From Ghiorsea bivora (GTDB taxonomy: Bacteria; Pseudomonadota; Zetaproteobacteria; Mariprofundales; Mariprofundaceae): 64,000 bases of DNA. Location: the NCBI RefSeq assembly GCF_000744415.1, contig NZ_JQLW01000006.1:248001-312000 (forward strand). The letters are read 5' to 3'. Made by a program: the position numbers and the translations under genes. Below the pieces are notes generated by a model. The model made no database searches. It was not told the DNA's origin and saw only the letters and a list, made by a program, of their open reading frames with translations. Shown one piece after another: positions 1 through 64,000 of this stretch. Positions within the stretch are counted from its first letter, which is position 1. Each line of letters starts with the position of its first letter.

Positions 1-532
1 ATTAAACATACGCAACAAAACTTCTTTAACCCAAAAAGAACAAAAAAAGCTTGAAACACTTTTAAAATATTACCGTTTAGCATATAACAAAGATGGTTCA
101 GTACCATGGAAAGAGCTACTCAAACGCGTGGACACTGTACCCTTAGAGTTGGTATTATCCCAAGCCGCCAATGAATCAGCTTGGGGCACATCCCGCTTTG
201 CACGCAAAGCGAACAACTTGTTTGGTCAATGGTGTTTCACCAAAGGCTGTGGTTTGGTACCCAGCCGTCGCAATGTAGGAAGCACCCATGAAGTTGCAGC
301 CTTTAAATCACCACAATTATCTGTCCGCAGTTACTTAAGAAACTTAAACACAGGTCGTGTGTATAAAGATTTACGTGATATTCGTGCCCAAAAACGCGCT
401 GAAGGCAAACAAGCAACAGCGCACGAACTCGCAGCAGGTTTAAGCAAATATTCTGAACGTGGTCAAGCCTACGTGAAAGAAATTCGTTCTATGATTAAAT
501 ACAATGGTAAATATATGCGGGGCGAAAGCTAA
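1..532 (+). CDS. Bax-like glucosaminidase, 3' part only
   Basis: This is the C-terminal part of a peptidoglycan-active protein of the glucosaminidase family (lysozyme-like fold, as in E. coli Bax). The reading frame is open from the left edge with no start, so the beginning lies outside the window. The visible segment carries the family core: a glutamate in the motif NESAWGTSRFA, then the NNLFGQWCF stretch typical of this fold, and further on a YLRNLN-type segment. Such enzymes hydrolyse glycan strands in the cell wall and are normally exported, but the expected signal peptide is not in view. It ends about 85 bases before the GGDEF gene and may be transcribed with it. Confidence 0.8.
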   Translation, partial: LNIRNKTSLTQKEQKKLETLLKYYRLAYNKDGSVPWKELLKRVDTVPLELVLSQAANESAWGTSRFARKANNLFGQWCFTKGCGLVPSRRNVGSTHEVAAFKSPQLSVRSYLRNLNTGRVYKDLRDIRAQKRAEGKQATAHELAAGLSKYSERGQAYVKEIRSMIKYNGKYMRGES

Positions 533-539
533 TAGCTAT

Positions 540-565
540 GAAACGCAGTTATTTCCTGCGCTTTC
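540..565 (+). terminator. possible weak terminator hairpin after bax-like gene
   Basis: A short stem pairs GAAACGCAG with CTGCGCTTTC (one bulged base) around a loop of about 7 bases, shortly after the stop of the glucosaminidase gene. The downstream sequence is AT-rich but has no clean T-run, so termination is only possible. Confidence 0.3.
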
Positions 566-618
566 ATTATACTTTTCCAACACTCATAAAGTGGCATGAT
601 TACTGCTTGTTATAAAGT

Positions 619-1878
619 ATGGACACTCAGCTTACCAACAACTTACTACAGCTAGACAATGTGCACACTGACCCTGTATTAATTGTTGGTGCAGGTCTAG
701 GTGGCACAGCCATGCTGGATATTTTCAGTGAAGACACATTAACACCTGTAGCAGGCATTGTGGATAACAACCCGCATGCAATCGGCATACAAAATGCCAA
801 GAAACGTAGGATTCCTGTGTTTAACGACCTTAAAGAAGCCTTGGAAACATTAGGTACTTGCTCCGTTTTTAACATGACAAACAACGAGGAAGTATCCGAT
901 GTTGCCGCACAATATGTAGGTACAGGTCGTGTGATTGGCGGTCAAGAAGCCAAAATATTTTGGGATATTATTTCTCGACTTAAACTTATGAAACATGAGT
1001 TACAAGAAAACCAAACACGTCTAAAAGCTGTTATCCATAATGTTAAAGAAGGAATTATTACCATGGATGCAGATGGTTATATCGAAAACATCAATCCTGC
1101 TATGGAACAAATTTTCGGCTATGCGCAGCAAGAGCTCAAAGGAGAGAACCTCAGCAAACTCATCCCATCCATAGGCTTCTCAATGCCTGATGCCACCCAG
1201 CATAAAGAGGCCATAAACCCCCAAGGTTGCCAAGAATTAACAGGTATTTATAAAAGCGGAACGCAGTTTCCTATTGAATTAAACTTATCCGAAATGCGTC
1301 TAAATGGTAAAACACACTTTGTTGGTATTGTACGTGATATTAGTGAACGTAAAGAAGCTGAAGAGCGCATGTTGCAACTCGCACTGTATGACCAATTAAC
1401 CCAATTACCTAATCGTACCTTGTTTTATGAACGTTTATCCTTTTCTATCAAACAATCCAAACGCTCAAAAGAGCCGCTTGCCTTATTATTTATTGACCTT
1501 GATGGCTTTAAAGCCGTCAATGATAACTTTGGTCATCTGGCAGGAGATCAGCTTCTCGTTGAAGTAAGTAAGCGTTTATTACACAACACACGAGACTCTG
1601 ATGTGGTCGCCCGCCTCGGCGGTGATGAGTTTGTGATTATCCTTAATCACCTTAAAGACTTACACTACATAGAGCATATTACCCATAAACTCATTCAAGT
1701 GCTTGGTAAACCTATGCAATTCCAAGGACATACATTTCATGTTGGTGCCAGCATTGGTATATCTGTGTACCCCAAACATGCACATGATATCAACACCTTG
1801 ATTCAACAAGCCGATTCGGCCATGTATCAAGCTAAGAAAGCAGGTAAGAATAGATACTACTTTGCCCAAGAAGATTAG
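619..1878 (+). CDS. diguanylate cyclase with Rossmann-like and PAS domains
   Basis: Predicted to make cyclic di-GMP from GTP. The C-terminal catalytic domain has an intact GGDEF motif at about residues 334-338. An RxxD (RDSD) sits five residues before it, matching the inhibitory I-site of product-regulated cyclases. A PAS domain with the usual S-box pattern spans about residues 130-240 and ends in the ERKEAEERM linker. The first 100 or so residues are unusual: VLIVGAGLGG at about 20-29, followed by a GIVDN segment, looks like a dinucleotide-binding Rossmann fold similar to CoA-binding/Rex-type domains. No transmembrane segment is visible, so a cytoplasmic redox or nucleotide sensor is likely (inference). 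There is no EAL domain. Confidence 0.88.
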   Translation: MDTQLTNNLLQLDNVHTDPVLIVGAGLGGTAMLDIFSEDTLTPVAGIVDNNPHAIGIQNAKKRRIPVFNDLKEALETLGTCSVFNMTNNEEVSDVAAQYVGTGRVIGGQEAKIFWDIISRLKLMKHELQENQTRLKAVIHNVKEGIITMDADGYIENINPAMEQIFGYAQQELKGENLSKLIPSIGFSMPDATQHKEAINPQGCQELTGIYKSGTQFPIELNLSEMRLNGKTHFVGIVRDISERKEAEERMLQLALYDQLTQLPNRTLFYERLSFSIKQSKRSKEPLALLFIDLDGFKAVNDNFGHLAGDQLLVEVSKRLLHNTRDSDVVARLGGDEFVIILNHLKDLHYIEHITHKLIQVLGKPMQFQGHTFHVGASIGISVYPKHAHDINTLIQQADSAMYQAKKAGKNRYYFAQED

Positions 1879-1884
1879 TTAAGA

Positions 1885-3135
1885 TTACGCTCTGGTTTGA
1901 CCAGAGCCCAAAACAATCCATTTCTGCGTGGTCAAACCTTCAAGTCCAACAGGGCCTCGTACATGTAAACGGTCGGTTGAAATACCAATCTCAGCACCCA
2001 AACCATATTCAAAACCATCTGCAAAACGTGTGCTTGCATTCCACATCACCGATGCAGAATCAACACAGCGTAAAAACATCTGCCCCGTGGCATAATCAGC
2101 AGTCACAATGGTTTCGGTATGTGCTGAGCTGTATTGTTCGATATGGGCTATGGCTTGCTGCACATCATCCACCACACGAATAGACAACACAGGCGCTAAA
2201 TATTCGGTTGCCCAATCTTCATCGGTTGCCGCAATCACTTGCTTGTTTAGCGCTTGTGTTTTGACGCACCCACGCACTTCAACACCTTTTTCAAGCAGTT
2301 GTTTGATGATTTCAGGTAAACAGTCTATTGCATTTTGATGTACCAATAATGTTTCCATGGCATTACACACACCATACCGATGTGTTTTAGCATTAAGCGC
2401 AATATTCACTGCCATTTCTCTATCAGCAGCTTGGTCAATATACACATGGCAAATACCATCCAAATGTTTAATCACAGGCACCTTAGCTTCAGCAGCAATA
2501 CGTTTAATCAAACCAGGACCACCGCGTGGAATAATCACATCCACATAATCACTGGCAGTAATCAATGCACCCACCATCGCCCTATCTGTAGTATCAATAA
2601 GTTGCACTACATTTTCATCCAAACCCGCTTCTTTGATTGCAACACGCAAACACTTGGCAATTGCACGATTCGAATGAATTGCTTCAGAACCACCCCGTAA
2701 AATACAAGCATTACCTGATTTAAGACATAGTGCAGCTGCATCCGCCGTCACATTGGGTCTAGATTCATAAATGATACCAATCACACCCAAAGGCACACGC
2801 ATATGTCCAACCTGAATACCCGATGGGCGGTATACCAAGTCTGAAATTGCACCTACAGGGTCAGGCAAAGCAGCAATTTGCTCCAAACCTTCTGCCATGG
2901 CCTCAACTCGGCTTTCATCCAGAGCCAACCTATCCTTAAGCGCTGCTTCTAGGCTATTTTCATCTGCTGCCAACATATCTTTGGCATTGGCTGCCAAAAT
3001 ATCTGCCATATCACTACGAAAATGTGCAGCCGCCAAGGTTAACGCTTTATTTTTTTTGTTTGTATCTGACATACGTAAACTTGCTGCTGAGGTCTTAGCT
3101 TGTTGACCCAATAAATTCATGATTGTACTCGTCAT
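1885..3135 (-). CDS. proA: glutamate-5-semialdehyde dehydrogenase
   Basis: Second enzyme of proline synthesis: NADPH-dependent reduction of glutamyl-5-phosphate to the semialdehyde. The 416-aa length is normal for ProA. It has the aldehyde-dehydrogenase fold, with the active-site cysteine in the segment [11 protein letters not shown] (about residue 228) and a canonical ILRGGSEA substrate-site segment near residue 145. It is the last gene of the obgE-proB-(hypothetical)-proA run on the minus strand and ends 6 bases from the convergent GGDEF gene. A perfect 7-bp hairpin (GCTCTGG/CCAGAGC, 1889-1907) lies within its last codons. Confidence 0.97.
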
Positions 3136-3145
3136 CTTTAACCCC

Positions 3146-4249
3146 TCACCACATTAAACTTTTGTATGCTTTTAAATATATTCTATGTTCTTTTAAAAGC
3201 TTAGCCAACTCGGTTTCCATCACCAATGCACTTTGTACTACATCATCCTGAGCAAGTTCAGGCTGCACGACCAAATAACCAAGATCATGTTCTGAACTAC
3301 CACCATGGTAGAGCTTACTCGAAATTGGTTTACCCGTTTTATAATTCCTATTGCTTGGATAAAACAAAGAAATTAAATCACCCTTATTTGCTCTTGCACC
3401 TATATCAAAGCGTTTCATATTTATATTATCAATCAAAATAGGTTTCACAGTATGTTCAAACGTTGCAATCAGCGTTACCAAATCTTGTTTAAATGCTGAA
3501 AATGGCTGCTTATCATCAAGTTTTTGCATCTTACGCACAAACTTACGCACCACTTTCTCACGTTTATATGCAGGCCAGTCACTCACTATGCTTTGCTCAG
3601 GTGCCATACTTTTTTGGACTGAACTTTTCTTGAGTTGCTTGTAAGAAAACTTAATGCCATCCATATAAGCTAAGTGCATGCGCCTGAATGCTGTCAACTC
3701 AACATCCATCTTCAGTGCTTGTTTCACCCAAGGTGCTTCTTTCAACTCTGGAAAATTAACAAACAAACCTGCTTGCACCAACTTCTCACCAAACAAACTA
3801 TCATCAATATCTTGCTGATAAGAAAAAATGCCCACAATCGGCTTTCGTGTTTTATGATTATATTTGCTAGCAAACATAAGCTTGGACAACTCAACTTTAT
3901 TCATCCTAGCACCATTATCTTTACGCTTAAGTTTGATATTGTTAAGAAGAACGGGGCGTACTTTATGTGTATAAGTATATGTTAAGTCTTCAATCTCACG
4001 TTTCAGGGCAGTTAAATCATCTTGATTCTTATCTGAATGAACAGCACCCAACCCCCTGTCATCAAGCTTGATCAATTTTCTAACAAAATGTTTTACAATG
4101 TTATCACGTTGATACTCATCAGCAATAACAGCCCTATCTTGCTTACTTTCAGTATATAGTTGTTTCATCGTTGCACCAACATCATATGCTGGACTAGCCC
4201 AAAGCCATGTAGGAAAAATGAACAACAATACCAAACTAAAATAATGCAA
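3146..4249 (-). CDS. secreted protein with internal tandem duplication, unknown function
   Basis: I do not recognise a named family. The 367-aa product starts with a signal peptide (hydrophobic residues 4-17, likely cleaved after LWA), so it is probably periplasmic. It consists of two related halves. One begins near residue 45 ([10 protein letters not shown]) and the other near residue 226 ([10 protein letters not shown]). Each is followed by a segment of the form V-x-P-x-L-x-x-N-I-x-x-KR-x-D-x-GAR-x-NK and then N-x-KT-x-KPI. There is no cysteine pair or recognisable catalytic motif. The gene lies between proB (11-base gap) and proA (10-base gap), so it is almost certainly co-transcribed with them, although no link to proline synthesis can be read from the sequence. 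Confidence 0.85.
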
Positions 4250-4260
4250 TACCGACTCCT

Positions 4261-5382
4261 TTAATCCTTACCAACAACCACCAAGTTATCCCGATGCACC
4301 ATGCTTTTAAAGTCCACATAACCTAAAGTAGTTTCTATATCTTTGGTATGTTTACCTATTAATTTCAACATATCTTCACTATTATAATTGGTTAGACCAC
4401 GCGCCATGAGCACACCATCATGCCAAATTTCAACACATTCGCCTTTATCAAATTGACCTTCAAAACTTTGGATATGTTCAAGCATTACGCTATCACCATC
4501 ACCCACGCTTTGATTGAGTATGAGCTTCCCAGACACTGGAAGTAAATTGCTTATCCAGTGCTGATGCCAAGATTGTCTATCTTTGCCACAAGTAAAAAGC
4601 GTGCCTACATCTTCACCAGCAAGAAGCTTGGTTAACACGCCATCTTTTTCACCATGAATAATCGCACTCATCACACCACTTTGGGTTGATATCTTCGCCG
4701 CATCCAACTTGCTTTTCATGCCACCTGTGCCAAAGCTTGAACCAACATCACCCGCCATATTCATCACAACAGCACTTAATGTATCGACCACAGAAACACG
4801 CTTGGCATGCATATCTTCGGCAGGATTGCTTTCAAACAAACCATCCACATCCGTCATCATCACCATCAAATCAGCTTCAACCACCATGCTCACCAGCGCA
4901 CCCAAAGCATCATTATCACCAAACTTAATCTCTTCTACCACGACAGTATCATTCTCATTTACAATGGGAATAACTTGCGCTGCAAACAAGGTTTTACTGG
5001 TATTACTCGCATTAATATAACGGCGCCTATGCCTTAAGTCATCTTTGGTAAGTAACATTTGCGCCACAACCAAACCAAGCTCAGAAAAAGCTGTTTGATA
5101 AGCATGCATCAATAGGGGTTGACCAATGGCAGCCGCCGCTTGCTTTTCATGCACATTGAGCTTTTTATCCACCCAACCCAATTGCACCCTACCCAATGCC
5201 ACCGCACCTGAAGACACCAAACACACTTGAATATTCTTATCATGTAAGGCTTTAATATCCGATGCTAAACGTTGCACCATAGCTGTGTTAACCCCATGTT
5301 TAGCATCAGCAAGTAGCGAACTACCGACTTTGAGCACGATGCGTTTAACATGTTTAAGGTTGTCGCGTTGCTTCATCATCAT
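4261..5382 (-). CDS. proB: glutamate 5-kinase
   Basis: First enzyme of proline synthesis, phosphorylating glutamate with ATP; usually feedback-inhibited by proline. The 373-aa product has the amino-acid kinase fold starting with VLKVGSSLL near residue 17, a nucleotide-binding MTDVDGLF segment near residue 175 and a GTGGMKSKLDAA motif near residue 220. A C-terminal PUA domain occupies about residues 280-365. The start chosen gives a 29-base overlap with the end of obgE; a start one or two codons later (the product begins MMMK) is equally possible. Followed 11 bases later by the secreted repeat protein and then proA. Confidence 0.96.
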   Translation of the reverse strand: MMMKQRDNLKHVKRIVLKVGSSLLADAKHGVNTAMVQRLASDIKALHDKNIQVCLVSSGAVALGRVQLGWVDKKLNVHEKQAAAAIGQPLLMHAYQTAFSELGLVVAQMLLTKDDLRHRRRYINASNTSKTLFAAQVIPIVNENDTVVVEEIKFGDNDALGALVSMVVEADLMVMMTDVDGLFESNPAEDMHAKRVSVVDTLSAVVMNMAGDVGSSFGTGGMKSKLDAAKISTQSGVMSAIIHGEKDGVLTKLLAGEDVGTLFTCGKDRQSWHQHWISNLLPVSGKLILNQSVGDGDSVMLEHIQSFEGQFDKGECVEIWHDGVLMARGLTNYNSEDMLKLIGKHTKDIETTLGYVDFKSMVHRDNLVVVGKD

Positions 5383-6466
5383 AAATCGTTGGTTCTATCA
5401 CTTGTTCTGGTACAGCTAACCTTGTGGTCACTGGTTTTTCTTTGTCTGCTTCATGCTCCAATTCATACTGACGAATTTTCACCACTTCATCATAAATATC
5501 ACGCAATAGTTGGGTAACGCCTTCACCGCTCACCGAGGAAATAGGATAAATAGCCAAGTCATACTGCTCAGCCTCTTTAAGCACCTCGTTCCTCAATGTA
5601 TCGTCCAACGCATCCATTTTTGTCAACAACAAGAAACGTTTCTTTTTCGCAATCGATTCACCATAACCAACCAGCTCACCTTCAATTTCAGTGATTTGAT
5701 CATGAATACTAATGCCTTCAGGATGCGCCACATCCACCAGATGAAGCAATAAACGTGTACGTTCTACATGACGCAAGAATCGATGCCCAAGCCCTTTGCC
5801 TTCATGTGCACCTTCAATCAAACCAGGGATATCTGCAATCACAAACCCATCACCATCATCCATAAACACCTGACCCAAAGATGGGGCTAGTGTGGTGAAT
5901 GGATAGTCTGCAATTTTAGGTCGTGCATTGGATACACGGGAAATAAAGGTTGATTTACCAGCATTGGGTAAACCTACAAGCCCAACATCTGCCATCATTT
6001 TTAATTCCAAATGGCAAATGCCTGCTTCGCCAGGTAAGCCTGGCTGACAATAACGTGGTGCTTGGTTGGTAGGTGTCGCAAACCTAGCATTACCTTGTCC
6101 ACCAATACCACCTTTGGCAATCACAGCAGATGCACCATCTTCATTCAAATCCGCAAGCAACTCACCTTCTTCATTGCGAATCACTGTACCTACAGGTACA
6201 AACACCTCAATGTCTTTACCCATACGCCCGTGTTTGTTTTTGCCTTGTCCTTTGGTTCCATTTTCAGCAATAATACGTTTTCTAAGATAAAGTTCTTGCA
6301 AGGTGTTTTTATCACGTGTTGCTGTGAAAATTACATGCGCCCCGCGTCCACCGTCGCCACCATCAGGGCCACCTTTGGGAATATACTTTTCCCTACGAAA
6401 TGAAGACGCACCACCGCCACCGTTACCCGCACGAACCTCAATTCTAACTTCATCAATAAAACGCAT
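5354..6466 (-). CDS. obgE: Obg family GTPase
   Basis: Ribosome-associated GTPase acting in late 50S assembly and in stress and cell-cycle control. The 370-aa protein has the glycine-rich Obg fold in residues 1-155, then a G domain with GLPNAGKST (G1, about residues 166-174) and DIPGLIEGA (G3). The C-terminal tail of about 45 residues is acidic and poorly conserved. The gene lies downstream of rplU-rpmA, the common bacterial arrangement, but a strong terminator separates it from rpmA here. proB overlaps its 3' end by 29 bases. Confidence 0.97.
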   Translation of the reverse strand: MRFIDEVRIEVRAGNGGGGASSFRREKYIPKGGPDGGDGGRGAHVIFTATRDKNTLQELYLRKRIIAENGTKGQGKNKHGRMGKDIEVFVPVGTVIRNEEGELLADLNEDGASAVIAKGGIGGQGNARFATPTNQAPRYCQPGLPGEAGICHLELKMMADVGLVGLPNAGKSTFISRVSNARPKIADYPFTTLAPSLGQVFMDDGDGFVIADIPGLIEGAHEGKGLGHRFLRHVERTRLLLHLVDVAHPEGISIHDQITEIEGELVGYGESIAKKKRFLLLTKMDALDDTLRNEVLKEAEQYDLAIYPISSVSGEGVTQLLRDIYDEVVKIRQYELEHEADKEKPVTTRLAVPEQVIEPTIYDDEATRQP

Positions 6467-6521
6467 ATCTTTTTAATCCTATTCTTCTAACCAACGTATC
6501 ATACAAGTTGCAGCAACAAAA

Positions 6522-6549
6522 AAAAGGGGTGCCTTTCAGCACCCCTTTT
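6522..6549 (-). terminator. rho-independent terminator of rpmE-rplU-rpmA
   Basis: An 11-bp perfect stem (AAAAGGGGTGC paired with GCACCCCTTTT) encloses a 6-base loop. On the minus strand it is followed by an uninterrupted run of eight T. It sits between the rpmA stop and the obgE start, so obgE expression depends on readthrough or on its own promoter. Confidence 0.9.
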
Positions 6550-6572
6550 CAAATCCATCAAGTATGTAGTGA

Positions 6573-6821
6573 TTAGCTTACAACACGAACTGTTGTACGA
6601 CCAGCACGTTTGTAATACTCAATATTACCGTCTGTAAGTGCAAACAATGTAAAATCTTTACCACAACCTACATTATCACCTGGGCGAATTTTTGTACCGC
6701 GTTGACGAACAATAATGTTCCCCGCTACAACCACTTCACCGCCATATTTTTTCACGCCAAGACGTTTCGCATTGGAATCGCGTCCGTTCTTGGTGGAGCC
6801 GCCTGCTTTCTTATGTGCCAT
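6573..6821 (-). CDS. rpmA: 50S ribosomal protein L27
   Basis: Large-subunit protein whose N-terminus reaches the peptidyl-transferase centre. The 82-aa sequence begins [16 protein letters not shown], the canonical L27 N-terminus, so no N-terminal propeptide is cleaved as in Firmicutes. The rest follows the family closely ([23 protein letters not shown]). It lies 11 bases after rplU and is followed by a strong terminator. Confidence 0.98.
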
Positions 6822-6832
6822 GAGTTATCTCC

Positions 6833-7138
6833 TTAACCAATCTTTGCGATACGAACTGTTGTAAAAGACTGCCTATGACCTTTAGTCAAACGGTAGTTCT
6901 TACGACGACGTTTCTTAAAGATTACAACTTTTTGACCGCGACCAGCTTCGGTGATTACACCTGTTACAGTCGCTTTCTCAGCATCTTTACCCGCTTTGAT
7001 ATCAGCGCCTTCGCCAACCATCAAAACTTCATCAAATGTTACTTCGCTTCCAACATCTGCGTTCAGCTTTTCAACACGAACAACATCACCTTCAGCAACG
7101 CGGTATTGTTTACCGCCTGTTTTAATTACAGCATACAT
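6833..7138 (-). CDS. rplU: 50S ribosomal protein L21
   Basis: Large-subunit protein that binds 23S rRNA. The 101-aa length is normal; it starts [14 protein letters not shown] and contains the conserved basic segment [16 protein letters not shown] near the C-terminus. It begins 24 bases after rpmE ends and is followed by rpmA, so the three ribosomal genes probably form one transcript. Confidence 0.98.
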
Positions 7139-7162
7139 ATAATTAGCTCTCCAGCCCGAGGT

Positions 7163-7378
7163 TTAAGCAGCTTTCGCAGGCTTCTTACCGTATTTTTTGT
7201 AGAAGCGCTCAACGCGACCTTCCGTATCTACAATCTTCTGTTTACCAGTGTAGAATGGATGACATGCGGAGCAAATTTCCACTTGTAAATCGCCCTTAGT
7301 AGAGCGAGTTTCAAAAGCGTTACCACATGAACAAGTCACTTTGGCAACATGATATTCTGGATGAATTTCTGCTTTCAC
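7163..7378 (-). CDS. rpmE: 50S ribosomal protein L31, zinc-binding type
   Basis: A 71-aa large-subunit protein. It has four cysteines in the pattern CSC...CSAC (CSCGN and [10 protein letters not shown]), so it is the zinc-containing form rather than the cysteine-free paralogue expressed under zinc starvation. I place the start at the GTG at 7378-7376: a GGAG lies 8 bases upstream and the protein then begins (M)KAEIHPEYH as expected. The longer open frame to 7408 would add ten residues with no family counterpart. First gene of the rpmE-rplU-rpmA run. Confidence 0.93.
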
Positions 7379-7704
7379 TTTAACAACTCCTATTCCGACC
7401 CCTCTCAAGGTCTACCCTTCGAAAGGGCGGCGATTTATAGCTTCACTTACAAGAAAACTCAAGGAAAATATTTTTACGCACACAATATGGCACCATACCA
7501 TAAAAAAACACTATATAAACAAACAAGTTATAAAAAGAACATCATACACCAACTTCCCTCAAAAAGAACAAGTCACGTTCACATCCTGTCTAAAAAACAC
7601 GCATACTCCAACTAAACTTAAAATTGATAGTTTAAACTTAGCCCCACTTCATCACCAAAAACAGTGGCAAAATCATTCAACTTACACAAGTAAAAAAACT
7701 TGCA
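7379..7704. other. intergenic region between rpmE and holB
   Basis: This 326-base gap holds the rpmE promoter and leader at its left end. From about 7465 to 7704 it is AT-rich, with A-tracts and no supported gene. An open frame here on the plus strand has no ribosome-binding site and a composition unlike a protein. Confidence 0.6.
7434..7462 (-). promoter_or_regulatory. sigma70-type promoter of rpmE operon
   Basis: On the minus strand TTGAGT is followed after exactly 17 bases by TATAAA, a near-consensus sigma70 promoter. Transcription would start around 7427, giving a leader of about 50 bases before the GTG of rpmE. The leader opens with a small hairpin (CCCTT/AAGGG, 7415-7427). L31 autoregulation through its leader is known in E. 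coli; whether this hairpin plays that role is inference. Confidence 0.7.
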
Positions 7705-8652
7705 TCACCCTGATTTCAAAGCACCTCTTAGTTGTAAGATATAGGATAATAGAGCAGGTGCGGGTCGCAAAGTGTGCATGACAACTTCCTTGGGCCATTT
7801 TGCGACAGCTTGCATTGCAGTAAACATAGCATCCGACTGCTGCCACGAAGTAAGCTGAAGCGCCTGTTTCTGTGCCGCAAGCAACACAACGCTGGCGATT
7901 AAGTCATGCGGTATGTTTTTGACATGGCTATCTAACCATTGCTGAATACGTCCAATATCTGACTTCGCTAAATCCTCGACCAATCCTTGCCAAGTCAACA
8001 ATGCTTTTGCCTGACTATCTTCTTGCAACACTTCAATTCTACCAAGGCTTCCTTGCCCAAGCTCAGTTGCTAAAGCATGTAATTCTTGATCAAACCCTCT
8101 TGCTTTTAACACAGTTTGCATCTGCTCTGGGTCAAGCGGCGCGCAAGCTTGCAACATACAACGCGAGCGAATAGTGGTGGGCAAACGCGTTAAATCATGA
8201 CACACAATCAGCAACAAACTACCCTCGGTTGGCTCTTCCAGACCTTTAAGCAACGCATTGGCAGCCTGATTATTCATAAAGTTTGCATCATCAATCATCA
8301 ATACGCGACGTTTACTTTTAAGACCACTTAACGCTAAAAAATCTAAAGCCTCACGTGTTTGGGCTATATTAATATCTCGATTAAACTTTTTCTTTTTAGC
8401 ATCGTACAGCAAGGAAACTTTCGAAAAATCTGGGTGTGAACCAGCATGTAACATAGCGCAATGATGACATTGACCACATGCCTGCCCCTGACTAGGACGC
8501 TCACACAAAAACAAGGCAGCCAACTGCTCTGCCACGCTTGCTTTACCAATACCCTTCACCCCATAAAGTAACCAAGCATGATGCAGGCGACCTTGCTGCA
8601 CTGCTTCAGCAAATGTGTTCTGCACATGTTCATGCCCTAGAATCTTATTCAT
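7705..8652 (-). CDS. holB: DNA polymerase III delta' subunit
   Basis: Clamp-loader subunit that helps place the sliding clamp at primed sites. In the 315-aa product I see a P-loop-like GVKGIGKAS near residue 31, a four-cysteine zinc module (CERPSQGQACGQCHHC, about residues 50-65), a Walker B-like VLMIDDAN segment, GLEEPTEG, and an SRC sensor motif near residue 165. The C-terminal part is less conserved. It overlaps the end of tmk by 4 bases (ATGA), the usual tmk-holB order. Confidence 0.94.
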   Translation of the reverse strand: MNKILGHEHVQNTFAEAVQQGRLHHAWLLYGVKGIGKASVAEQLAALFLCERPSQGQACGQCHHCAMLHAGSHPDFSKVSLLYDAKKKKFNRDINIAQTREALDFLALSGLKSKRRVLMIDDANFMNNQAANALLKGLEEPTEGSLLLIVCHDLTRLPTTIRSRCMLQACAPLDPEQMQTVLKARGFDQELHALATELGQGSLGRIEVLQEDSQAKALLTWQGLVEDLAKSDIGRIQQWLDSHVKNIPHDLIASVVLLAAQKQALQLTSWQQSDAMFTAMQAVAKWPKEVVMHTLRPAPALLSYILQLRGALKSG

Positions 8653-9278
8653 AAACGTTTCAACACCGCTTGAATATCCGCTTGCACCTGTGCAATATTT
8701 TGCCTTGCATCGATGCGCTCTACACGTTGCAAGGCACTTTGCTGAATCTCAAAAAAAGCTTGGTGTACTGCTTTATGGAACACTATTTTTTCATTATCTA
8801 ATCGGTTTGCCGCCTCACCCTCAGCCTCTCGAGAAGCCATACGTTTTGCAGCATCTTCTACGGACAAATCCAACCAAATGGTTTTATCAGGTGTTAACCC
8901 CTGCTCAGCCCACACCAACATATCACGCAAGGTTTTTGTGTCTTTAAGCTGACGACCTGCCAATTGGTATGCCAGTGTAGAATCCGTATATCTATCACAT
9001 ATGACCCATTTACCTGCAGCCAATGCAGGTTTAATCACTTCTTCCACATGCTGGGCTCTATCCGCCAAAAAAAGTAATAACTCTGCCGCAGGTACAGGCG
9101 TATGCTCACCAGACAACAACAAACGCCGAATCTCTTTGCCAAGCGGTGTATCACCAGGCTCAAATGTTTGCAACACATCAATATCTTGCTCTTTCAACCA
9201 AGCGACAATACGTTGAAGCTGCGTTGTTTTGCCGCTGCCATCTCCGCCTTCAAATGTGATAAACTTACCTTTTTTCAT
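8649..9278 (-). CDS. tmk: thymidylate kinase
   Basis: Phosphorylates dTMP to dTDP. The 209-aa product starts MKKGKFITFEGGDGSGKTTQ with the P-loop, then has the DRYTDSTLAYQ segment (DR-Y motif, about residue 95) and a lid-region REAEGEAANRLDNE near 150. It starts 3 bases after murI ends and overlaps holB by 4, so murI-tmk-holB is one transcription unit. Confidence 0.97.
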   Translation of the reverse strand: MKKGKFITFEGGDGSGKTTQLQRIVAWLKEQDIDVLQTFEPGDTPLGKEIRRLLLSGEHTPVPAAELLLFLADRAQHVEEVIKPALAAGKWVICDRYTDSTLAYQLAGRQLKDTKTLRDMLVWAEQGLTPDKTIWLDLSVEDAAKRMASREAEGEAANRLDNEKIVFHKAVHQAFFEIQQSALQRVERIDARQNIAQVQADIQAVLKRL

Positions 9279-9281
9279 GGG

Positions 9282-10292
9282 TTATTCGCCTGTCCATACA
9301 TATTCTTGCAAGATGCAGAGGTTGAAGGACTTGGGCAAGCATTTCAACCACTCCTTGAGCGTTTCAACTTGCGCGGATGTCGTCCAAAGCTGCTGCACAC
9401 CATGCACACAACGAACAAAAGCAAGCCCATCTTCACTTTGCAGCAAAGCCTGAAACAAAAGCTGCTGTTTCTTTTCAAGCGAAAACTCGACAATAATCGT
9501 TTCATACTGCTGCGGTAGTGGATTAAAAACCATCTCTTGTTGAAACAATAAACTTGCCATGCTGGTAACTTGTTTTTTTTCTCCCGAAGTCCAAAAACTT
9601 GTGTTGCCGTGTTCTGTGTGTTGATTCAAAGCATGCTGAAGCAGCAACTGATGATGCAATTGCCTAGCAACAGCGCGCCCAGTACTAATAATGTGCACTT
9701 GATCACCTACCAAGTCTCGCATCACAGGTTCAAGCAGTGGATAATGTGTACAACCCAAAACAAACGTGTCTACACCTACGTCTAACAGTGGTTGCACATA
9801 CTTTGCCACCAATGCCCTTGTCCAATTCGAATACAATGTTCCCTGTTCAATGGTCTCCACCCAACCCACACAAGGCTGAATAATAATACGCGCTTGATGT
9901 TGATGTGAGTCCAAAAGCTTTGAAAATTTATCACTGGCCAGTGTATTTGACGTGGCAAGTACCGCTACCACACCAGATTGAGTTAATGCTACTGCAGGTT
10001 TAATGGCTGGCTCCATACCAATCACAGGTATATCCAAACGCTCACGCAATATATGTACAGCTGCCCCAGTAGCCGTATTACACGCCACCACCAAGGCCTT
10101 AATATGATATGTTTGAACCAGAAAGTCGGCTAGTAAACATGCCCGACGCACAATAAAGACACTATCTTTATCACCATACGGCGCAAAAGCTGAGTCTGCA
10201 ATATATATCAAGTTCTCATGCGGCAGTAAGTTTTGAATCTCCTCAAATACCGTCAGCCCACCAAGCCCTGAATCAAATATACCTATTGGCAT
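9282..10292 (-). CDS. murI: glutamate racemase with C-terminal extension
   Basis: Makes D-glutamate for peptidoglycan. The core has GIFDSGLGGLTV at the N-terminus, both catalytic cysteines (VACNTATG near residue 75 and LGCTHYPLL near residue 185) and the ADSAFAPYG segment. The start is placed at the ATG at 10292, preceded by GGAA, rather than the GTG at 10304 whose GAGG is too close. The product is about 336 aa, longer than the usual 260-285. The extra C-terminal 75 or so residues (from about VFNPLPQQYE) form a separate-looking alpha/beta segment that vaguely resembles DUF4911-type modules; that assignment is a guess. Confidence 0.93.
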   Translation of the reverse strand: MPIGIFDSGLGGLTVFEEIQNLLPHENLIYIADSAFAPYGDKDSVFIVRRACLLADFLVQTYHIKALVVACNTATGAAVHILRERLDIPVIGMEPAIKPAVALTQSGVVAVLATSNTLASDKFSKLLDSHQHQARIIIQPCVGWVETIEQGTLYSNWTRALVAKYVQPLLDVGVDTFVLGCTHYPLLEPVMRDLVGDQVHIISTGRAVARQLHHQLLLQHALNQHTEHGNTSFWTSGEKKQVTSMASLLFQQEMVFNPLPQQYETIIVEFSLEKKQQLLFQALLQSEDGLAFVRCVHGVQQLWTTSAQVETLKEWLKCLPKSFNLCILQEYVWTGE

Positions 10293-10357
10293 TTGTTTTT
10301 CCACGCCTCAAAACTAGCAACTGATGACATATTCTCAACAACCCTACAAGTACAAAG

Positions 10358-11629
10358 ATGACAAAGCCTTCCGACCCATTAGCATTCGCCACTATGTTAA
10401 CCTTTACTCTTATCTTCTTAACCGCATTATTTATTTCTACTGCCATTGATTTTTGGCTGGAGCAACGGCAACGCAAAGCTGTACTCACCCACCGGCACGA
10501 AGTTCCGGCACGCTTTAAAGATGTCATTTCCTTAGAAGCACATCAAAAAGCTGCCGATTATACCGCCACAAAAATAAAAGTTGGTACTTGGGCTGGCATA
10601 TACAGCCTAGGTTTATTGCTCATGTGGACATTAGGTGGCGGTTTAGACGTATTGGATGAAATCATACGTCAATGGGGCTGGTCTGAGCTCACTACAGGCG
10701 TTGTTTTCATCCTTTTATTCTCCTTTATTGGCAGTCTACTCGATTTACCTTTCTCCATTTATAATACCTTTGTTGTTGAAGAAAAATTTGGCTTTAACAA
10801 AATGACTGCAAAACTTTTTATCACTGACATGGTCAAAGGCGCTTTACTGATGACAGTAATTGCAGCTCCTCTGATTTGGGTAATTTTATGGCTGATGCAA
10901 AGTGCTGGTAATTTATGGTGGCTTTGGGCTTGGGCTGTATGGGTTGGTTTCTCATTGCTTATGATGTGGGCATACCCCACCTTTATCGCTCCCCTATTTA
11001 ACAAGTTTGAACCCATGAAAAATCAAGAACTCAAACAAGCCATTGAGGGTTTACTTCAACGTTGCGGTTTTGAAAGCAATGGTTTATTTCAAATGGATGG
11101 CTCTAAGCGTTCCAGTCATGGTAATGCATACTTTACAGGTTTTGGCAAAAGCAAACGCATTGTTTTTTATGACACATTATTGGAGCAACTTTCAACCAAC
11201 GAAACCTTAGCCGTACTTGCACATGAATTAGGTCACTTCAAACGCAACCATATCAAAAAGCGTATGCTGGTGACATTCACTATCTTCTTGGCTGGTTTTG
11301 CCATCATGGGCTGGTTAGCAGAACAAACTTGGTTTTATGAAGGTCTGGGTGTTTCCCACCCGTCCAATCATATGCTTTTGGTATTATTTATGCTCGTTAT
11401 GCCTGTATTTACCTTTTTCATCTCGCCTATCATGAGCATGTATTCACGCAAACATGAGTTTGAAGCAGATGATTATGCCAAAGAACATGCCGAAGCAAAC
11501 GACTTAATCAGTGCATTGGTCAAAATGTATGAAGATAATGCTGCAACTTTAACGCCAGACCCTCTGTATTCAGCTTGGCATGATTCCCATCCACCTGCAC
11601 CCATTCGTATTGCCCACTTAGAAAAATGA
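10358..11629 (+). CDS. M48 family membrane metallopeptidase (Ste24-like)
   Basis: A 423-aa integral-membrane zinc protease related to CAAX protease 1/Ste24 and, more distantly, HtpX. The zinc motif is HELGHFKRNH near residue 286; the third ligand is the glutamate in HEFEADDYAKEH near residue 368. About six or seven hydrophobic segments surround it, including the long N-terminal M48-family membrane domain. In bacteria such enzymes are linked to membrane-protein quality control; prenylated substrates are not expected. It is transcribed divergently from murI across a short gap. Translation could also start at an internal methionine (residue 13). Confidence 0.92.
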   Translation: MTKPSDPLAFATMLTFTLIFLTALFISTAIDFWLEQRQRKAVLTHRHEVPARFKDVISLEAHQKAADYTATKIKVGTWAGIYSLGLLLMWTLGGGLDVLDEIIRQWGWSELTTGVVFILLFSFIGSLLDLPFSIYNTFVVEEKFGFNKMTAKLFITDMVKGALLMTVIAAPLIWVILWLMQSAGNLWWLWAWAVWVGFSLLMMWAYPTFIAPLFNKFEPMKNQELKQAIEGLLQRCGFESNGLFQMDGSKRSSHGNAYFTGFGKSKRIVFYDTLLEQLSTNETLAVLAHELGHFKRNHIKKRMLVTFTIFLAGFAIMGWLAEQTWFYEGLGVSHPSNHMLLVLFMLVMPVFTFFISPIMSMYSRKHEFEADDYAKEHAEANDLISALVKMYEDNAATLTPDPLYSAWHDSHPPAPIRIAHLEK

Positions 11630-11643
11630 CAACAACACAAACA

Positions 11644-11707
11644 TGTCATTTCGACCAACATGGAGAAATCTCAAACAAAAGATTCCTCGACTACGCTCGG
11701 AATGACA
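11644..11707. repeat. dispersed palindromic repeat, copy 1
   Basis: A 64-base imperfect palindrome bounded by TGTCAT and ATGACA, with inner arms built on CGACCAACATGGAGA-type and CTCGACTACGCTCG-type sequence and a central ATCTC/AGAT core. A related 58-base copy lies at 58939-58996. It resembles REP-like elements and may fold in RNA as a terminator or stabiliser after the M48 peptidase gene. Confidence 0.7.
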
Positions 11708-11726
11708 ATAATATATGGAAAAAACT

Positions 11727-13103
11727 ATGAACAAAAATGTCGAACTCTTATCCCCCGCAGGCACAATTAAAAATATGCGCTATGCTTTTGCTTATGGCGC
11801 GGATGCTGTATATGCAGGGCAGCCGCGTTATTCCCTTCGCGTTCGCAATAATGATTTCCAGTTGGAAAACTTAAAAACAGGCATTGATGAAGCCCATGCG
11901 TTGGGTAAGAAGTTCTTTGTTGCTAGCAACTTATTACCGCACAACAATAAACTCAAACGTTACTTACAACATATGGAACCCATCATTGAGATGAGGCCAG
12001 ATGCTTTGATTATGGCAGACCCTGGGTTAATTAGTATGGTACGCGAAAAATGGCCTGAAATGCCTATTCATTTATCTGTACAAGCTAACACCATGAATCA
12101 TGCTGCTGTAAAATTCTGGAAGTCGGTAGGTGTAAGCCGTGTGATTTTATCACGTGAATTGGGCTTGGATGAAATTGAAGAAATTCGCCAAGAATGTCCT
12201 GATATGGAATTGGAAGTATTTGTGCATGGCGCATTGTGTATGGCGTATTCTGGGCGCTGTTTATTATCGGGTTATTTTAACCACCGCGATGCCAACCAAG
12301 GATCGTGCACCAATGCCTGTCGTTGGAAATATGGCATGAAAGAAGGCAAAGAAGATGTCAGTGGCGATGTGATAAAAATGTCAGACCTCAATGATATAAT
12401 GAACCCACAACCCTTTACCCCCACACCTTCAAGCTGTGGTGATTTACCACGCCACCCCATGGCGGATGAAGTCTATCTTTTAGAAGAAGAAGGTCGCCCC
12501 GGTGAAGAGATTCCTATCTTTGAAGATGAACATGGCACCTATATCATGAATTCTAAAGATTTAAGGGCAGTCGAACATGTAGAACGCTTGGTTAAGATTG
12601 GTGTGGATTCATTAAAAATCGAAGGGCGTACCAAATCACATTATTATGTCGCACGCACTGCCCAACTCTATCGTCAAGCCATTGATGATGCAGTAACAGG
12701 CCGTGAGTTTGATTGGACCCTTATGCGCAAGCTGGATTCATTGGCTAACCGTGGTTATACCGATGGTTTCTTACAACGTCGTCATACCGCAGCCCATCAA
12801 AACTATGAAAAAGGTTCATCAACTTGGGATTATCAACGTTTTGTCGGTGAGATTATCGATTATGATAAAGAAACAGGTTTGGCTGAAATTGATGTGAAAA
12901 ATAAATTTGGTGTGGGTGACTCTGTAGAAATGATTTGTGCCAACGGCAACCAAACATTTACCATCGAATCCATGGTTAAAGCCAAAGATGACTCTGCAAT
13001 GGATTTGGCCCCCGGAAGCGGGCATATCGTGCGTATCCCCGTGCCAACAGAACCATCCAAAGTCGCCTTGATTGCTAAAAATATTAATCCTAAAAATCTA
13101 TAG
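11727..13103 (+). CDS. trhP: U32 family protein TrhP (tRNA hydroxylation)
   Basis: Matches E. coli YegQ/TrhP, which works with prephenate in 5-hydroxylation of uridine-34 in tRNA. The U32 signature is complete: VHGALCMAYSGRCLLSGYF then RDANQGSC and CRW (about residues 164-195). The N-terminus LLSPAGTIKNMRYAFAYGADAVYAG is typical, as are the IEGRTKSHYY segment and a C-terminal beta-barrel-like domain. I prefer the ATG at 11727 because GGAAAA lies just ahead; the ATG at 11715 is an alternative. It follows the palindromic repeat and is not clearly in an operon. Confidence 0.93.
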   Translation: MNKNVELLSPAGTIKNMRYAFAYGADAVYAGQPRYSLRVRNNDFQLENLKTGIDEAHALGKKFFVASNLLPHNNKLKRYLQHMEPIIEMRPDALIMADPGLISMVREKWPEMPIHLSVQANTMNHAAVKFWKSVGVSRVILSRELGLDEIEEIRQECPDMELEVFVHGALCMAYSGRCLLSGYFNHRDANQGSCTNACRWKYGMKEGKEDVSGDVIKMSDLNDIMNPQPFTPTPSSCGDLPRHPMADEVYLLEEEGRPGEEIPIFEDEHGTYIMNSKDLRAVEHVERLVKIGVDSLKIEGRTKSHYYVARTAQLYRQAIDDAVTGREFDWTLMRKLDSLANRGYTDGFLQRRHTAAHQNYEKGSSTWDYQRFVGEIIDYDKETGLAEIDVKNKFGVGDSVEMICANGNQTFTIESMVKAKDDSAMDLAPGSGHIVRIPVPTEPSKVALIAKNINPKNL

Positions 13104-13192
13104 CAACATCATATCTAACTTAAAATATCACAGAAGAGTACTAAAAAAACTGAGTTATTCGCATTCTTTCCTCTTTTGATAAGACACTACAT

Positions 13193-13230
13193 GGAGGACT
13201 TTATAATTGAAACCTATAAAGTCCCCCTCC
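13193..13230. other. hairpin in the leader/promoter region of the response regulator
   Basis: GGAGGACTTTATA pairs with TATAAAGTCC(CCC)TCC around a 9-base loop, about 120 bases before the response-regulator start. No T-run follows, so it is not a standard terminator. A second small stem (GGTAG/CTACC) follows near 13251-13267. It could be a structured leader or an operator; no known riboswitch pattern was recognised. Confidence 0.4.
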
Positions 13231-13352
13231 CCCACCAATAATCCCCAATTGGTAGCGAAACCTACCTCTTATTTCTTCCATAACATATTAGACTTAAGTC
13301 GTATCTTTACTTTCTAGTTGCATTGTAATTCAAATAAGCGTGGGATTGGGCC

Positions 13353-13991
13353 ATGCATATCCTCATTATAGATGACCAAGACTGTTATCGAGAGTTTCTA
13401 TCTGGCCTTCTACAAGGGTCAGACCTCAATATTAGCATCGCAGAAGCAGCAACCATAAAAGTTGCTCGTGCTAAAATAAAAGCACCACAACAGCCATACG
13501 ATTTCGTGCTTCTAGACCATATGTTACCAGATGGTAAAGGCTTGGACCTGCTTAAAGAAGCACGAAACCACTACCCTGATCTACCCATTGCTATGCTGTC
13601 AGCCAAAGAAGACCCCTTACTTGCTTGGCAATGTTTAGAGCTTGGCGCTTTAGGCTTTATTCAAAAAAACACCGCTTTGGCTGTGTTGCTCTCTGCTATA
13701 CAACTTATGCTTGCTGGCGGTCGATATATCCCACCCCATATACTGCCACATATGCCTATGCCAAAATACAAGTCCAACACCTCAGCAAGCAACAAACATG
13801 AACAATTAACTCCGCGCCAATCAGAAGTTTTAGACCTGTTATATTCGGGACTATCGAACAAAGCGATTGCTCACCGCCTAAAAATATCAGAAGCCACTGT
13901 CAAAGCGCATATCACTGTTATTTTTAAGTTGATGGGTGTTTCCTCTCGTACCAAGCTCATCGCACAACACAACAGCACCAGTCAACAGTAA
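13353..13991 (+). CDS. NarL/FixJ-type response regulator
   Basis: A 212-aa two-component response regulator. The receiver domain has the acidic pair (IIDDQD), the phospho-acceptor aspartate in VLLDHMLPDG (about residue 54), a serine in the MLSAKED switch position and a conserved lysine in GFIQKN. After a linker, a LuxR-type helix-turn-helix (LTPRQSEVLDLLYSGLSN, then EATVKAHI) spans about residues 148-208. No histidine kinase lies alongside, so it is an orphan here. The start is the ATG at 13353 after a weak GGGA; the gene stands alone and converges with the M16 peptidase. Confidence 0.93.
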   Translation: MHILIIDDQDCYREFLSGLLQGSDLNISIAEAATIKVARAKIKAPQQPYDFVLLDHMLPDGKGLDLLKEARNHYPDLPIAMLSAKEDPLLAWQCLELGALGFIQKNTALAVLLSAIQLMLAGGRYIPPHILPHMPMPKYKSNTSASNKHEQLTPRQSEVLDLLYSGLSNKAIAHRLKISEATVKAHITVIFKLMGVSSRTKLIAQHNSTSQQ

Positions 13992-13997
13992 AAACAG

Positions 13998-15239
13998 CTA
14001 AACCTCAGCTTCTGGTGTAGCTATTGTCCACAGGGAATCAGTCTCCAATTGCCGTTTCAACCATAGTTGCACCTGCTCTTCTAACACAGCATTCACCTTA
14101 TCAACCCACTCTAGTGGTGAATAAAGCTTATCTTCATCCAACAGTGCCCCTAGCTGTAACATGGCACCTTCAACAGAGTCCATACCCATACGGAACTGTA
14201 CTGTGAGCTGGCGCTGTGCCCGTTGCACCATACCTGCAGGTATCTTTTGACAAACATCCGCAATGGTTTGCTGCAATACATCCAAACAAGGTTCAAGCTG
14301 CTCAGGCATGGTGCTACAACTGATACTCAACAAACCTGTATCTGTATAGGTAGAAAGGTGTGAACCGATACTGTACGCCAAACCTCGTTTTTCTCGTATT
14401 TCACGAAACAAAATAGAGCTCATACTTCCGCCTAACAGTTGATTGCCAATCCAAGCTATCGGTTTTTCTGGTGAGGTAACATTCACCGATGCCCAAGATG
14501 CCACAACTTGAGCTTGCTCCATTTGCCTAGGCATTTCATGTTTACCACTGCACATGATTGGTGCCTGTCTATTTTTCTGCTGTTTCGACACCGTGTTTCC
14601 CCATGCGCTTTGTTCAACTTCAGCCATCAAATCTTGATGTTGAATACGGCCAGCCGCAGCAATCAATACATTACCACCCCGATAATTGGCATTCAAATAT
14701 TCACGCAAGTCTTGTGTTGAAAAAGATGAAAGCGTTTCCCGACTACCCAATACGGGTTTACCCATCGTATGCCCAGCAAATACTTGGCTTAAATGTTGGT
14801 CATACACCCACTCATCAGGGTTATCATCCACCATACTCATTTCCGAGAAAATCACCTCTCGTTCACGTAACCATTCATCTTCAGGCAACGCAGGGTGCAA
14901 TAACATATCCGATAGCAGTGCAAGCGCCTTTTGCCAGTCTTCATACAACACATGAATGTGGAAACAGGTGCGTTCTCGGGAAGTGAATGCATTGGCATTG
15001 CCACCCAAATCATCCAAACTTTCAGCAAGCTGGTGTACATCTAATTTGTCCGTACCCTTAAACACCATATGTTCTAAAGCATGCGCAATACCTGCTTGAT
15101 ACTCGGCTTCATCCCGGCTACCTACATCCATAAAAATACCAATCGCTACACTTTGTGCCTTGGGTAATTCGCGCGTAGCAACTTGCACGCCATTTTGTAA
15201 TGTACTTTGTTCCATAAAATGTTTGTTTTCTGTTTGCAT
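13998..15239 (-). CDS. M16 family zinc peptidase
   Basis: A 413-aa processing-peptidase-like protein. The inverted zinc motif HxxEH is intact (HALEHMVFKGT, about residues 56-60) and a downstream glutamate in REVIFSEMSM fits the third ligand. The C-terminal half carries the R/Y pair segment (REIREKRGLAYS) usual in active M16 subunits. No signal peptide is seen, suggesting a cytoplasmic or atypically exported form. Many bacteria encode an active and an inactive M16 partner side by side; only one is present here. Alternative start: the internal methionine at residue 9. Confidence 0.93.
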   Translation of the reverse strand: MQTENKHFMEQSTLQNGVQVATRELPKAQSVAIGIFMDVGSRDEAEYQAGIAHALEHMVFKGTDKLDVHQLAESLDDLGGNANAFTSRERTCFHIHVLYEDWQKALALLSDMLLHPALPEDEWLREREVIFSEMSMVDDNPDEWVYDQHLSQVFAGHTMGKPVLGSRETLSSFSTQDLREYLNANYRGGNVLIAAAGRIQHQDLMAEVEQSAWGNTVSKQQKNRQAPIMCSGKHEMPRQMEQAQVVASWASVNVTSPEKPIAWIGNQLLGGSMSSILFREIREKRGLAYSIGSHLSTYTDTGLLSISCSTMPEQLEPCLDVLQQTIADVCQKIPAGMVQRAQRQLTVQFRMGMDSVEGAMLQLGALLDEDKLYSPLEWVDKVNAVLEEQVQLWLKRQLETDSLWTIATPEAEV

Positions 15240-15348
15240 ATTTCACCTAACTATGATTTGAACGCAGTACCCTGCGTTTACTCACCCTTTGAGGCAAGCT
15301 TGACCCCACATAAACACATGGCAGCGTACTCTTAATAGGAGTTTAACC

Positions 15349-15714
15349 ATGCAAGATGAAATACAGCCTACAACCACAGCGTCCTCCAAGCTTGATAAGC
15401 TCAAAACCATCACCACCATTGTTTACGCACTACAAGCTGTGTCCTTCTTTATCGGCATCAGCTTTATTGCGGCGGTGATTCTCAATTATGTCAAAAAAGA
15501 TGATGTGCAAAACACTTGGTTGGCATCGCACTTTGATTGGCAAATTCGTACCTTTTGGTTTGGACTTTTATGGTCAATCATCGGTTTTATGAGCCTTATT
15601 CTTATTATTGGTTATTTTATCATCATCGCCAACGCCATTTGGATTGTTTACCGTATTATCAAAGGCTGGCTGCGTTTATCAGAAAACAAACCTATGTACC
15701 CAACACAAGCATGA
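15349..15714 (+). CDS. DUF4870-like small membrane protein
   Basis: A 121-aa protein with three hydrophobic segments (about residues 23-45, 68-90 and 90-105) and the conserved-looking stretches SHFDWQIRTFW and IWIVYRIIKGWLRL, which fit the DUF4870 family of inner-membrane proteins of unknown function. An AGGAG lies 8 bases before the ATG. Its stop overlaps the start of the DUF2007 gene (ATGA), so the two are translationally coupled. Confidence 0.8.
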   Translation: MQDEIQPTTTASSKLDKLKTITTIVYALQAVSFFIGISFIAAVILNYVKKDDVQNTWLASHFDWQIRTFWFGLLWSIIGFMSLILIIGYFIIIANAIWIVYRIIKGWLRLSENKPMYPTQA

Positions 15715-15953
15715 AGCTGGTTTATGAGGCCAATCAATTGGGTGAGGCACACATTATCAAACACTTATTGGAACGCGCAGGCTTACAAGCCACCATTCTC
15801 GGTGAGTACTTGCAAGGTGGTGTTGGCGAAATTGCTGCGTCTGGCTTGCTGAAAGTGATGGTCAGTGAAACAGACTACAATGAAGCGAAAAACATTATCC
15901 AAGCTTGGGATGAGGCGGAATGGGATGAAAATGCTTGGCAAAATGAAACTTAA
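15711..15953 (+). CDS. DUF2007-type putative signal-transducing protein
   Basis: An 80-aa protein. The N-terminus MKLVYEANQLGEAHIIKHLLE followed by the ILGEYLQGGVGEI segment and the closing SETDYNEAKNIIQAW match DUF2007, small alpha/beta proteins resembling PII-like folds whose function is unknown. The start is fixed by the ATGA overlap with the upstream membrane protein; an in-frame upstream start is unlikely because it would run inside that gene. Its 3' end overlaps the convergent SIMPL gene by 4 bases. The C-terminus is acidic and Trp-rich. Confidence 0.82.
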   Translation: MKLVYEANQLGEAHIIKHLLERAGLQATILGEYLQGGVGEIAASGLLKVMVSETDYNEAKNIIQAWDEAEWDENAWQNET

Positions 15954-16663
15954 TGGACTTTAAATTTCACCTGATTAACTACAATATCACCACTTACACT
16001 CACTGTGATTCGGCTATCACCTGATGATAATGCTGGTGTTACATCCCTCGATTTGGACATCATCGCCATTTCTCTGCGGTATACTGGCAGTGGTGAAAAT
16101 GCATTACCCGTGTTCAAATGTCGAATCGAGAAGGATGTTGCATCCAATGCCTTACTCACTGTCGTAGCTTTAATGCGAAACTGTTTAATTGCCTGAATCC
16201 GCAATTGCCCTTGTGTACTGCGGCGCAGTGTATCACTAATCCTAAAGCTTAAATTTTGAAGCTTTGCCCCTGCATGTTCAATAATATCCAACCAACGCGG
16301 CACATCCTCCAAGTTTTTACTGGTAATGGTTGCTGTCTGCACCACCACCCATCCGTCACGCACACTATTGTATTGATTTGGCTTCCAAATCGGATTCACA
16401 CGGCGGCTAGATGTTTTCAGCTTCACACCTTTTTCTTTGGCTAAACTTTTTTTGATGCTCGTACTCATTTGATTAACACGCTTGCGAAGTGCATCCAATT
16501 TCTTCCCGCGCTCTTCAACACGAAAATTGACCACAACTTCATCATTAGGCACTTCAGCCGTTGCCTCTGCCGATAAGGAAACAACAGTGCCTTGCACCTC
16601 TTTTGCTATCCCTTGAAAAGAAAAAGCACATACCAGCATAGATATTAACAATAATACTTTCAT
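15950..16663 (-). CDS. periplasmic SIMPL (DUF541) protein
   Basis: A 237-aa exported protein: residues 1-20 are a signal peptide ending in FSFQGIAKE. The remainder follows the SIMPL/DUF541 family, starting VVSLSAEATAEVPNDEVVVNF and containing the long helical RVNQMSTSIKKSL segment and the ISVSG-like closing strands (RITVSVSGDIVV). Family members (for example YggE) are periplasmic or outer-membrane associated and linked to oxidative-stress tolerance, but no biochemical activity is settled. Single gene, convergent with the DUF4870-DUF2007 pair. Confidence 0.87.
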   Translation of the reverse strand: MKVLLLISMLVCAFSFQGIAKEVQGTVVSLSAEATAEVPNDEVVVNFRVEERGKKLDALRKRVNQMSTSIKKSLAKEKGVKLKTSSRRVNPIWKPNQYNSVRDGWVVVQTATITSKNLEDVPRWLDIIEHAGAKLQNLSFRISDTLRRSTQGQLRIQAIKQFRIKATTVSKALDATSFSIRHLNTGNAFSPLPVYRREMAMMSKSRDVTPALSSGDSRITVSVSGDIVVNQVKFKVH

Positions 16664-16771
16664 AAGTTATATATAGCGAAGTATCCGTATTAAGGCAACA
16701 GCTAGGGTATTGTAATAAAAGTTGCTAGAGCTTAGGTTTACACGGGAACAAATGATGATACTGAGGTGAAC

Positions 16772-17158
16772 ATGAAATATATTGTTAATTCAAATAAAAA
16801 TATCGAACAAGCTGCTGCAGACTTAGAAGCTGCCGTTGCCAATCATAGTTTTGGTGTGTTACACATCCACGACCTTAAAGCAACGATGAACAAAAAAGGT
16901 GTCCCTTTTGAACCTGAATGTCGTATATTTGAAGTTTGTAACCCAAAAAAAGCTTTTGCGGTTCTATCCGAAGACATGGCGATGAATATGGCATTACCAT
17001 GCCGAATTTCAGTATGGGAAGAAGATGGCAACACTAAAATAGGCATGATTCAACCTAAACCTATGCTAGAAATGTTCTCCTCATCCGAAAAACTTAGTCA
17101 AGTCGCCGATGAGGTACAAACCACACTCACCGCCATCATTGATGAGGCAGCAGCTTAA
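16772..17158 (+). CDS. DUF302 family protein
   Basis: A 128-aa cytoplasmic protein of the DUF302 family. It shows the typical order: an N-terminal helix, FGVLHIHDLKATMNKKG, then the CRIFEVCNPKKAFAVL segment, LPCRISVWEEDG and a closing acidic helix. Family function is unknown; many members occur in sulfur- and metal-oxidising bacteria. The start is set at the ATG at 16772 because GAGG lies 5 bases ahead; a GTG at 16766 would overlap that site. It converges with hemW 3 bases away. Confidence 0.85.
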   Translation: MKYIVNSNKNIEQAAADLEAAVANHSFGVLHIHDLKATMNKKGVPFEPECRIFEVCNPKKAFAVLSEDMAMNMALPCRISVWEEDGNTKIGMIQPKPMLEMFSSSEKLSQVADEVQTTLTAIIDEAAA

Positions 17159-17161
17159 ACT

Positions 17162-18310
17162 TTAAAGCAAAAAAGATGCGGAAATATCATCGGCAAGGCT
17201 TAAACCTTCCGATGTAAGTTTCAACTGAACCCCATCAACTTCAAGCTTACCTTGATTAACCCACTGTTTGATTAATAGTGGGTAAACATCAAGCAAGTCT
17301 TGCCCAAAGCGATGCTTAAACCATGTTAAATCAATGCCTTGGCTCTGTCTTAAACCCAGCCATACCGCTTCACCCATCGCCGCTTGATGTGATAATTCTT
17401 CTTGGCTATTCACCGCTTTTGCATCGTCTAACACTGCATCAATATAAGATTGTGGTGCACGAATATTACTGTAGCGCATCACCCCACCATCTTGTGTGTC
17501 CCATTTGCCCGCAGCGCCTGCGCCAATACCAATATAATCATCATACAACCAATAACCACAATTATGTCTGCAATGTTTTCCTTGTTTGGCAAAGTTAGAA
17601 ATCTCATAAGCAGCATAACCTGCTTCTGCCAACCTTTCGCGGGTTTGCCAAAAAAACTGCAGTGCCGAATCCTCATCAGGTAAGGCAAGTTTTTGTTTTT
17701 TATGCGTGACATGCAATGCTGTATGTGGTTCAACGGTGAGCTGATAACATGACAAATGTTCAGGGTTGAGTGCAATACCTTTTTCAAGTGATACAAACCA
17801 TTCATCTAAGCTTTGGTCTGGAAGCGCATACATCAAATCAAGATTGATATGCTTAAAACCAGCATCACGCGCCATATTGTATGCCTTTTCGGCTTCATCT
17901 GCCGAATGAATACGCTCAAGCCACTTTAACTCATCATTATCAAAGCTTTGTACACCAATCGACAAACGATTAATACCTGCCGCTCGGTACGCCTTAAAAC
18001 GCCCTGCTTCACTAGCACCAGGATTGGCTTCTAAAGTGATTTCAATATCATCAGCCAAAGTAAAGGATGCAGCTAAGGTATCCAATACAGCAGCAAACAA
18101 ACTTGCAGGGGCAAGGGAAGGTGTGCCCCCGCCAAAAAAAACACTTTGAATTTCACACCCCTGAAATTGAGGCTGCTCAGCATAATGTTTTAATTCCGCC
18201 ACCAAAGCTTGCGTGTAAGTTTGCCAAGGTGGTTCAGCAAAAACATGTGAGTTAAAATCGCAATAGTGGCATTTATGCAAGCAAAATGGGGTATGAACAT
18301 ACAGACGCAA
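17162..18310 (-). CDS. hemW: radical SAM heme chaperone HemW
   Basis: A 382-aa HemN-like radical SAM protein. The iron-sulfur motif CxxxCxYC is at residues 10-17 (CLHKCHYC), followed by FFGGGTPS, LEANPG and IGVQSFDN, the family order. HemN proper has an extra fourth cysteine after CxxxCxxC and a longer N-terminus; this protein lacks that N-terminal extension, so HemW, a heme-binding chaperone that helps insert heme into respiratory proteins, is the better call. It follows rng by 11 bases in the maf-rng-hemW run. Confidence 0.92.
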   Translation of the reverse strand: MRLYVHTPFCLHKCHYCDFNSHVFAEPPWQTYTQALVAELKHYAEQPQFQGCEIQSVFFGGGTPSLAPASLFAAVLDTLAASFTLADDIEITLEANPGASEAGRFKAYRAAGINRLSIGVQSFDNDELKWLERIHSADEAEKAYNMARDAGFKHINLDLMYALPDQSLDEWFVSLEKGIALNPEHLSCYQLTVEPHTALHVTHKKQKLALPDEDSALQFFWQTRERLAEAGYAAYEISNFAKQGKHCRHNCGYWLYDDYIGIGAGAAGKWDTQDGGVMRYSNIRAPQSYIDAVLDDAKAVNSQEELSHQAAMGEAVWLGLRQSQGIDLTWFKHRFGQDLLDVYPLLIKQWVNQGKLEVDGVQLKLTSEGLSLADDISASFLL

Positions 18311-18321
18311 ACCGCGTTGCG

Positions 18322-19845
18322 TTATAATAACACCACCTCATAACGATCTGGTTCAAGCTTTTCATCCTGCTTAAAGCTAATTTCTTTACCCAAGAAACCT
18401 TCCAGCTGCGACACCATTTCACTTTCTTCACCCAACATCAAATCAATCAAACTAGGGTGAGCAATGACCATCAATTTCTCACTAGGGTAAGCACGCGCCT
18501 CAGCCACGATTTCTCGAAACAGTTGGTAACAAATCGTTTGCATACTCTTCACAAGCCCAGTGCTATGGCAACGGGTACACTCCATTTGCAACATACGCCC
18601 TAAAGAGTCTCGGGTTCGTTTTCGCGTAAGCTGTACCAAACCCAAAGAAGTAAAGGGTAATATACAGGTTTTGGTCTTGTCCCGCTTAAGGGCTTCTTCT
18701 AAGACTTCCATCACTTTATTTTGATTTTCTTTATCCTGCATATCAATGAAATCAATTACGATGATACCACCAAGATTACGTAACCTCAGTTGATGCACTA
18801 TTTCATGGACCGCTTCCAAGTTTGTTTTAAACCCTGTTTCTTCAAGGTTACGCGAACCCACAAACGAACCTGAGTTGACATCAATGGCAATCAAAGCCTC
18901 AGCTTGATCAATCACAATCGAACCACCTGATTTCAAAGGCACTTCACGTTTCAACGCTTTATTCACTTCTTCTTCAACACCATACACATCAAATATAGGT
19001 CTATCACCAGGATAATAATACAAACGTTTGCTCACCTCTGGCATAAAGCGTTTGGCAAATTTTTTCATACTATTGTAGGCTTCTTTGGAATCGATATGAA
19101 TTTTTTCTACTTCATCATCCACAAAGTCACGCATCACTTTAAGGTATAAATTCAACTCCGTATGCACCATAGAGCCCGGAGCCGATGTTTTTTTACGTTT
19201 GGCAATATCTTCCCACAAACGAATAAGAAAATTCAAATCTTGCTGTAATTCTTCTTGGCTATGTCCCTCAGCAACTGTTCGAATAATTAAACCACCCTTT
19301 TCAGTCTTAATACTTTCAGCAATAGCTAATAAACGCTCACGCTCCTGATCACCCTCCAAACGCCTAGCAATACCCACATGATCCAATTCAGGCAAAAAAA
19401 CCAAGTAACGCCCTGCCAAACTTACCAGCCCTGTAATCCTAGGACCTTTCGAAGAAATAGGCTCACGCGATACTTGAACAAGCATCTCTTGCCCTTCTTT
19501 TAAAAGCTGACCAATAGGTGCAATATTTTGTTTGTATTGCTCATCATTCACCTCTTCCGAAGCATCTTTATTTTCATCCTCATCGGCTTCACTCTCTAGG
19601 CTCACATTATCTTTACGCGCACCAGGCACATCACCAGCATATAAAAAGCCTGATTTATCCAATCCAATATCCACAAAAGCAGCTTGAATCCCTGGAATTA
19701 CCCGCTGAACTTTCCCCCAATATACATTACCTCTTAAACCTTTGCCACGTGTTCGCTCAACATATAATTCTTCAGCCATACCATTTTCAATCCGTGCAAT
19801 ACGTGTCTCAAAAGGTGCGACATTTACCAATATTTCTGTGCTCAT
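18322..19845 (-). CDS. rng: ribonuclease G
   Basis: Endoribonuclease of the RNase E/G family, acting in 16S rRNA 5'-end maturation and mRNA decay. At 507 aa it lacks the long C-terminal scaffold of RNase E. The S1 domain is N-terminal (residues about 35-130, GNVYWGKVQRVIPGIQAAFVDIG) and carries an acidic insertion (EADEDENKDASEEVNDE). The catalytic domain has the two magnesium-site regions IAIDVNSGSFVG and IVIDFIDM, and the zinc-link CTRCHSTG near residue 425. It starts directly after maf stops. Confidence 0.96.
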   Translation of the reverse strand: MSTEILVNVAPFETRIARIENGMAEELYVERTRGKGLRGNVYWGKVQRVIPGIQAAFVDIGLDKSGFLYAGDVPGARKDNVSLESEADEDENKDASEEVNDEQYKQNIAPIGQLLKEGQEMLVQVSREPISSKGPRITGLVSLAGRYLVFLPELDHVGIARRLEGDQERERLLAIAESIKTEKGGLIIRTVAEGHSQEELQQDLNFLIRLWEDIAKRKKTSAPGSMVHTELNLYLKVMRDFVDDEVEKIHIDSKEAYNSMKKFAKRFMPEVSKRLYYYPGDRPIFDVYGVEEEVNKALKREVPLKSGGSIVIDQAEALIAIDVNSGSFVGSRNLEETGFKTNLEAVHEIVHQLRLRNLGGIIVIDFIDMQDKENQNKVMEVLEEALKRDKTKTCILPFTSLGLVQLTRKRTRDSLGRMLQMECTRCHSTGLVKSMQTICYQLFREIVAEARAYPSEKLMVIAHPSLIDLMLGEESEMVSQLEGFLGKEISFKQDEKLEPDRYEVVLL

Positions 19846-20430
19846 TTATGCCTCACTCGCTACTTGTTCACATCTTATTTTATGCAATAATCTAATCGTT
19901 TCCTGTACTGGCAAACCTATCACATTATCCAAACTACCCTGTATACCTGTGATGAAACCTGACGCACCGCCCTGAATAGCATAAGCACCAGCCTTATCGA
20001 GTATTTCATTATACCGTACATACACATCAATTTCTGCATCACTTATCATACGAAAGCTCACCTCAGTCGTCACCGTTTGCAGTAAATAGTCATCTGCCAA
20101 ACGAACACAGACCGTTGTATGCACTTGATGTTTCTGACCTGACAGCTTTTGAATCATTTCTTTTGCCTGCTGTATATCCTCAGGCTGTCCCAATACCTCA
20201 TCACCAAGCGCCACCAAGGTATCGGCTGCAATCACAGGCACTTGCAACTCATCATCTTGCAGCAAACAAGCCTTTGCCTTCGCCAAGCAAAGCCTAGATG
20301 TCATGGTTTGCACATCTTCCCCTGGTTGGGGGCATTCATCAATATGGCTAGGTCGAACATCTATTGAAAAACCAGCTGCTTGTAACAAAAACAAACGTCG
20401 TGGTGACTGCGATGCTAAAATGATTTTCAT
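19846..20430 (-). CDS. maf: Maf family nucleotide pyrophosphatase
   Basis: Hydrolyses non-canonical or modified nucleoside triphosphates (housekeeping, possibly dTTP/UTP in the YhdE subgroup). The 194-aa product begins MKIILASQSPRRLFLLQAAGF with the SxSPRR signature, has the catalytic region VIAADTLVALGDEVLGQP near residue 68, and QGGASGFI near residue 160. The ATG at 20430 is chosen because it gives the family N-terminus; an ATG six codons upstream adds no conserved residues. First gene of maf-rng-hemW, a common proteobacterial arrangement. Confidence 0.93.
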   Translation of the reverse strand: MKIILASQSPRRLFLLQAAGFSIDVRPSHIDECPQPGEDVQTMTSRLCLAKAKACLLQDDELQVPVIAADTLVALGDEVLGQPEDIQQAKEMIQKLSGQKHQVHTTVCVRLADDYLLQTVTTEVSFRMISDAEIDVYVRYNEILDKAGAYAIQGGASGFITGIQGSLDNVIGLPVQETIRLLHKIRCEQVASEA

Positions 20431-20635
20431 AAGCGCAATATTAAACAAATTATCACCGTTGTGATAGTGACATTAAAAAACTAACACCTTGAACATATAC
20501 ATATAACATATTTTTTTACACGATATTTCCAAACCAACCATGAAAGAAACATGAATATCTTTTTAGTTTTATGCTTGCATCCCTAAAAAAAGCCGTTAGC
20601 AATCTACTCTCGATAATTCCTGAGGAGGAGACGCA

Positions 20636-21010
20636 ATGAAAAAAGTATTAATGATTGCTGCAACATCTGCATTCTTGGTAAGCGGTTTGGCAGCAACTGA
20701 AGCAATTGCTGGTGCTGAAAAGAAATGTAAAGCATGCCATAATTTTAGCGCAAAGGGTAAGGTTGGCCCTGGTCTTTTAGGTGTTTTTGGTCGTGATGCA
20801 GGCACTGCAGATTTTAAAAAATACAGTAAAGCACTAAAAGCTGGTGGTTGGACATGGGATGAAGAACATCTTCGTGCTTGGATTTGCAACTCTAAAAAAG
20901 CTGTAAAAGAATTCACTGGCGACAAAAAAGCAAAAACAAAAATGCCTCCACAAAAAATGTGTGGTGAAAAAGGTGATGAAGTCATTGCTTTCTTGAAAAA
21001 TCTTAAATAA
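20636..21010 (+). CDS. small periplasmic c-type cytochrome
   Basis: A 124-aa class I monoheme cytochrome c. Residues 1-25 are a signal peptide ending in AIAGA. The heme site is CKACH (about residues 31-35), followed by VGPGLLGVFGRDAG, and a methionine in AKTKMPPQKM fits the distal ligand. Two further cysteines (CNS and KMCGE) could form a disulfide. It is lysine-rich. A strong GAGGAGGAG-like ribosome-binding site and a dedicated terminator suggest a highly expressed single gene. Likely a mobile electron carrier; its partners are not in the window. Confidence 0.93.
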   Translation: MKKVLMIAATSAFLVSGLAATEAIAGAEKKCKACHNFSAKGKVGPGLLGVFGRDAGTADFKKYSKALKAGGWTWDEEHLRAWICNSKKAVKEFTGDKKAKTKMPPQKMCGEKGDEVIAFLKNLK

Positions 21011-21028
21011 AAGGGCTTAGATAATACC

Positions 21029-21058
21029 AAGGCGGCTCACCATTGAGTCGCCTTTTTT
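21029..21058 (+). terminator. rho-independent terminator of cytochrome c gene
   Basis: AAGGCGGCTCA pairs with TGAGTCGCCTT (one mismatch) around a 4-base loop, followed by a run of T. It lies 18 bases after the cytochrome stop and also insulates it from the convergent cobU gene. Confidence 0.88.
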
Positions 21059-21084
21059 ATTTGAGCCGTTTAGCCTGATCCCTT

Positions 21085-21594
21085 TTATTTAAGAGCCAGC
21101 GGCAAACCTGCTGCTACAAAAAGCACACTATCTGCCTCATGAGCCACAGCTTGATTTAATCTGCCCTGTGCATCACGAAAATCGCGCCCAAGTGCAGTGT
21201 CAGGCACAAGCCCCATACCTACCTCATTAGACACCATCACCACAGCCCCTGTATAATCAGCCAAAGCTTCACATAAACGCTGGGTTTCATACACAACATC
21301 ATGGTTTTCATACAACAGATTACTCAACCACAAGGTCAAACAATCAATCAACACAATATGCTCTTGATACATGCTACCTTGCAAAATCCCAATCAAATCC
21401 TGTTCTTCTTCAATCAATTTCCAACCCTTGGGGCGTTGCTGTTGATGTTTGTTAATCCGCTGTTGCCATTCCTTATCATCAGGAAAACGTGGTGCAGTCG
21501 CCACATACACGACCGTTTTACCACTGGCCTGTACCAAAGCTTCCGCATGCTGTGATTTTCCACTACGAGCACCGCCCAATATCAATGTTTTCAT
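21085..21594 (-). CDS. cobU: adenosylcobinamide kinase/guanylyltransferase
   Basis: Bifunctional enzyme that phosphorylates adenosylcobinamide and transfers GMP to it, a step in assembling the cobalamin nucleotide loop. The 169-aa product starts MKTLILGGARSGKSQHAE (P-loop GGARSGKS), continues with YVATAPRFPDDKEWQQRI and a histidine (HQQQRPKGW) at the guanylylation-site position, then VLIDCLTLWLSNLL and VSNEVGMGLVP. It overlaps the end of bluB by 4 bases. The other nucleotide-loop genes, cobC and cobS, are about 28 kb away. Confidence 0.95.
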   Translation of the reverse strand: MKTLILGGARSGKSQHAEALVQASGKTVVYVATAPRFPDDKEWQQRINKHQQQRPKGWKLIEEEQDLIGILQGSMYQEHIVLIDCLTLWLSNLLYENHDVVYETQRLCEALADYTGAVVMVSNEVGMGLVPDTALGRDFRDAQGRLNQAVAHEADSVLFVAAGLPLALK

Positions 21595-22238
21595 GATTCA
21601 GGGTACATGTTTTCAGCCAACACTTTCGATAAGTCTTCACGCTCGCGCCAGCCTTCTTGTTCCAACATGGGTTTTTCATAAAAATCATGTACAGGACCTA
21701 AACATAATAAAGCAATAGGTTTGGCGGCATCAGGACATTGCAACAAGTTTGCCACATCTTGCGGGTTAAAAAATGAAACCCAACCCATACCTAAGTTTTC
21801 CGCTCTTGCAGCCAACCACATATTTTGAATGGCACACGATGTTGAGCACAACGCCATTTCTTCTGGCATGGTGCGCCGCCCGAATATCGTACCATCATCA
21901 GGCGCAAGCACCACCGCTATCAACTCAGCGCACTCACGCATACCTTCAACTTTTAAACGCATAAATTCAGCTTTACGCGCATCCATCATGTTTGCCGTTT
22001 TATCTTTTTCCTGCTCAACAAGCTGAATCAACTTCGCACGCATATCACCCGATGTAATGCGTACAAAACGCCATGGTTGCATCAAGCCCACAGAAGGTGC
22101 TGCATGGGCTGCTTGTAATATGCGTAACAATACATTTTGCTCAACTTCACCTCCTGAAAAATGGCGCATATCTCTGCGTGCATCAATCACATGATAAACC
22201 GTATCACGCTCATTTTCTGTAAACACATGTTGTACCAT
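21591..22238 (-). CDS. bluB: 5,6-dimethylbenzimidazole synthase
   Basis: Flavin-dependent enzyme that cleaves FMNH2 with oxygen to form the lower ligand of vitamin B12. The 215-aa nitroreductase-fold protein has RRDMRHF near residue 20, AAHAAPSVGLMQPWRFV (FMN site) near residue 45, and LAARAENLGMGWVSFF. I use the start at 22238, which matches the family length and has GAGGG upstream; the frame is open further to 22292 but would add an unrelated hydrophobic peptide. No cobalamin riboswitch was recognised upstream. Its presence implies an oxygen-using organism that makes its own dimethylbenzimidazole. Confidence 0.92.
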   Translation of the reverse strand: MVQHVFTENERDTVYHVIDARRDMRHFSGGEVEQNVLLRILQAAHAAPSVGLMQPWRFVRITSGDMRAKLIQLVEQEKDKTANMMDARKAEFMRLKVEGMRECAELIAVVLAPDDGTIFGRRTMPEEMALCSTSCAIQNMWLAARAENLGMGWVSFFNPQDVANLLQCPDAAKPIALLCLGPVHDFYEKPMLEQEGWREREDLSKVLAENMYPES

Positions 22239-22386
22239 GACTTGAATAACCCTCGCTGGGCAAAGCATAAACATAAACATCCAAAATATCACCTCAGCAT
22301 AAGTGAGCCATAAATAACACTAGCCATACCCACATATCTCAAGATAATTGCCTGCCTATAAAACATACCCAAAGGATAATCACCCC

Positions 22387-23301
22387 ATGCCTATACCCAT
22401 CGCTTATTTTGGTGTTGTACTCATATGGAGCACCACGCCACTTGCCATTGCTTGGTCAGGTCAAGCTGCGGGTTTTGTGTTTGGTCTGACCAGCCGCATG
22501 CTTCTTGGGCTTGTGTTGGCATTCATTTTTGCCGCACTGCTCAATAAACGTATGCTTTGGCACAAACAAGCATTGTTGGCTTATTTGTATGGTGGTTTAG
22601 GCATTTATGGTGGCATGTTAAGCGTATATTGGGCAGCGCAATTCATTCCTTCAGGTTTGGTTTCACTCTTGTTTGGACTCACCCCGATATTCACTGCAAT
22701 TCTTGCCATATTTTGGCTAAAAGATGAACTGATTACACGTTATCGTATCATCGGTATGTTTCTTGGTTTCTTAGGTTTATTGGTGGTATTTGGACAAAGC
22801 ATCACATGGGGCGAACAAGCGGTGTGGGGCGTATGCGGCGTGGTTGTTTCAGGCTTGGTTCATGTCACCTCCGCCATTTGGGTCAAACGTGTTAACGCCC
22901 ATGTGCCCGCCATCAGCATGACCGCAGGCACATTATCCGTTGCCACGCCTTTGTTATGCATCACATGGCTTGCCACATCACCCGATTGGCACGTTTTAAG
23001 TCAAACATTAACCACCGCACCAAGCCATACCACACTCGCCATTCTCTACTTGGCATTATTTGGCTCAGTTTTCGGTTTTTCCTTGTATTATCACGTTTTA
23101 AAACACGTCCAAGCCACCAAAGTCGCCCTCATTGCCCTGATGACACCCATCACATCACTTTTCCTCGGTTATTATCTCAACAACGAACCCATCACTCCAC
23201 AAATCATACTCGGCGCAAGCCTGATTATTGGAGGGTTAGCCATCTTTGAACTGGGCGGAAAACCACTACCCAAATGGGTGCCATTCCGTCCTAATGTTTA
23301 A
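22387..23301 (+). CDS. EamA/DMT family transporter
   Basis: A 304-aa inner-membrane protein of the drug/metabolite transporter superfamily. Ten hydrophobic segments are arranged as two repeated EamA halves; typical stretches are VLIWSTTPLAIAW near the N-terminus, VSLLFGLTPIFTAILAIFWLKDE at the end of the first half and ALMTPITSLFLGYYLNNEPIT in the second. The substrate cannot be read from the sequence. The ATG at 22387 follows AAGGAT by 9 bases and is preferred over an ATG 13 codons upstream. It is divergent from bluB. Confidence 0.9.
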   Translation: MPIPIAYFGVVLIWSTTPLAIAWSGQAAGFVFGLTSRMLLGLVLAFIFAALLNKRMLWHKQALLAYLYGGLGIYGGMLSVYWAAQFIPSGLVSLLFGLTPIFTAILAIFWLKDELITRYRIIGMFLGFLGLLVVFGQSITWGEQAVWGVCGVVVSGLVHVTSAIWVKRVNAHVPAISMTAGTLSVATPLLCITWLATSPDWHVLSQTLTTAPSHTTLAILYLALFGSVFGFSLYYHVLKHVQATKVALIALMTPITSLFLGYYLNNEPITPQIILGASLIIGGLAIFELGGKPLPKWVPFRPNV

Positions 23302-23314
23302 ACATAAACGTAGT

Positions 23315-24061
23315 TCCACTTCTTTTGTATTCCCTTGGGCAAATTACAACAACAAAAAAGCAGCACCTTGGGCTGGATCATGATGGCTTGATTCCTGCTT
23401 TTGCTTCGGTAACGGTTGGCAAAGGTTCTGAAATGGAGCAAGCACGGCTATTTGATTTTCCTAAGGGTTCTGTTGTTGTATTTGATAAAGGTTATAATGA
23501 CTATATATGGCATAACACCTTGACTTAACAAGGAATATTCTTTGTAACACGCATTCGCGGCAACGCGGTTTATGAGGTGGTTAAGTCACATCCTGTGCGA
23601 AAGAACAGCGGTGTTATTTCCGATGAAACGATTCGATACAGCAGTGCAACCAATAAAAAAAGAGGCTTAAAGGCTGTGCGTAAAGTTGTCTATAAAGACG
23701 AAGAAACAGGTAAGATTTTCACCTTTATAACCAATCACTTTCATTGGTCAGCCAATCCATTGCAGGTATGTACAAACAGCGATGGCAAGTTGAATTGTTC
23801 TTTAAATGGATTAAGCAAAATCTAAAAATAACAGCATTCATTGGAACCACTATGAATGCTGTTATCACACAAATTATGGTCGCACTTTGCACTTACCTTA
23901 TGCTTGTTTGGATGAAGTTTATATTCAACTTGAAACAAAGCCCAATGCAAATTATTCGATTGCTACAAATGAATTTGTTCGTGAGTAGAAACTTGATGGA
24001 AATCTTCAAGCCTCCCGAACAAAAACTTAAAAATACGAATCAATTGGGGTGGAAATTTTGA
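23315..24061 (+). pseudogene. IS4-family transposase remnant, truncated and frameshifted
   Basis: The decayed 3' two-thirds of a DDE transposase. Reading through several frames gives VFPWANYNNKKAA, then LDHDGLIPAFASVT, VVVFDKGYNDYIWHNTLT, a TAA stop at 23526-23528, QGIFFVTRIRGNAVYEVV and, after another shift near 23750, the signature Y-x2-R-x3-E-x6-K (YKQRWQVELFFKWIK). The second catalytic aspartate (in FDKGYNDY) and the glutamate remain, but the N-terminus with the first aspartate is missing. At least two frameshifts and one stop make it inactive. No clear terminal inverted repeats were found. It abuts the EamA gene and precedes a second broken gene. Confidence 0.85.
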
Positions 24062-24086
24062 ATACAAATCTAAGTGGGACAGCAGT

Positions 24087-24097
24087 GGCTCTGACCC
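24087..24097 (+). repeat. inverted motif GGCTCTGACCC, left copy
   Basis: An 11-base motif whose reverse complement (GGGTCAGAGCC) recurs at 25655-25665. The two copies flank the frameshifted SthA-like gene in inverted orientation. Confidence 0.55.
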
Positions 24098-24181
24098 CTT
24101 TATACTCTTTTATTCGTATCTTTCTGCTTTAAATAGCCATACCATCACGAAATAAACTCTTATTAAGCAAAAAAGGTTGTC

Positions 24182-25604
24182 ATGTCTCATTATGATATTT
24201 TAGTTATAGGTTCTGGCCCTGCGGGGCATCGCGCAGCCATTCAAGCTGCCAAACGCGGGAAACATGTTGGTTTAATTGAACGTAAGCCGCGTATTGGTGG
24301 CGCAGGTTTACAAACGGGCACTATTCCCTGCAAGGCACTACGTGAAATTGCCTATAGTGCAACCATGGGAGCCAGTCATGGCATGCGTAAAGTACATCCT
24401 AATATTACACGTCAACATAATTTTTTGTCTGAATCCGTGCGCAAAAAAAACATTGTTATCAATAAGCAAGAGTCTGTTTTCTTAAGTCAACTCATGCGTA
24501 ATGGTGTTGCCTTAATTCCAGGGGAAGCTGGTTTCTATGACGCCCACACCTTACGTATCAAAACACCTCATGGTGAAGAACAAGATATCTATGCTGATAA
24601 ATTTATTCTAGCAACAGGTTCCCGTCCGCGTCGCCCTGTAGATATTCCTTTTGATAAAGAGCGTGTATTAGATTCTACCTCTATTTTACACATGAAAGAA
24701 TTGCCCGAAACACTCACCATTGTTGGTGGCGGTGTAATAAGCCTGCGAATTTGCTACAATTTATGCTTCATTGGGTGTTGAAGTTACCATTGTCGATTCT
24801 CACGCTAAAATTCTCAGCTTTCTATGCGCTGATGTTTCGGGTAATTTAGAAACAAGCATGCGGCATATGGGGATTCAATTCCGTATGCATGAAAATATTC
24901 AGTCGATCACACGTCAAGGTGATAAGGTGATACTAAAATTTAGCGATGGTAGTATGAAAAGTGATGTTCTGCTCTATGCCCTCGGTCGTATTCCTAATAC
25001 TGATGGTTTGGGTTTAGAGGCGCTTGGCATTCAATGTCAGAAACGTGGCTGGATTGAAACCAATAAACACTACCAGACCAATATATCACATATTTATGCT
25101 GTCGGAGATTTGATTGGTGCACCTGCCTTGGCAGCCACAGGTATGGAACAAGGTCGTATTGCTGCACTACATGCATGTGATAGCAATGAAACACTCACTT
25201 CGAGCCACTTGCCCATGGCTATCTACACAATCCCTGAAGTTGCTTGGGTCGGTAAAACATCTACAGCGTTGGATAAGCAGAACCATAACTATGTCGCTGG
25301 TTTTGGTTTTTACCGTGAAACTGCACGTGGCCAAATTATAGGCGACTCCAATAGTATGTTAAAGCTGCTTGTTGATGCCCAAAGCCGCAAAATTTTAGGT
25401 GTACATATTGTTGGAGAATCAGCCAGTGAACTGGTTCATATTGGGCAAATGGTGATGAATTTAAACGGGACGGTTGATGACTTAATCTGCCATGTTTTTA
25501 ATTATCCTACACTGGCAGAATGTTATAAAATGGCTGCATTACATTGCAGCAACCAACTTAAAAAGAAACAATCACCCAACAACGCTAAGGGTTCTTACAT
25601 ATAA
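24182..25604 (+). pseudogene. SthA-like flavoprotein (NAD(P) transhydrogenase type), frameshifted
   Basis: A pyridine-nucleotide-disulfide oxidoreductase-fold gene split by a one-base insertion near 24750. The first part has the FAD motif VIGSGPAGHRAA and the second NAD site TIVGGGVI; shifting one base restores the expected EFATIYASLGVEVTIVD, which continues to YAVGDLIGAPALAATGMEQG and the dimerisation domain. The intact protein would be about 470 aa. The active-site region is GGAGLQTGTIPCKALRE, not the CxxxxC of lipoamide dehydrogenases, so the soluble transhydrogenase (SthA) group is the nearest fit; even its usual single cysteine is displaced. It could be a true pseudogene or a sequencing error. 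It sits between an IS remnant and inverted motifs. Confidence 0.82.
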
Positions 25605-25654
25605 CCATACATAAAACACAACTATAGGGGTCAGATACCGTCTTGGCTAACTAT

Positions 25655-25665
25655 GGGTCAGAGCC
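25655..25665 (+). repeat. inverted motif GGGTCAGAGCC, right copy
   Basis: The reverse complement of the motif at 24087-24097. A partial copy (GGGGTCAGA) also lies at 25627-25635. The surrounding 185 bases between the SthA-like gene and fadD hold nothing else recognisable. Confidence 0.55.
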
Positions 25666-25790
25666 CTTTAATGCTAACCACTTGTTATATAAAGGTAAAA
25701 AATCAACCATCCCTCCTCCCTGAAATCCAGTTTCCAAACCAACAGTAGTTCGCCTCGGTTTAAACAGCAAGGATACTTGAATGATAAAGT

Positions 25791-27512
25791 TTAACCTAAA
25801 CTTGCATACACTTCTTCAACTTCACCTGAGTATTTTTCTAAAATATGGCTGCGTCTTAGTTTCATGGTTGGGGTTAATAAACCTTCTTCAATCGTCCACG
25901 GTGATTCGCACACCACCACACCTTTGATTTTTTCATAACCCGGAAAAGCATGTAAATCTTTAGAGAATCGTTGGATAAACGCACGTTTATCCACACTTTT
26001 TCCTTGTTCACTGGGCACAATCAATGCCACCAAGAATGCTTTGCCTTCGCCCACCACCATCACTTGGTCAACCCAACTATCTTTGAGCAAAGCATCTTCA
26101 ATGTCTGTTGGGGGCACTTTTTCACCATTGGATAAGACCAATATGTCTTTGATGCGACCTGTGATATAAATTTGATTATCGACAATTTTCGCCACATCAC
26201 CTGAATGCAACCAACCCTCATCATCAATCATGGCACGGGTTGCTTCAGCTTGTTGCCAATAACCTAACATCACGCCATGCCCCTTGATAAGAAGCTCACC
26301 TGTCTCTGTATCTGTTTTCACTTGGGTATATTGCAAGGGTTCACCCACACAAGCAGGGTTGTTTCTATCCAAACGATTGCTAGATACCACGGGTGAATAT
26401 TCGGTTAACCCATAACCCTGAATAATCGGTACACCAAAACCCAAATAACGGCGACCAATGGATGTCGATAATGGCGCACCACCTGAAACCGCGACCCGCA
26501 ATCGACCACCCAATGATGTACGTACTTTGCTGCCTACCATTTTATCCAGCAATGGGTATAACAGTTGATTGATATGCCAACATTGTTTGCCTTGTTGAAT
26601 TTCAAAGTGGCGAAAACCAACATCCTCAGCCAGTTTAACCAAACCTTGTTTAAACTTGGATGCCTGAGCCAACTTCTCTTCCAATCTTGCATCAATTTTT
26701 TCAAACATGCGTGGCACAGTTACCATCACCGTTGGCGCAATGTTTACCAAGTCTTCTTGCAACGTGAGAATGGAACGCGCAAATGCCACCGTTGCCCCTG
26801 AAAGCATGGGTAAATAATAACCCACCGTGCGCTCAAAAGCGTGAGATAAAGGTAGAAAAGACAAGAATGTATCGCTTGGATAAATATTGGATACCGCATA
26901 CGCAGCACTGGCATTTTCCAAGATACTTTGGTGGGATAACATTACACCTTTGGGGTTTCCTGTCGTGCCTGATGTATAAACAATCGTCGCTAGACTGGCG
27001 GGTATATCTTGATGCCCAAGATCTTGGCGCTCACCATCTTTTTTCCATAACACATCTAACGTTTTCACTAAAACCACAACTTCCAGAGTATGGTCTTGCA
27101 AAGCTGGCTGCAATTTTACCCAGTGTTCCTCATGATCAACAAACAAAATGCGCGCACCTGAATCATGCAATACATACGCCATATTCTCGGGTCTATCATT
27201 ATAAAAAAGCGGCACTGTAATCATATTTAATGATAAGGCTGCTTGGTCTGATACTATCCAATCAGGACAATTCTCCATCAATATGGCTGCCCTATCTCGC
27301 TCTGCCATACCCAAAGTCTTGAGCAAGTTCGCACATGCATCCACACGTGCTGCTATATCTTGCCATAATATATCCTGCCATGTTTCATGAGGTGTGTCGT
27401 AAAAACGGTATGCCAAAGCATCAGGGGTTCGGCGAACACGTTCACAAAATAAGCCGTGCAATGTTTCCACTTCGCTTTCACGATATAAAATCGGTTTATG
27501 TTTTGTGTTCAT
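25791..27512 (-). CDS. fadD: long-chain fatty acid-CoA ligase
   Basis: Activates fatty acids to acyl-CoA with ATP. The 573-aa AMP-binding protein has the signature TIVYTSGTTGNPKGVMLS (about residue 168), QGYGLTEYSPVVSSN (about 365), and LHSGDVAKIVDN then ITGRIKDILVLSNGEKVPP near residue 440. These follow the long-chain (FadD15/FACL) subgroup. No membrane segment is obvious. It is the last gene of the beta-oxidation cluster, 205 bases after fadJ, and may have its own promoter in that gap. Gene symbol used in the broad sense. Confidence 0.9.
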   Translation of the reverse strand: MNTKHKPILYRESEVETLHGLFCERVRRTPDALAYRFYDTPHETWQDILWQDIAARVDACANLLKTLGMAERDRAAILMENCPDWIVSDQAALSLNMITVPLFYNDRPENMAYVLHDSGARILFVDHEEHWVKLQPALQDHTLEVVVLVKTLDVLWKKDGERQDLGHQDIPASLATIVYTSGTTGNPKGVMLSHQSILENASAAYAVSNIYPSDTFLSFLPLSHAFERTVGYYLPMLSGATVAFARSILTLQEDLVNIAPTVMVTVPRMFEKIDARLEEKLAQASKFKQGLVKLAEDVGFRHFEIQQGKQCWHINQLLYPLLDKMVGSKVRTSLGGRLRVAVSGGAPLSTSIGRRYLGFGVPIIQGYGLTEYSPVVSSNRLDRNNPACVGEPLQYTQVKTDTETGELLIKGHGVMLGYWQQAEATRAMIDDEGWLHSGDVAKIVDNQIYITGRIKDILVLSNGEKVPPTDIEDALLKDSWVDQVMVVGEGKAFLVALIVPSEQGKSVDKRAFIQRFSKDLHAFPGYEKIKGVVVCESPWTIEEGLLTPTMKLRRSHILEKYSGEVEEVYASLG

Positions 27513-27627
27513 TATACACCTCCGTCAAACCACTTGCTGTGCTACATCATTAAGGAAATGCTGATGTATTGGCATCCTGCCAACCATCAGGACGAGAAAA
27601 GAAAAACGTGGTTTCCCTTTCTCTTAC

Positions 27628-27702
27628 AAATCAATCGCTTACGCTATTGATTTGGCAGCTCGTCCATGGGCTGCACGGAAGCACTGAATAAATCAGCGCT
27701 TC
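27628..27702. other. two hairpins between fadJ and fadD
   Basis: An 8-bp stem (AAATCAAT/ATTGATTT, 27628-27653) is followed by a 10-bp stem with one G-T-type mismatch (GAAGCACTGA/TCAGCGCTTC, 27678-27702). Neither has a T-run on the minus strand. The second one's left arm recurs exactly at 60777-60791, so it may be a dispersed repeat. They could attenuate transcription into fadD or stabilise the upstream mRNA (inference). Confidence 0.45.
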
Positions 27703-27717
27703 CTCAAACAACTTCCT

Positions 27718-29664
27718 TTATAACTTTCCTTCATCTGCGGCATACTTCATCACCCCACCACGGAATGGGGCGAAACCTGTGCCAAAGACCATGCCAGCAT
27801 CCAACAAATCGGCATCTTCCACCACGCCTTCATCCAAACAACGTTTGGCTTCATCAACTATCCTTGTGATGAGTCTATCCGTGATTTCCTGCTGTTCTTT
27901 GTTCGACACATTGGCTTTGCTCATCACAGGTTTACCTTTGTTATAACGGTAAAAACCTTGCCCCGATTTTTTACCCAAACGCCCTTGCTCTACCCATGTT
28001 TGCAAGAATTCAGGCACTTTATCACCCGTCACATCTGCTAAATCATGGGCAACTGCCAAACAAATATCCAAACCCACAGTATCTGCCAAGGTAATCGGCC
28101 CCATGGGCATACCAAAATCTGTAGCTGCTTTATCAATACATTCGGGCTGTTTTCCTTCATCCACCATGTTCACCGCTTCCATCAAATACGGCATCAAAAT
28201 ACGATTGACCAAAAAACCCGGTGAACTTTTCACAGGCAGCGGAAGTTTGCGAATTTGGGTGACAAAACGATGCGCAATAGCCAATGTTTCTTTTGCTGTT
28301 TTTTTGCCCGCAATGGTTTCCACCAGCTTCATTTTCGCCACAGGGTTAAAAAAGTGAATACCCACCAACCTTTCAGGCGCGGTGAGCACTGTTGCCAAAT
28401 CATCCATGGGAATGCCCGATGTATTGGTGGCAAGCACTGCACCTTGTTTCATTTTAGGCTCAATGCTTTGATACAAGGATTGTTTGATGTCCAAGTTTTC
28501 CACAATAGCTTCAAGCACCATATCCGCTTCGGCAATACCCAAACCTGCAAGATCGGGAATCAATCTATCCAATGCTGCTTGCACCAACCTTGGCTCACGC
28601 AATTTCTTCTGGAACAAACCTGCTGCCCGTTTGATGGCTCTGGCAATCACCTGCATATCTTGGTCTTGCAATGTCACTTTAATGCCCTGCATCGCGCACC
28701 ATGCCGCAATATCACCACCCATCACACCCGCACCAATCACATGGATATGATTGATTTTAGCATCACTCGCTTTGCCAAAGGATTTAAGCCTATCCTGCAA
28801 GAAAAATAGGCGTACCAAGTTCTGCGTTTGAGGCAATACCAACAACTTGGAAACCGTATCCATTTCGGCTTGAAACATACGTTTAGTGTTGTTCCCAAAC
28901 CTTGCCCACATATCAATCAGGGCAAAAGGTGCGGGGTAATGTTTGGGGTTCACCCGTTTGCGCGTCATTTTACGCAAACCCATTGCCACCAATTTACGCC
29001 CAAGGCTACTGTTGATAACCTTTTGTAGCAGCGGTGTTTGATACACTCTTTTTGACCCAGCTTGAGCTATGATTTGCACAGCAGCACGTTTCATTTGCCG
29101 CTCTGGCACAGCCGCATCTACCAAACCCATACGTTTTGCACGTTTACCAACCACAGGGCGACCCGTGAGCATCATGGTCATGGCATGTTGCACACCCATC
29201 AATCGAATCGAGCGAACACTGCCACCAAAACCAGGGAATATGCCCAACATCACTTCAGGAAAACCAAGGCTTGCTGTTTCCTCTGCCACCCGATAATCAC
29301 AAGCTAGAGATAATTCCAAACCACCACCCAAACAATGCCCATGAATCAATGCCAAGGTGGGTATATTCAACCCTTGCAAACGATTAAACACACCATGCGC
29401 CAATGCAATCACGGCTTTGGCTTCTTCGGCAGTTTTGACATGTGTAAATTCTTCTACATCAGCACCCGCAATAAAACCTGCCTTCTTATCCGATACAATA
29501 ATCAAACCTTTGGCATCATTTTTTTCGACTTCATCCAATTGATCACCCAAAGCTTTGACTACCGCTTGCGACAAAACATTCGCCCCTTTATCGGGCACAT
29601 CCAAGTGCAACCAAGCTACACCTTGTTCATCTGTTTCTAGTGTCCATGCTTGTGATTTACTCAT
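27718..29664 (-). CDS. fadJ: enoyl-CoA hydratase / 3-hydroxyacyl-CoA dehydrogenase
   Basis: Bifunctional beta-oxidation enzyme of 648 aa. The N-terminal crotonase domain has AGADVEEFTHV and HGHCLGGGLELSLACDYRVA, the catalytic acidic residues lying after GFPEVMLGIFPGFGGS. The C-terminal half is the dehydrogenase: HVIGAGVMGGDIAAWCAMQG (NAD site, about residue 310), HFFNPVAKMKLVE, KSSPGFLVNRIL. It is a little shorter than E. coli FadJ (714 aa) but keeps both domains. It overlaps the thiolase gene by 4 bases. Whether FadB- or FadJ-like cannot be settled by eye. Confidence 0.93.
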   Translation of the reverse strand: MSKSQAWTLETDEQGVAWLHLDVPDKGANVLSQAVVKALGDQLDEVEKNDAKGLIIVSDKKAGFIAGADVEEFTHVKTAEEAKAVIALAHGVFNRLQGLNIPTLALIHGHCLGGGLELSLACDYRVAEETASLGFPEVMLGIFPGFGGSVRSIRLMGVQHAMTMMLTGRPVVGKRAKRMGLVDAAVPERQMKRAAVQIIAQAGSKRVYQTPLLQKVINSSLGRKLVAMGLRKMTRKRVNPKHYPAPFALIDMWARFGNNTKRMFQAEMDTVSKLLVLPQTQNLVRLFFLQDRLKSFGKASDAKINHIHVIGAGVMGGDIAAWCAMQGIKVTLQDQDMQVIARAIKRAAGLFQKKLREPRLVQAALDRLIPDLAGLGIAEADMVLEAIVENLDIKQSLYQSIEPKMKQGAVLATNTSGIPMDDLATVLTAPERLVGIHFFNPVAKMKLVETIAGKKTAKETLAIAHRFVTQIRKLPLPVKSSPGFLVNRILMPYLMEAVNMVDEGKQPECIDKAATDFGMPMGPITLADTVGLDICLAVAHDLADVTGDKVPEFLQTWVEQGRLGKKSGQGFYRYNKGKPVMSKANVSNKEQQEITDRLITRIVDEAKRCLDEGVVEDADLLDAGMVFGTGFAPFRGGVMKYAADEGKL

Positions 29665-30920
29665 GATTCACCTCCAGATAACAACACCGCGCCGCCTTGT
29701 CCGCCACCAATACAAAGTGAAGCAACACCACGTTTTTCACCATTACGCTGCATACTATTAAGCAAGTGCAATACAATCCGCGCCCCACTTGCACCCACAG
29801 GATGCCCAATGGCAATTGCACCACCTTCTCGGTTGAGCTTATCGAGCGGAATATTGCCCACACCCTTATCTTTCATATCCTGCAAACATGCCAAGACCTG
29901 CACGGCAAAAGCTTCGTTGATTTCCCAAGCATCAATATCACCCACGCCCAGTTTGTTTCGCGCAAGCAGTGGCGGAATGGCATAGGCAGGGCCTAAACCC
30001 ATGTGTTCAGGCGCTACACCTGCCCAGTGCACATCATCAAGGGTGCCAAGCACGGGTAATTTGTATTTCCGAACCGCTTGCGCACTGGCTAAAATCAACA
30101 TGGCTGCACCATCGGTGATTTGCGCCGAATTACCTGCTGTGACCATGCCAAACTTCCTATCAAATACAGGGCGAAGTTTACCCAAGCTTTCAAGCGTAGA
30201 ATCAGAGCGCACCCCATCATCTTCCGTATACACATGCCCTTGTTTATCCACGATAGACACGATTTCATCTTGTAAACCACGACTTTCCATGCCCGATACC
30301 ACCTTGAGATGACTTTCCACCGCAAAACCATCCATCTCTTCTCGATTGATATGGTATTTATAAGCCAAGTTTTCTGCCGTTTGCCCCATGCTTAAACCCA
30401 CCACAGAGTCACTTAGTCCTTTGATGATACCAATGATGGGCGCAAAAAATGAAGGTCTGAGTTTCACCAATGCCGAAAGTTTTTGTGACAATGTTTTAGA
30501 ACGCTGAAAATCACCCAACCAATCGGTCATGGCATGGCTAAGCAACAACGGTGCGCGGCTCATCACTTCCGTACCCCCTGCAAGAATCAAATTGGATTCT
30601 CCCGCTTGAATTTTAAGCCTTGCCGCATCAAGCGATTGCATACCCGATGCACAATTGCGCTGCACCGTCCACGCAGGCACTTCTTTACCACAACCCAAAC
30701 GCAACGCGATAATACGCGCAATATTCATTTCATCAGGTTCAGGCATCACACAACCCATAATCACTTCATCAAAATCACTGGGCTTAAATGGCTGACGCAT
30801 CAACAAACTTCGCCCTGCATACACTGCCAAATCCGATGCGGAGAATGCCCCACGTTTACCCCGTGCTTTCAAAAATGGGGTGCGCAATCCATCCACCACA
30901 TATACTTTGCGTTTGCTCAT
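29661..30920 (-). CDS. fadI: acetyl-CoA C-acyltransferase (thiolase)
   Basis: Last step of beta-oxidation, releasing acetyl-CoA. The 419-aa thiolase has the nucleophilic cysteine in RNCASGMQSLDAA (about residue 90), INEAFAVQVLAC, GGAIAIGHPVGASGARI with the catalytic histidine, and SLCIGGGQGGAVLL with the second cysteine. It is close in length to FadI. It overlaps both neighbours by 4 bases (fadE upstream, fadJ downstream), so the three are translationally coupled. Confidence 0.93.
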   Translation of the reverse strand: MSKRKVYVVDGLRTPFLKARGKRGAFSASDLAVYAGRSLLMRQPFKPSDFDEVIMGCVMPEPDEMNIARIIALRLGCGKEVPAWTVQRNCASGMQSLDAARLKIQAGESNLILAGGTEVMSRAPLLLSHAMTDWLGDFQRSKTLSQKLSALVKLRPSFFAPIIGIIKGLSDSVVGLSMGQTAENLAYKYHINREEMDGFAVESHLKVVSGMESRGLQDEIVSIVDKQGHVYTEDDGVRSDSTLESLGKLRPVFDRKFGMVTAGNSAQITDGAAMLILASAQAVRKYKLPVLGTLDDVHWAGVAPEHMGLGPAYAIPPLLARNKLGVGDIDAWEINEAFAVQVLACLQDMKDKGVGNIPLDKLNREGGAIAIGHPVGASGARIVLHLLNSMQRNGEKRGVASLCIGGGQGGAVLLSGGES

Positions 30921-33190
30921 ACCCGCACCTCCTCTGGCGCAAAATCATCCACTGCAATCACCTGCCGCTGCAAGTCCAACCATGTTTGTACCGCACCAAA
31001 TTCATCTTGGCTTATCACTTTATCTGCCAAGGCTTGTGTTAAAGTGTCATGAATGGAAGCTATGCGCGTGGCTGTACGCCCATATCTATTTTTTAACCGC
31101 GTAAAGATAGGCTCACAAACAATCGCTTGATTTAAAGCTGCTTCTAATTGCGCCATCGGTTCGTCTTTGTGTTGGGGTACAAACACACCTTCTTTCAAAG
31201 CTTGTCTCAACGCACCATTTTTCATGCTTTCTTTGGTTAATTGGTGCAATGTTTTATCCGACACTGGCTGATATTGCACGCCCCAAGGAAACAACAACTT
31301 AAGCCAAATCCAGCCTAACCATGCCATAGGGTAATTGCGTAATGCTGCCATCAAGGCTTGCTCTACACGGTGCAACTGTAGCTGCACGCTCGCTTCTGCA
31401 ACCATACGCTCTGCATCAGGTTCATTGCGGTCTGCATACCATTTAAGGATAGCGGATGCTTGGTAAAGCCCGCTCAATGCATCTGCCAAACGCCCTGATA
31501 AAGATTCAGAAAATTTCAGTTTACCACCCAATACCATCATGGACATATCCGCCACATAAGAGAACTTGGCACTTAATAAGTTGATAGCATGATAGGATGC
31601 ACTTAATCGACTTTCAGGCGTGTGTGATGGTAACCAAGGTAAAAACGCTGCTTTTAACATGCGCACTTTACCCATGAATAAGCTGACAAGGTGCGCCCGA
31701 AGTGTGTCATCAAATAATACCGCACCACGTGATACATCTTCATCATACAATGCCTGAATTTCAGCTAAAATATGCGGGTTACAACGAATCGCGCCCTGAC
31801 CAAAGGTAATCATGCTACGCGTAAGAATATTTGCGCCTTCCACCGTAATGCCCACTGGAATCGCCATATACACATGTGCCAACACATTTTTCTTACCCAC
31901 AATAATGCCCTTACCACCGACCACATCCATGGCATCATTCACCGCTTTGCGCATGGCTTCTGTGCTATTGTATTTGGCAACGGCAGACAGTACCGCAGGT
32001 CTTTCTCCCAAATCCACAGCCCGTACGGTTAAGCGGCGCATTGCATTCACTGAATACGTTGCCAATATAATATCAGCTACACGCTCTGATACTCCCTCAA
32101 ACCGACCGATGGAAATACCAAATTGTTCGCGTACGCGCACATAAGCAGAGGTGACTGCACATGCCATTTTTCCCGTGCCACAGCTAAGAGCAGGCAATGA
32201 AATCGCCCGACCTGCCGCCAAACTTTCCATCAACATTTTCCAACCCTGCCCAACATAATCTTGCCCACCCACCACGAAACTCATGGGAATAAACACATCT
32301 TTGCCTTGGGTAGGACCATTTTGGAATGGCGTGTACAAGGGATTGTGCCGCTGACCAATGGTGATGCCTTGGATATCTCTTGGAATGAGGGCAACGGTGA
32401 TACCAATATCTTCTTGTTCACCCAATAAATGGTTGGGGTCATACAATTTAAAGGCTAAACCAATCAATGTCGCCACTGGTGCAAGCGTGATATAACGTTT
32501 ATCCCAATTTAAACGAATACCCAATACTTGCTCACCATTAAAATCACCTTTTTCAACAATACCTGTATCAACCATGCCACCTGCATCACTTCCTGCATCA
32601 GGCGCTGTAAGCGCAAAACAAGGTACTTCTTCCCCTACCGCAAGTTTACTTAAATACTGTTTTTTCTGAGCCTCGGTTCCATAATTGAGCAATAGCTCCG
32701 CAGGGCCCAGTGAGTTAGGTACCATCACTGTAACAGCGGCGACCACACTTCGACTGGATATTTTTTGAATCACTTCCGAATGCATGGTGGGTGAAAACGC
32801 CAAACCACCATGCGCTTTGGGAATGCCCATGCCAAAAAACTTTTCTTTTTTCATGTAATCCCAAACGTCCGCAGATAAGTCACCATCTTTATACACCTGC
32901 CAATCATCAATCATTGTGCATAATGTTTCGACTTGGTTGTCCAAAAATGACTGCTCTTCTTCAGTAAGCTGTGCAGGTTTTACAGTAGATAAAGCATGCC
33001 AATCGGGTTTACCACGAAACAAGCTTTGCTCCCACCACACCGTACCCGCATCAATCGCGGCTTGCTCAGTCTCTGAAATCGCAGGCATGGCTTTTTTCAT
33101 CCAAGCCATAAGTGGGCGAATCAACACAAAACGGCGCACCACTGGCACAAAAAATAACAGTGCAACAGCTATCAGAAACACATACATCAT
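30917..33190 (-). CDS. fadE: acyl-CoA dehydrogenase, FadE type
   Basis: First oxidation step of beta-oxidation. At 757 aa it belongs to the long FadE class, which carries an extra C-terminal domain beyond the ordinary 400-aa dehydrogenase. The N-terminus has one or two hydrophobic segments (residues 1-30), suggesting membrane association. In the core I see GMGIPKAHGGLAFS, FALTAPDAGSDAGG (FAD/substrate region) and VVGGKGIIVG. The C-terminal 280 or so residues match the DUF1974 part of FadE. It overlaps the peptidase gene upstream and the thiolase downstream by 4 bases each. Confidence 0.93.
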   Translation of the reverse strand: MMYVFLIAVALLFFVPVVRRFVLIRPLMAWMKKAMPAISETEQAAIDAGTVWWEQSLFRGKPDWHALSTVKPAQLTEEEQSFLDNQVETLCTMIDDWQVYKDGDLSADVWDYMKKEKFFGMGIPKAHGGLAFSPTMHSEVIQKISSRSVVAAVTVMVPNSLGPAELLLNYGTEAQKKQYLSKLAVGEEVPCFALTAPDAGSDAGGMVDTGIVEKGDFNGEQVLGIRLNWDKRYITLAPVATLIGLAFKLYDPNHLLGEQEDIGITVALIPRDIQGITIGQRHNPLYTPFQNGPTQGKDVFIPMSFVVGGQDYVGQGWKMLMESLAAGRAISLPALSCGTGKMACAVTSAYVRVREQFGISIGRFEGVSERVADIILATYSVNAMRRLTVRAVDLGERPAVLSAVAKYNSTEAMRKAVNDAMDVVGGKGIIVGKKNVLAHVYMAIPVGITVEGANILTRSMITFGQGAIRCNPHILAEIQALYDEDVSRGAVLFDDTLRAHLVSLFMGKVRMLKAAFLPWLPSHTPESRLSASYHAINLLSAKFSYVADMSMMVLGGKLKFSESLSGRLADALSGLYQASAILKWYADRNEPDAERMVAEASVQLQLHRVEQALMAALRNYPMAWLGWIWLKLLFPWGVQYQPVSDKTLHQLTKESMKNGALRQALKEGVFVPQHKDEPMAQLEAALNQAIVCEPIFTRLKNRYGRTATRIASIHDTLTQALADKVISQDEFGAVQTWLDLQRQVIAVDDFAPEEVRV

Positions 33191-34092
33191 ACTTTTTCTC
33201 CTTGGCTTACGTCTTTAGCTTCAGCTTCGTCTACAAAACAATCCTCACCACAATTACAATAAAATGCTTCGTCTTCATCCCATGGTAAGTCCCGATAACC
33301 ACCCTTGGTCACCAAACCCCAAAAGGTTTGGTCATAGTTCAAATATGGGAATTTAATAATATCAAAATATGGGGAATAATCGAAATCACGGGGCGTGTAT
33401 AAACGTGGGTTACGTTTATGCACAGAAACCTGATCACCTTTTTCATGAATCACAGGAATCACAGGAAACTTCACCGACATAAATGCTTCAACCAAAACTG
33501 TTGAACATACCGCTTTGGTCACAGTACCTGCTTTATAAGTAAACAATGAAGACTTCCAGCGCCGTGGAAGAAAGGTGTATGGATACATAAACCTAGCCAA
33601 ATCAAAGAGCTGACGAATATCATATTCTCGACCCACTTGTTGCACAGCATGTTGCACAACTTTCAAGGCATCTTTTTCCAGCAACCCGCGTGGCCTACAC
33701 AAACGAATACTATCGTTTTCATACATCGACAATGGTGTGATCACCGTGCCTTGTCCTAATAAACTTTCTAACACCAATTGCGCATCAACATCCCCATCAA
33801 AGTGCTTACGTATTAAAGATAGTATTTCCGAATCTTTGGGGTAGTCGGAACACCGACCAATATACAATGCTGCATGTGTCCAACGGGATTGTGTCACAAT
33901 ACTAATCACACGACTGATTCGCGCCCTACCCTTAAATAACAATACATCTGCAAGCTGCAAAGACTCACTCATTTTATGAAAATCTTGCAAGGGTGGTGAT
34001 CTTCGCGGTTCTTCATGCAACAACCAATTCGTCACCCATGTTTGTATACGTTGGGTTATGCCTTGAAACCACATCAAACGATTATTCTTCAC
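33187..34092 (-). CDS. permuted papain-like (YiiX/C92) cysteine peptidase-like protein
   Basis: A 301-aa protein of the NlpC/P60-related group in which the catalytic histidine precedes the cysteine (YiiX, YaeF, poxvirus G6R). The histidine lies in SRWTHAALYIG (about residue 70) after the opening strand ADVLLFKGRARISRVI; the cysteine in TKAVCSTVLVEAF (about residue 190). A cysteine-rich CNCGEDC tail closes the protein. No signal peptide is evident. Related proteins are proposed to act on lipids or acylated molecules, which would suit its position as first gene of the fad operon (overlap 4 bases with fadE), but that is inference. Confidence 0.82.
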   Translation of the reverse strand: MKNNRLMWFQGITQRIQTWVTNWLLHEEPRRSPPLQDFHKMSESLQLADVLLFKGRARISRVISIVTQSRWTHAALYIGRCSDYPKDSEILSLIRKHFDGDVDAQLVLESLLGQGTVITPLSMYENDSIRLCRPRGLLEKDALKVVQHAVQQVGREYDIRQLFDLARFMYPYTFLPRRWKSSLFTYKAGTVTKAVCSTVLVEAFMSVKFPVIPVIHEKGDQVSVHKRNPRLYTPRDFDYSPYFDIIKFPYLNYDQTFWGLVTKGGYRDLPWDEDEAFYCNCGEDCFVDEAEAKDVSQGEKV

Positions 34093-34270
34093 AAAACGCC
34101 TCCTAAGATGGAAACCTTATTACACTAAAAGTTAGTTTCTCCTTCTACACTTACCGAGTCATTTTTGCAAGATAAATCTATCAAATCCATAACTTAACCT
34201 TGATAATATATGCGCTTCAGACTAACATCACATGGCTTCACTTTCATTTCGGTTAAAAAAGGGGCTGTAC

Positions 34271-34711
34271 ATGATAACGCAAACGGCATGGCAAAATCCA
34301 AGTGATACACAGCTAAAAAGTATTTTAACAACGGCTAAAAATATTGCTGTTGTAGGCTGCTCACCAAATCCTGATCGAACTAGCCACCAAATTGCATCTT
34401 ACCTTATCCAACATGGTTACCAAGTATTTCCCGTACACCCCACCGCCACTACAATTCTTGGGCAAACTGTATACCCAACCCTTGCAGACATACCTCAACC
34501 TATTGATATCGTAGACGTGTTTCGCAAGCCTGAATTCACCCCTGATATTGCCAAACAAGCTGCTGCCATTCATGCAAAAACCTTATGGCTACAACAAGGC
34601 ATACAACACCCTGAAGCTTATCATATCGCAAACGAACATGGCATGGTTTGCGTGATGGATTTATGCATTGCTGTAATGCATCGTTTATTATTGTCTAAGA
34701 CAGCAACATGA
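34271..34711 (+). CDS. CoA-binding domain protein (YccU-like)
   Basis: A 146-aa single-domain Rossmann protein of the CoA_binding_2 type (E. coli YccU). Key features: AVVGCSPNPDRTSHQIASYL (nucleotide-binding loop), VFPVHPTATTILGQTVYPTL, IDIVDVFRKPE and the cysteine in VCVMDLCIAV. Cellular role is not established. The ATG at 34271 has AGGGG 7 bases upstream; an earlier ATG at 34232 would add a basic peptide without family support. Its last 4 bases overlap nnr. Confidence 0.87.
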   Translation: MITQTAWQNPSDTQLKSILTTAKNIAVVGCSPNPDRTSHQIASYLIQHGYQVFPVHPTATTILGQTVYPTLADIPQPIDIVDVFRKPEFTPDIAKQAAAIHAKTLWLQQGIQHPEAYHIANEHGMVCVMDLCIAVMHRLLLSKTAT

Positions 34712-36246
34712 ATCAGGCATACCATATCCTCACTGCCCAGCAGATGTTTGCCGCTGACAAAGCAACCATCACCGCAAAACAAAGCACCAGCCTTCAACTT
34801 ATGGAGCGTGCAGGACAAGCGATATTACCCTTGTGTCACAAGCTTAAACTCGATGCTGGCCGGGTCGTGATTATCGTTGGCCAAGGCAACAATGGTGGCG
34901 ATGGTTTTGTTGCTGCCCGTTTGCTTCGTGCAAAAAATGTACCTGTCACCGTGATTCCTCTTATACCCATAGAAACATTACAAGGTGATGCTGCTATTCA
35001 GGCAAGGTTTGCCCAAGAAACAGGGGTTAAAATTCGCCCTGCAACCTGCGCTGATGATTTACCCACCTTGCAAGCATGGTTACACCGTGCGGTGATTATC
35101 GTTGATGCTATTTTTGGTATTGGTTTAAACAAACCTGTTCATGGTTGGGTTGCCCAAGCTATACAAGCGATGAATCGTATGGATAGACCTATCTTGTCTA
35201 TAGATATCCCAAGTGGTATTGATGCCAATACAGGAAAAGTATTGGGTGTAGCCATTCAAGCGACAGCAACACTACCCATTGCCGCTTACAAATGGGGGCA
35301 TTGGTTACAACAAGGGCATAAACATAGTGGGCACATCTTTACCCCTGCGCATATAGGCATTGATACGAAAACATTACAACATGCACAACAATTGGTTCCT
35401 GCCGATGCTAGCAACAGTTTACTTATCAATGAGTGTATGATTCAACAAGTTATAACCAAGCGTGATACACAAGCATACAAACACAGTTCAGGGCATGTAT
35501 GGATATTTGGTGGCGCTATTGGTTATACGGGTGCTCCCCAGTTGGCAGCCATAGGCGCACAAAGTGTTGGCGCTGGGCTTGTGAGTATCGCATGCCCACC
35601 TGATACACATACAATCATTGCGACTTCATCTCTAGAAGTCATGGTACACCCACAAAATCATGCGCCATGGCAACATGCAGATGCCATTGTAGCTGGCATG
35701 GGTTGGGATGAATCACAACATGATACCTTACACCAGCTTTTACAACACCCTGCTCCACTCGTGTTGGATGCTGGTGCATTGCATATTTTATCAACCAGTC
35801 AAACATTACAAACAGCCCTACAACAGCGTACAGCATATACTGTACTCACCCCACACCCTGGTGAAGCTGCACAACTGCTGCACACTAATACAACAGATAT
35901 TCAAGAAAACCGTTTAAAGTCTGTACTCAAACTGGCAAAGAACTACCAAGCTTGGGTTGTACTCAAAGGGGCACAAACACTTATCGCTTCACCCCAACAA
36001 CAAGTATGGCTGAACCCTTTTGGCTCTGCCAATTTAGCCGTTGCAGGAACAGGCGATGTTTTGGCAGGCATGATGGGGGGCTTACTCGCCAACCAGGCAC
36101 AACAAACGCTACACGCTGGACAAAAAACGATTGCCGCTGTCGCAATACATGGGATAGCGGGAGAACAGCCTTATTGGTACAAAGCTGGGCAATTACCAAC
36201 ACTTGTCGCCAAACAAATGACTCAGTTTCAGCAAAACACAGTCTAG
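34708..36246 (+). CDS. nnr: bifunctional NAD(P)H-hydrate epimerase/dehydratase
   Basis: Repairs hydrated NADH and NADPH. The 512-aa fusion has an N-terminal epimerase (YjeF_N) with GQGNNGGDGFVAARLL near residue 60 and DIPSGIDANTG near residue 170, and a C-terminal ADP/ATP-dependent dehydratase of the ribokinase fold, with YTVLTPHPGEAAQLL, LKGAQTLIA and the GTGD motif (AVAGTGDVLAGMMGG, near residue 450). The order matches E. coli Nnr. The TAG stop lies inside the CTAG target duplication of the MITE that follows. Confidence 0.95.
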   Translation: MNQAYHILTAQQMFAADKATITAKQSTSLQLMERAGQAILPLCHKLKLDAGRVVIIVGQGNNGGDGFVAARLLRAKNVPVTVIPLIPIETLQGDAAIQARFAQETGVKIRPATCADDLPTLQAWLHRAVIIVDAIFGIGLNKPVHGWVAQAIQAMNRMDRPILSIDIPSGIDANTGKVLGVAIQATATLPIAAYKWGHWLQQGHKHSGHIFTPAHIGIDTKTLQHAQQLVPADASNSLLINECMIQQVITKRDTQAYKHSSGHVWIFGGAIGYTGAPQLAAIGAQSVGAGLVSIACPPDTHTIIATSSLEVMVHPQNHAPWQHADAIVAGMGWDESQHDTLHQLLQHPAPLVLDAGALHILSTSQTLQTALQQRTAYTVLTPHPGEAAQLLHTNTTDIQENRLKSVLKLAKNYQAWVVLKGAQTLIASPQQQVWLNPFGSANLAVAGTGDVLAGMMGGLLANQAQQTLHAGQKTIAAVAIHGIAGEQPYWYKAGQLPTLVAKQMTQFQQNTV

Positions 36247-36410
36247 GAGACTGTCGGGCTTATGGAATTGTAGCGAGAAATATCGAGGTTCTTTGATTTT
36301 CCACATGGATTTGAGGCGAATAGCAGAGCTATTCAACGAAAGTGCAGGTGAAAAAAGCATGAATATTCGATTTTTTGCAGTAGATTATCATAAGTCCAAC
36401 AGGCTCCTAG
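36243..36410. mobile_element. IS5-like MITE with CTAG target duplication
   Basis: A 160-base non-coding element (36247-36406) bordered on both sides by CTAG (36243-36246 and 36407-36410), as expected for IS5-family insertion at a YTAR target. The ends are inverted repeats: GAGACTGTCGGGCTTATG on the left against GAGCCTGTTGGACTTATG read inward from the right, 15 of 18 matching. There is no transposase gene inside, so it would need one supplied in trans. It lies exactly at the 3' end of nnr and leaves the stop codon unchanged. Confidence 0.78.
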
Positions 36411-36503
36411 AATATGTCATCTTAGTGCCTTAAACTTGTCATCATAATGTCTTAAACGTGTTGAATAGTTTGCCTCAATCTAACCCTATGGAGGTGAATT
36501 ATT

Positions 36504-36677
36504 ATGCTCAATCAAATGGACAATCCTGCAGAAATGTTAGCTTGGCTTAGCCAACGTAACCATCATATCCCTCTTGAAGATCTTGCTTTTATGATGGCAG
36601 CGCACGAATCTTCAGACTACCCAGAAGAACGTCATGCTTTTGACTTGGATGATGACTTTATCGATAACACATATTAA
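36504..36677 (+). CDS. small acidic protein, 57 aa, unknown
   Basis: A short gene with a consensus ribosome-binding site (GGAGGTGA, 36491-36498) placed 6 bases before the ATG. The product starts MLNQMDNPAEMLAWLSQRNH and ends with a strongly acidic stretch (DLDDDFIDN) then TY. No cysteine, signal peptide or membrane segment is present. Two predicted helices precede the acidic tail. I recognise no family. It stands alone between the MITE and rpoH, on the same strand as rpoH, with 168 bases to the rpoH start. Confidence 0.7.
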   Translation: MLNQMDNPAEMLAWLSQRNHHIPLEDLAFMMAAHESSDYPEERHAFDLDDDFIDNTY

Positions 36678-36845
36678 AAAAGCAACACCTGTTTTCTAGC
36701 TACGTAAAATAATTTGCGTGACTAAGCCAAACGGTGAAAAACTATCGTTTACAGCTTCAATGCTTAAAGCTCAACAGTTCCTGTAATATATAACCATTAC
36801 ATCTTGCCCTTGTATTTCACTGCAGCCGACCTTATTCTTAAACCA

Positions 36846-37727
36846 ATGGCAAATTCAGAACAAGAACAACTACCTGCAACCTTTGACCCTAAGAATACTG
36901 CGTTAACCCCTTATCAGCGTGGTGAACTATCACCTTTGGATATGTGGTATCGCGAACTTAGGCAAATTCCCAAACTCGACAGAGAAGAGGAAGCAAGGCT
37001 GACCCAGAAGTGGACCGAAGAAAAAGACTTGCAAGCAGCGCAAAGTTTATTGCTTGGCAACTTGCATGCTGTTGCAGCTATTGCGCGGGAATATAGACAT
37101 TTTGGACTCCCAGAAATGGACTTAATCCAAGAGGGTACCATTGGTTTGATGAAGGCCATACACCGCTTTGACCCAAGCCGAGGTTTTCGCCTGATGACTT
37201 ATGCATCTTGGTGGGTACGCGCAGCGATTCATGATTATATTTTGAAATCATGGAGTATCGTAAAAATGGGCACCAACAAAATGCAACGTCGTGTTTTTGC
37301 AGGGTTAAAAAAAGCCAAACACGCTATTGCTGCTATTGAAGGGCGTTTGGATGAAGAAGTGGCAAATGAATATGGCATTACAGAACAAGAGTTCCAAAAT
37401 ATTGCCCATTCTTTTTTGCAACGTGATGTATCCTTGGATGCTGAAAGTGAAGAAGGCGGGTCAACCATGGTCATGGCACTTCCTTCTCCAGAGCTTCCTC
37501 CCGAGGAACAAGTGCTCAACGCGGATTGGGCGAGCCATCAACAAGGTTTACTCCACCAAGCCATGCAAGATTTATCTGACCGAGACCGCCTGATTATTCA
37601 ACGCCGCCACCTTTCTGAAGAGCCTGACACCTTAAAAGATCTCGCCGAAGAGCTTGGTATCAGCATTGAGCGTGTGCGCCAACTAGAAGCTAGAGCCATG
37701 AAAAAACTCAAGGTTAGCCTCACATAA
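36846..37727 (+). CDS. rpoH: RNA polymerase sigma-32 factor
   Basis: Heat-shock sigma factor. The 293-aa protein has sigma70 region 1.2/2 (LREYRHFGLPEMDLIQEGTIGLMKAIHRFDPSRGFRLMTYASWWVRAAI-type order, residues about 75-135), the RpoH-box region just after (KMGTNKMQRRVFAGLKK), and region 4 with LGISIERVRQLEARAMKKLK at the C-terminus. These mark RpoH rather than RpoS/RpoD. The ATG at 36846 gives the usual MANSEQ-like start though its ribosome-binding site is weak; a TTG at 36804 is the alternative. Weak initiation may reflect thermal control in the mRNA, as in E. coli (inference). Confidence 0.95.
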   Translation: MANSEQEQLPATFDPKNTALTPYQRGELSPLDMWYRELRQIPKLDREEEARLTQKWTEEKDLQAAQSLLLGNLHAVAAIAREYRHFGLPEMDLIQEGTIGLMKAIHRFDPSRGFRLMTYASWWVRAAIHDYILKSWSIVKMGTNKMQRRVFAGLKKAKHAIAAIEGRLDEEVANEYGITEQEFQNIAHSFLQRDVSLDAESEEGGSTMVMALPSPELPPEEQVLNADWASHQQGLLHQAMQDLSDRDRLIIQRRHLSEEPDTLKDLAEELGISIERVRQLEARAMKKLKVSLT

Positions 37728-37873
37728 AACGACAACCAAAGCTCTTACTTTTAAAGCTACACTGATCAAGTCATATACTTGTCCTTAGCCAACAATATAC
37801 ACCACTCAAGTTGACTACTTATAATATCTACGCTATTTTATGTTATTATAAAGACTTTGTTCGGAGGAAGAAC

Positions 37874-38344
37874 ATGCATTTTTTGTTAAAAACCATCACC
37901 TCCATAACACTCATGCTATTTATGACATCCAACCTTTATGCTACTGTTATTTATAAATGGGTAGATAGTGAAGGTCGGACACATTTCACAGATAATGAAG
38001 CTAATATTCCACTTAAACAAAACAATTATGAAAAGAGAAAGCTAAAAGATACCGCTCCTCCAAAAGAAAAGATTAAGCCCGATGTTGCGAATATTGCATT
38101 AGGCAAAAAGATTTGGGAGTCAACTTGTAGCCAATGTCACTTTATTGGTCCCAACTATGAAAATAGCCAGCTTCGAAAGCTGCCCCAAGACTTACTTAAT
38201 CCAGATATTAGTCTTGAAGACATGACTAAAAAGTTAGCCTTTAGCTTAGATCTCAGGGCAGTTGATATGAACGACATCAAACTTAGCGACACCGAAACAC
38301 AAGCGGTTGCAAAATACATTTTACAGCGCATTACAGCGCAATAG
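37874..38344 (+). CDS. DUF4124-cytochrome c fusion protein
   Basis: A 156-aa exported protein. After a signal peptide (residues 1-24) comes a short DUF4124 domain (VIYKWVDSEGRTHFTDNEANIP), then a lysine/proline linker, then a cytochrome c-like domain with one heme site CSQCH (about residue 85) and a PDISLEDMTKKL helix region. Candidate distal methionines are DMTKK and DMNDIK. The pairing of DUF4124 with a c-type heme domain is not a standard architecture that I know. The start at 37874 is fixed by GGAGGAAG just upstream; the frame is open further but without support. Single gene, convergent with lpdA. Confidence 0.82.
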   Translation: MHFLLKTITSITLMLFMTSNLYATVIYKWVDSEGRTHFTDNEANIPLKQNNYEKRKLKDTAPPKEKIKPDVANIALGKKIWESTCSQCHFIGPNYENSQLRKLPQDLLNPDISLEDMTKKLAFSLDLRAVDMNDIKLSDTETQAVAKYILQRITAQ

Positions 38345-38388
38345 AATATTAAAAACGAACCTTAAATATATCTAAAACAAAAGAACAG

Positions 38389-38405
38389 CAATGAAACCTT
38401 CATTG
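38389..38405 (-). terminator. possible weak terminator of the pyruvate dehydrogenase operon
   Basis: CAATGAA pairs with TTCATTG around a 3-base loop in the gap between lpdA and the convergent cytochrome gene. On the minus strand a T-rich but interrupted stretch follows, so it is a weak candidate only. Confidence 0.3.
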
Positions 38406-38463
38406 TCTCTAAGACAGACAAACAAACACATCCCATTGTGTTCTCTATTAAACCTAAGTCTTT

Positions 38464-40278
38464 TTAAATATGGATAGCTTTACCATCTGAGTCTAAAACA
38501 GACTCATGAATCATTTCAGATAAAGTTGGGTGCGGGAACATATGATGCGCCAATTCCGCTTCCGTGGTTTCCAAGGTTCGAGCAAGTTGCAAGGATACAA
38601 TCAATTCAGTGGCTTCGGCGCCCACAATGTGTGCCCCCAAAAGCTCGCCCGTTTCCGCATCAAAAATGGTTTTAACCATGCCTTCAGTCTCTGCTAAACC
38701 CATAGCTTTACCGTTGGTGCTATACGCCATACGCCCTACTTTGATATCCAAACCTTCTTCTTTGCACTGTTTCTCAGTTTTACCGCATGAACCCACTTGC
38801 GGCTGACAATAGGTACAACCCGGTACATTACCATAATCCACAGGGTGCGGTGTGCCGCCATGAATTGCTTCAACACATACAATGCCTTCATGCGATGCAA
38901 CATGTGCCAATGCAGGCGCACCAATCACATCACCAATAGCATAAATACCAGGGTGGTCGGTGCGGTAATAATCATCAACTTCAATTTGTTGACGTTCAAT
39001 CTTCATAGATGTGTTTTCAGCACCAATATTGTCAGTATTACCTACAACACCCACTGCAACCAAACAAACATCGCCTTCAATGGTTTGTTCTTTATCTTTC
39101 ACGCTATAAGTCACCACTGCTTTACCATCGACATTTTTCGCTGATGAAACCATAGCATTGGTGACGATTTTAATTTTATTTTTCTTAAATGAGCGGGCAA
39201 CCACTTTCGAAATTTCTTCGTCTTCCAATGGTAAGATTTGCGGTGCAGCTTCAATCACCGTCACTTCAGAACCCATCGCTTTGTAGAAGTAGGCAAATTC
39301 CATACCAATGGCACCCGAACCAATCACCACCAAATGTTTAGGCAGCTTGGTTGGCGCTAAAGCTTGTTTATAAGTGATGATGACTTCGTTATCTACATCC
39401 ATGCCTGGGAAAGACCGAGCTCTTGCCCCCGTTGCCACAATCACATGTTTGGCAGTCACTTGTTTGCTATTACCATCTGCATCTTTAACCATTAACTTGT
39501 TGTCGGCTTCAAATGATGCAAAACCTTCGATATGGGTCACTTTGTTTTTCTTAAATAAGAAACCAATACCACCATTTAACTTCGCAGAAATTTTGCGCGA
39601 ACGTGCCACAGCTTTGGTTAAATCAGGTTTAGCTTCTGTGATACCTAAGCCGAGCTCATCACCACTATGCTGAATAACATTGATGATTTCAGCTGTTCTT
39701 AAAAGTGCTTTGGTTGGAATACAACCCCAGTTCAAACAAATACCACCCAAATGGGTAGATTCAATACAAGCAACTTTCAAGCCCAATTGTGCTGCGCGAA
39801 TGGCTGCCACATAACCACCAGGGCCTGCACCAACCACAACCACGTCGTATTCACCATCAGGGTTATATACACCAGCTGGTTTAAGATTTAATGCATGTTC
39901 TTCATCCGCGGAAGGTGCAGCTGCCAATGTTTCTACGACTTCTTGCGGCGTTGCAACAGATGCTGCATCAGCCGATGTTTCAGCAGTTGGCGCTTCACCT
40001 GATAAATTTTCTGGCACATAGTCTGCCGCTATTTCTTCATCATCTTCGGCAATCACTGCAATCGCAGCACCTACAGGAACAAGGTCACCCTCTTTGGCGA
40101 TGATTTTATGCAATATACCTTCATCAATCACTTCCACTTCCATGGTCGCTTTATCGGTTTCAACTTCCAGCATCACTTCGCCAGACTCAAGTGTATCACC
40201 TTCTTTTTTTAGCCAACGGGCAATTTTTCCTTCGGTCATGGTTGGCGATAACTGGGTCATAAATACATCAATTGGCAT
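38464..40278 (-). CDS. lpdA: dihydrolipoamide dehydrogenase (E3) with lipoyl domain
   Basis: E3 of pyruvate dehydrogenase, reoxidising lipoamide with NAD. The 604-aa protein begins with a lipoyl domain (lysine in VETDKATMEV, about residue 43), then an alanine-rich linker, then the flavoprotein: VVVGAGPGGYVAAIRAAQLG (FAD), the redox disulfide GGICLNWGCIPTKALLR (about residue 180), VVIGSGAIGMEFAYFY (NAD) and the C-terminal HMFPHPTLSEMIHE active-site histidine. Lipoyl-E3 fusions are known in several proteobacteria. Its first 75 codons and ribosome-binding region closely match the E2 gene upstream. Confidence 0.96.
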   Translation of the reverse strand: MPIDVFMTQLSPTMTEGKIARWLKKEGDTLESGEVMLEVETDKATMEVEVIDEGILHKIIAKEGDLVPVGAAIAVIAEDDEEIAADYVPENLSGEAPTAETSADAASVATPQEVVETLAAAPSADEEHALNLKPAGVYNPDGEYDVVVVGAGPGGYVAAIRAAQLGLKVACIESTHLGGICLNWGCIPTKALLRTAEIINVIQHSGDELGLGITEAKPDLTKAVARSRKISAKLNGGIGFLFKKNKVTHIEGFASFEADNKLMVKDADGNSKQVTAKHVIVATGARARSFPGMDVDNEVIITYKQALAPTKLPKHLVVIGSGAIGMEFAYFYKAMGSEVTVIEAAPQILPLEDEEISKVVARSFKKNKIKIVTNAMVSSAKNVDGKAVVTYSVKDKEQTIEGDVCLVAVGVVGNTDNIGAENTSMKIERQQIEVDDYYRTDHPGIYAIGDVIGAPALAHVASHEGIVCVEAIHGGTPHPVDYGNVPGCTYCQPQVGSCGKTEKQCKEEGLDIKVGRMAYSTNGKAMGLAETEGMVKTIFDAETGELLGAHIVGAEATELIVSLQLARTLETTEAELAHHMFPHPTLSEMIHESVLDSDGKAIHI

Positions 40279-40318
40279 GGTTTACCTCTTTATGGGTTCA
40301 CCACGAAGAACACGAATA
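40274..40318 (-). repeat. duplicated leader of the lipoyl-domain genes, lpdA copy
   Basis: The bases just upstream of lpdA, including the AGAGGTAAACC ribosome-binding segment and CACCACGAAGAACACGAA (40299-40316), are nearly identical to those upstream of the E2 gene (41688-41732). Confidence 0.8.
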
Positions 40319-40372
40319 ACATGAAGGGTTTACCTTAATGTTTTACTGCCTTAGTGGTGTTTTATTCAATAA

Positions 40373-41692
40373 TTAAATCAATACACTTGCAGGGCATTCG
40401 ATATGTTTTTTCAATGCGTTCAAATATTCAGCACCCACAGCACCATCCACTACGCGATGGTCACAAGATAGGGTTAAGGTCATCATTTTTTTGACAACCG
40501 CTTGTCCATTCTCAGCCACAACACGCTCTTCAGTGCCGCCTACTGCTAAGATTGCACCTTCTGGTGGATTTACAATCGCTTGGAATTGTTTGATGCCATA
40601 CATGCCCAAATTTGAAATGGAGAATGTACCACCTGTATATTCTTCTGGTTTTAATTCGCCAGCGCGCGCTTTACCTGCCAATTCTTTAATTTCATTAGAA
40701 ATATCAACAATACCTTTTTGCTCTGCAAAACGAACAACCGGTGTAATCAAACCACCCTCAATTGCCACAGCAATAGAAATATGTGCATGTTTATGTTGGT
40801 AAGTATGTGAATCAGCCCATGATGCATTTGCCGCAGGCACGTCCACCAATGCTTTAGACACTGCTTTCACGATAAAATCGTTTACGCTTAATTTAAATGC
40901 GCCGTCAGCCGATTCATTGAGTTGCGCGCGCAAATCCATCAATCTATCCATGGCTACATCAATGCTTAAATAGAAGTGTGGAACTTGTTGCTTGGATTCT
41001 GTTAAACGACGGGCAATCGCTTTACGCATCATGCTGTTTTCAATGGCTTCATATTCATCTGCATGGTAAGGCAAAGGCCCTGTTGGAAGCGGACGAATTG
41101 CAGTTGGCACAAAAGCTTGTGAGCCTCCACCCAAACTAATACCACGCTTGGCTGCATTCTCAACATCAGCCTTAACAATACGACCTCTAGGACCAGTACC
41201 TGCAATTGCAGCAAGGTTAACACCTTTCTGTTTCGCCAACCTACGCGCCAAAGGTGAAGCTTTGATACGCTTATCATTCGCAGCACGTTCTACAGCTGCT
41301 GTATCCACTGGCGTTTGTGCTGCTGCCACTTCGCTTGGTGCAGGTACAACACTAGGTCTTGGTTCTGCTTCAACAGCAGCAGGTGTACCGTGTGTTTCAA
41401 CAATAGGCTCTTGCCCACTGCCTTCAGGTTTATAATCCGCAGGCACTTCTTCACCATCTTCGGCAATCACGCCAATGGCTTCTCCCACTTTGACCAACGC
41501 ACCCTCTGGAGCAATAATTTTATGTAATACACCTTCATCAATGACTTCTACTTCCATGGTTGCTTTATCGGTTTCCACCTCAAGCATCACTTCACCAGAT
41601 TCAAGTGTATCACCTTCTTTTTTTAGCCAACGCGCAATTTTACCTTCGGTCATCGTCGGTGATAATTGGGTCATAAAAATATCAATTGGCAT
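40373..41692 (-). CDS. pdhC: pyruvate dehydrogenase E2, dihydrolipoamide acetyltransferase
   Basis: Transfers acetyl groups from lipoyl-lysine to CoA. The 439-aa protein has one lipoyl domain (lysine in VETDKATMEV), a Pro/Ala linker, the peripheral subunit-binding domain (IKASPLARRLAKQKGVNL, about residue 140-175, ending GPRGRIVKADV) and a catalytic domain with SCDHRVVDGAVGAEYL (catalytic histidine and DG) near the C-terminus. Bounded by gaps of 85 and 94 bases to pdhB and lpdA, both holding a repeated leader segment. Confidence 0.95.
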   Translation of the reverse strand: MPIDIFMTQLSPTMTEGKIARWLKKEGDTLESGEVMLEVETDKATMEVEVIDEGVLHKIIAPEGALVKVGEAIGVIAEDGEEVPADYKPEGSGQEPIVETHGTPAAVEAEPRPSVVPAPSEVAAAQTPVDTAAVERAANDKRIKASPLARRLAKQKGVNLAAIAGTGPRGRIVKADVENAAKRGISLGGGSQAFVPTAIRPLPTGPLPYHADEYEAIENSMMRKAIARRLTESKQQVPHFYLSIDVAMDRLMDLRAQLNESADGAFKLSVNDFIVKAVSKALVDVPAANASWADSHTYQHKHAHISIAVAIEGGLITPVVRFAEQKGIVDISNEIKELAGKARAGELKPEEYTGGTFSISNLGMYGIKQFQAIVNPPEGAILAVGGTEERVVAENGQAVVKKMMTLTLSCDHRVVDGAVGAEYLNALKKHIECPASVLI

Positions 41693-41732
41693 GGTTTACC
41701 TCTTTAGGGTTTCACCACGAAGAACACGAAGG
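41688..41732 (-). repeat. duplicated leader of the lipoyl-domain genes, E2 copy
   Basis: The counterpart of 40274-40318, with the same AGAGGTAAACC segment and CACCACGAAGAACACGAA (41713-41730). The similarity continues into both genes through the lipoyl domain. Confidence 0.8.
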
Positions 41733-41777
41733 ATAATACCTTGATGACTTGGTGGTTTAAATCTTTCATCTATCTTA

Positions 41778-42758
41778 TTAGGCTCTATTGCAAACCACAC
41801 GCGCTGCTTCAACAATCTCAGCTACAGATGGTAGTGCATAGTTTTCTAGGTTTGCCGCATATGGCATAGGCACATCTTTACCCGTCACACGTGCTACAGG
41901 CGCATCCAAATCATCAAAACCTTTTTCCATAATACGTGCAGAGATTTCTGCGCCTATACCTGCAAAACGCCAACCTTCTTCAATCACTACAGCGCGGTTG
42001 GTTTTCGCAACCGATGCAAGAATCGTTGCTTCATCCAATGGGCGAATGGTGCGCGGGTCAACCACTTCAGCATCAATACCTTGTTTCGCCAATTCTTCAG
42101 CGGCAAGCAGGGCATAACCTGTCATGCGTGAATGGGCAACAAGTGTTACATCACTACCTACGCGTTTAATATCAGCCTTGCCAAGCGGTACAATATACTC
42201 ACCTTCTGGCACTTCACCAATATCACCGTAGTTTATTTCATTTTCGATAAAAATAACGGTGTCGTTATCACGAATAGATGCCGCCAATAAACCTTTAGCA
42301 TCAGCGGGATTGGATGGCATCACCACTTTTAACCCTGGAATGTTGGCATACCAATTTTCAAAAGCTTGGGAATGTTGCGAACTCACACGAGCTGCCGCAC
42401 CACCAGCCCCTCGAAATACCATAGGGCAATCGTATTGACCGCCAGTCATGTATTTCATTTTCGCTGCAGCATTCACAATTTGATCCGCTGCAAGAATTGC
42501 AAAGTTCCAAGTCATAAACTCAATCACTGGGCGCAAGCCTGCCATAGCAGCCCCCACACCAAGCCCTGCAAAACCCAACTCAGTAATCGGTGTATCAATC
42601 ACACGGCGCGGACCAAATTTATCCAACATTCCTTGGGACACTTTATATGCACCATTGTATTCAGCAACTTCCTCACCCATAAGGAATACGCGCTCATCAC
42701 GCTCCATTTCGTTGCACATTGCTTGATTCAGTGCTTCACGATACGTAATTTTAGCCAT
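41778..42758 (-). CDS. pdhB: pyruvate dehydrogenase E1 beta subunit
   Basis: Half of the heterotetrameric thiamine-diphosphate-dependent E1. The 326-aa protein has the family start [38 protein letters not shown]-type order, with the catalytic glutamate in GEEV, the segment [17 protein letters not shown], and [14 protein letters not shown]-like residues near 120. It starts 2 bases after pdhA ends. The two-subunit E1 is the form common in alphaproteobacteria, Gram-positives and autotrophs, unlike the single-chain AceE of E. coli. Confidence 0.95.
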
Positions 42759-42760
42759 GA

Positions 42761-43816
42761 TTAGCCCACCTGCCTTGGATAAGGATATGCATTGGGAATC
42801 TCATCATTAATAATATCATCCCACAACACGGAAAGGTCGGGTTCAGGTTGTGCTTCTGCAGCTTTAGCAACCGCCACGACCTCTTTCTTAATGTCTTTAT
42901 CTTTTTGTTTGAAGTCTGCTTCTGTTGCCAGCCCCGCTTCAACCATTTGCTTTTGCAAGCGTACGATAGGGTCTCGACCCGAACGCCACTCATCCACTTC
43001 GTCACGCGTACGATAAGTTGCAGGGTCAGACATCGAATGCCCACGATAACGGTAGGTCATCATTTCCACAATCATCGGCCCTTTACCTGAGCGCGCATGT
43101 TCAATGGCCTCTGACATTTTGCGTTCTACTTCCAATACATCCATACCATCGACTTGAATACCAGGCACCTTGAAAGAAATACCACGTTTATAAAGATGTG
43201 TTTCAGCCGATGCACGACTCAGCGAAGTACCCATCGCATATTGATTGTTTTCAATCACAAACACCACAGGCAACTTCCACAATGCAGCCATATTAAATGA
43301 TTCATACACAGCGCCTTGGTTCACGCCACCATCACCCATAATCGTAATCGATACGCGTTTATCATCATTGTATTTACTTGCGAAAGCGAAACCCGTGCCG
43401 ATTGGCACTTGCTCACCCACGATACCATTACCGCCAGCAAAGTTTTTCTCTTTATCGAACATGTGCATGGAGCCGCCTTTGCCGCCCACAATGCCACCTG
43501 CACGACCAAGCAACTCTGCCATAATCGCTGTTGGATTGGAGCCTCGCGCAAGGATATGCCCGTGGTCACGATAACTGGTCATCATATAATCAGTAGGCTC
43601 TGAAGCTTCTTCCATACCTACACACACTGCTTCTTGACCATTACACAAATGGCAAAAGCCACCAATCTTTTTCAATCCATACATTTGCCCAGCTTTTTCT
43701 TCAAAGCGGCGAATATAAAGCATCATATCATGCATGGCATGCAAACGCTCCGCACTATAAAAACGGCCTTCTTGCGTGATACCAGCTTGGTTTTCTTCTT
43801 GATTTTTGGTTGTCAT
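42761..43816 (-). CDS. pdhA: pyruvate dehydrogenase E1 alpha subunit
   Basis: Thiamine-diphosphate-binding half of E1. In the 351-aa sequence I see [23 protein letters not shown], the GG(S)[13 protein letters not shown] segment, the ThDP motif beginning [18 protein letters not shown] and ending [10 protein letters not shown], and the phosphorylation-loop-like [16 protein letters not shown]. First gene of pdhA-pdhB-pdhC-lpdA; GGGG lies upstream of the ATG. The promoter must be in the roughly 480-base gap upstream. Confidence 0.95.
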
Positions 43817-44302
43817 AACATCCCCAATCGTTTCGCTAGAATGCGAACTATGCCCGACTCATATCCCTTCGCAACCATAAAAGACCACAAAGCGTAAAAG
43901 TATCCCTAAAAAAAACTTCTTGCATAGAGACTAAAACCACTTCTTTCACCGATGCTTCACAATACAAAGTTCAAGTAAAAAAAGACTGCAAAAAGAGATT
44001 AATTTTGAGCCTAACCATACACACATACAATCATTTTTATTTATATAATTCAATATGTTACATGATAAAAACTAACCACCAAATTCTACACCATAGCAAA
44101 ATACATCTTTATACGAACCCCTAAACTAACATAGGGCGAACCTAGGGCTAAAAAAGAATGTGAAAAACGAAAAATAAAACGTGAATTGAAGCAATACTAC
44201 GCCGACAAACAAACCATCATATTTTTTTCTTCGACAATCCTTGTGCCACCTAAACAATACAGTGAACCATCTGAACTCAGGTAACGCACTTACAAAACCA
44301 CT
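43817..44302. other. intergenic region upstream of pdhA
   Basis: This 486-base AT-rich stretch should contain the pdhA promoter, but no single sigma70 match stands out. On the plus strand an open stretch at 44135-44284 encodes 49 residues of plausible protein-like composition (AKKECEKRKIKRELKQYYAD within it) but has no ATG or GTG start and no ribosome-binding site; it may be a decayed gene fragment. Nothing else was recognised. Confidence 0.5.
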
Positions 44303-44767
44303 TTACACCTTAATAAACACCGATTCGCCATAGCATGCATGTTCAAACAAGTGTACCACATCTGCATTTAACATGCGGATACAGCCATGAGACACAGGCA
44401 AACCAATTTTATCTTCCTCATTGGTACCATGGATATAAATATACCGTTTTTTTGTATCCACTTTTCCGCGCTTATTCACCCCCGTTTGCACACCTGTCAA
44501 CCAAAGAATACGACTTAATATCCAATCAGCCTTATGATGTGCTGTTTTTTGTGTAAATATACCCTTTGGCTCCCTAGATTCAAAATAGGTATAAACAGGT
44601 AAACCACCCCCTATTTTAGCGCAAATTTGATGTTTACCCAATGGTGTTTGCAAACTATTTTCGATATTCCCCACGCCATTTCTAGCCGTAGAAACAGGGT
44701 AAGCACAAACCACACCCGTTTTACGGTGATGATACAACATTTGTTCGGATACAATAATTTTAATCAT
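44303..44767 (-). CDS. L,D-transpeptidase (YkuD domain)
   Basis: A 154-aa YkuD-fold protein with the catalytic signature YIYIHGTNEEDKIGLPVSHGCIRM (histidine and cysteine, about residues 113-135; shown in two parts as IHGTNEED and SHGCIRM). Such enzymes form 3-3 cross-links in peptidoglycan or attach lipoproteins. No signal peptide is seen, so export route or a cytoplasmic role is unclear. The start at 44767 overlaps the hda-like gene by 8 bases and is preferred over an ATG five codons upstream. Last gene of the ferredoxin-sspB-DUF2066-hda run. Confidence 0.88.
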   Translation of the reverse strand: MIKIIVSEQMLYHHRKTGVVCAYPVSTARNGVGNIENSLQTPLGKHQICAKIGGGLPVYTYFESREPKGIFTQKTAHHKADWILSRILWLTGVQTGVNKRGKVDTKKRYIYIHGTNEEDKIGLPVSHGCIRMLNADVVHLFEHACYGESVFIKV

Positions 44768-45449
44768 GTTCTGCCAACACACGTAATGCTAGGGCAGCAT
44801 TCATTTTAACCTTATGCGCCTTCGAATACGCATCAAGTAACACAAGTGCTCGTAATAATGCATCTAAAGTTCGCGGAACATATTGCAACAACACAGGCAA
44901 CACTGTTTCCTTCATATCCCACTGCATGTGTTGCAACACCGAATCCAAAACACGCTTCAAATCTGCATCATCAGCTGGCGCAGACATTTCTACTTTTTCC
45001 ATCATCAACAAACGGCTGCGTAACTCTGGAGGCATATTCGCCTCGGCACATCGCCAACTGATTAACAATGCCTTATTCATCTCTTTCGCTCTTTCAATTA
45101 AATGGAACACCGCATAAGCAAAGGCAGGCGGCATACCCCCAGAGGGTAAATCCAATATCCAATATGCCTGATGTTCACACTGCTCTAACCATAACTTCAA
45201 TTGATGCACTGAAGACACATCACCTTCATCACAAGCCAACAAAGCAACATGCGGGTTTTCATCCGCCAACGCCTGTAACAGGTGACTTTTACCCGCTACC
45301 GATTCCGAGGTTAACCACAACAATCCACCTTGCACAAACCACAACGCGAGTCGCCCTGATGCTTCCTCAACCTGAGGATGACGCACCCAACTTCCGTAAT
45401 GTTTTTTGATGGGGAGCAGAAGCGCCAACGTTTGCTGTTCACTCACCAC
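44760..45449 (-). CDS. hda: DnaA-related regulatory protein, Hda-like
   Basis: A 229-aa protein resembling Hda, the DnaA paralogue that with the sliding clamp turns off DnaA by promoting ATP hydrolysis. The N-terminus MVSEQQTLALLLP contains a QxxLxLP-like clamp-binding peptide, as in Hda. A P-loop region GGLLWLTSESVAGKSHLLQAL follows, degenerate in the same way as Hda, then WILDLPSG (Walker B-like) and a C-terminal helical part. It follows the DUF2066-like gene directly. The family call is good; the regulatory role is by analogy. Confidence 0.75.
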   Translation of the reverse strand: MVSEQQTLALLLPIKKHYGSWVRHPQVEEASGRLALWFVQGGLLWLTSESVAGKSHLLQALADENPHVALLACDEGDVSSVHQLKLWLEQCEHQAYWILDLPSGGMPPAFAYAVFHLIERAKEMNKALLISWRCAEANMPPELRSRLLMMEKVEMSAPADDADLKRVLDSVLQHMQWDMKETVLPVLLQYVPRTLDALLRALVLLDAYSKAHKVKMNAALALRVLAEHD

Positions 45450-46358
45450 TTACTCAACAAGCCAATCATACAAACTTCCTTCGGGTTGCTTGGTGACCTT
45501 CATACCATAAGCAGCAAACCATGATGGCAACCATGAATCATCACCATCACGTAAAATCAAACGGTATTCCCGACGCTGTTTTTGCAATAATGTTGGCACA
45601 ACACTTTCAACCACTGCCAGCTTCAACAGCGCCTGCTCCAACATCACCTGTGATGCCAGTGCATGCTCTGCTTCTATGCGTAGCAACACAACATTCGACA
45701 CAGAATCAAACTTCATATCATCTTGATAAGCATCACGAATATTTAATAGTACCTGTTTTAAGAATGATTGCAGTTGGTATTCAGTATAAGCTTGCATTGG
45801 AACATCTTTCTCTTCTAGCAAGCTTGCAGAAAAGTCGCCTTGCACATCCACATGCAATTGCAATTCACCATAAACATCGGCAACTGGGGAAAAAGTCAGC
45901 ATTAACTTCCGCCCATTGGCACCCAATGCAAAACCATAAGTATCTGCCATTTCATAAGCTGTATTAAGCAAATCTTTGGCAAGCATATTTCCTTGCTCCG
46001 CAAAACCAACCACATAAACACCCAAGTTCCAATAGGGTTGTTGTTGAATCATTTTGACGCCGCGCTTGCGTAAAAACTTTCGTACCTGATTAGGGTTAAA
46101 CTCTACATTTGCCCCAAAAGACGTGGTTTTGAAACGCAACACCAATGATGTTGCCACAGGCCAAGATTTCGATTTTTCCAATGCATCAAAGGGCACAACC
46201 CGCGCCCATAACACAGGCAATGCAAGTTTGGTCGCTTGCTGAATCGTTAGTTCGGATACACCTTCATCCTGCAGAGATACCAAAAACCTGTCATCTGCCG
46301 CAGCAAACAGCTGCAATGGCACAAGAAAACAAACGAACAAACCAAAAAACAGCCTCAT
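45450..46358 (-). CDS. exported DUF2066-like protein
   Basis: A 302-aa protein with an N-terminal signal peptide (residues 1-20, ending LQLFAAADD). The body fits the DUF2066 family, which in gammaproteobacteria also lies beside hda: an early SELTIQQATKLALPVLWARVV segment, then a KFLRKRGVKM and WNLGVYVVGFAEQ region. Function of the family is unknown. It overlaps the sspB gene by 4 bases and abuts the hda-like gene. The family assignment rests on context and general layout and is tentative. Confidence 0.65.
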   Translation of the reverse strand: MRLFFGLFVCFLVPLQLFAAADDRFLVSLQDEGVSELTIQQATKLALPVLWARVVPFDALEKSKSWPVATSLVLRFKTTSFGANVEFNPNQVRKFLRKRGVKMIQQQPYWNLGVYVVGFAEQGNMLAKDLLNTAYEMADTYGFALGANGRKLMLTFSPVADVYGELQLHVDVQGDFSASLLEEKDVPMQAYTEYQLQSFLKQVLLNIRDAYQDDMKFDSVSNVVLLRIEAEHALASQVMLEQALLKLAVVESVVPTLLQKQRREYRLILRDGDDSWLPSWFAAYGMKVTKQPEGSLYDWLVE

Positions 46359-46834
46359 TTTACAACTCGTAAATGACGTACTTTCCGCCCTACGTCAGAT
46401 GCTTTTGTTTCCCCCGCTGCAGCACTTGATTTTTCCACTGTAGCATCGGTCAGCGTCTGCATCTCTTCTTCAGACATATTTACTTCTTGCTGAACCTGTG
46501 TTTTTATGCTTTCAGGCATATCATCTTCCCATAATATACCCGATGACAGGTCTTGCTCAGGCAAATATACTGCCCAAATACGTTTCATCGGAATCACACA
46601 ATGCTGAGATACACCTGAGAAAGAAAATTTAGACTCCAATGACGAATCTCTAATATGAATAGGCTGCGGCATACGCGCATTTAATACCAATGGTAAAGCA
46701 TGATCATGTTTCAAATGCTCTGGCAGCTGCACATCATCGGCAGCGGCATCAACAAGAATAAAAATACGCTTATGCTCATAAAAAAAGTCACGCAGCTTTT
46801 TAGCTTTCAAAGCGTCTTCAAAGTTTACACTCAT
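46355..46834 (-). CDS. sspB: ClpXP specificity-enhancing factor SspB
   Basis: Adaptor delivering ssrA-tagged proteins to ClpXP. The 159-aa protein has an N-terminal folded part with ALPLVLNARMPQPIHIRDSSL, FSFSGVSQHCVIPMKRIWAVYL (tag-binding sheet), then a flexible acidic/Ser-Ala tail, and ends RHLRVVK. The last five residues LRVVK match the ClpX-docking peptide of E. coli SspB. The following gene overlaps by 4 bases. The sequence is divergent in the middle, but the layout and tail support the call. Confidence 0.87.
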   Translation of the reverse strand: MSVNFEDALKAKKLRDFFYEHKRIFILVDAAADDVQLPEHLKHDHALPLVLNARMPQPIHIRDSSLESKFSFSGVSQHCVIPMKRIWAVYLPEQDLSSGILWEDDMPESIKTQVQQEVNMSEEEMQTLTDATVEKSSAAAGETKASDVGRKVRHLRVVK

Positions 46835-46874
46835 GATTCCCTCACCTCTTCAAGCTTTCCACCATCAAAAAACA

Positions 46875-47198
46875 TTAATGCGCTGATTGGGCATGAAATG
46901 CTAACATCTCCAAAGGTTTACCACCTTTTAAGTGTTGGGCAATAATTTCATCAACCTTTGCTTCATCCATATTAGCATACCAGACACCTTCAGGGTACAC
47001 CACCATAATAGGCCCCTGCTCGCAGACGCCAAGACATCCCGCACGATTCACACGAACTGCATCCTCTCCTTCTGCCAAACCTTCTTCAGCCATACGTTTT
47101 TTAATATATTTAAGCAAAGGCATATTTTCACCACAAGCTTTACCAACACACATAATCGCATGGTGTTTATATGGGGCAATACTGAGCTTCTCTGTCAT
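46875..47198 (-). CDS. thioredoxin-like [2Fe-2S] ferredoxin
   Basis: A 107-aa ferredoxin of the thioredoxin-fold class. Four cysteines are placed as C-x4-C (CVGKACGE, about residues 17-22) and C-x3-C (GCLGVCEQGP, about residues 55-59), the cluster-binding pattern of this family. HHAIMCVGKACGEN and the PIMVVYPEGVWY strand are typical. It may serve a redox or Fe-S assembly pathway; its partner is unknown. First gene of the run leading into sspB, divergent from the decarboxylase gene. Confidence 0.9.
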   Translation of the reverse strand: MTEKLSIAPYKHHAIMCVGKACGENMPLLKYIKKRMAEEGLAEGEDAVRVNRAGCLGVCEQGPIMVVYPEGVWYANMDEAKVDEIIAQHLKGGKPLEMLAFHAQSAH

Positions 47199-47315
47199 TT
47201 TTATGATTACCTGACCCTATAAATTTCATATCTAATATTTGCCGTAGCGTACCAAGATGAAAACCAGATGTCATTTACACTTGGTCTTGGCTTCAGTTTG
47301 TGGTGAACTTCGTCC

Positions 47316-48536
47316 ATGAAAATTCCTCATCATATTGAATCACTCATTCAGCAGCACGCTGAAAAAGGTAAAACATTTAATGCCTATATATACGACACCG
47401 CACCGCTCAAGCGGCGAATCAGCTGCCTCAAGCGCATCATGCCCCAAGGTGTTGAGGTGTTTTACGCCATGAAAGCCAACCCTCACCCTGCTTTTTTATC
47501 TGCAGCTTTAGAAGCTGAAGTGACTGGCATCGAGATTGCCAGCCTTGGGGAAGCACACAAAGCCGTTGCCGCGGGTTTTACGCCCTCACAACTCATCTAC
47601 ACAGGCCCAGGCAAAAGCCTAGAAGAGTTAACATGGTGTATCGGCAACCATATCCGAACCATTCATATTGAGTCTTTGGTTGAAGCTCACCGCATTCAAT
47701 CCTTATGTAAGCAATACAACACCCAACAAGATATTTTACTTCGCATCAATGCCAACTTTGACATCCACGATGCACAAACCACTTTTTCAGGTGGTTCAAA
47801 AAAATTCGGCATTGATGAAGAGCAATTGGATGTCGCTCTCCCGCAAATTTTAGCCTTGGATAAGCTTAATTTCCGTGGTTTACATGTATATGCTGCCAGC
47901 GGCGTGTTAAATGTGGATGACCTATTACACAACTGTAAACTGGTTTTTGATTTGACCCAACGTATTGAAACCCAATACCAAGGTGTCACATGCGACATCA
48001 TCGATTTTGGTGGCGGTTTTGGTGTGGACTACCTAGAAGAAGGCACAGACTTTGCCGCCCAAGCTTACGCCGATGGGCTTGCAACCATGATACAAGATTA
48101 CGATTTCAAAAACCGACACTTTGTTTTGGAGTTGGGGCGTTGGTTGGCTGCTGAATGTGGTTGGTTTTGCACTGAAATCATCGATATCAAAACAAGCCGT
48201 GGTAAAAAACAAGTGATTTGCGCAGGTGGCATTAACCATTTCCGCCGCCCTGCTGCCCTTGCCATCAACCACCCCACAAGTATTGTAAGCATGCATAAAC
48301 CAAAGCTTTTTCCAGCCCAAGAATCTATTCATCAGGAAAAAGTATACTTTGGTGGCCCGCTGTGCACCAGCGCAGACAAACTTGCCAATGACATATACAT
48401 CGAAGAAGCACATATTGGTGACATTGCAGTCTTTGGATTGGCAGGGGCTTATGGCTTAACCATGTCCAACACAGGTTTCCTCAGCCATGCTTTGCCGCAA
48501 GAAATTATTGTCACACAGGAAAAAGGAGAACTATGA
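47316..48536 (+). CDS. PLP-dependent decarboxylase, LysA-like (fold type III)
   Basis: A 406-aa alanine-racemase-fold decarboxylase. The PLP lysine is in [11 protein letters not shown] (about residue 52); further features are the HVYAASG strand end, the glycine-rich phosphate loop [10 protein letters not shown] (about residue 230), [15 protein letters not shown], the active-site cysteine in [12 protein letters not shown] and GAYGLTMS near the end. It is not a typical meso-diaminopimelate decarboxylase; similar proteins occur in siderophore, polyamine and exopolysaccharide/exosortase clusters. The substrate is therefore unknown. It overlaps hslU by 4 bases. Confidence 0.88.
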
Positions 48537-49891
48537 GCACATCCAATGAAAATATGATGACACCACGCGAAATCGTAAGCGAACTGGATAGATTTATCAT
48601 TGGGCAATTTGATGCCAAACGTGCTGTTGCTATTGCTTTGCGTAACCGTTGGCGCAGGCAACAAGTAAGTTCGCCTATGCGTGAAGAAATCACACCAAAA
48701 AATATCCTTATGATAGGTTCAACAGGCGTAGGTAAAACAGAGATTGCCCGTCGCCTAGCCAAGCTTGCCAAGGCACCATTTATTAAGGTTGAGGCCACCA
48801 AATATACCGAAGTCGGTTATGTTGGGCGCGATGTAGAATCGATTATCCGCGACCTGTTGGACACCGCCATTAAAATGGTTAAAGAAGAACATGTGGCCAA
48901 AGTAAAAGTTCGCGCTGAAGAATCTGCAGAAGAACGTATTTTGGATATTCTTATCCCTACACCTGTAGAGGGACATACGCGCCCTATTTCAGCCGATGCA
49001 CCCAACCCACACCGAAACTCTCGCGATAAAATGCGCCATAAACTTCGCTTGGGTGAGCTGGACAATCGTCAAATTGAAATCGATGTACCTGAACATCATG
49101 ACATGCCAATGTTACAAGTATTCAGTAATAACCCCAACGAAGACAATAACATGGACATCAAAGATATGCTGGGTGGTCTCTTAGGTGAGAAAAAGAAAAG
49201 CAAACGTGTCACCATCAAAGAAGCGATGGAAATCCTCAAGCAACAAGAAGCTACACGTTTGATTGACAATGATAAAGTCAAAGAAGAAGCCATCAAACGC
49301 ACTGAAAATTCGGGCATCGTGTTCTTGGATGAAATCGACAAAATCACACACCGTGAGGGTGCAAGTGGCGATGTATCTCGACAAGGTGTGCAGCGGGATC
49401 TGCTTCCCTTGGTGGAAGGTACATCCGTAAGCACAAAACATGGTGCCGTAAGCACCAACCATATTCTATTCATTGCATCAGGCGCTTTCCACTTGAGCAA
49501 ACCTTCCGATTTGGTGCCTGAATTACAAGGGCGTTTCCCTATCCGCGTGCAATTAAAAGCTTTGACCGAAGATGATTTCAGACGCATCTTGGTTGAGCCA
49601 GAATGTTCATTAACCCAACAATATACCGCCCTTTTAAACACTGAAGGCATAAGCCTTGAATTTGCAGAGTCCGGTATTGCCGAAATTGCAAAAATAACGG
49701 TATTGGTGAACGAAAAAACTGAAAATATCGGCGCCCGACGTTTACACACACTTTTGGAACGTGTATTGGATGAAGTTAGCTTTGATGCTTGCGACCGCAC
49801 CGAGAAAAGGTTGGTTATTGATGATAAATATGTTCGTGATTGTTTGGGTGAAACAGCGGAAAGTGAAGACCTATCACGTTATATTTTATAA
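48533..49891 (+). CDS. hslU: HslU, ATPase subunit of HslUV protease
   Basis: Unfoldase that feeds substrates to the HslV peptidase. The 452-aa protein starts with the [20 protein letters not shown] region, has Walker [16 protein letters not shown] (about residue 62), [18 protein letters not shown], a variable I-domain (residues about 120-240) and Walker [10 protein letters not shown] (about residue 263). The conserved C-terminus ends RYIL, as needed to dock in HslV. Normally hslV lies directly upstream; here a decarboxylase gene occupies that place and no hslV is in the window. Confidence 0.97.
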
Positions 49892-49893
49892 AT

Positions 49894-50496
49894 ATGTCAC
49901 CTCTTATTCTCACCATTGATATTCTCCGCCATGGCGAGACGGAAACAGAAGCTGGAAAGCTATATGGTGCAACAGATGTTCCCTTAAGTGAATTAGGGAA
50001 ATCACAGTTACTAAAAGCCGCCAAAATCATCCACAGAGAGCCTATTGCAAACGTTATTAGCTCACCCTTAAAACGTTGCGCTTGGCTTAGTACAAAGTTG
50101 GACACAAGGCAGCATATCAACATGCGTTACCATATTGGTTTTAGCGAAATGGATTTTGGTGATTGGGAAGGTGAAGATATTCAAAAACTGATTCAACAAG
50201 AGCCCAACTTTCGCCAAGACATTACCCAACTCAAGCCGCCTAATGGTGAAACATTTGCTGATTTTGAGCAGCGCGTGAGCGCAGCTTGGCATGAATATAT
50301 CACCCAACACATGGAACAAGGCGGACATCATCTACTGGTCACCCATGGTGGCGTGATTCGACTCTTACTCGGGCAAGTCTTACAAATACCCAAGCAACAC
50401 CTAAGCAGCTTGTATATCCCGCATGCTGCTTGGTCACGCATCACATTTGTACAAGGAGAATCACCGATGTTGTGGTTTATGAACCACCATGCTTGA
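49894..50496 (+). CDS. cobC: histidine phosphatase, probable alpha-ribazole phosphatase
   Basis: A 200-aa phosphoglycerate-mutase-like enzyme. The phospho-histidine motif is LRHGETETEAGKLYGATDVPLSELG (RHG near residue 14, written here as LRHGET and YGATDVPLS), with SSPLKRCAWL, MDFGDWEGED (catalytic Glu region) and LLVTHGGVIRLLLG (second His). Its position directly before cobS indicates CobC, removing the phosphate from alpha-ribazole-5'-phosphate (or cobalamin-5'-phosphate). It overlaps cobS by 8 bases. Confidence 0.88.
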   Translation: MSPLILTIDILRHGETETEAGKLYGATDVPLSELGKSQLLKAAKIIHREPIANVISSPLKRCAWLSTKLDTRQHINMRYHIGFSEMDFGDWEGEDIQKLIQQEPNFRQDITQLKPPNGETFADFEQRVSAAWHEYITQHMEQGGHHLLVTHGGVIRLLLGQVLQIPKQHLSSLYIPHAAWSRITFVQGESPMLWFMNHHA

Positions 50497-51202
50497 AAAC
50501 AAAGATAAATTTATCGCTACGTGGTCATTTCTGACCACCTTTCCTGCACCAAAAACAGCGCAAGAAACTTCTCCCCAACTGTCCATGATGCCTTTGGTGG
50601 GGTTAGGTTTGGGGCTCACCTTTTATATCGCGGCTTGGTTACTTTCTGGTTTTAACCCTGCAGTTACAGGTTTATTGCTGTTGATATTATGGTTAGGAAG
50701 CACTGGATTCTTACACCTTGATGGTTTGGCAGACCTATCTGATGCTTTGGGCGCATCCCATGGTGACAGAACACGTTTCTTAGAAGTTCTCAAAGCACCC
50801 GACATTGGTTCTTTTGCAGTTATTGCGCTGATATTGGCAATATTATCCAAGCTTGTTTTCTTATCTGTGCTTGGTTTTGCTGAAGTATTTGCGCCGCTTT
50901 TACTTATTCCTGCATGGGCACGTTTGGGTGCAGCTTGGTGGGTAAACGAGTTACCACCGCTTCATGAAGGGTTAGCCACTTGGTTGCTTGATGCAGGCGA
51001 AGCCAACCTTACGCCTTGGTTGATAACACTGCTTATCTTATCCCTTTTATTTGCGCCCATACTTTTACTTGCCCCTGTAATATTATGGGCATGGAAATTA
51101 TTCTTGGAACATAAAGTGCAAGGCATGAATGGTGACTGTCTGGGTGCAGGCATTGAAATATGTGAAATTTTATTGCTCGCGTTGTGTTGTTTAACCCTAT
51201 GA
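50489..51202 (+). CDS. cobS: adenosylcobinamide-GDP ribazoletransferase (cobalamin synthase)
   Basis: Integral-membrane enzyme joining adenosylcobinamide-GDP with alpha-ribazole. The 237-aa protein has the N-terminal TWSFLTTFPAPK, then several membrane helices, and the active motif HLDGLADLSDALGASHGDRTR followed by LKAPDIGSFAVIAL (about residues 72-105; shown in parts). The C-terminal segment GMNGDCLGAGIEICEILLL is also conserved. It overlaps cobC upstream by 8 and hemD downstream by 4 bases. Confidence 0.94.
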   Translation: MLENKDKFIATWSFLTTFPAPKTAQETSPQLSMMPLVGLGLGLTFYIAAWLLSGFNPAVTGLLLLILWLGSTGFLHLDGLADLSDALGASHGDRTRFLEVLKAPDIGSFAVIALILAILSKLVFLSVLGFAEVFAPLLLIPAWARLGAAWWVNELPPLHEGLATWLLDAGEANLTPWLITLLILSLLFAPILLLAPVILWAWKLFLEHKVQGMNGDCLGAGIEICEILLLALCCLTL

Positions 51203-51972
51203 GTCATCTTCAAGGCAAACGTATTCTGCTGACCCGCACAAAGGAGCAAAATAAAAACACGGCGCAACAACTTAAAGCGATAGGCGCAATTCCCGTATAT
51301 TTGCCATGTATTCAGATTGATTATTTGAAGGAAAACATTCAACAAGCCTTAAAAAAAATACAAGCTGATAACCCAAGCAACACCGATATTATTTTTAGCA
51401 GCAGCAATGGCGTAAAAGCCGTGGCTACATGTGTCCATCATCTCAAAAAAAGCTTGCAAGGCTTTCGTATTATTGCCGTTGGTCATAAAACAGCACAAAC
51501 ACTTGCCGAACATGGTTGCACACCCGCATTTATCCCCGAAGAAGCCTCTCAGAAAGGCCTTATCGCGGCATATCAGCAACAAAACTTACCCCAACAAGTG
51601 TATTTTTTTCGAGCTGAAGAAGGCAGTGATGACTTGCTTCGCGCCCTAAAGCAACAAGGGGTAGATACCCTCTTAATACCAAGCTACCGCGCCAGTTGCC
51701 CCAACGATGATGCCACCCCTATCATTAACCAGCTTCGCAACAAAGCTATTGATGCTGTATTGCTTGGTAGCGCAAAAACCGCAGCCTTTTATGTGCAACG
51801 TATTGCCAATTTAAACCTTGCCAATACACCTGTGATTGCCGTCATGAGTCCACAAGTTGAAAAAGCCGCTGACAAATTGGGATTAAAGGTGCAGATTATC
51901 GCCAATAAACCTAGCTTTCGCGCAATGTTACAAGGTTTAAACGATTATTTTGCTACACAAGACAAAGGATAA
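51199..51972 (+). CDS. hemD: uroporphyrinogen-III synthase
   Basis: Closes and inverts the D ring of hydroxymethylbilane to give uroporphyrinogen III, precursor of heme and cobalamin. The 257-aa protein begins [18 protein letters not shown], with the two-lobe pattern: [13 protein letters not shown] near residue 80 and [14 protein letters not shown] near residue 185, and [14 protein letters not shown] between. The start is set at 51199 by the ATGA overlap with cobS. hemC is not in the window. Sequence is divergent, as usual for HemD. Confidence 0.9.
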
Positions 51973-51977
51973 ACAAT

Positions 51978-52958
51978 ATGCCATTTGATTTAACCCATAG
52001 ACCTCGCCGCCTTAGAAAAACTGCGAATTTACGTCGTATGGTTTCTGAAACGACGTTATCGGTGAACGATTTGATTTATCCCATTTTTGTCGATGAAGGT
52101 ATTGATACTGCTGTGGATGTTAAAAGCATGCCTGGCGTAACGCGTATTCCATTGGCTGATGTGGCTGCCATGGTGCAAAAGGTTGAAGATGCTGGTGTAC
52201 CCGGTGTGATATTCTTTGGTATCCCTACTGAAAAAGATGCGATTGGCTCTGGTGGCTGGGATGATGAAGGTATTGTGCAACGTGCTGTGCGCGCTGCAAA
52301 AAAAGCTTGCCCTGATATGATTGTCATTGCCGATACATGTTTTTGTGAATACACCGACCACGGGCATTGCGGCGTTTTACACGGTGAAGAAGTGGATAAT
52401 GATGCAACGCTTTCCAACCTACAAAAAGAAGCCGTGTCTTATGCAAAAGCGGGTGTAGATATCGTTGCTCCATCTGGCATGATGGATGGCATGATTAAAG
52501 CCATTCGTGAGGGCTTGGATAAAGCTGGTTTCCAAGATACACCCATCATGTCCTATGCTGTGAAATATGCATCGGGTTATTTTGGTCCTTTCCGTGATGC
52601 GGCAGATTCCACCCCAAGCTTTGGTGATAGAGCCCAATATCAAATGGACCCTGCCAATCGCCGTGAAGCCATCAAAGAAGCATTGTTAGATGTGGAAGAA
52701 GGCGCAGATATGCTCATGGTCAAACCTGCACTAGCATATATGGATATTATTCGTGAAGTCAAAGATGCCACGCAATTACCCATGGCTGTGTATAATGTGT
52801 CGGGTGAATATGCCATGGTCAAAGCTGCGGCTGCCAATGGTTGGATTGATGAAAAACGTGTGGTTTTGGAAACCATGCTCAGCTTCAAACGCGCAGGCGC
52901 AGATATGATTCTCACATACCATGCATTGGATGTTGCCGCATGGTTAAACGAGCAATAA
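51978..52958 (+). CDS. hemB: delta-aminolevulinic acid dehydratase (porphobilinogen synthase)
   Basis: Condenses two aminolevulinates to porphobilinogen. The 326-aa enzyme has [18 protein letters not shown] at the start, the metal site [16 protein letters not shown] (cysteines typical of the zinc form, about residue 120), and both Schiff-base lysines: [20 protein letters not shown] (about residue 195) and [14 protein letters not shown] (about residue 250). It starts 5 bases after hemD and stops exactly before hemX. Confidence 0.97.
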
Positions 52959-54116
52959 ATGAGTGATAAACAAGAGCCCGTCATTGATGCCGATTCGGTT
53001 GAAGAAGTTCAACCTTCAACCTCAGAGCCGGATGAACAAAACAACGTAAAAACCAAGAAAAGAAACAACTCTAAGTTCTATTTTTTCTTAATACTTATCT
53101 TGGGTGTTGGTACGTGGGCTTTTTGGATATTTTCACCCGAAGCACAACAACTTCGCATGCAGTTTGAATCCACTTTTTCACAACCAAGCGCAGAAACAAA
53201 CCCAGAACCTGAGCTAAGCTCAGCGCCACAAGCTGCTGCATCAACAGAAGCAACAACTGCAACTGCCGATTCACAAGAAACTAGCCCCTTATTTCAAACA
53301 GACACTGCAACACCTGAAGCTAGCCTTACACCGACAGAATCTGAGCAAACTGAAAATCCTGAACAAACCGAAATCCCTGAGCAAAATTTAGATATCGCTT
53401 TGGAAAGCAACAACCCTGAAATGACTGCCGCTCTTTTAAGCCTACAGCAGCAAGTTGATGATTTAACACAAGTCATAGGCTCACTGCAACAGCAGCAGCT
53501 ACAGTGGTCGCAACAGCAAGTTCGCGCCCAACTCTTTGCTTTATTGCGCCAAGCATCATCACCACAAAGCAACCTTGATCAGATGATGATTGCATGGAAA
53601 AGCATTGGTTTCTTACCATTATTAAACCAAGATAAACGTGACATTGCAGAACAAGCATTTATGGGTCTGCAAGAAACACAACAACGTATCCAGCAAACCG
53701 AAACCAACATCCAAGGACTTATCCAAACATTAGCCAGCGAAATACACCCTGCAGCCTTACAAGACATCAGCCAAGATGTAGCAAACGTGGTTGACCCTTA
53801 TCAGCAAACGGATGCTTTCGATTCATGGTTGGTCTGGCTAAAACAACAGTTTGTGATTACCAAACTGGATAAACATGCCCTAGAACTATCGAATGACCCA
53901 TACGCCGACCTTAAACAACTCATCGTTGAGCTCAACCAGCTTAAAGAATCCATACACCAACGCAATTGGAGTAATATTGGTAGTTTAACCTCGCTATTAT
54001 ACCAACTGGAACAACGTGGGCTTGAAGCATCTTTTAGCAATGAAAGCATTACCAATTTACAAGCCAGTATTCGTCAGTGGCAAGATGAAGCCCAAACATG
54101 GATGGCACAATTATGA
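52959..54116 (+). CDS. hemX: HemX-like membrane protein
   Basis: A 385-aa protein with one transmembrane helix (about residues 43-62, FFLILILGVGTWAFWIF) after a hydrophilic, acidic N-terminus, then a long low-complexity Glu/Gln/Pro/Thr region and a Gln-rich coiled coil (about residues 145-190). This is the architecture of HemX, often misnamed uroporphyrin-III methyltransferase; it has no SAM site and its role is unknown. It follows hemB with no gap and its stop overlaps the hemY start (ATGA). Confidence 0.85.
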   Translation: MSDKQEPVIDADSVEEVQPSTSEPDEQNNVKTKKRNNSKFYFFLILILGVGTWAFWIFSPEAQQLRMQFESTFSQPSAETNPEPELSSAPQAAASTEATTATADSQETSPLFQTDTATPEASLTPTESEQTENPEQTEIPEQNLDIALESNNPEMTAALLSLQQQVDDLTQVIGSLQQQQLQWSQQQVRAQLFALLRQASSPQSNLDQMMIAWKSIGFLPLLNQDKRDIAEQAFMGLQETQQRIQQTETNIQGLIQTLASEIHPAALQDISQDVANVVDPYQQTDAFDSWLVWLKQQFVITKLDKHALELSNDPYADLKQLIVELNQLKESIHQRNWSNIGSLTSLLYQLEQRGLEASFSNESITNLQASIRQWQDEAQTWMAQL

Positions 54117-55246
54117 TTCGTATTGTTATGATGTTATTACTGATTGCAGCCGTTTTTGTAAGCCTACTGGTCTTCCCTGACATTGCCAATCAACGTGTGC
54201 GCATTGAAATATTAGGTTGGTTATTTGAAACACGTACAGCCATGTTTATCTTACTGATTATTTTCAGTTTAAGCGCATTATGGTTGGTGCAAAAAACCTT
54301 TGCCTTGAGCATCAATAGCCCCAAACAACTGTGGACAAACCTTCGCAGTGGTAACAAAAAACGCCGTGAACTACGTTTACAAGAAGCATTAGACACTTGG
54401 ATTGATGAAGGTGAAGGTCATAGCCAAAAACTACTCAAACGCAGCAAAGGTATTATTCCGCCTTGGTTGCATGATGCGCTCATTGTTTGGTGGGACAAAC
54501 CTGAAAACCATGCACCAATTCATGATGAAAAAGACAAACCCCACATCATTGCGCTTAAAGCGCGGCTGGCAACAGAACCCAATCAAACACACCTAAGCTT
54601 AGAGCAAAGACAACAGTATTTGGATGCATGGTTAATGGTACACCCAGGCGCTTCACTTGCCCTTGAGCGCAAAGCAGCCTTGTTGGGTGAGCGCGGCGAA
54701 TATGCCGAGCAAGTTGCTTTGCTGGAAGACTTATTTCAGCGCAAAAAACAAGTGCAACACATCAGGCCTCAACTTGCCACAGCGCTTCGCCACCTTGCAA
54801 AGCAAGATAGCGATAATGCGCTTACCTACTTGCGCAAATCTAACCGCATCAACCCAACTGATGTGAAAACACTGATGAACTTAGCCCAAACATTGCAAAC
54901 ATCAGGGGACACCCAAACGGCCTATCGTTTATTATTGGACTACCTTGCCCAACATGATGATATGCAGGTTGCAAAAGCACTTTTACCCATGCTGGAAAAT
55001 GATGCTTTACAGCATTTCAAGCAAGTCGATAAAGCCGTTTACCAAACCACCGCCGCTGGCACTTGGCTACGTATGCAGCTTGCGCACAAAGCGGGTTTAA
55101 GTGGTATTGCTGATGATAGCTTATATGGCTTATTGGAAAATCATGAAAGTGCTGAACTGTGGCAATTGCGTGGTGACTGGTATGCCGAGCAAGGGCAATG
55201 GCAACAGGCAGCAGAGGCATATCAAAAAGCCAACCAGCTACACTGA
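54113..55246 (+). CDS. hemY: HemY-like TPR membrane protein
   Basis: A 377-aa inner-membrane protein of the HemY family found after hemX in proteobacteria. Two N-terminal transmembrane helices (about residues 1-22 and 40-62) are followed by a TPR-rich region (for example YLRKSNRINPTDVKTLMNLA and the closing GDWYAEQGQWQQAAEAYQKA). It is not the protoporphyrinogen oxidase of Gram-positives also called HemY. The start at 54113 uses the ATGA overlap with hemX. The family function is unresolved, but its conserved linkage to hemC/D suggests a role in tetrapyrrole synthesis. Confidence 0.88.
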   Translation: MIRIVMMLLLIAAVFVSLLVFPDIANQRVRIEILGWLFETRTAMFILLIIFSLSALWLVQKTFALSINSPKQLWTNLRSGNKKRRELRLQEALDTWIDEGEGHSQKLLKRSKGIIPPWLHDALIVWWDKPENHAPIHDEKDKPHIIALKARLATEPNQTHLSLEQRQQYLDAWLMVHPGASLALERKAALLGERGEYAEQVALLEDLFQRKKQVQHIRPQLATALRHLAKQDSDNALTYLRKSNRINPTDVKTLMNLAQTLQTSGDTQTAYRLLLDYLAQHDDMQVAKALLPMLENDALQHFKQVDKAVYQTTAAGTWLRMQLAHKAGLSGIADDSLYGLLENHESAELWQLRGDWYAEQGQWQQAAEAYQKANQLH

Positions 55247-55247
55247 T

Positions 55248-55460
55248 TTATTTTAAAACAGCCTCAAACAGAGGTAAATCTTCAGCAACATTATGCCCTG
55301 TACGTTTGGATTCTCGGTTGGCTGCTGCAATATCTGCCAAAGGAACGCTTGCATAAGGTTTGCACGTTTTTCGTTTTTTACAGGTGCAGGCAACGCATGC
55401 CACAAGCTCAATTTTAAAGCCATGTGTGATACTTTTGCGTGTACACCAAAGTGATTTCAT
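55248..55460 (-). CDS. small Cys-rich basic protein, unknown
   Basis: A 70-aa protein convergent with hemY, their stops one base apart. It has the tight cysteine cluster CVACTCKKRKTC near residues 22-33 and an ending EDLPLFEAVL. No signal peptide is clear, although the first residues are hydrophobic in patches. A metal-binding or structural cluster is possible. I do not recognise the family. It lies in a region whose neighbours are all conserved, so it may well be real. Confidence 0.6.
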   Translation of the reverse strand: MKSLWCTRKSITHGFKIELVACVACTCKKRKTCKPYASVPLADIAAANRESKRTGHNVAEDLPLFEAVLK

Positions 55461-55549
55461 ATTGCAAAACTAACAGCCAAGCATCATCTTGCAATATGGG
55501 TTATAGCTAGAAGTATTGAGCATCTTAAAAAAACAACTAGCCTTCGCCA

Positions 55550-56731
55550 ATGAATATCCAAGAAGCAAACCAATATTTAGCCCCCAATTATGGACGGTTC
55601 CCCATCACGCTTGTCAAAGGTCAAGGCGCTCGCCTTTGGGATGATACAGGCAAGTCATATTTGGATTTTGTCGCGGGCATTGCAGTCAACACCTTAGGTC
55701 ATGCGCACCCAGCCATGATTAAAACCATAAGCAAGCAGGCTGCCACCATGTTGCATTGCTCCAATTTATATTTTAATCCCCAACAAAATGAACTGGCGAA
55801 ACAGCTGGTTGAGCTTTCAGGCTTAGATAAAGTGTTTTTCTGCAATTCAGGTGCAGAAGCCAATGAAGCAGCCATTAAAATTGTGCGCAAATATTTCCAT
55901 GACCAAGGCAAACAGAAATATACCATTATCACGGCAACCCAATCTTTTCATGGCAGAACCATGCAAACCATTGCTGCTACAGGGCAAGACAAGGTCAAAG
56001 AAGGTTTTGCTCCGCTACCTATTGGTTTTAAACATGTTCCGCTCAATGATTTTGAAACACTTGAACAAGCCATCGATAACCATACAGCGGCAATTATGCT
56101 TGAACCTTTACAAGGTGAAGGTGGTGTCAACAATGTCTGCCCGCATTATTTGGCAGACGTAAGAAAGCTTTGTGATCAACACGATATACTGCTTATCTTT
56201 GATGAAATCCAAACAGGTATTGCTCGGTGTGGGGCCATGTTTGCTTTTGAATTGGCAGGTGTTTCCCCCGATATACTCACTCTTGCCAAAGGTTTGGGCG
56301 GCGGTGTACCCATTGGTGCAATGCTTGCCTGCAAAAAGGTCGCACCATCATTATCTGCAGGCTCACACGGCACCACATTTGGTGGTAATCCTATGTCTTG
56401 TGCAGCTGCACTCACCGTATTGCAGGTATTAGAACAAGAAAACATCTTGGAAAACGTCAACCAAAGAAGCAAACAACTCCAAGCTGGGTTACAAAAACTG
56501 GTGGATACTTACCCATTTTTTAGCGAAGTGCGTGGTCATGGTCTACTCTTAGGGCTTGCTTGTGAGAAAGAAGTGATGCCTATCATTCATGCTTGTCGTG
56601 AACATGGTTTATTGGTGTTAGCGGCAGGACCACATGTCTTGCGTTTTTTACCTGCACTGAATATCACAGAAGCTGAAATTGAAGAAGGCTTAACGCTATT
56701 AAACAAAAGTATAGAAGGTTTAGATTTATGA
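55550..56731 (+). CDS. argD: acetylornithine aminotransferase
   Basis: PLP enzyme of arginine synthesis, converting N-acetylglutamate semialdehyde to N-acetylornithine. The 393-aa protein has [34 protein letters not shown] (about residue 105), [29 protein letters not shown] and the PLP lysine in [15 protein letters not shown] (about residue 250), then [15 protein letters not shown]. Its end overlaps argF by 4 bases (ATGA), giving an argD-argF pair. Confidence 0.95.
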
Positions 56732-57651
56732 GCAATATCAGACATTTTTTAACATTGTTGGACATTTCACCCAGTGAAGCCAATGGGATTTTAGCGCGTG
56801 GCATCGAACTCAAAGCCAAACAAAAAGCTGGCGAAGCTCACCCCACCCTTGCAGGAAAAGCATTAGCCATGATTTTTGACAAAGCATCCACCCGTACCCG
56901 TGTCTCATTTGAAACAGGCATGTTTCAATTGGGTGGTCATGCCTTGTTTTTACATTCAGGCACAACCCAACTTGGCAGAGGCGAACCTGTAGAAGATTCT
57001 GCACGCGTCATTTCCAGCATGGTGGATATGGTGATGATTCGCACCTTTGACCACGCCATGGTCGAAAAGTTTGCCGAATATTCATCCGTACCTGTCATCA
57101 ATGCGTTAACCGACCTAACCCACCCCTGCCAAATTCTCGCTGATGTGATGACGTTTGTAGAACATCGCGGCGCAATCAAGGGTAAAACCGTGGCATGGAT
57201 TGGCGATGGCAACAATATGGCGCACTCTTGGATGAATGGCGCTGTCACCTTTGATTTCACGCTGAATATTGCTTCACCCGATGGTTATACCGTGGATGAA
57301 AGTTTATTAGCAAACGCAAGAGCCAAGGGCGCAAAAATTAACCTTTGCAGCAGCCCACAAGAAGCCGTAAATAATGCCGATTTGGTCACTACTGATGTCT
57401 GGGCATCCATGGGGCAAGAAGAAGAACAAAAAATCCGTGAAGCAGCCTTTAAAGATTATCAAGTGGACACCACATTGATGAGCAACGCCAATAGCGATGC
57501 TTTGTTTATGCACTGCCTGCCAGCACATCGGGGCGAAGAAGTCGCTGCTGATGTGATTGATGGCAAACAATCTGTAGTGTGGGATGAAGCAGAAAACCGC
57601 CTACATGCGCAAAAAGCATTGATGGAATTTTTGATGGATGCGGCTTCCTAA
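56728..57651 (+). CDS. argF: ornithine carbamoyltransferase
   Basis: Forms citrulline from ornithine and carbamoyl phosphate. The 307-aa length is standard. Signatures: [16 protein letters not shown] (carbamoyl phosphate site, about residue 55), [16 protein letters not shown] (HPCQ, about residue 130), [25 protein letters not shown] and [11 protein letters not shown] (about residue 265). It starts as a 4-base overlap with argD and has no hairpin terminator of note just downstream. Confidence 0.96.
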
Positions 57652-58043
57652 ATTTACCACAGTACCCGCAAGGGGCAGGCTTCTTGCCTTCGGCAATTCA
57701 TCACAGGACGCAGAGAAACACAGAGATTTTAAACCACGAAGAACACAAAGAGTATGAAGCTTTAGTGTGACTATCACCCCTTTGTTAAACTGCGCCGAAG
57801 TCTTGCTGTTGAAAAAGGGATAAGCGAAAAAACTTTTCGCCCCGCTTCAACTGCATAGCGAAGGAAGCGAGCAGCTTATAAAGGGCAGCTTTTTGGTTCG
57901 TTTTTGGCTGTACAAAAATGAACAAGAAACCACCTACTTTTCAACAGTCGATGCCCTCCATCCCCTGCAAACCGAATTGGGAACAATACAAACGACGTAA
58001 CCTTACAGGTTGCACACTGTAACCAATAAGGTTACCATAGCGT
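57652..58043. other. intergenic region with dispersed repeat sequence and HigBA operator
   Basis: This 392-base stretch holds ACCACGAAGAACACAAAGA (57733-57751), kin to the CACCACGAAGAACACGAA motif upstream of lpdA and pdhC. Further on is a GGTTCGTTTTTGGC-type stretch paired with AATGAACAAGAAACC that looks like a widespread repeat or transposon scar. The right end (57997-58035) is the HigBA operator. No gene is supported. Confidence 0.55.
57997..58035 (+). promoter_or_regulatory. HigBA operator: four half-sites at 11-bp spacing
   Basis: GTAACC (57997), GGTTGC (58008), GTAACC (58019) and GGTTAC (58030) alternate in orientation, each starting exactly 11 bases after the previous one. The outer pair extends to a perfect 9-bp inverted repeat (GTAACCTTA/TAAGGTTAC). 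The array ends 8 bases before the higB start. This is the expected form of a cooperative operator for the HigA repressor. Confidence 0.72.
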
Positions 58044-58322
58044 ATGATTCTTGATTTCATCCATAAAGGTTTGGAAAAGTTTTATCGTACGGGAAGCAAG
58101 GCTGGTATTCAAACCAAACATGCTGAAAAGTTGCGCCGAATACTTTCCAATCTTGATGTAGCAAGCTGCTCTGATGACTTGGATTTACCCAGTTACCGCT
58201 TGCATGAGCTTAAGGGCTCTCGCAAAGGTGTTTGGTCGATTACGGTTCAAGCCAACTGGCGTGTCACCTTTCGTTTTGTGGGTGAAGATATTGAGTTGAT
58301 AAATTATGAGGATTACCATTAA
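58044..58322 (+). CDS. higB: HigB-type toxin (RelE superfamily)
   Basis: A 92-aa ribosome-dependent mRNA-interferase-like toxin. The family markers are an early GLEKFYRTGSKAGI helix, LHELKGSRKGVWSITV and a closing ANWRVTFRFVGEDIELINYEDYH with the basic and aromatic residues that form the active site of HigB/RelE proteins. Toxin-first order and the downstream antitoxin (12 bases later) fit the HigBA type. A palindromic operator lies immediately upstream. Confidence 0.92.
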   Translation: MILDFIHKGLEKFYRTGSKAGIQTKHAEKLRRILSNLDVASCSDDLDLPSYRLHELKGSRKGVWSITVQANWRVTFRFVGEDIELINYEDYH

Positions 58323-58334
58323 CGGAGGTATGCC

Positions 58335-58628
58335 ATGCATATGTTTAACCCTGTTCACCCTGGTGAAATTCTTCGCCATGATATTTTAGAGCCAATGGGC
58401 GTAAGCATTGTAGATGCTGCCAAGTCATTGGATATAAGCCGCAAAACCTTGTCCAAAATATGCAATGGTAATGGTGCTATCACGCCTGAAATGGCTGTGC
58501 GCCTTGAGCTGGCGTTTGGTAAACCTTCTGCGCAACATTGGCTCAAGCTACAAACCGCCTACGACCTCAATCTTGTCAATCAGAAGCGACAAGAGTTACA
58601 ACGACATATTCACCCGCTTGCAGCTTGA
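58335..58628 (+). CDS. higA: HigA-type antitoxin
   Basis: A 97-aa XRE-family DNA-binding antitoxin with the signature HPGEILRHDILEPMGVS and the helix-turn-helix DAAKSLDISRKTLSKICNG (about residues 28-46), then PEMAVRLELAFGKPSAQHWLKLQTAYDL, the standard HigA C-terminal part. A strong ribosome-binding site (GGAGGT) precedes the ATG. It would neutralise HigB and repress the operon from the upstream four-part operator. The stop overlaps the TTG of the next gene. Confidence 0.93.
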   Translation: MHMFNPVHPGEILRHDILEPMGVSIVDAAKSLDISRKTLSKICNGNGAITPEMAVRLELAFGKPSAQHWLKLQTAYDLNLVNQKRQELQRHIHPLAA

Positions 58629-58936
58629 AACATACGCCTGCTGACTTGCTTCCAGAAGTGTTTGAAACACTCTTGGATAATGAACATCTCAAAATCGAAC
58701 GTATTATTTCTAAAGGTCATACATCACCTGAATCAGGATGGTATGACCAAGCCCAACATGAATGGGTTATTCTGCTTGAAGGCGCTGCTACCATTACTTT
58801 TGATAATGGAAAAGAATCCAACCTAAGAAAGGGTGATTATCTCAATATTCCAGCACACGTAAAACACAAAGTGTCATGGACTGACCCTGATGTGGAAAGC
58901 ATTTGGTTGGCTGTGTTTTATGGGGATATTCAATGA
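58625..58936 (+). CDS. cupin-domain protein
   Basis: A single-domain cupin of about 103 aa. The metal-site pattern is visible as QHEWVILLEGAATITFDNG (first motif, with histidine and glutamate) and KGDYLNIPAHVKHKV (second motif). A metal-dependent enzyme or sensor role is possible, but the substrate is unknown. The start is taken as the TTG that overlaps the higA stop (TTGA); the upstream frame is open within higA and lacks a ribosome-binding site. Translational coupling to higA is likely, though no toxin-antitoxin role is implied. Confidence 0.72.
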   Translation: MKHTPADLLPEVFETLLDNEHLKIERIISKGHTSPESGWYDQAQHEWVILLEGAATITFDNGKESNLRKGDYLNIPAHVKHKVSWTDPDVESIWLAVFYGDIQ

Positions 58937-58938
58937 TG

Positions 58939-58996
58939 TGTCATGCCGACCAAGATGAAGGCATCTCAAGATGTCTTAACTGCGCTCGACATGACA
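58939..58996. repeat. dispersed palindromic repeat, copy 2
   Basis: A 58-base palindrome bounded by TGTCATG and CATGACA with the same CGACCAA/CGCTCG arms and ATCTC core as the copy at 11644-11707. It sits between the convergent cupin and phosphoesterase genes and could terminate both. Confidence 0.7.
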
Positions 58997-58997
58997 G

Positions 58998-60125
58998 TTA
59001 AACCAACTTAAACACTGTAATCTCTGGCTCATTGCCCAACCTAATCGGTGGCCCCCAGTACCCCGTGCCTGGGGATACATAAATCCACGTTTTGTTGTCA
59101 TGCAAATGCAAACCTTTAATATAAGGATTTGCCATTTTTGCGATGAAATTCCATGGGTAATATTGTCCACCATGGGTATGCCCTGAAATCTGCAAATCAA
59201 AACCTGCCTCTGTAGCTTCAAAGATACTTTTGGGTTGATGTGCCAATAAAATTTTCACATCAGCATCAGGTGCACCTTGCATGGCTTGTTTAGGGCTGGA
59301 TTGATGAGCTGAAATATATTGGTGCGCTCGATAATCAGTCACCCCTGCCAACAGCAGCTTTGCTCCTTCATATTCAATCAATTCATGTTCATTGAGCAAC
59401 ACCGTAAAACCCAGTCGCTTCATTTCAGCAATCCAATCTTCAGCCCCCGAATAGTATTCGTGATTACCTGTAATGAAATATTTACCCACTTTCGCTTTTA
59501 AATTTGCAAGTGGTGCGACATCCTGTTTTAACCTTGCCACAGAGCCATCCACCAAATCACCTGTCATCACAATCATATCTGCATTCAATGCGTTCATTTG
59601 TGATACCAAGCTTTCCACATCATCTCGTTTAATCATGGGACCAATGTGCAAATCGGTGAACTGTACTATCTTTAAATCATGCAATGCTTTGGGCGCACCC
59701 AAAGGTATATGTACTTCCTTGATGACTGCCCCGCCTACCGCCTGCTCAAGCCCAAAACCTGTCGTCATACCAGCAGCGCCTAACATACTGATGTGTGCAG
59801 CCGAAGATTTGAAAAACGCTCGCCGCTCAGGGTTACGTTTGAAGGGGCGCATACAGAGGTGTAACACATCCATCACCAAATACACCACCATTAATAGTGA
59901 GAAAAACCCCATATTCAAATAGACAAACCAAATGAATATATCAACCCAATCACCCGCCACATGTTGGTAGTGAAAAATAAGTGGCGCAAGCGATGTAAGC
60001 CACACAACAAACAGGTAAAAACGAACCCAAAAACGCAAGCTTGGCGACACAATATGTAGCCGCCATGCTACATAACCATACATGATAGCCGTAAGCATCA
60101 TCGCGATAACAAGGAACACAATCAT
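58998..60125 (-). CDS. membrane-anchored metallophosphoesterase
   Basis: A 375-aa calcineurin-like phosphoesterase of the YkuE/YaeI kind. Three or four N-terminal hydrophobic segments (about residues 1-100) anchor it. The catalytic part has QFTDLHIGPM, MTGDLVDG, ITGNHEYYSG and SGHTHGGQYYPW, the full set of metal ligands. YaeI of E. coli processes lipid A-like UDP sugars, so an envelope role is possible. The ATG at 60125 starts the first membrane helix; the open frame upstream adds only a cysteine-rich tail of doubtful value. Confidence 0.88.
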   Translation of the reverse strand: MIVFLVIAMMLTAIMYGYVAWRLHIVSPSLRFWVRFYLFVVWLTSLAPLIFHYQHVAGDWVDIFIWFVYLNMGFFSLLMVVYLVMDVLHLCMRPFKRNPERRAFFKSSAAHISMLGAAGMTTGFGLEQAVGGAVIKEVHIPLGAPKALHDLKIVQFTDLHIGPMIKRDDVESLVSQMNALNADMIVMTGDLVDGSVARLKQDVAPLANLKAKVGKYFITGNHEYYSGAEDWIAEMKRLGFTVLLNEHELIEYEGAKLLLAGVTDYRAHQYISAHQSSPKQAMQGAPDADVKILLAHQPKSIFEATEAGFDLQISGHTHGGQYYPWNFIAKMANPYIKGLHLHDNKTWIYVSPGTGYWGPPIRLGNEPEITVFKLV

Positions 60126-60178
60126 AAGATTAAGGTAGCAGTTTTTGCATGAATATACACTTAATGTTATGTTGCAAC

Positions 60179-60787
60179 ATGTTAACCCCACCAATCTTTG
60201 AACATATTACGCAAGCGATTGCGCAAAACGGTTATTGCATCATTGATAACGCACTCCCCGCTAATACCGCCCAAGCATTACACCAACACATGAGCAACAT
60301 ACCCGCAAAAGACTTTAAGGGTATGGGTGTAGGTCGTGCAAATGAGTTACATGTTGACCAAACCTATCGCAGTGATACTTCCCTCTGGTTAGACGGCATA
60401 CACACTGCTGAGCAAAACTACTTACAATGGATGGAACAGCTTCGTCTTGCTATCAATCAACGTTTATTTTTAGGCTTGTTTACTTACGAGGCACACTTTG
60501 CACATTACGCGCCACAAAGTTTCTACAAACGGCATACCGATGCTTTTCAAGGCTTATCCAATCGCAAACTTACCACAGTGTATTACCTTAACCCTAATTG
60601 GGCTACTGACGATGGTGGTGAGCTGGCAATGTATGCAGATGAAAAGAGCAGCAATGCTTTTCAGACTGTAGCACCACAAATGAATCGTTTGGTGGTGTTT
60701 CTAAGTGAATCCTTCCCTCACGAAGTGTTACCTGCACACAAGGATAGGTACAGCATTGCAGGTTGGTTTAAACTAGGGAAGCACTGA
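60179..60787 (+). CDS. 2OG-Fe(II) dioxygenase
   Basis: A 202-aa non-heme iron dioxygenase of the prolyl-hydroxylase/SM-20-like type. The iron ligands are HTD (in FYKRHTDAFQG, about residue 124) and the distal histidine in ESFPHEVLP, followed by the arginine in DRYSIAGWF that binds 2-oxoglutarate. The substrate is unknown; protein hydroxylation is possible. An in-frame ATG lies ten codons upstream at 60149; neither start has a clear ribosome-binding site. It overlaps the convergent HAD gene by 20 bases. Confidence 0.82.
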   Translation: MLTPPIFEHITQAIAQNGYCIIDNALPANTAQALHQHMSNIPAKDFKGMGVGRANELHVDQTYRSDTSLWLDGIHTAEQNYLQWMEQLRLAINQRLFLGLFTYEAHFAHYAPQSFYKRHTDAFQGLSNRKLTTVYYLNPNWATDDGGELAMYADEKSSNAFQTVAPQMNRLVVFLSESFPHEVLPAHKDRYSIAGWFKLGKH

Positions 60788-61490
60788 ATAAGCTTGGGTA
60801 TTTCTCTAAAATATCTTCAAACTGATCAAACACATGCAGTGCACCTTCTGTTTTCAGAATATGCGCTGGCTCTACACCAAAAGACACGCCATACGAGCGC
60901 ACATTAGCCGCATTTGCCATTTGAATATCAAAGCGTGAATCACCAATGACGGATGTATGCTCTGGCAATGCGCCCATCTCGTGCATACATTCCAAAACCA
61001 TGGCTGGATGCGGTTTGGATGTGCAAATATCAGCAGTACGCCACACTGGAAAGAATCGATGTAAATCAAATGTATCCATTACCCGAATCAAACCACGACT
61101 GGATTTACCCGTAACCACACCCATGGCATATCCTCGGTTATCCAGTTCTTCCAAAGTTTCAATCACATTAGGGTACAAAGCAAGACTAGACTCCATAGCC
61201 CGATAATTGCTGCCATACGATTCGCAAAGCTTGGTTTTTAAATCATTATCCAAATCATCATCTGCCAGTTGCTCCACCGCAGCGACCAAAGATAAGCCGA
61301 TAATACCTAGCACATCTTGATAATCAGGCTTTGTTAAACCGTGGTCAGTGAATGCTTTTTGCATGGCTTGCGCAATCGCACCATGCGAGTCGGTCAATGT
61401 GCCGTCACAATCAAATAAAATAAGTTGTAGGGGTTGATTATTCAGTCGAGGTATCCTTTGTAGCAGCTTTTTGTTCAAGCCACGCATCAT
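60768..61490 (-). CDS. gph: HAD phosphatase, phosphoglycolate phosphatase-like
   Basis: A 240-aa HAD-superfamily hydrolase. The nucleophile motif is ILFDCDGTLTDSH (about residue 29), followed by a Gph-like helical cap, motif II VVTGKSSRG and motif IV SVIGDSRFDIQMA. Similarity is to Gph/PGP, which clears 2-phosphoglycolate. The true start is uncertain: the chosen ATG at 61490 overlaps the DUF4340 gene by 53 bases, and a TTG or other start nearer the first motif is possible. It is the last gene of the ABC-export locus on the minus strand. Confidence 0.83.
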   Translation of the reverse strand: MMRGLNKKLLQRIPRLNNQPLQLILFDCDGTLTDSHGAIAQAMQKAFTDHGLTKPDYQDVLGIIGLSLVAAVEQLADDDLDNDLKTKLCESYGSNYRAMESSLALYPNVIETLEELDNRGYAMGVVTGKSSRGLIRVMDTFDLHRFFPVWRTADICTSKPHPAMVLECMHEMGALPEHTSVIGDSRFDIQMANAANVRSYGVSFGVEPAHILKTEGALHVFDQFEDILEKYPSLFSASLV

Positions 61491-61974
61491 GCGTACGTTT
61501 GACCTGCCACGTCAACACTTTATCCACCGTCACCACCATATTCTCATCTGCCAAGCGAATATAGGTGCTGGCTAAGTCGGTCGCAGGTTTACCCACGAAC
61601 ACATCCAGCAATACCTCACCTTGTTTGTTTTTTAAGACAACATGGTCAGTCAACACTGAAAAACGAGAAAAGTTATCTTCTGTTCTGCTTGCCACACGTT
61701 TAACCTGCATGGTTTGTAAATCTTGAAGCAGTTGATTCACCACATTGCTTTGCACATATACAGGTTTATCCGCACCTTCTACTATCCACTTATCCCCATC
61801 TCGCTTGGCTTGCAGGCGTGTTTTATCCTTGGCATAAACAGCAATACTATCCACATCTTGCACGGCAAAAGTTGGCAATTTTGGCAAGGCTTGGGATGTA
61901 TCTTTAGGTGCCTGTTGGGTCACAATCAAAGCCACCAAACCCAATGTGATGATGACTGCTATCAATTCTTTCAT
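61438..61974 (-). CDS. DUF4340-type protein of a GldG locus
   Basis: A 178-aa protein with an N-terminal membrane anchor (residues about 3-20) and a beta-rich periplasmic body like DUF4340: LPTFAVQDVDSIAVYAKD, KWIVEGADKPVYVQS, VLKNKQGEVLLDVFVG and SSTYIRL-like segments. DUF4340 proteins are usually found next to GldF/GldG-type ABC genes, as here. The start at 61974 is fixed by ATGA overlap with the gldG-like gene. Function unknown. Confidence 0.8.
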   Translation of the reverse strand: MKELIAVIITLGLVALIVTQQAPKDTSQALPKLPTFAVQDVDSIAVYAKDKTRLQAKRDGDKWIVEGADKPVYVQSNVVNQLLQDLQTMQVKRVASRTEDNFSRFSVLTDHVVLKNKQGEVLLDVFVGKPATDLASTYIRLADENMVVTVDKVLTWQVKRTHDAWLEQKAATKDTSTE

Positions 61975-63548
61975 TGGTTTTCTTCCCAAGTTTTATTTCT
62001 TCGCTTACGCAAGTATAACCAACGCCAACCTGCCAGCGTCAACAACAATGCGGGTAAAGCAAAGACCCACACCACTTTGAAAAAAGTGCGCTCTGCTTTG
62101 TTCAATGGTTCAAGTGGGCGTTGGGTCACGCCTTTTGAGCGCAGTGTAATCAAAGCTTCATCATGGCTGAGCCAATCCAACATATTCAAAATCAACACCG
62201 TGTTTTCACCATTGATAAACTCATTATCCAAAAGTGCGCTAGAGCCTGAGACCAACAAACGTCCATTGGCTACCTTGGCTATATACGTTTTATCATCCAA
62301 TGCCTTGGTGAAAGCAGACTGCATCTTCCCTTCTTGCGCCAGCATCAATGTTTGGGGGCGCATGTGTAAGCCATGAAAACGCTCTTGCATGGCAAGCAAT
62401 GGATTCACATCAAAAGGTGGGCCTGATTGTACAGCACTCCATTCCGAGGATTGAAGCAGTATACTTTTATCAGCACTAGGCTCACCCCATGCTAAAGGTG
62501 CTGCAAATGGCATGCTTACACTTTCCAAACCTTGGGTAATCACGCTTTGTTTATTGAGGTTTACAACGTTTGGAATAAACGGAAAATCCACCACTGAGCG
62601 GAATGCAAAACCTGCTTGCTGTTGATTCACCGTGATGCGACTGGCTTGCTGATCCATCACCAAACCTGGCTCTACGGATACACCAAGGTCAGACAATAAC
62701 CAATCATTAGCATACGTATCCACGGGTAACACTTGAAATCCTGCTTGCAAGTTGGGCTCCACATTGGATGCCAATACCAACACCCCATTACCCGTCATAC
62801 GGAATTGGTCGAGGTGATACCTAAACATTTCCGATGGTTTTTTATCCACGCCCGCTACAATCAAAGCTTTGGCATCACTAGGCACAACATGAGCTGCCAA
62901 ATCGACATCGACAAAATTATAATCATCTTGCAAGAGTTGCTGCAATGTTTGTAGCTGTTGTGATGATTTGGCACCAAAACCTGTTGCAACGGCAATGGTT
63001 TGTTTGCCTTTACCTGTCAGTTTCTTGATTTTTCGTGTGAGTAAATACTCAAAACCCGCATCGGTTTGTACCACAGGAATAATTTCTTGTTTATCCAAGT
63101 ATTCAATGACAATCGCAAGGTATGCTTGACGCACTTGCGCCCTGTCATCTTCAATCACCTGCACTTGCACTTTTGGAATCTGCAAGGCTTGTAAAGCTGC
63201 TTGAGTATTGGGGTTATCCTCAGGGTTAATCATTTCAAACCCAAGTTTTCCCTTTGCGGCATCCCTATAATTCATCAAGGTATCTTCAACAAATTGTTTG
63301 AGCTGACCATAAGGTTGCGGTAAACCTGCGGTAAAATAAGCCTTGATTTGAATCGGCTCATCCAAACTTTGAAGCACTTGTTTGGTGGATGCTGAAATGC
63401 TCGATGTTTGGTTGTCGCTCCAATCACTGCGAATATGCGATCCTTGTGCCGCAGCAAACAGCAGCACTGCAATCACCACGACAAATGATAAAGTGAATAA
63501 AGTTTTTCGACGAATTGTTGAACGTAAATCTGCCATGATTAACGCCAC
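61971..63548 (-). CDS. GldG-like ABC transporter-associated protein
   Basis: A 525-aa protein of the GldG/ABC-type uncharacterised transport family. One N-terminal transmembrane helix (about residues 17-34) and a second near the C-terminus (about 495-512) frame a large extracytoplasmic domain with ADSS-like segments such as ISASTKQVLQSLDEPIQIKAYFTAGLP and VDLAAHVVPSDAKALIVAGV, the usual GldG pattern. GldG works with the GldF permease and a GldA-type ATPase; in gliders they serve motility, but this locus type is widespread outside gliders. It overlaps the permease by 10 bases. Confidence 0.85.
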   Translation of the reverse strand: MALIMADLRSTIRRKTLFTLSFVVVIAVLLFAAAQGSHIRSDWSDNQTSSISASTKQVLQSLDEPIQIKAYFTAGLPQPYGQLKQFVEDTLMNYRDAAKGKLGFEMINPEDNPNTQAALQALQIPKVQVQVIEDDRAQVRQAYLAIVIEYLDKQEIIPVVQTDAGFEYLLTRKIKKLTGKGKQTIAVATGFGAKSSQQLQTLQQLLQDDYNFVDVDLAAHVVPSDAKALIVAGVDKKPSEMFRYHLDQFRMTGNGVLVLASNVEPNLQAGFQVLPVDTYANDWLLSDLGVSVEPGLVMDQQASRITVNQQQAGFAFRSVVDFPFIPNVVNLNKQSVITQGLESVSMPFAAPLAWGEPSADKSILLQSSEWSAVQSGPPFDVNPLLAMQERFHGLHMRPQTLMLAQEGKMQSAFTKALDDKTYIAKVANGRLLVSGSSALLDNEFINGENTVLILNMLDWLSHDEALITLRSKGVTQRPLEPLNKAERTFFKVVWVFALPALLLTLAGWRWLYLRKRRNKTWEENQ

Positions 63549-64000
63549 CGCCTACGTGCTAAAGCAAACCAACTTAAACTAATAAAAATCACTGTTAAAC
63601 TGATAAACAACATTACGTCAGCCAAAGATACCACACCTCGCATCATATTTTGATAGTGATCAATCGGACCCAGCATCACAACCCAGTCTTGCATAAAAAT
63701 TGGCAGCGTAGGAGCAGCTTGTGTGACAAGGAAAATCACCAACAATAAAACCAAACCAATAATATACGCAATCATGGCATGATTGGTCATGGCTGATGCA
63801 AATAAACCTATGGCAGCAAACAAAGCAGCAAGCAGCCATGCGCCCAAATACGATGCCATCACTGTGCCTGAATCAAGATTGCCCAATAATGATAAGGTCA
63901 AAGGATACAACCCCGTGAGCAACAATAAAAAGGTGATATGCCCCAACAAACTTAAATATTTACCGAGCACAATATCAATCGTACGCGTCGGCATGGTTGC
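63539..64000 (-). CDS. ABC-2 type permease, GldF-like, partial
   Basis: The C-terminal part of a multi-spanning ABC permease, cut by the window edge; the frame stays open to 64000. Four or five hydrophobic segments follow an initial PTRTIDIVLGKYLSLLGHITF, typical of ABC-2/GldF subunits. An internal ATG at 63994 is not the natural start, as the family has about another 100 residues before it. It overlaps the GldG-like gene; the ATPase gene presumably lies beyond the edge. Confidence 0.8.
   Translation of the reverse strand, partial: ATMPTRTIDIVLGKYLSLLGHITFLLLLTGLYPLTLSLLGNLDSGTVMASYLGAWLLAALFAAIGLFASAMTNHAMIAYIIGLVLLLVIFLVTQAAPTLPIFMQDWVVMLGPIDHYQNMMRGVVSLADVMLFISLTVIFISLSWFALARRRWR

Follow-up and report, generated by a model that had tools for sequence, protein, structure and literature searches.

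Two 17-bp palindromes in tandem upstream of higBA in Ghiorsea bivora: a doubled operator layout that is predicted to double as the promoter

In a 64,000-nucleotide stretch of the Ghiorsea bivora genome (GCF_000744415.1, contig NZ_JQLW01000006.1, positions 248,001 to 312,000; hereafter the window), two adjoining genes are preceded by a 39-bp element in which four related hexamers alternate in orientation. The element raises the question of how a repressor would read it and how it relates to the promoter of the genes that follow. The initial annotation had described a HigBA operator with four half-sites at one-turn spacing, placed on one face of the helix and repressed cooperatively by several HigA dimers. 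The designation as a HigBA operator is supported by the family assignments of the adjoining genes. In a family profile search the first gene product matched PF05015 with 75.4 bits (cut-off 27), while its score against NCBIfam RelE_StbE fell below the cut-off (24.3 vs 27.9). Its closest solved chains are HigB proteins (4mct, E 4e-23; 4mcx, E 7.8e-23), and its C-terminal NYEDYH, presumably catalytic, is identical in 4mct. The second product matched TIGR02607 with 105.1 bits (cut-off 47.7) as well as PF01381, and its closest solved chains are HigA and XRE-family regulators, including the XRE regulator 6f8s (E 9.4e-14); we take 6f8s and 6f8h to be GraA. The toxin gene comes first and the antitoxin gene second, on the same strand and 12 bp apart. 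A HigA-family antitoxin, a HigB/RelE-like toxin, this gene order and closeness, and an inverted repeat at the predicted promoter together identify a genuine HigBA type II toxin–antitoxin system as judged by its genes, with putative toxin and antitoxin activities. The features of the locus are collected in Table 1.

Table 1. Features of the higBA locus, in coordinates of the window
Feature	Coordinates	Strand	Basis
Half-site GTAACC	57997–58002	+	read from sequence
Half-site GGTTGC	58008–58013	+	read from sequence
Half-site GTAACC	58019–58024	+	read from sequence
Half-site GGTTAC	58030–58035	+	read from sequence
Distal palindrome GTAACC-TTACA-GGTTGC, presumed HigA site	57997–58013	+	sequence; comparison with doubled operators
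Proximal palindrome GTAACC-AATAA-GGTTAC, presumed HigA site	58019–58035	+	sequence; relatives
Predicted −35 TTGCAC, inside distal right half-site	58010–58015	+	inferred by comparison; weak by consensus
Predicted −10 TACCAT, overlapping proximal right half-site	58033–58038	+	comparison of final T
higB, RelE-like toxin, 92 aa	58044–58322	+	PF05015, E 4.9e-21; solved HigB chains
GGAGG, Shine-Dalgarno of higA	58324–58328	+	sequence
higA, HigA-family HTH antitoxin, 97 aa	58335–58628	+	TIGR02607; PF01381; solved chains

About 390 bp separate higB from the gene upstream (56728–57651), which we take to resemble ornithine carbamoyltransferase, and a frame with a cupin domain (PF07883; 58538–58936), likewise on the + strand, overlaps higA at its end. 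The distribution of HigA is patchy: matches at E 1e-20 or better occur in only three out of 16 genomes for the genus and nine out of 74 for the family.

Direct reading of the window confirmed that the alternating half-sites start at exact 11-bp steps (11, 11, 11). The dyads of the two palindromes that they form, at 58005 and 58027, are 22 bp or 2.1 turns apart. At the B-DNA pitch of 10.5 bp per turn each 11-bp step drifts by about 17 degrees, so the proposed common face holds roughly and not exactly. Repeat searches picked up the element in two guises: two 15-nt direct repeats (73% alike) at a distance of 22 bp, and an 18-nt inverted repeat (83%). The N5 loops of the two copies differ, TTACA in the distal and AATAA in the proximal one, which argues against a fresh duplication.

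The doubled site is not a product of chance. GTAACCN5GGTTAC occurs exactly once in the window and in none of 100 shuffles, and exact GTAACCN5GGTTRC occurs in the 2,154,483-bp genome only at the two sites of the window. When the gap between the palindromes was allowed to vary from 1 to 9, first-order Markov resampling of the upstream region (2000 draws) reached 18 of 24 letters at most, against 23 in the real sequence. Matches to the palindrome with up to three mismatches mean little, being near chance level (25 in the window vs 16.5 expected, with five of 100 shuffles reaching 25). An element that is only a promoter, its palindromes arising by coincidence, is therefore a highly implausible reading: the distal right half would pass for an ordinary −35, but the resampling result, the absence of the exact site elsewhere in the genome and the recurrence of the doubled element at remote HigBA loci, described below, all argue against it.

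Relatives show which part of the element is the operator unit. Upstream regions of higB were gathered by HigA similarity (80 loci from genome contigs, 14 from viral contigs, others from further genomes and four plasmids, with an additional 32 viral-contig loci from a second HigA query), and further loci were collected by operator pattern rather than protein similarity. Removal of copies left 148 distinct upstreams: 140 found by similarity, seven found by pattern, and the window. At a single-site threshold of three mismatches in 12, which admits some chance matches, 61 of these have one site, eight are doubled at 22 bp, four carry two interleaved sites shifted by 7 bp and 75 have none; of the 73 upstreams in which a site was recognised, 61 thus have the single form. 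A start codon was available for 57 single-site upstreams, and in 40 of them the site stops 8–11 nt short of it. Among these 40 aligned sequences TACAAT or TACACT spans the right edge of the site in 28, the last base of the −10, outside the palindrome, is T in 39, and a TTGACA-like hexamer (at least four of six) lies 16–18 bp before the −10 in 32; the 5–8 nt from −10 to start codon in the singles follow from selecting sites at this distance. The common recognised form, as far as sequence can tell, has a single palindrome between the two promoter elements, biting into the predicted −10. The single-site relatives retain the orientation GTAACC-N5-GGTTAC, and no trace of a second site at offset −22 was seen in them (0/43). 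The recognition-helix segments are alike in the HigA rows compared (SRKTLS, SRKHVS, TRKHVS and SRKHLS, with SRKALS in locus L164). The proximal palindrome of the window is the copy at the position occupied by the site in these relatives. As the single-site relatives keep one palindrome, the description as four independent half-sites was dropped in favour of two 17-bp palindromes, and comparison with the relatives indicates that the 17-bp palindrome is the operator unit.

Two relatives depart from this picture in other ways. In one of the same genus (L101, which shows the same stretch as L006), whose HigA is 76% identical, GTAACC-N5-GGTTAC is retained upstream of higA, but no higB was detected, and its position is taken by a frame of about 68 residues whose tail is hydrophobic; a partner swap behind a conserved operator is possible. 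A Pfam match of the 68-residue partner in L101 lay below cut-off and was rejected. In the nearest HigB relative (L102, 89%) higB seems to start with ATA rather than ATG at the conserved position, which appears to be a weak start or a sequence error.

Eight doubled operators came to light besides that of the window, in two HigA lineages other than its own; seven have the 22-bp spacing and one has 23 bp. Among the 140 upstreams fetched by similarity only one, from a Desulfobia MAG (L038), is doubled, and the doubled operator is a rare form among HigBA operators; six of the eight doubled upstreams of the survey, together with the 23-bp case (L220), were fetched because of their matching operator pattern. 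Of 13 loci matched by a pattern scan in viral contigs, one lies at higBA (L173), where GTAACC/GGTTGC/GTAACC/GGTTAC recurs letter for letter in the same register next to a HigA 48% identical to that of the window. Scans allowing up to three mismatches matched one of 369 genomes of one class (L182) and five of 57 genomes of the order to which L182 belongs, all five at higB, with no match by reversed-pattern controls in either set. When the gap was left free from 1 to 9 and the right halves were written as GGTTRC, four of the 57 genomes of this order matched, all with gap 5 and with GGTTGC followed by GGTTAC. The gap-free scan of a phylum sample matched two of 398 genomes, the window, which was the only higBA match, and G089, where no HigBA was found at the locus. 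As each gap-free scan (the 57-genome order and the 398-genome sample) also gave one reversed-control match, single matches of this looser pattern mean little alone. The G089 locus itself consists of a 12-bp satellite, GTTACCTGGTCG, in head-to-tail repeats that mimic the operator pattern.

When this viral scan was taken together with a wider one, three of 127 pattern loci among the matches listed had HigBA similarity (L173, L220 and L266). The L266 match, of 19 bp, lies far from its higB and was discarded. L220, from the wider scan, has the four hexamers of the window with a gap of 6 and a register of 23. On this viral contig the HigBA module seems to have become part of a longer operon (11984–12787) that its own operator heads: two small genes, the first at about 12054, come directly after the operator, and higB is third, at 12582, about 560 bp from the doubled operator. 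Its HigB is 74% identical to that of L182 over 68 residues.

A lack of conservation in the spacing would have counted against the reading of the initial annotation. The spacing is 22 bp in eight of the nine doubled operators and 23 bp in L220, a register that is nearly conserved, though not absolutely fixed, wherever the doubled site was found, and this objection therefore does not arise. Five of the eight doubled operators come from one order, and the independent cases are accordingly put at about three from the sequences. On a HigA tree built without L220, with few columns and many forks unresolved, the doubled label needs at least three changes (the window, L038, and L173 together with the L182 group), which could alternatively be one gain and two losses.

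The half-sites of the doubled operators are not equally constrained. The fourth is GGTTAC in all eight doubled operators of the survey and in L220. The distal right half is GGTTGC in seven of the eight (AGTTGC in the other) and in L220, as against one of 61 single sites. The third is the loosest, being GTAACC in three of eight and degenerate in five. The patterns used for the 369-genome and 57-genome scans contained GGTTGC, but patterns neutral for GGTTAC or GGTTGC gave the same result (L173, L182, L297, L298, L300 and L220). All nine doubled operators can be read as −35 TTGCNN, a 17–18-bp spacer and −10 TACNNT, with a spacer of 18 and TACAAT in L220. GGTTGC is therefore best explained, at the level of sequence, as a HigA half-site that doubles as the predicted −35: the half over the −35 must keep TTG and the half over the −10 must keep TA, which would account for the deviation. 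The spacer, TTGC and TAC follow from the register and the half-sites and are not separate promoter evidence; the promoter signs independent of the palindromes are the final T of the −10, present in all eight doubled operators, and the nearness of the start codon. By eye, the promoter of the window is weak by consensus (TTGCAC three of six, TACCAT four of six), and a scan of 57640–58720 for sigma-70-like promoters at a threshold of nine of 12 found none. That L220 has an 18-bp spacer at 23 bp suggests that the distance between the palindromes follows promoter spacing (17–18) more than helical phase alone.

The position of the predicted −10 bears on how higB may be translated. The higB start codon lies 5 nt after it, and the usual distance from −10 to transcription start is about 7 nt. 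Transcription is therefore predicted, from the −10 position alone, to start close to 58044, at about the higB start codon, and the higB mRNA may be leaderless or nearly so. The anti-Shine-Dalgarno duplex scores −10.8 before higA and −4.0 before higB, the latter stemming from AAGGT of the palindrome. At least four Shine-Dalgarno-matching bases precede higB in 31 of the 57 singles and higA in 50 of 57, counts that are confounded by the palindrome since its AAGGT scores as a match. The L220 operator is followed first by a gene other than higB, and that gene has a leader.

Might only one of the palindromes work, a single HigA dimer repressing as in most site-bearing relatives and the other copy being a remnant or a weak accessory? 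The predominance of single sites speaks for this, as does locus L103 of the same genus, where the 22-bp register persists with weaker copies and the proximal left half is lost; L103 was not counted as doubled, nor was L040, a sister of L038 that has the 22-bp register but weaker copies, misses the threshold and is without a good −10. Proteus vulgaris HigBA, whose HigB (4mcx) is among the solved chains closest to that of the window, reportedly has two operators, O1 and O2. In the account given of its structure, a single HigA dimer occupies a single inverted repeat (PMC6987408), which differs from the arrangement predicted here. The single operator described for Vibrio cholerae HigBA2 is likewise an N5 inverted repeat, TGTACGC-N5-GCGTACA, which starts behind the −35 and reaches over the −10, although its half-site sequence is another and a disordered region of HigA2 adds affinity (PMC11006873). 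A remnant would drift, however, and the distal copy keeps its place and its GTTGC in about three HigA lineages; nor do the differing N5 loops fit a fresh duplication. We therefore regard function of one palindrome alone as unlikely, and favour occupation of both.

A second alternative is that the dimers sit on opposite faces, each making one specific and one loose contact, with the inner inverted pair GGTTGC-N5-GTAACC as the core. The nearest solved relatives of HigA include 6f8s and 6f8h (GraA), and interleaved operators do exist in the family (four of 148). Another appears in L164, from the Pelobacter propionicus plasmid pPRO2, where a perfect 24-bp palindrome upstream of higB, GTACCC-TGTAACGTTACA-GGGTAC, can be read as two N5 units shifted by 7 bp in the GraA manner, though it was not counted by the 7-bp test. 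For Pseudomonas putida GraA and P. aeruginosa HigA, two dimers are described that bind one operator cooperatively from opposite sides (PMC6393540, PMC6987408). These operators share with the window an HTH antitoxin of the HigA family and two dimers per operator (predicted for the window). They are built around a TAACGTTA-type palindrome at the centre, the distal contacts being loose, where the window has two complete and distinct palindromes at a distance of 22 bp, on roughly the same face. The window has neither the TAACGTTA-like core nor the shift of about 7 bp that define the GraA type, its shift being 22 bp, whereas four other loci pass the 7-bp test, and the single-site relatives retain the orientation GTAACC-N5-GGTTAC. 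An opposite-face arrangement of this kind is thus quite improbable here.

Other systems share elements of the predicted arrangement with two full palindromes. HigA1 of the Mycobacterium tuberculosis HigB1-HigA1 (TAC) system binds a palindromic motif over the −35 element, but one motif is reported and the system is tripartite with a chaperone (PMC3968373). The XRE antitoxin of Escherichia coli HipBA acts cooperatively at four operator sites, TATCC-N8-GGATA (PMC3376134), and differs from the window in antitoxin–toxin family and half-site. The paaR2-paaA2-parE2 locus of E. coli O157:H7 has four equally spaced palindromes at its promoters and offers a precedent for leaderless translation of the first gene of a toxin–antitoxin locus; it forms a CI-like circuit, however, and the leaderless gene encodes the regulator, not the toxin (PMC8630535). 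On the effect of the toxin, P. vulgaris HigA is stated to lose affinity upon toxin binding in a review (PMC7167474) and not to be inhibited by HigB in the GraT paper (PMC6393540). A survey of literature listings did not bring the doubled HigBA geometry or a leaderless higB to notice, and we do not claim that either is absent from print.

With sequence, protein families, recurrence, register and half-site pattern as the observed basis, we infer HigA binding, promoter, start site and cooperativity as follows. The 39-bp element would be the autoregulatory operator of higBA and simultaneously its promoter. Each GTAACC-N5-GGTTRC palindrome would take one HigA dimer, the distal copy over the −35 and the proximal copy biting into the −10, with the dyads on roughly one face. 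Two HigA (or HigBA) dimers would then exclude RNA polymerase and repress higBA, and occupancy of one palindrome would probably help to fill the other. Both the register and the GGTTGC variant would be set by the need to fit TTGC-17/18-TACNNT within both sites. Transcription would begin at about the higB start codon, with higB read leaderless or near-leaderless and higA translated via GGAGG. We consider this reading as a whole likely. Of the multi-dimer repression originally proposed, two dimers on about one face remain the natural interpretation, while the usual unit is single and the overlap with the promoter had been missed. Cooperativity fits the layout but does not follow directly from a shared face, since the two structurally solved cooperative relatives use opposite faces. 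More tentatively, and as a reading that is less likely than not, the doubled sites may represent a distinct operator class of about three origins, its spacing dictated by the distance from −35 to −10, which in the window would be combined with a leaderless toxin message whose low translation, relative to the Shine-Dalgarno-led antitoxin, helps to maintain an excess of antitoxin.

The kind of operator described here is ordinary, a well-known self-regulating switch; the doubled layout is a real, new variant of the HigBA operator. One antitoxin family shows the same half-site in three geometries: single, two interleaved, and two in tandem on about one face. With the repressor much the same, these geometries offer a way to study the influence of operator layout on cooperativity and toxin leakage. 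The GGTTGC half-site lets the competing demands of repressor and RNA polymerase be read, and a leaderless toxin gene ahead of a Shine-Dalgarno-led antitoxin gene, if true, would solve in a simple way the problem posed by the toxin-first gene order.
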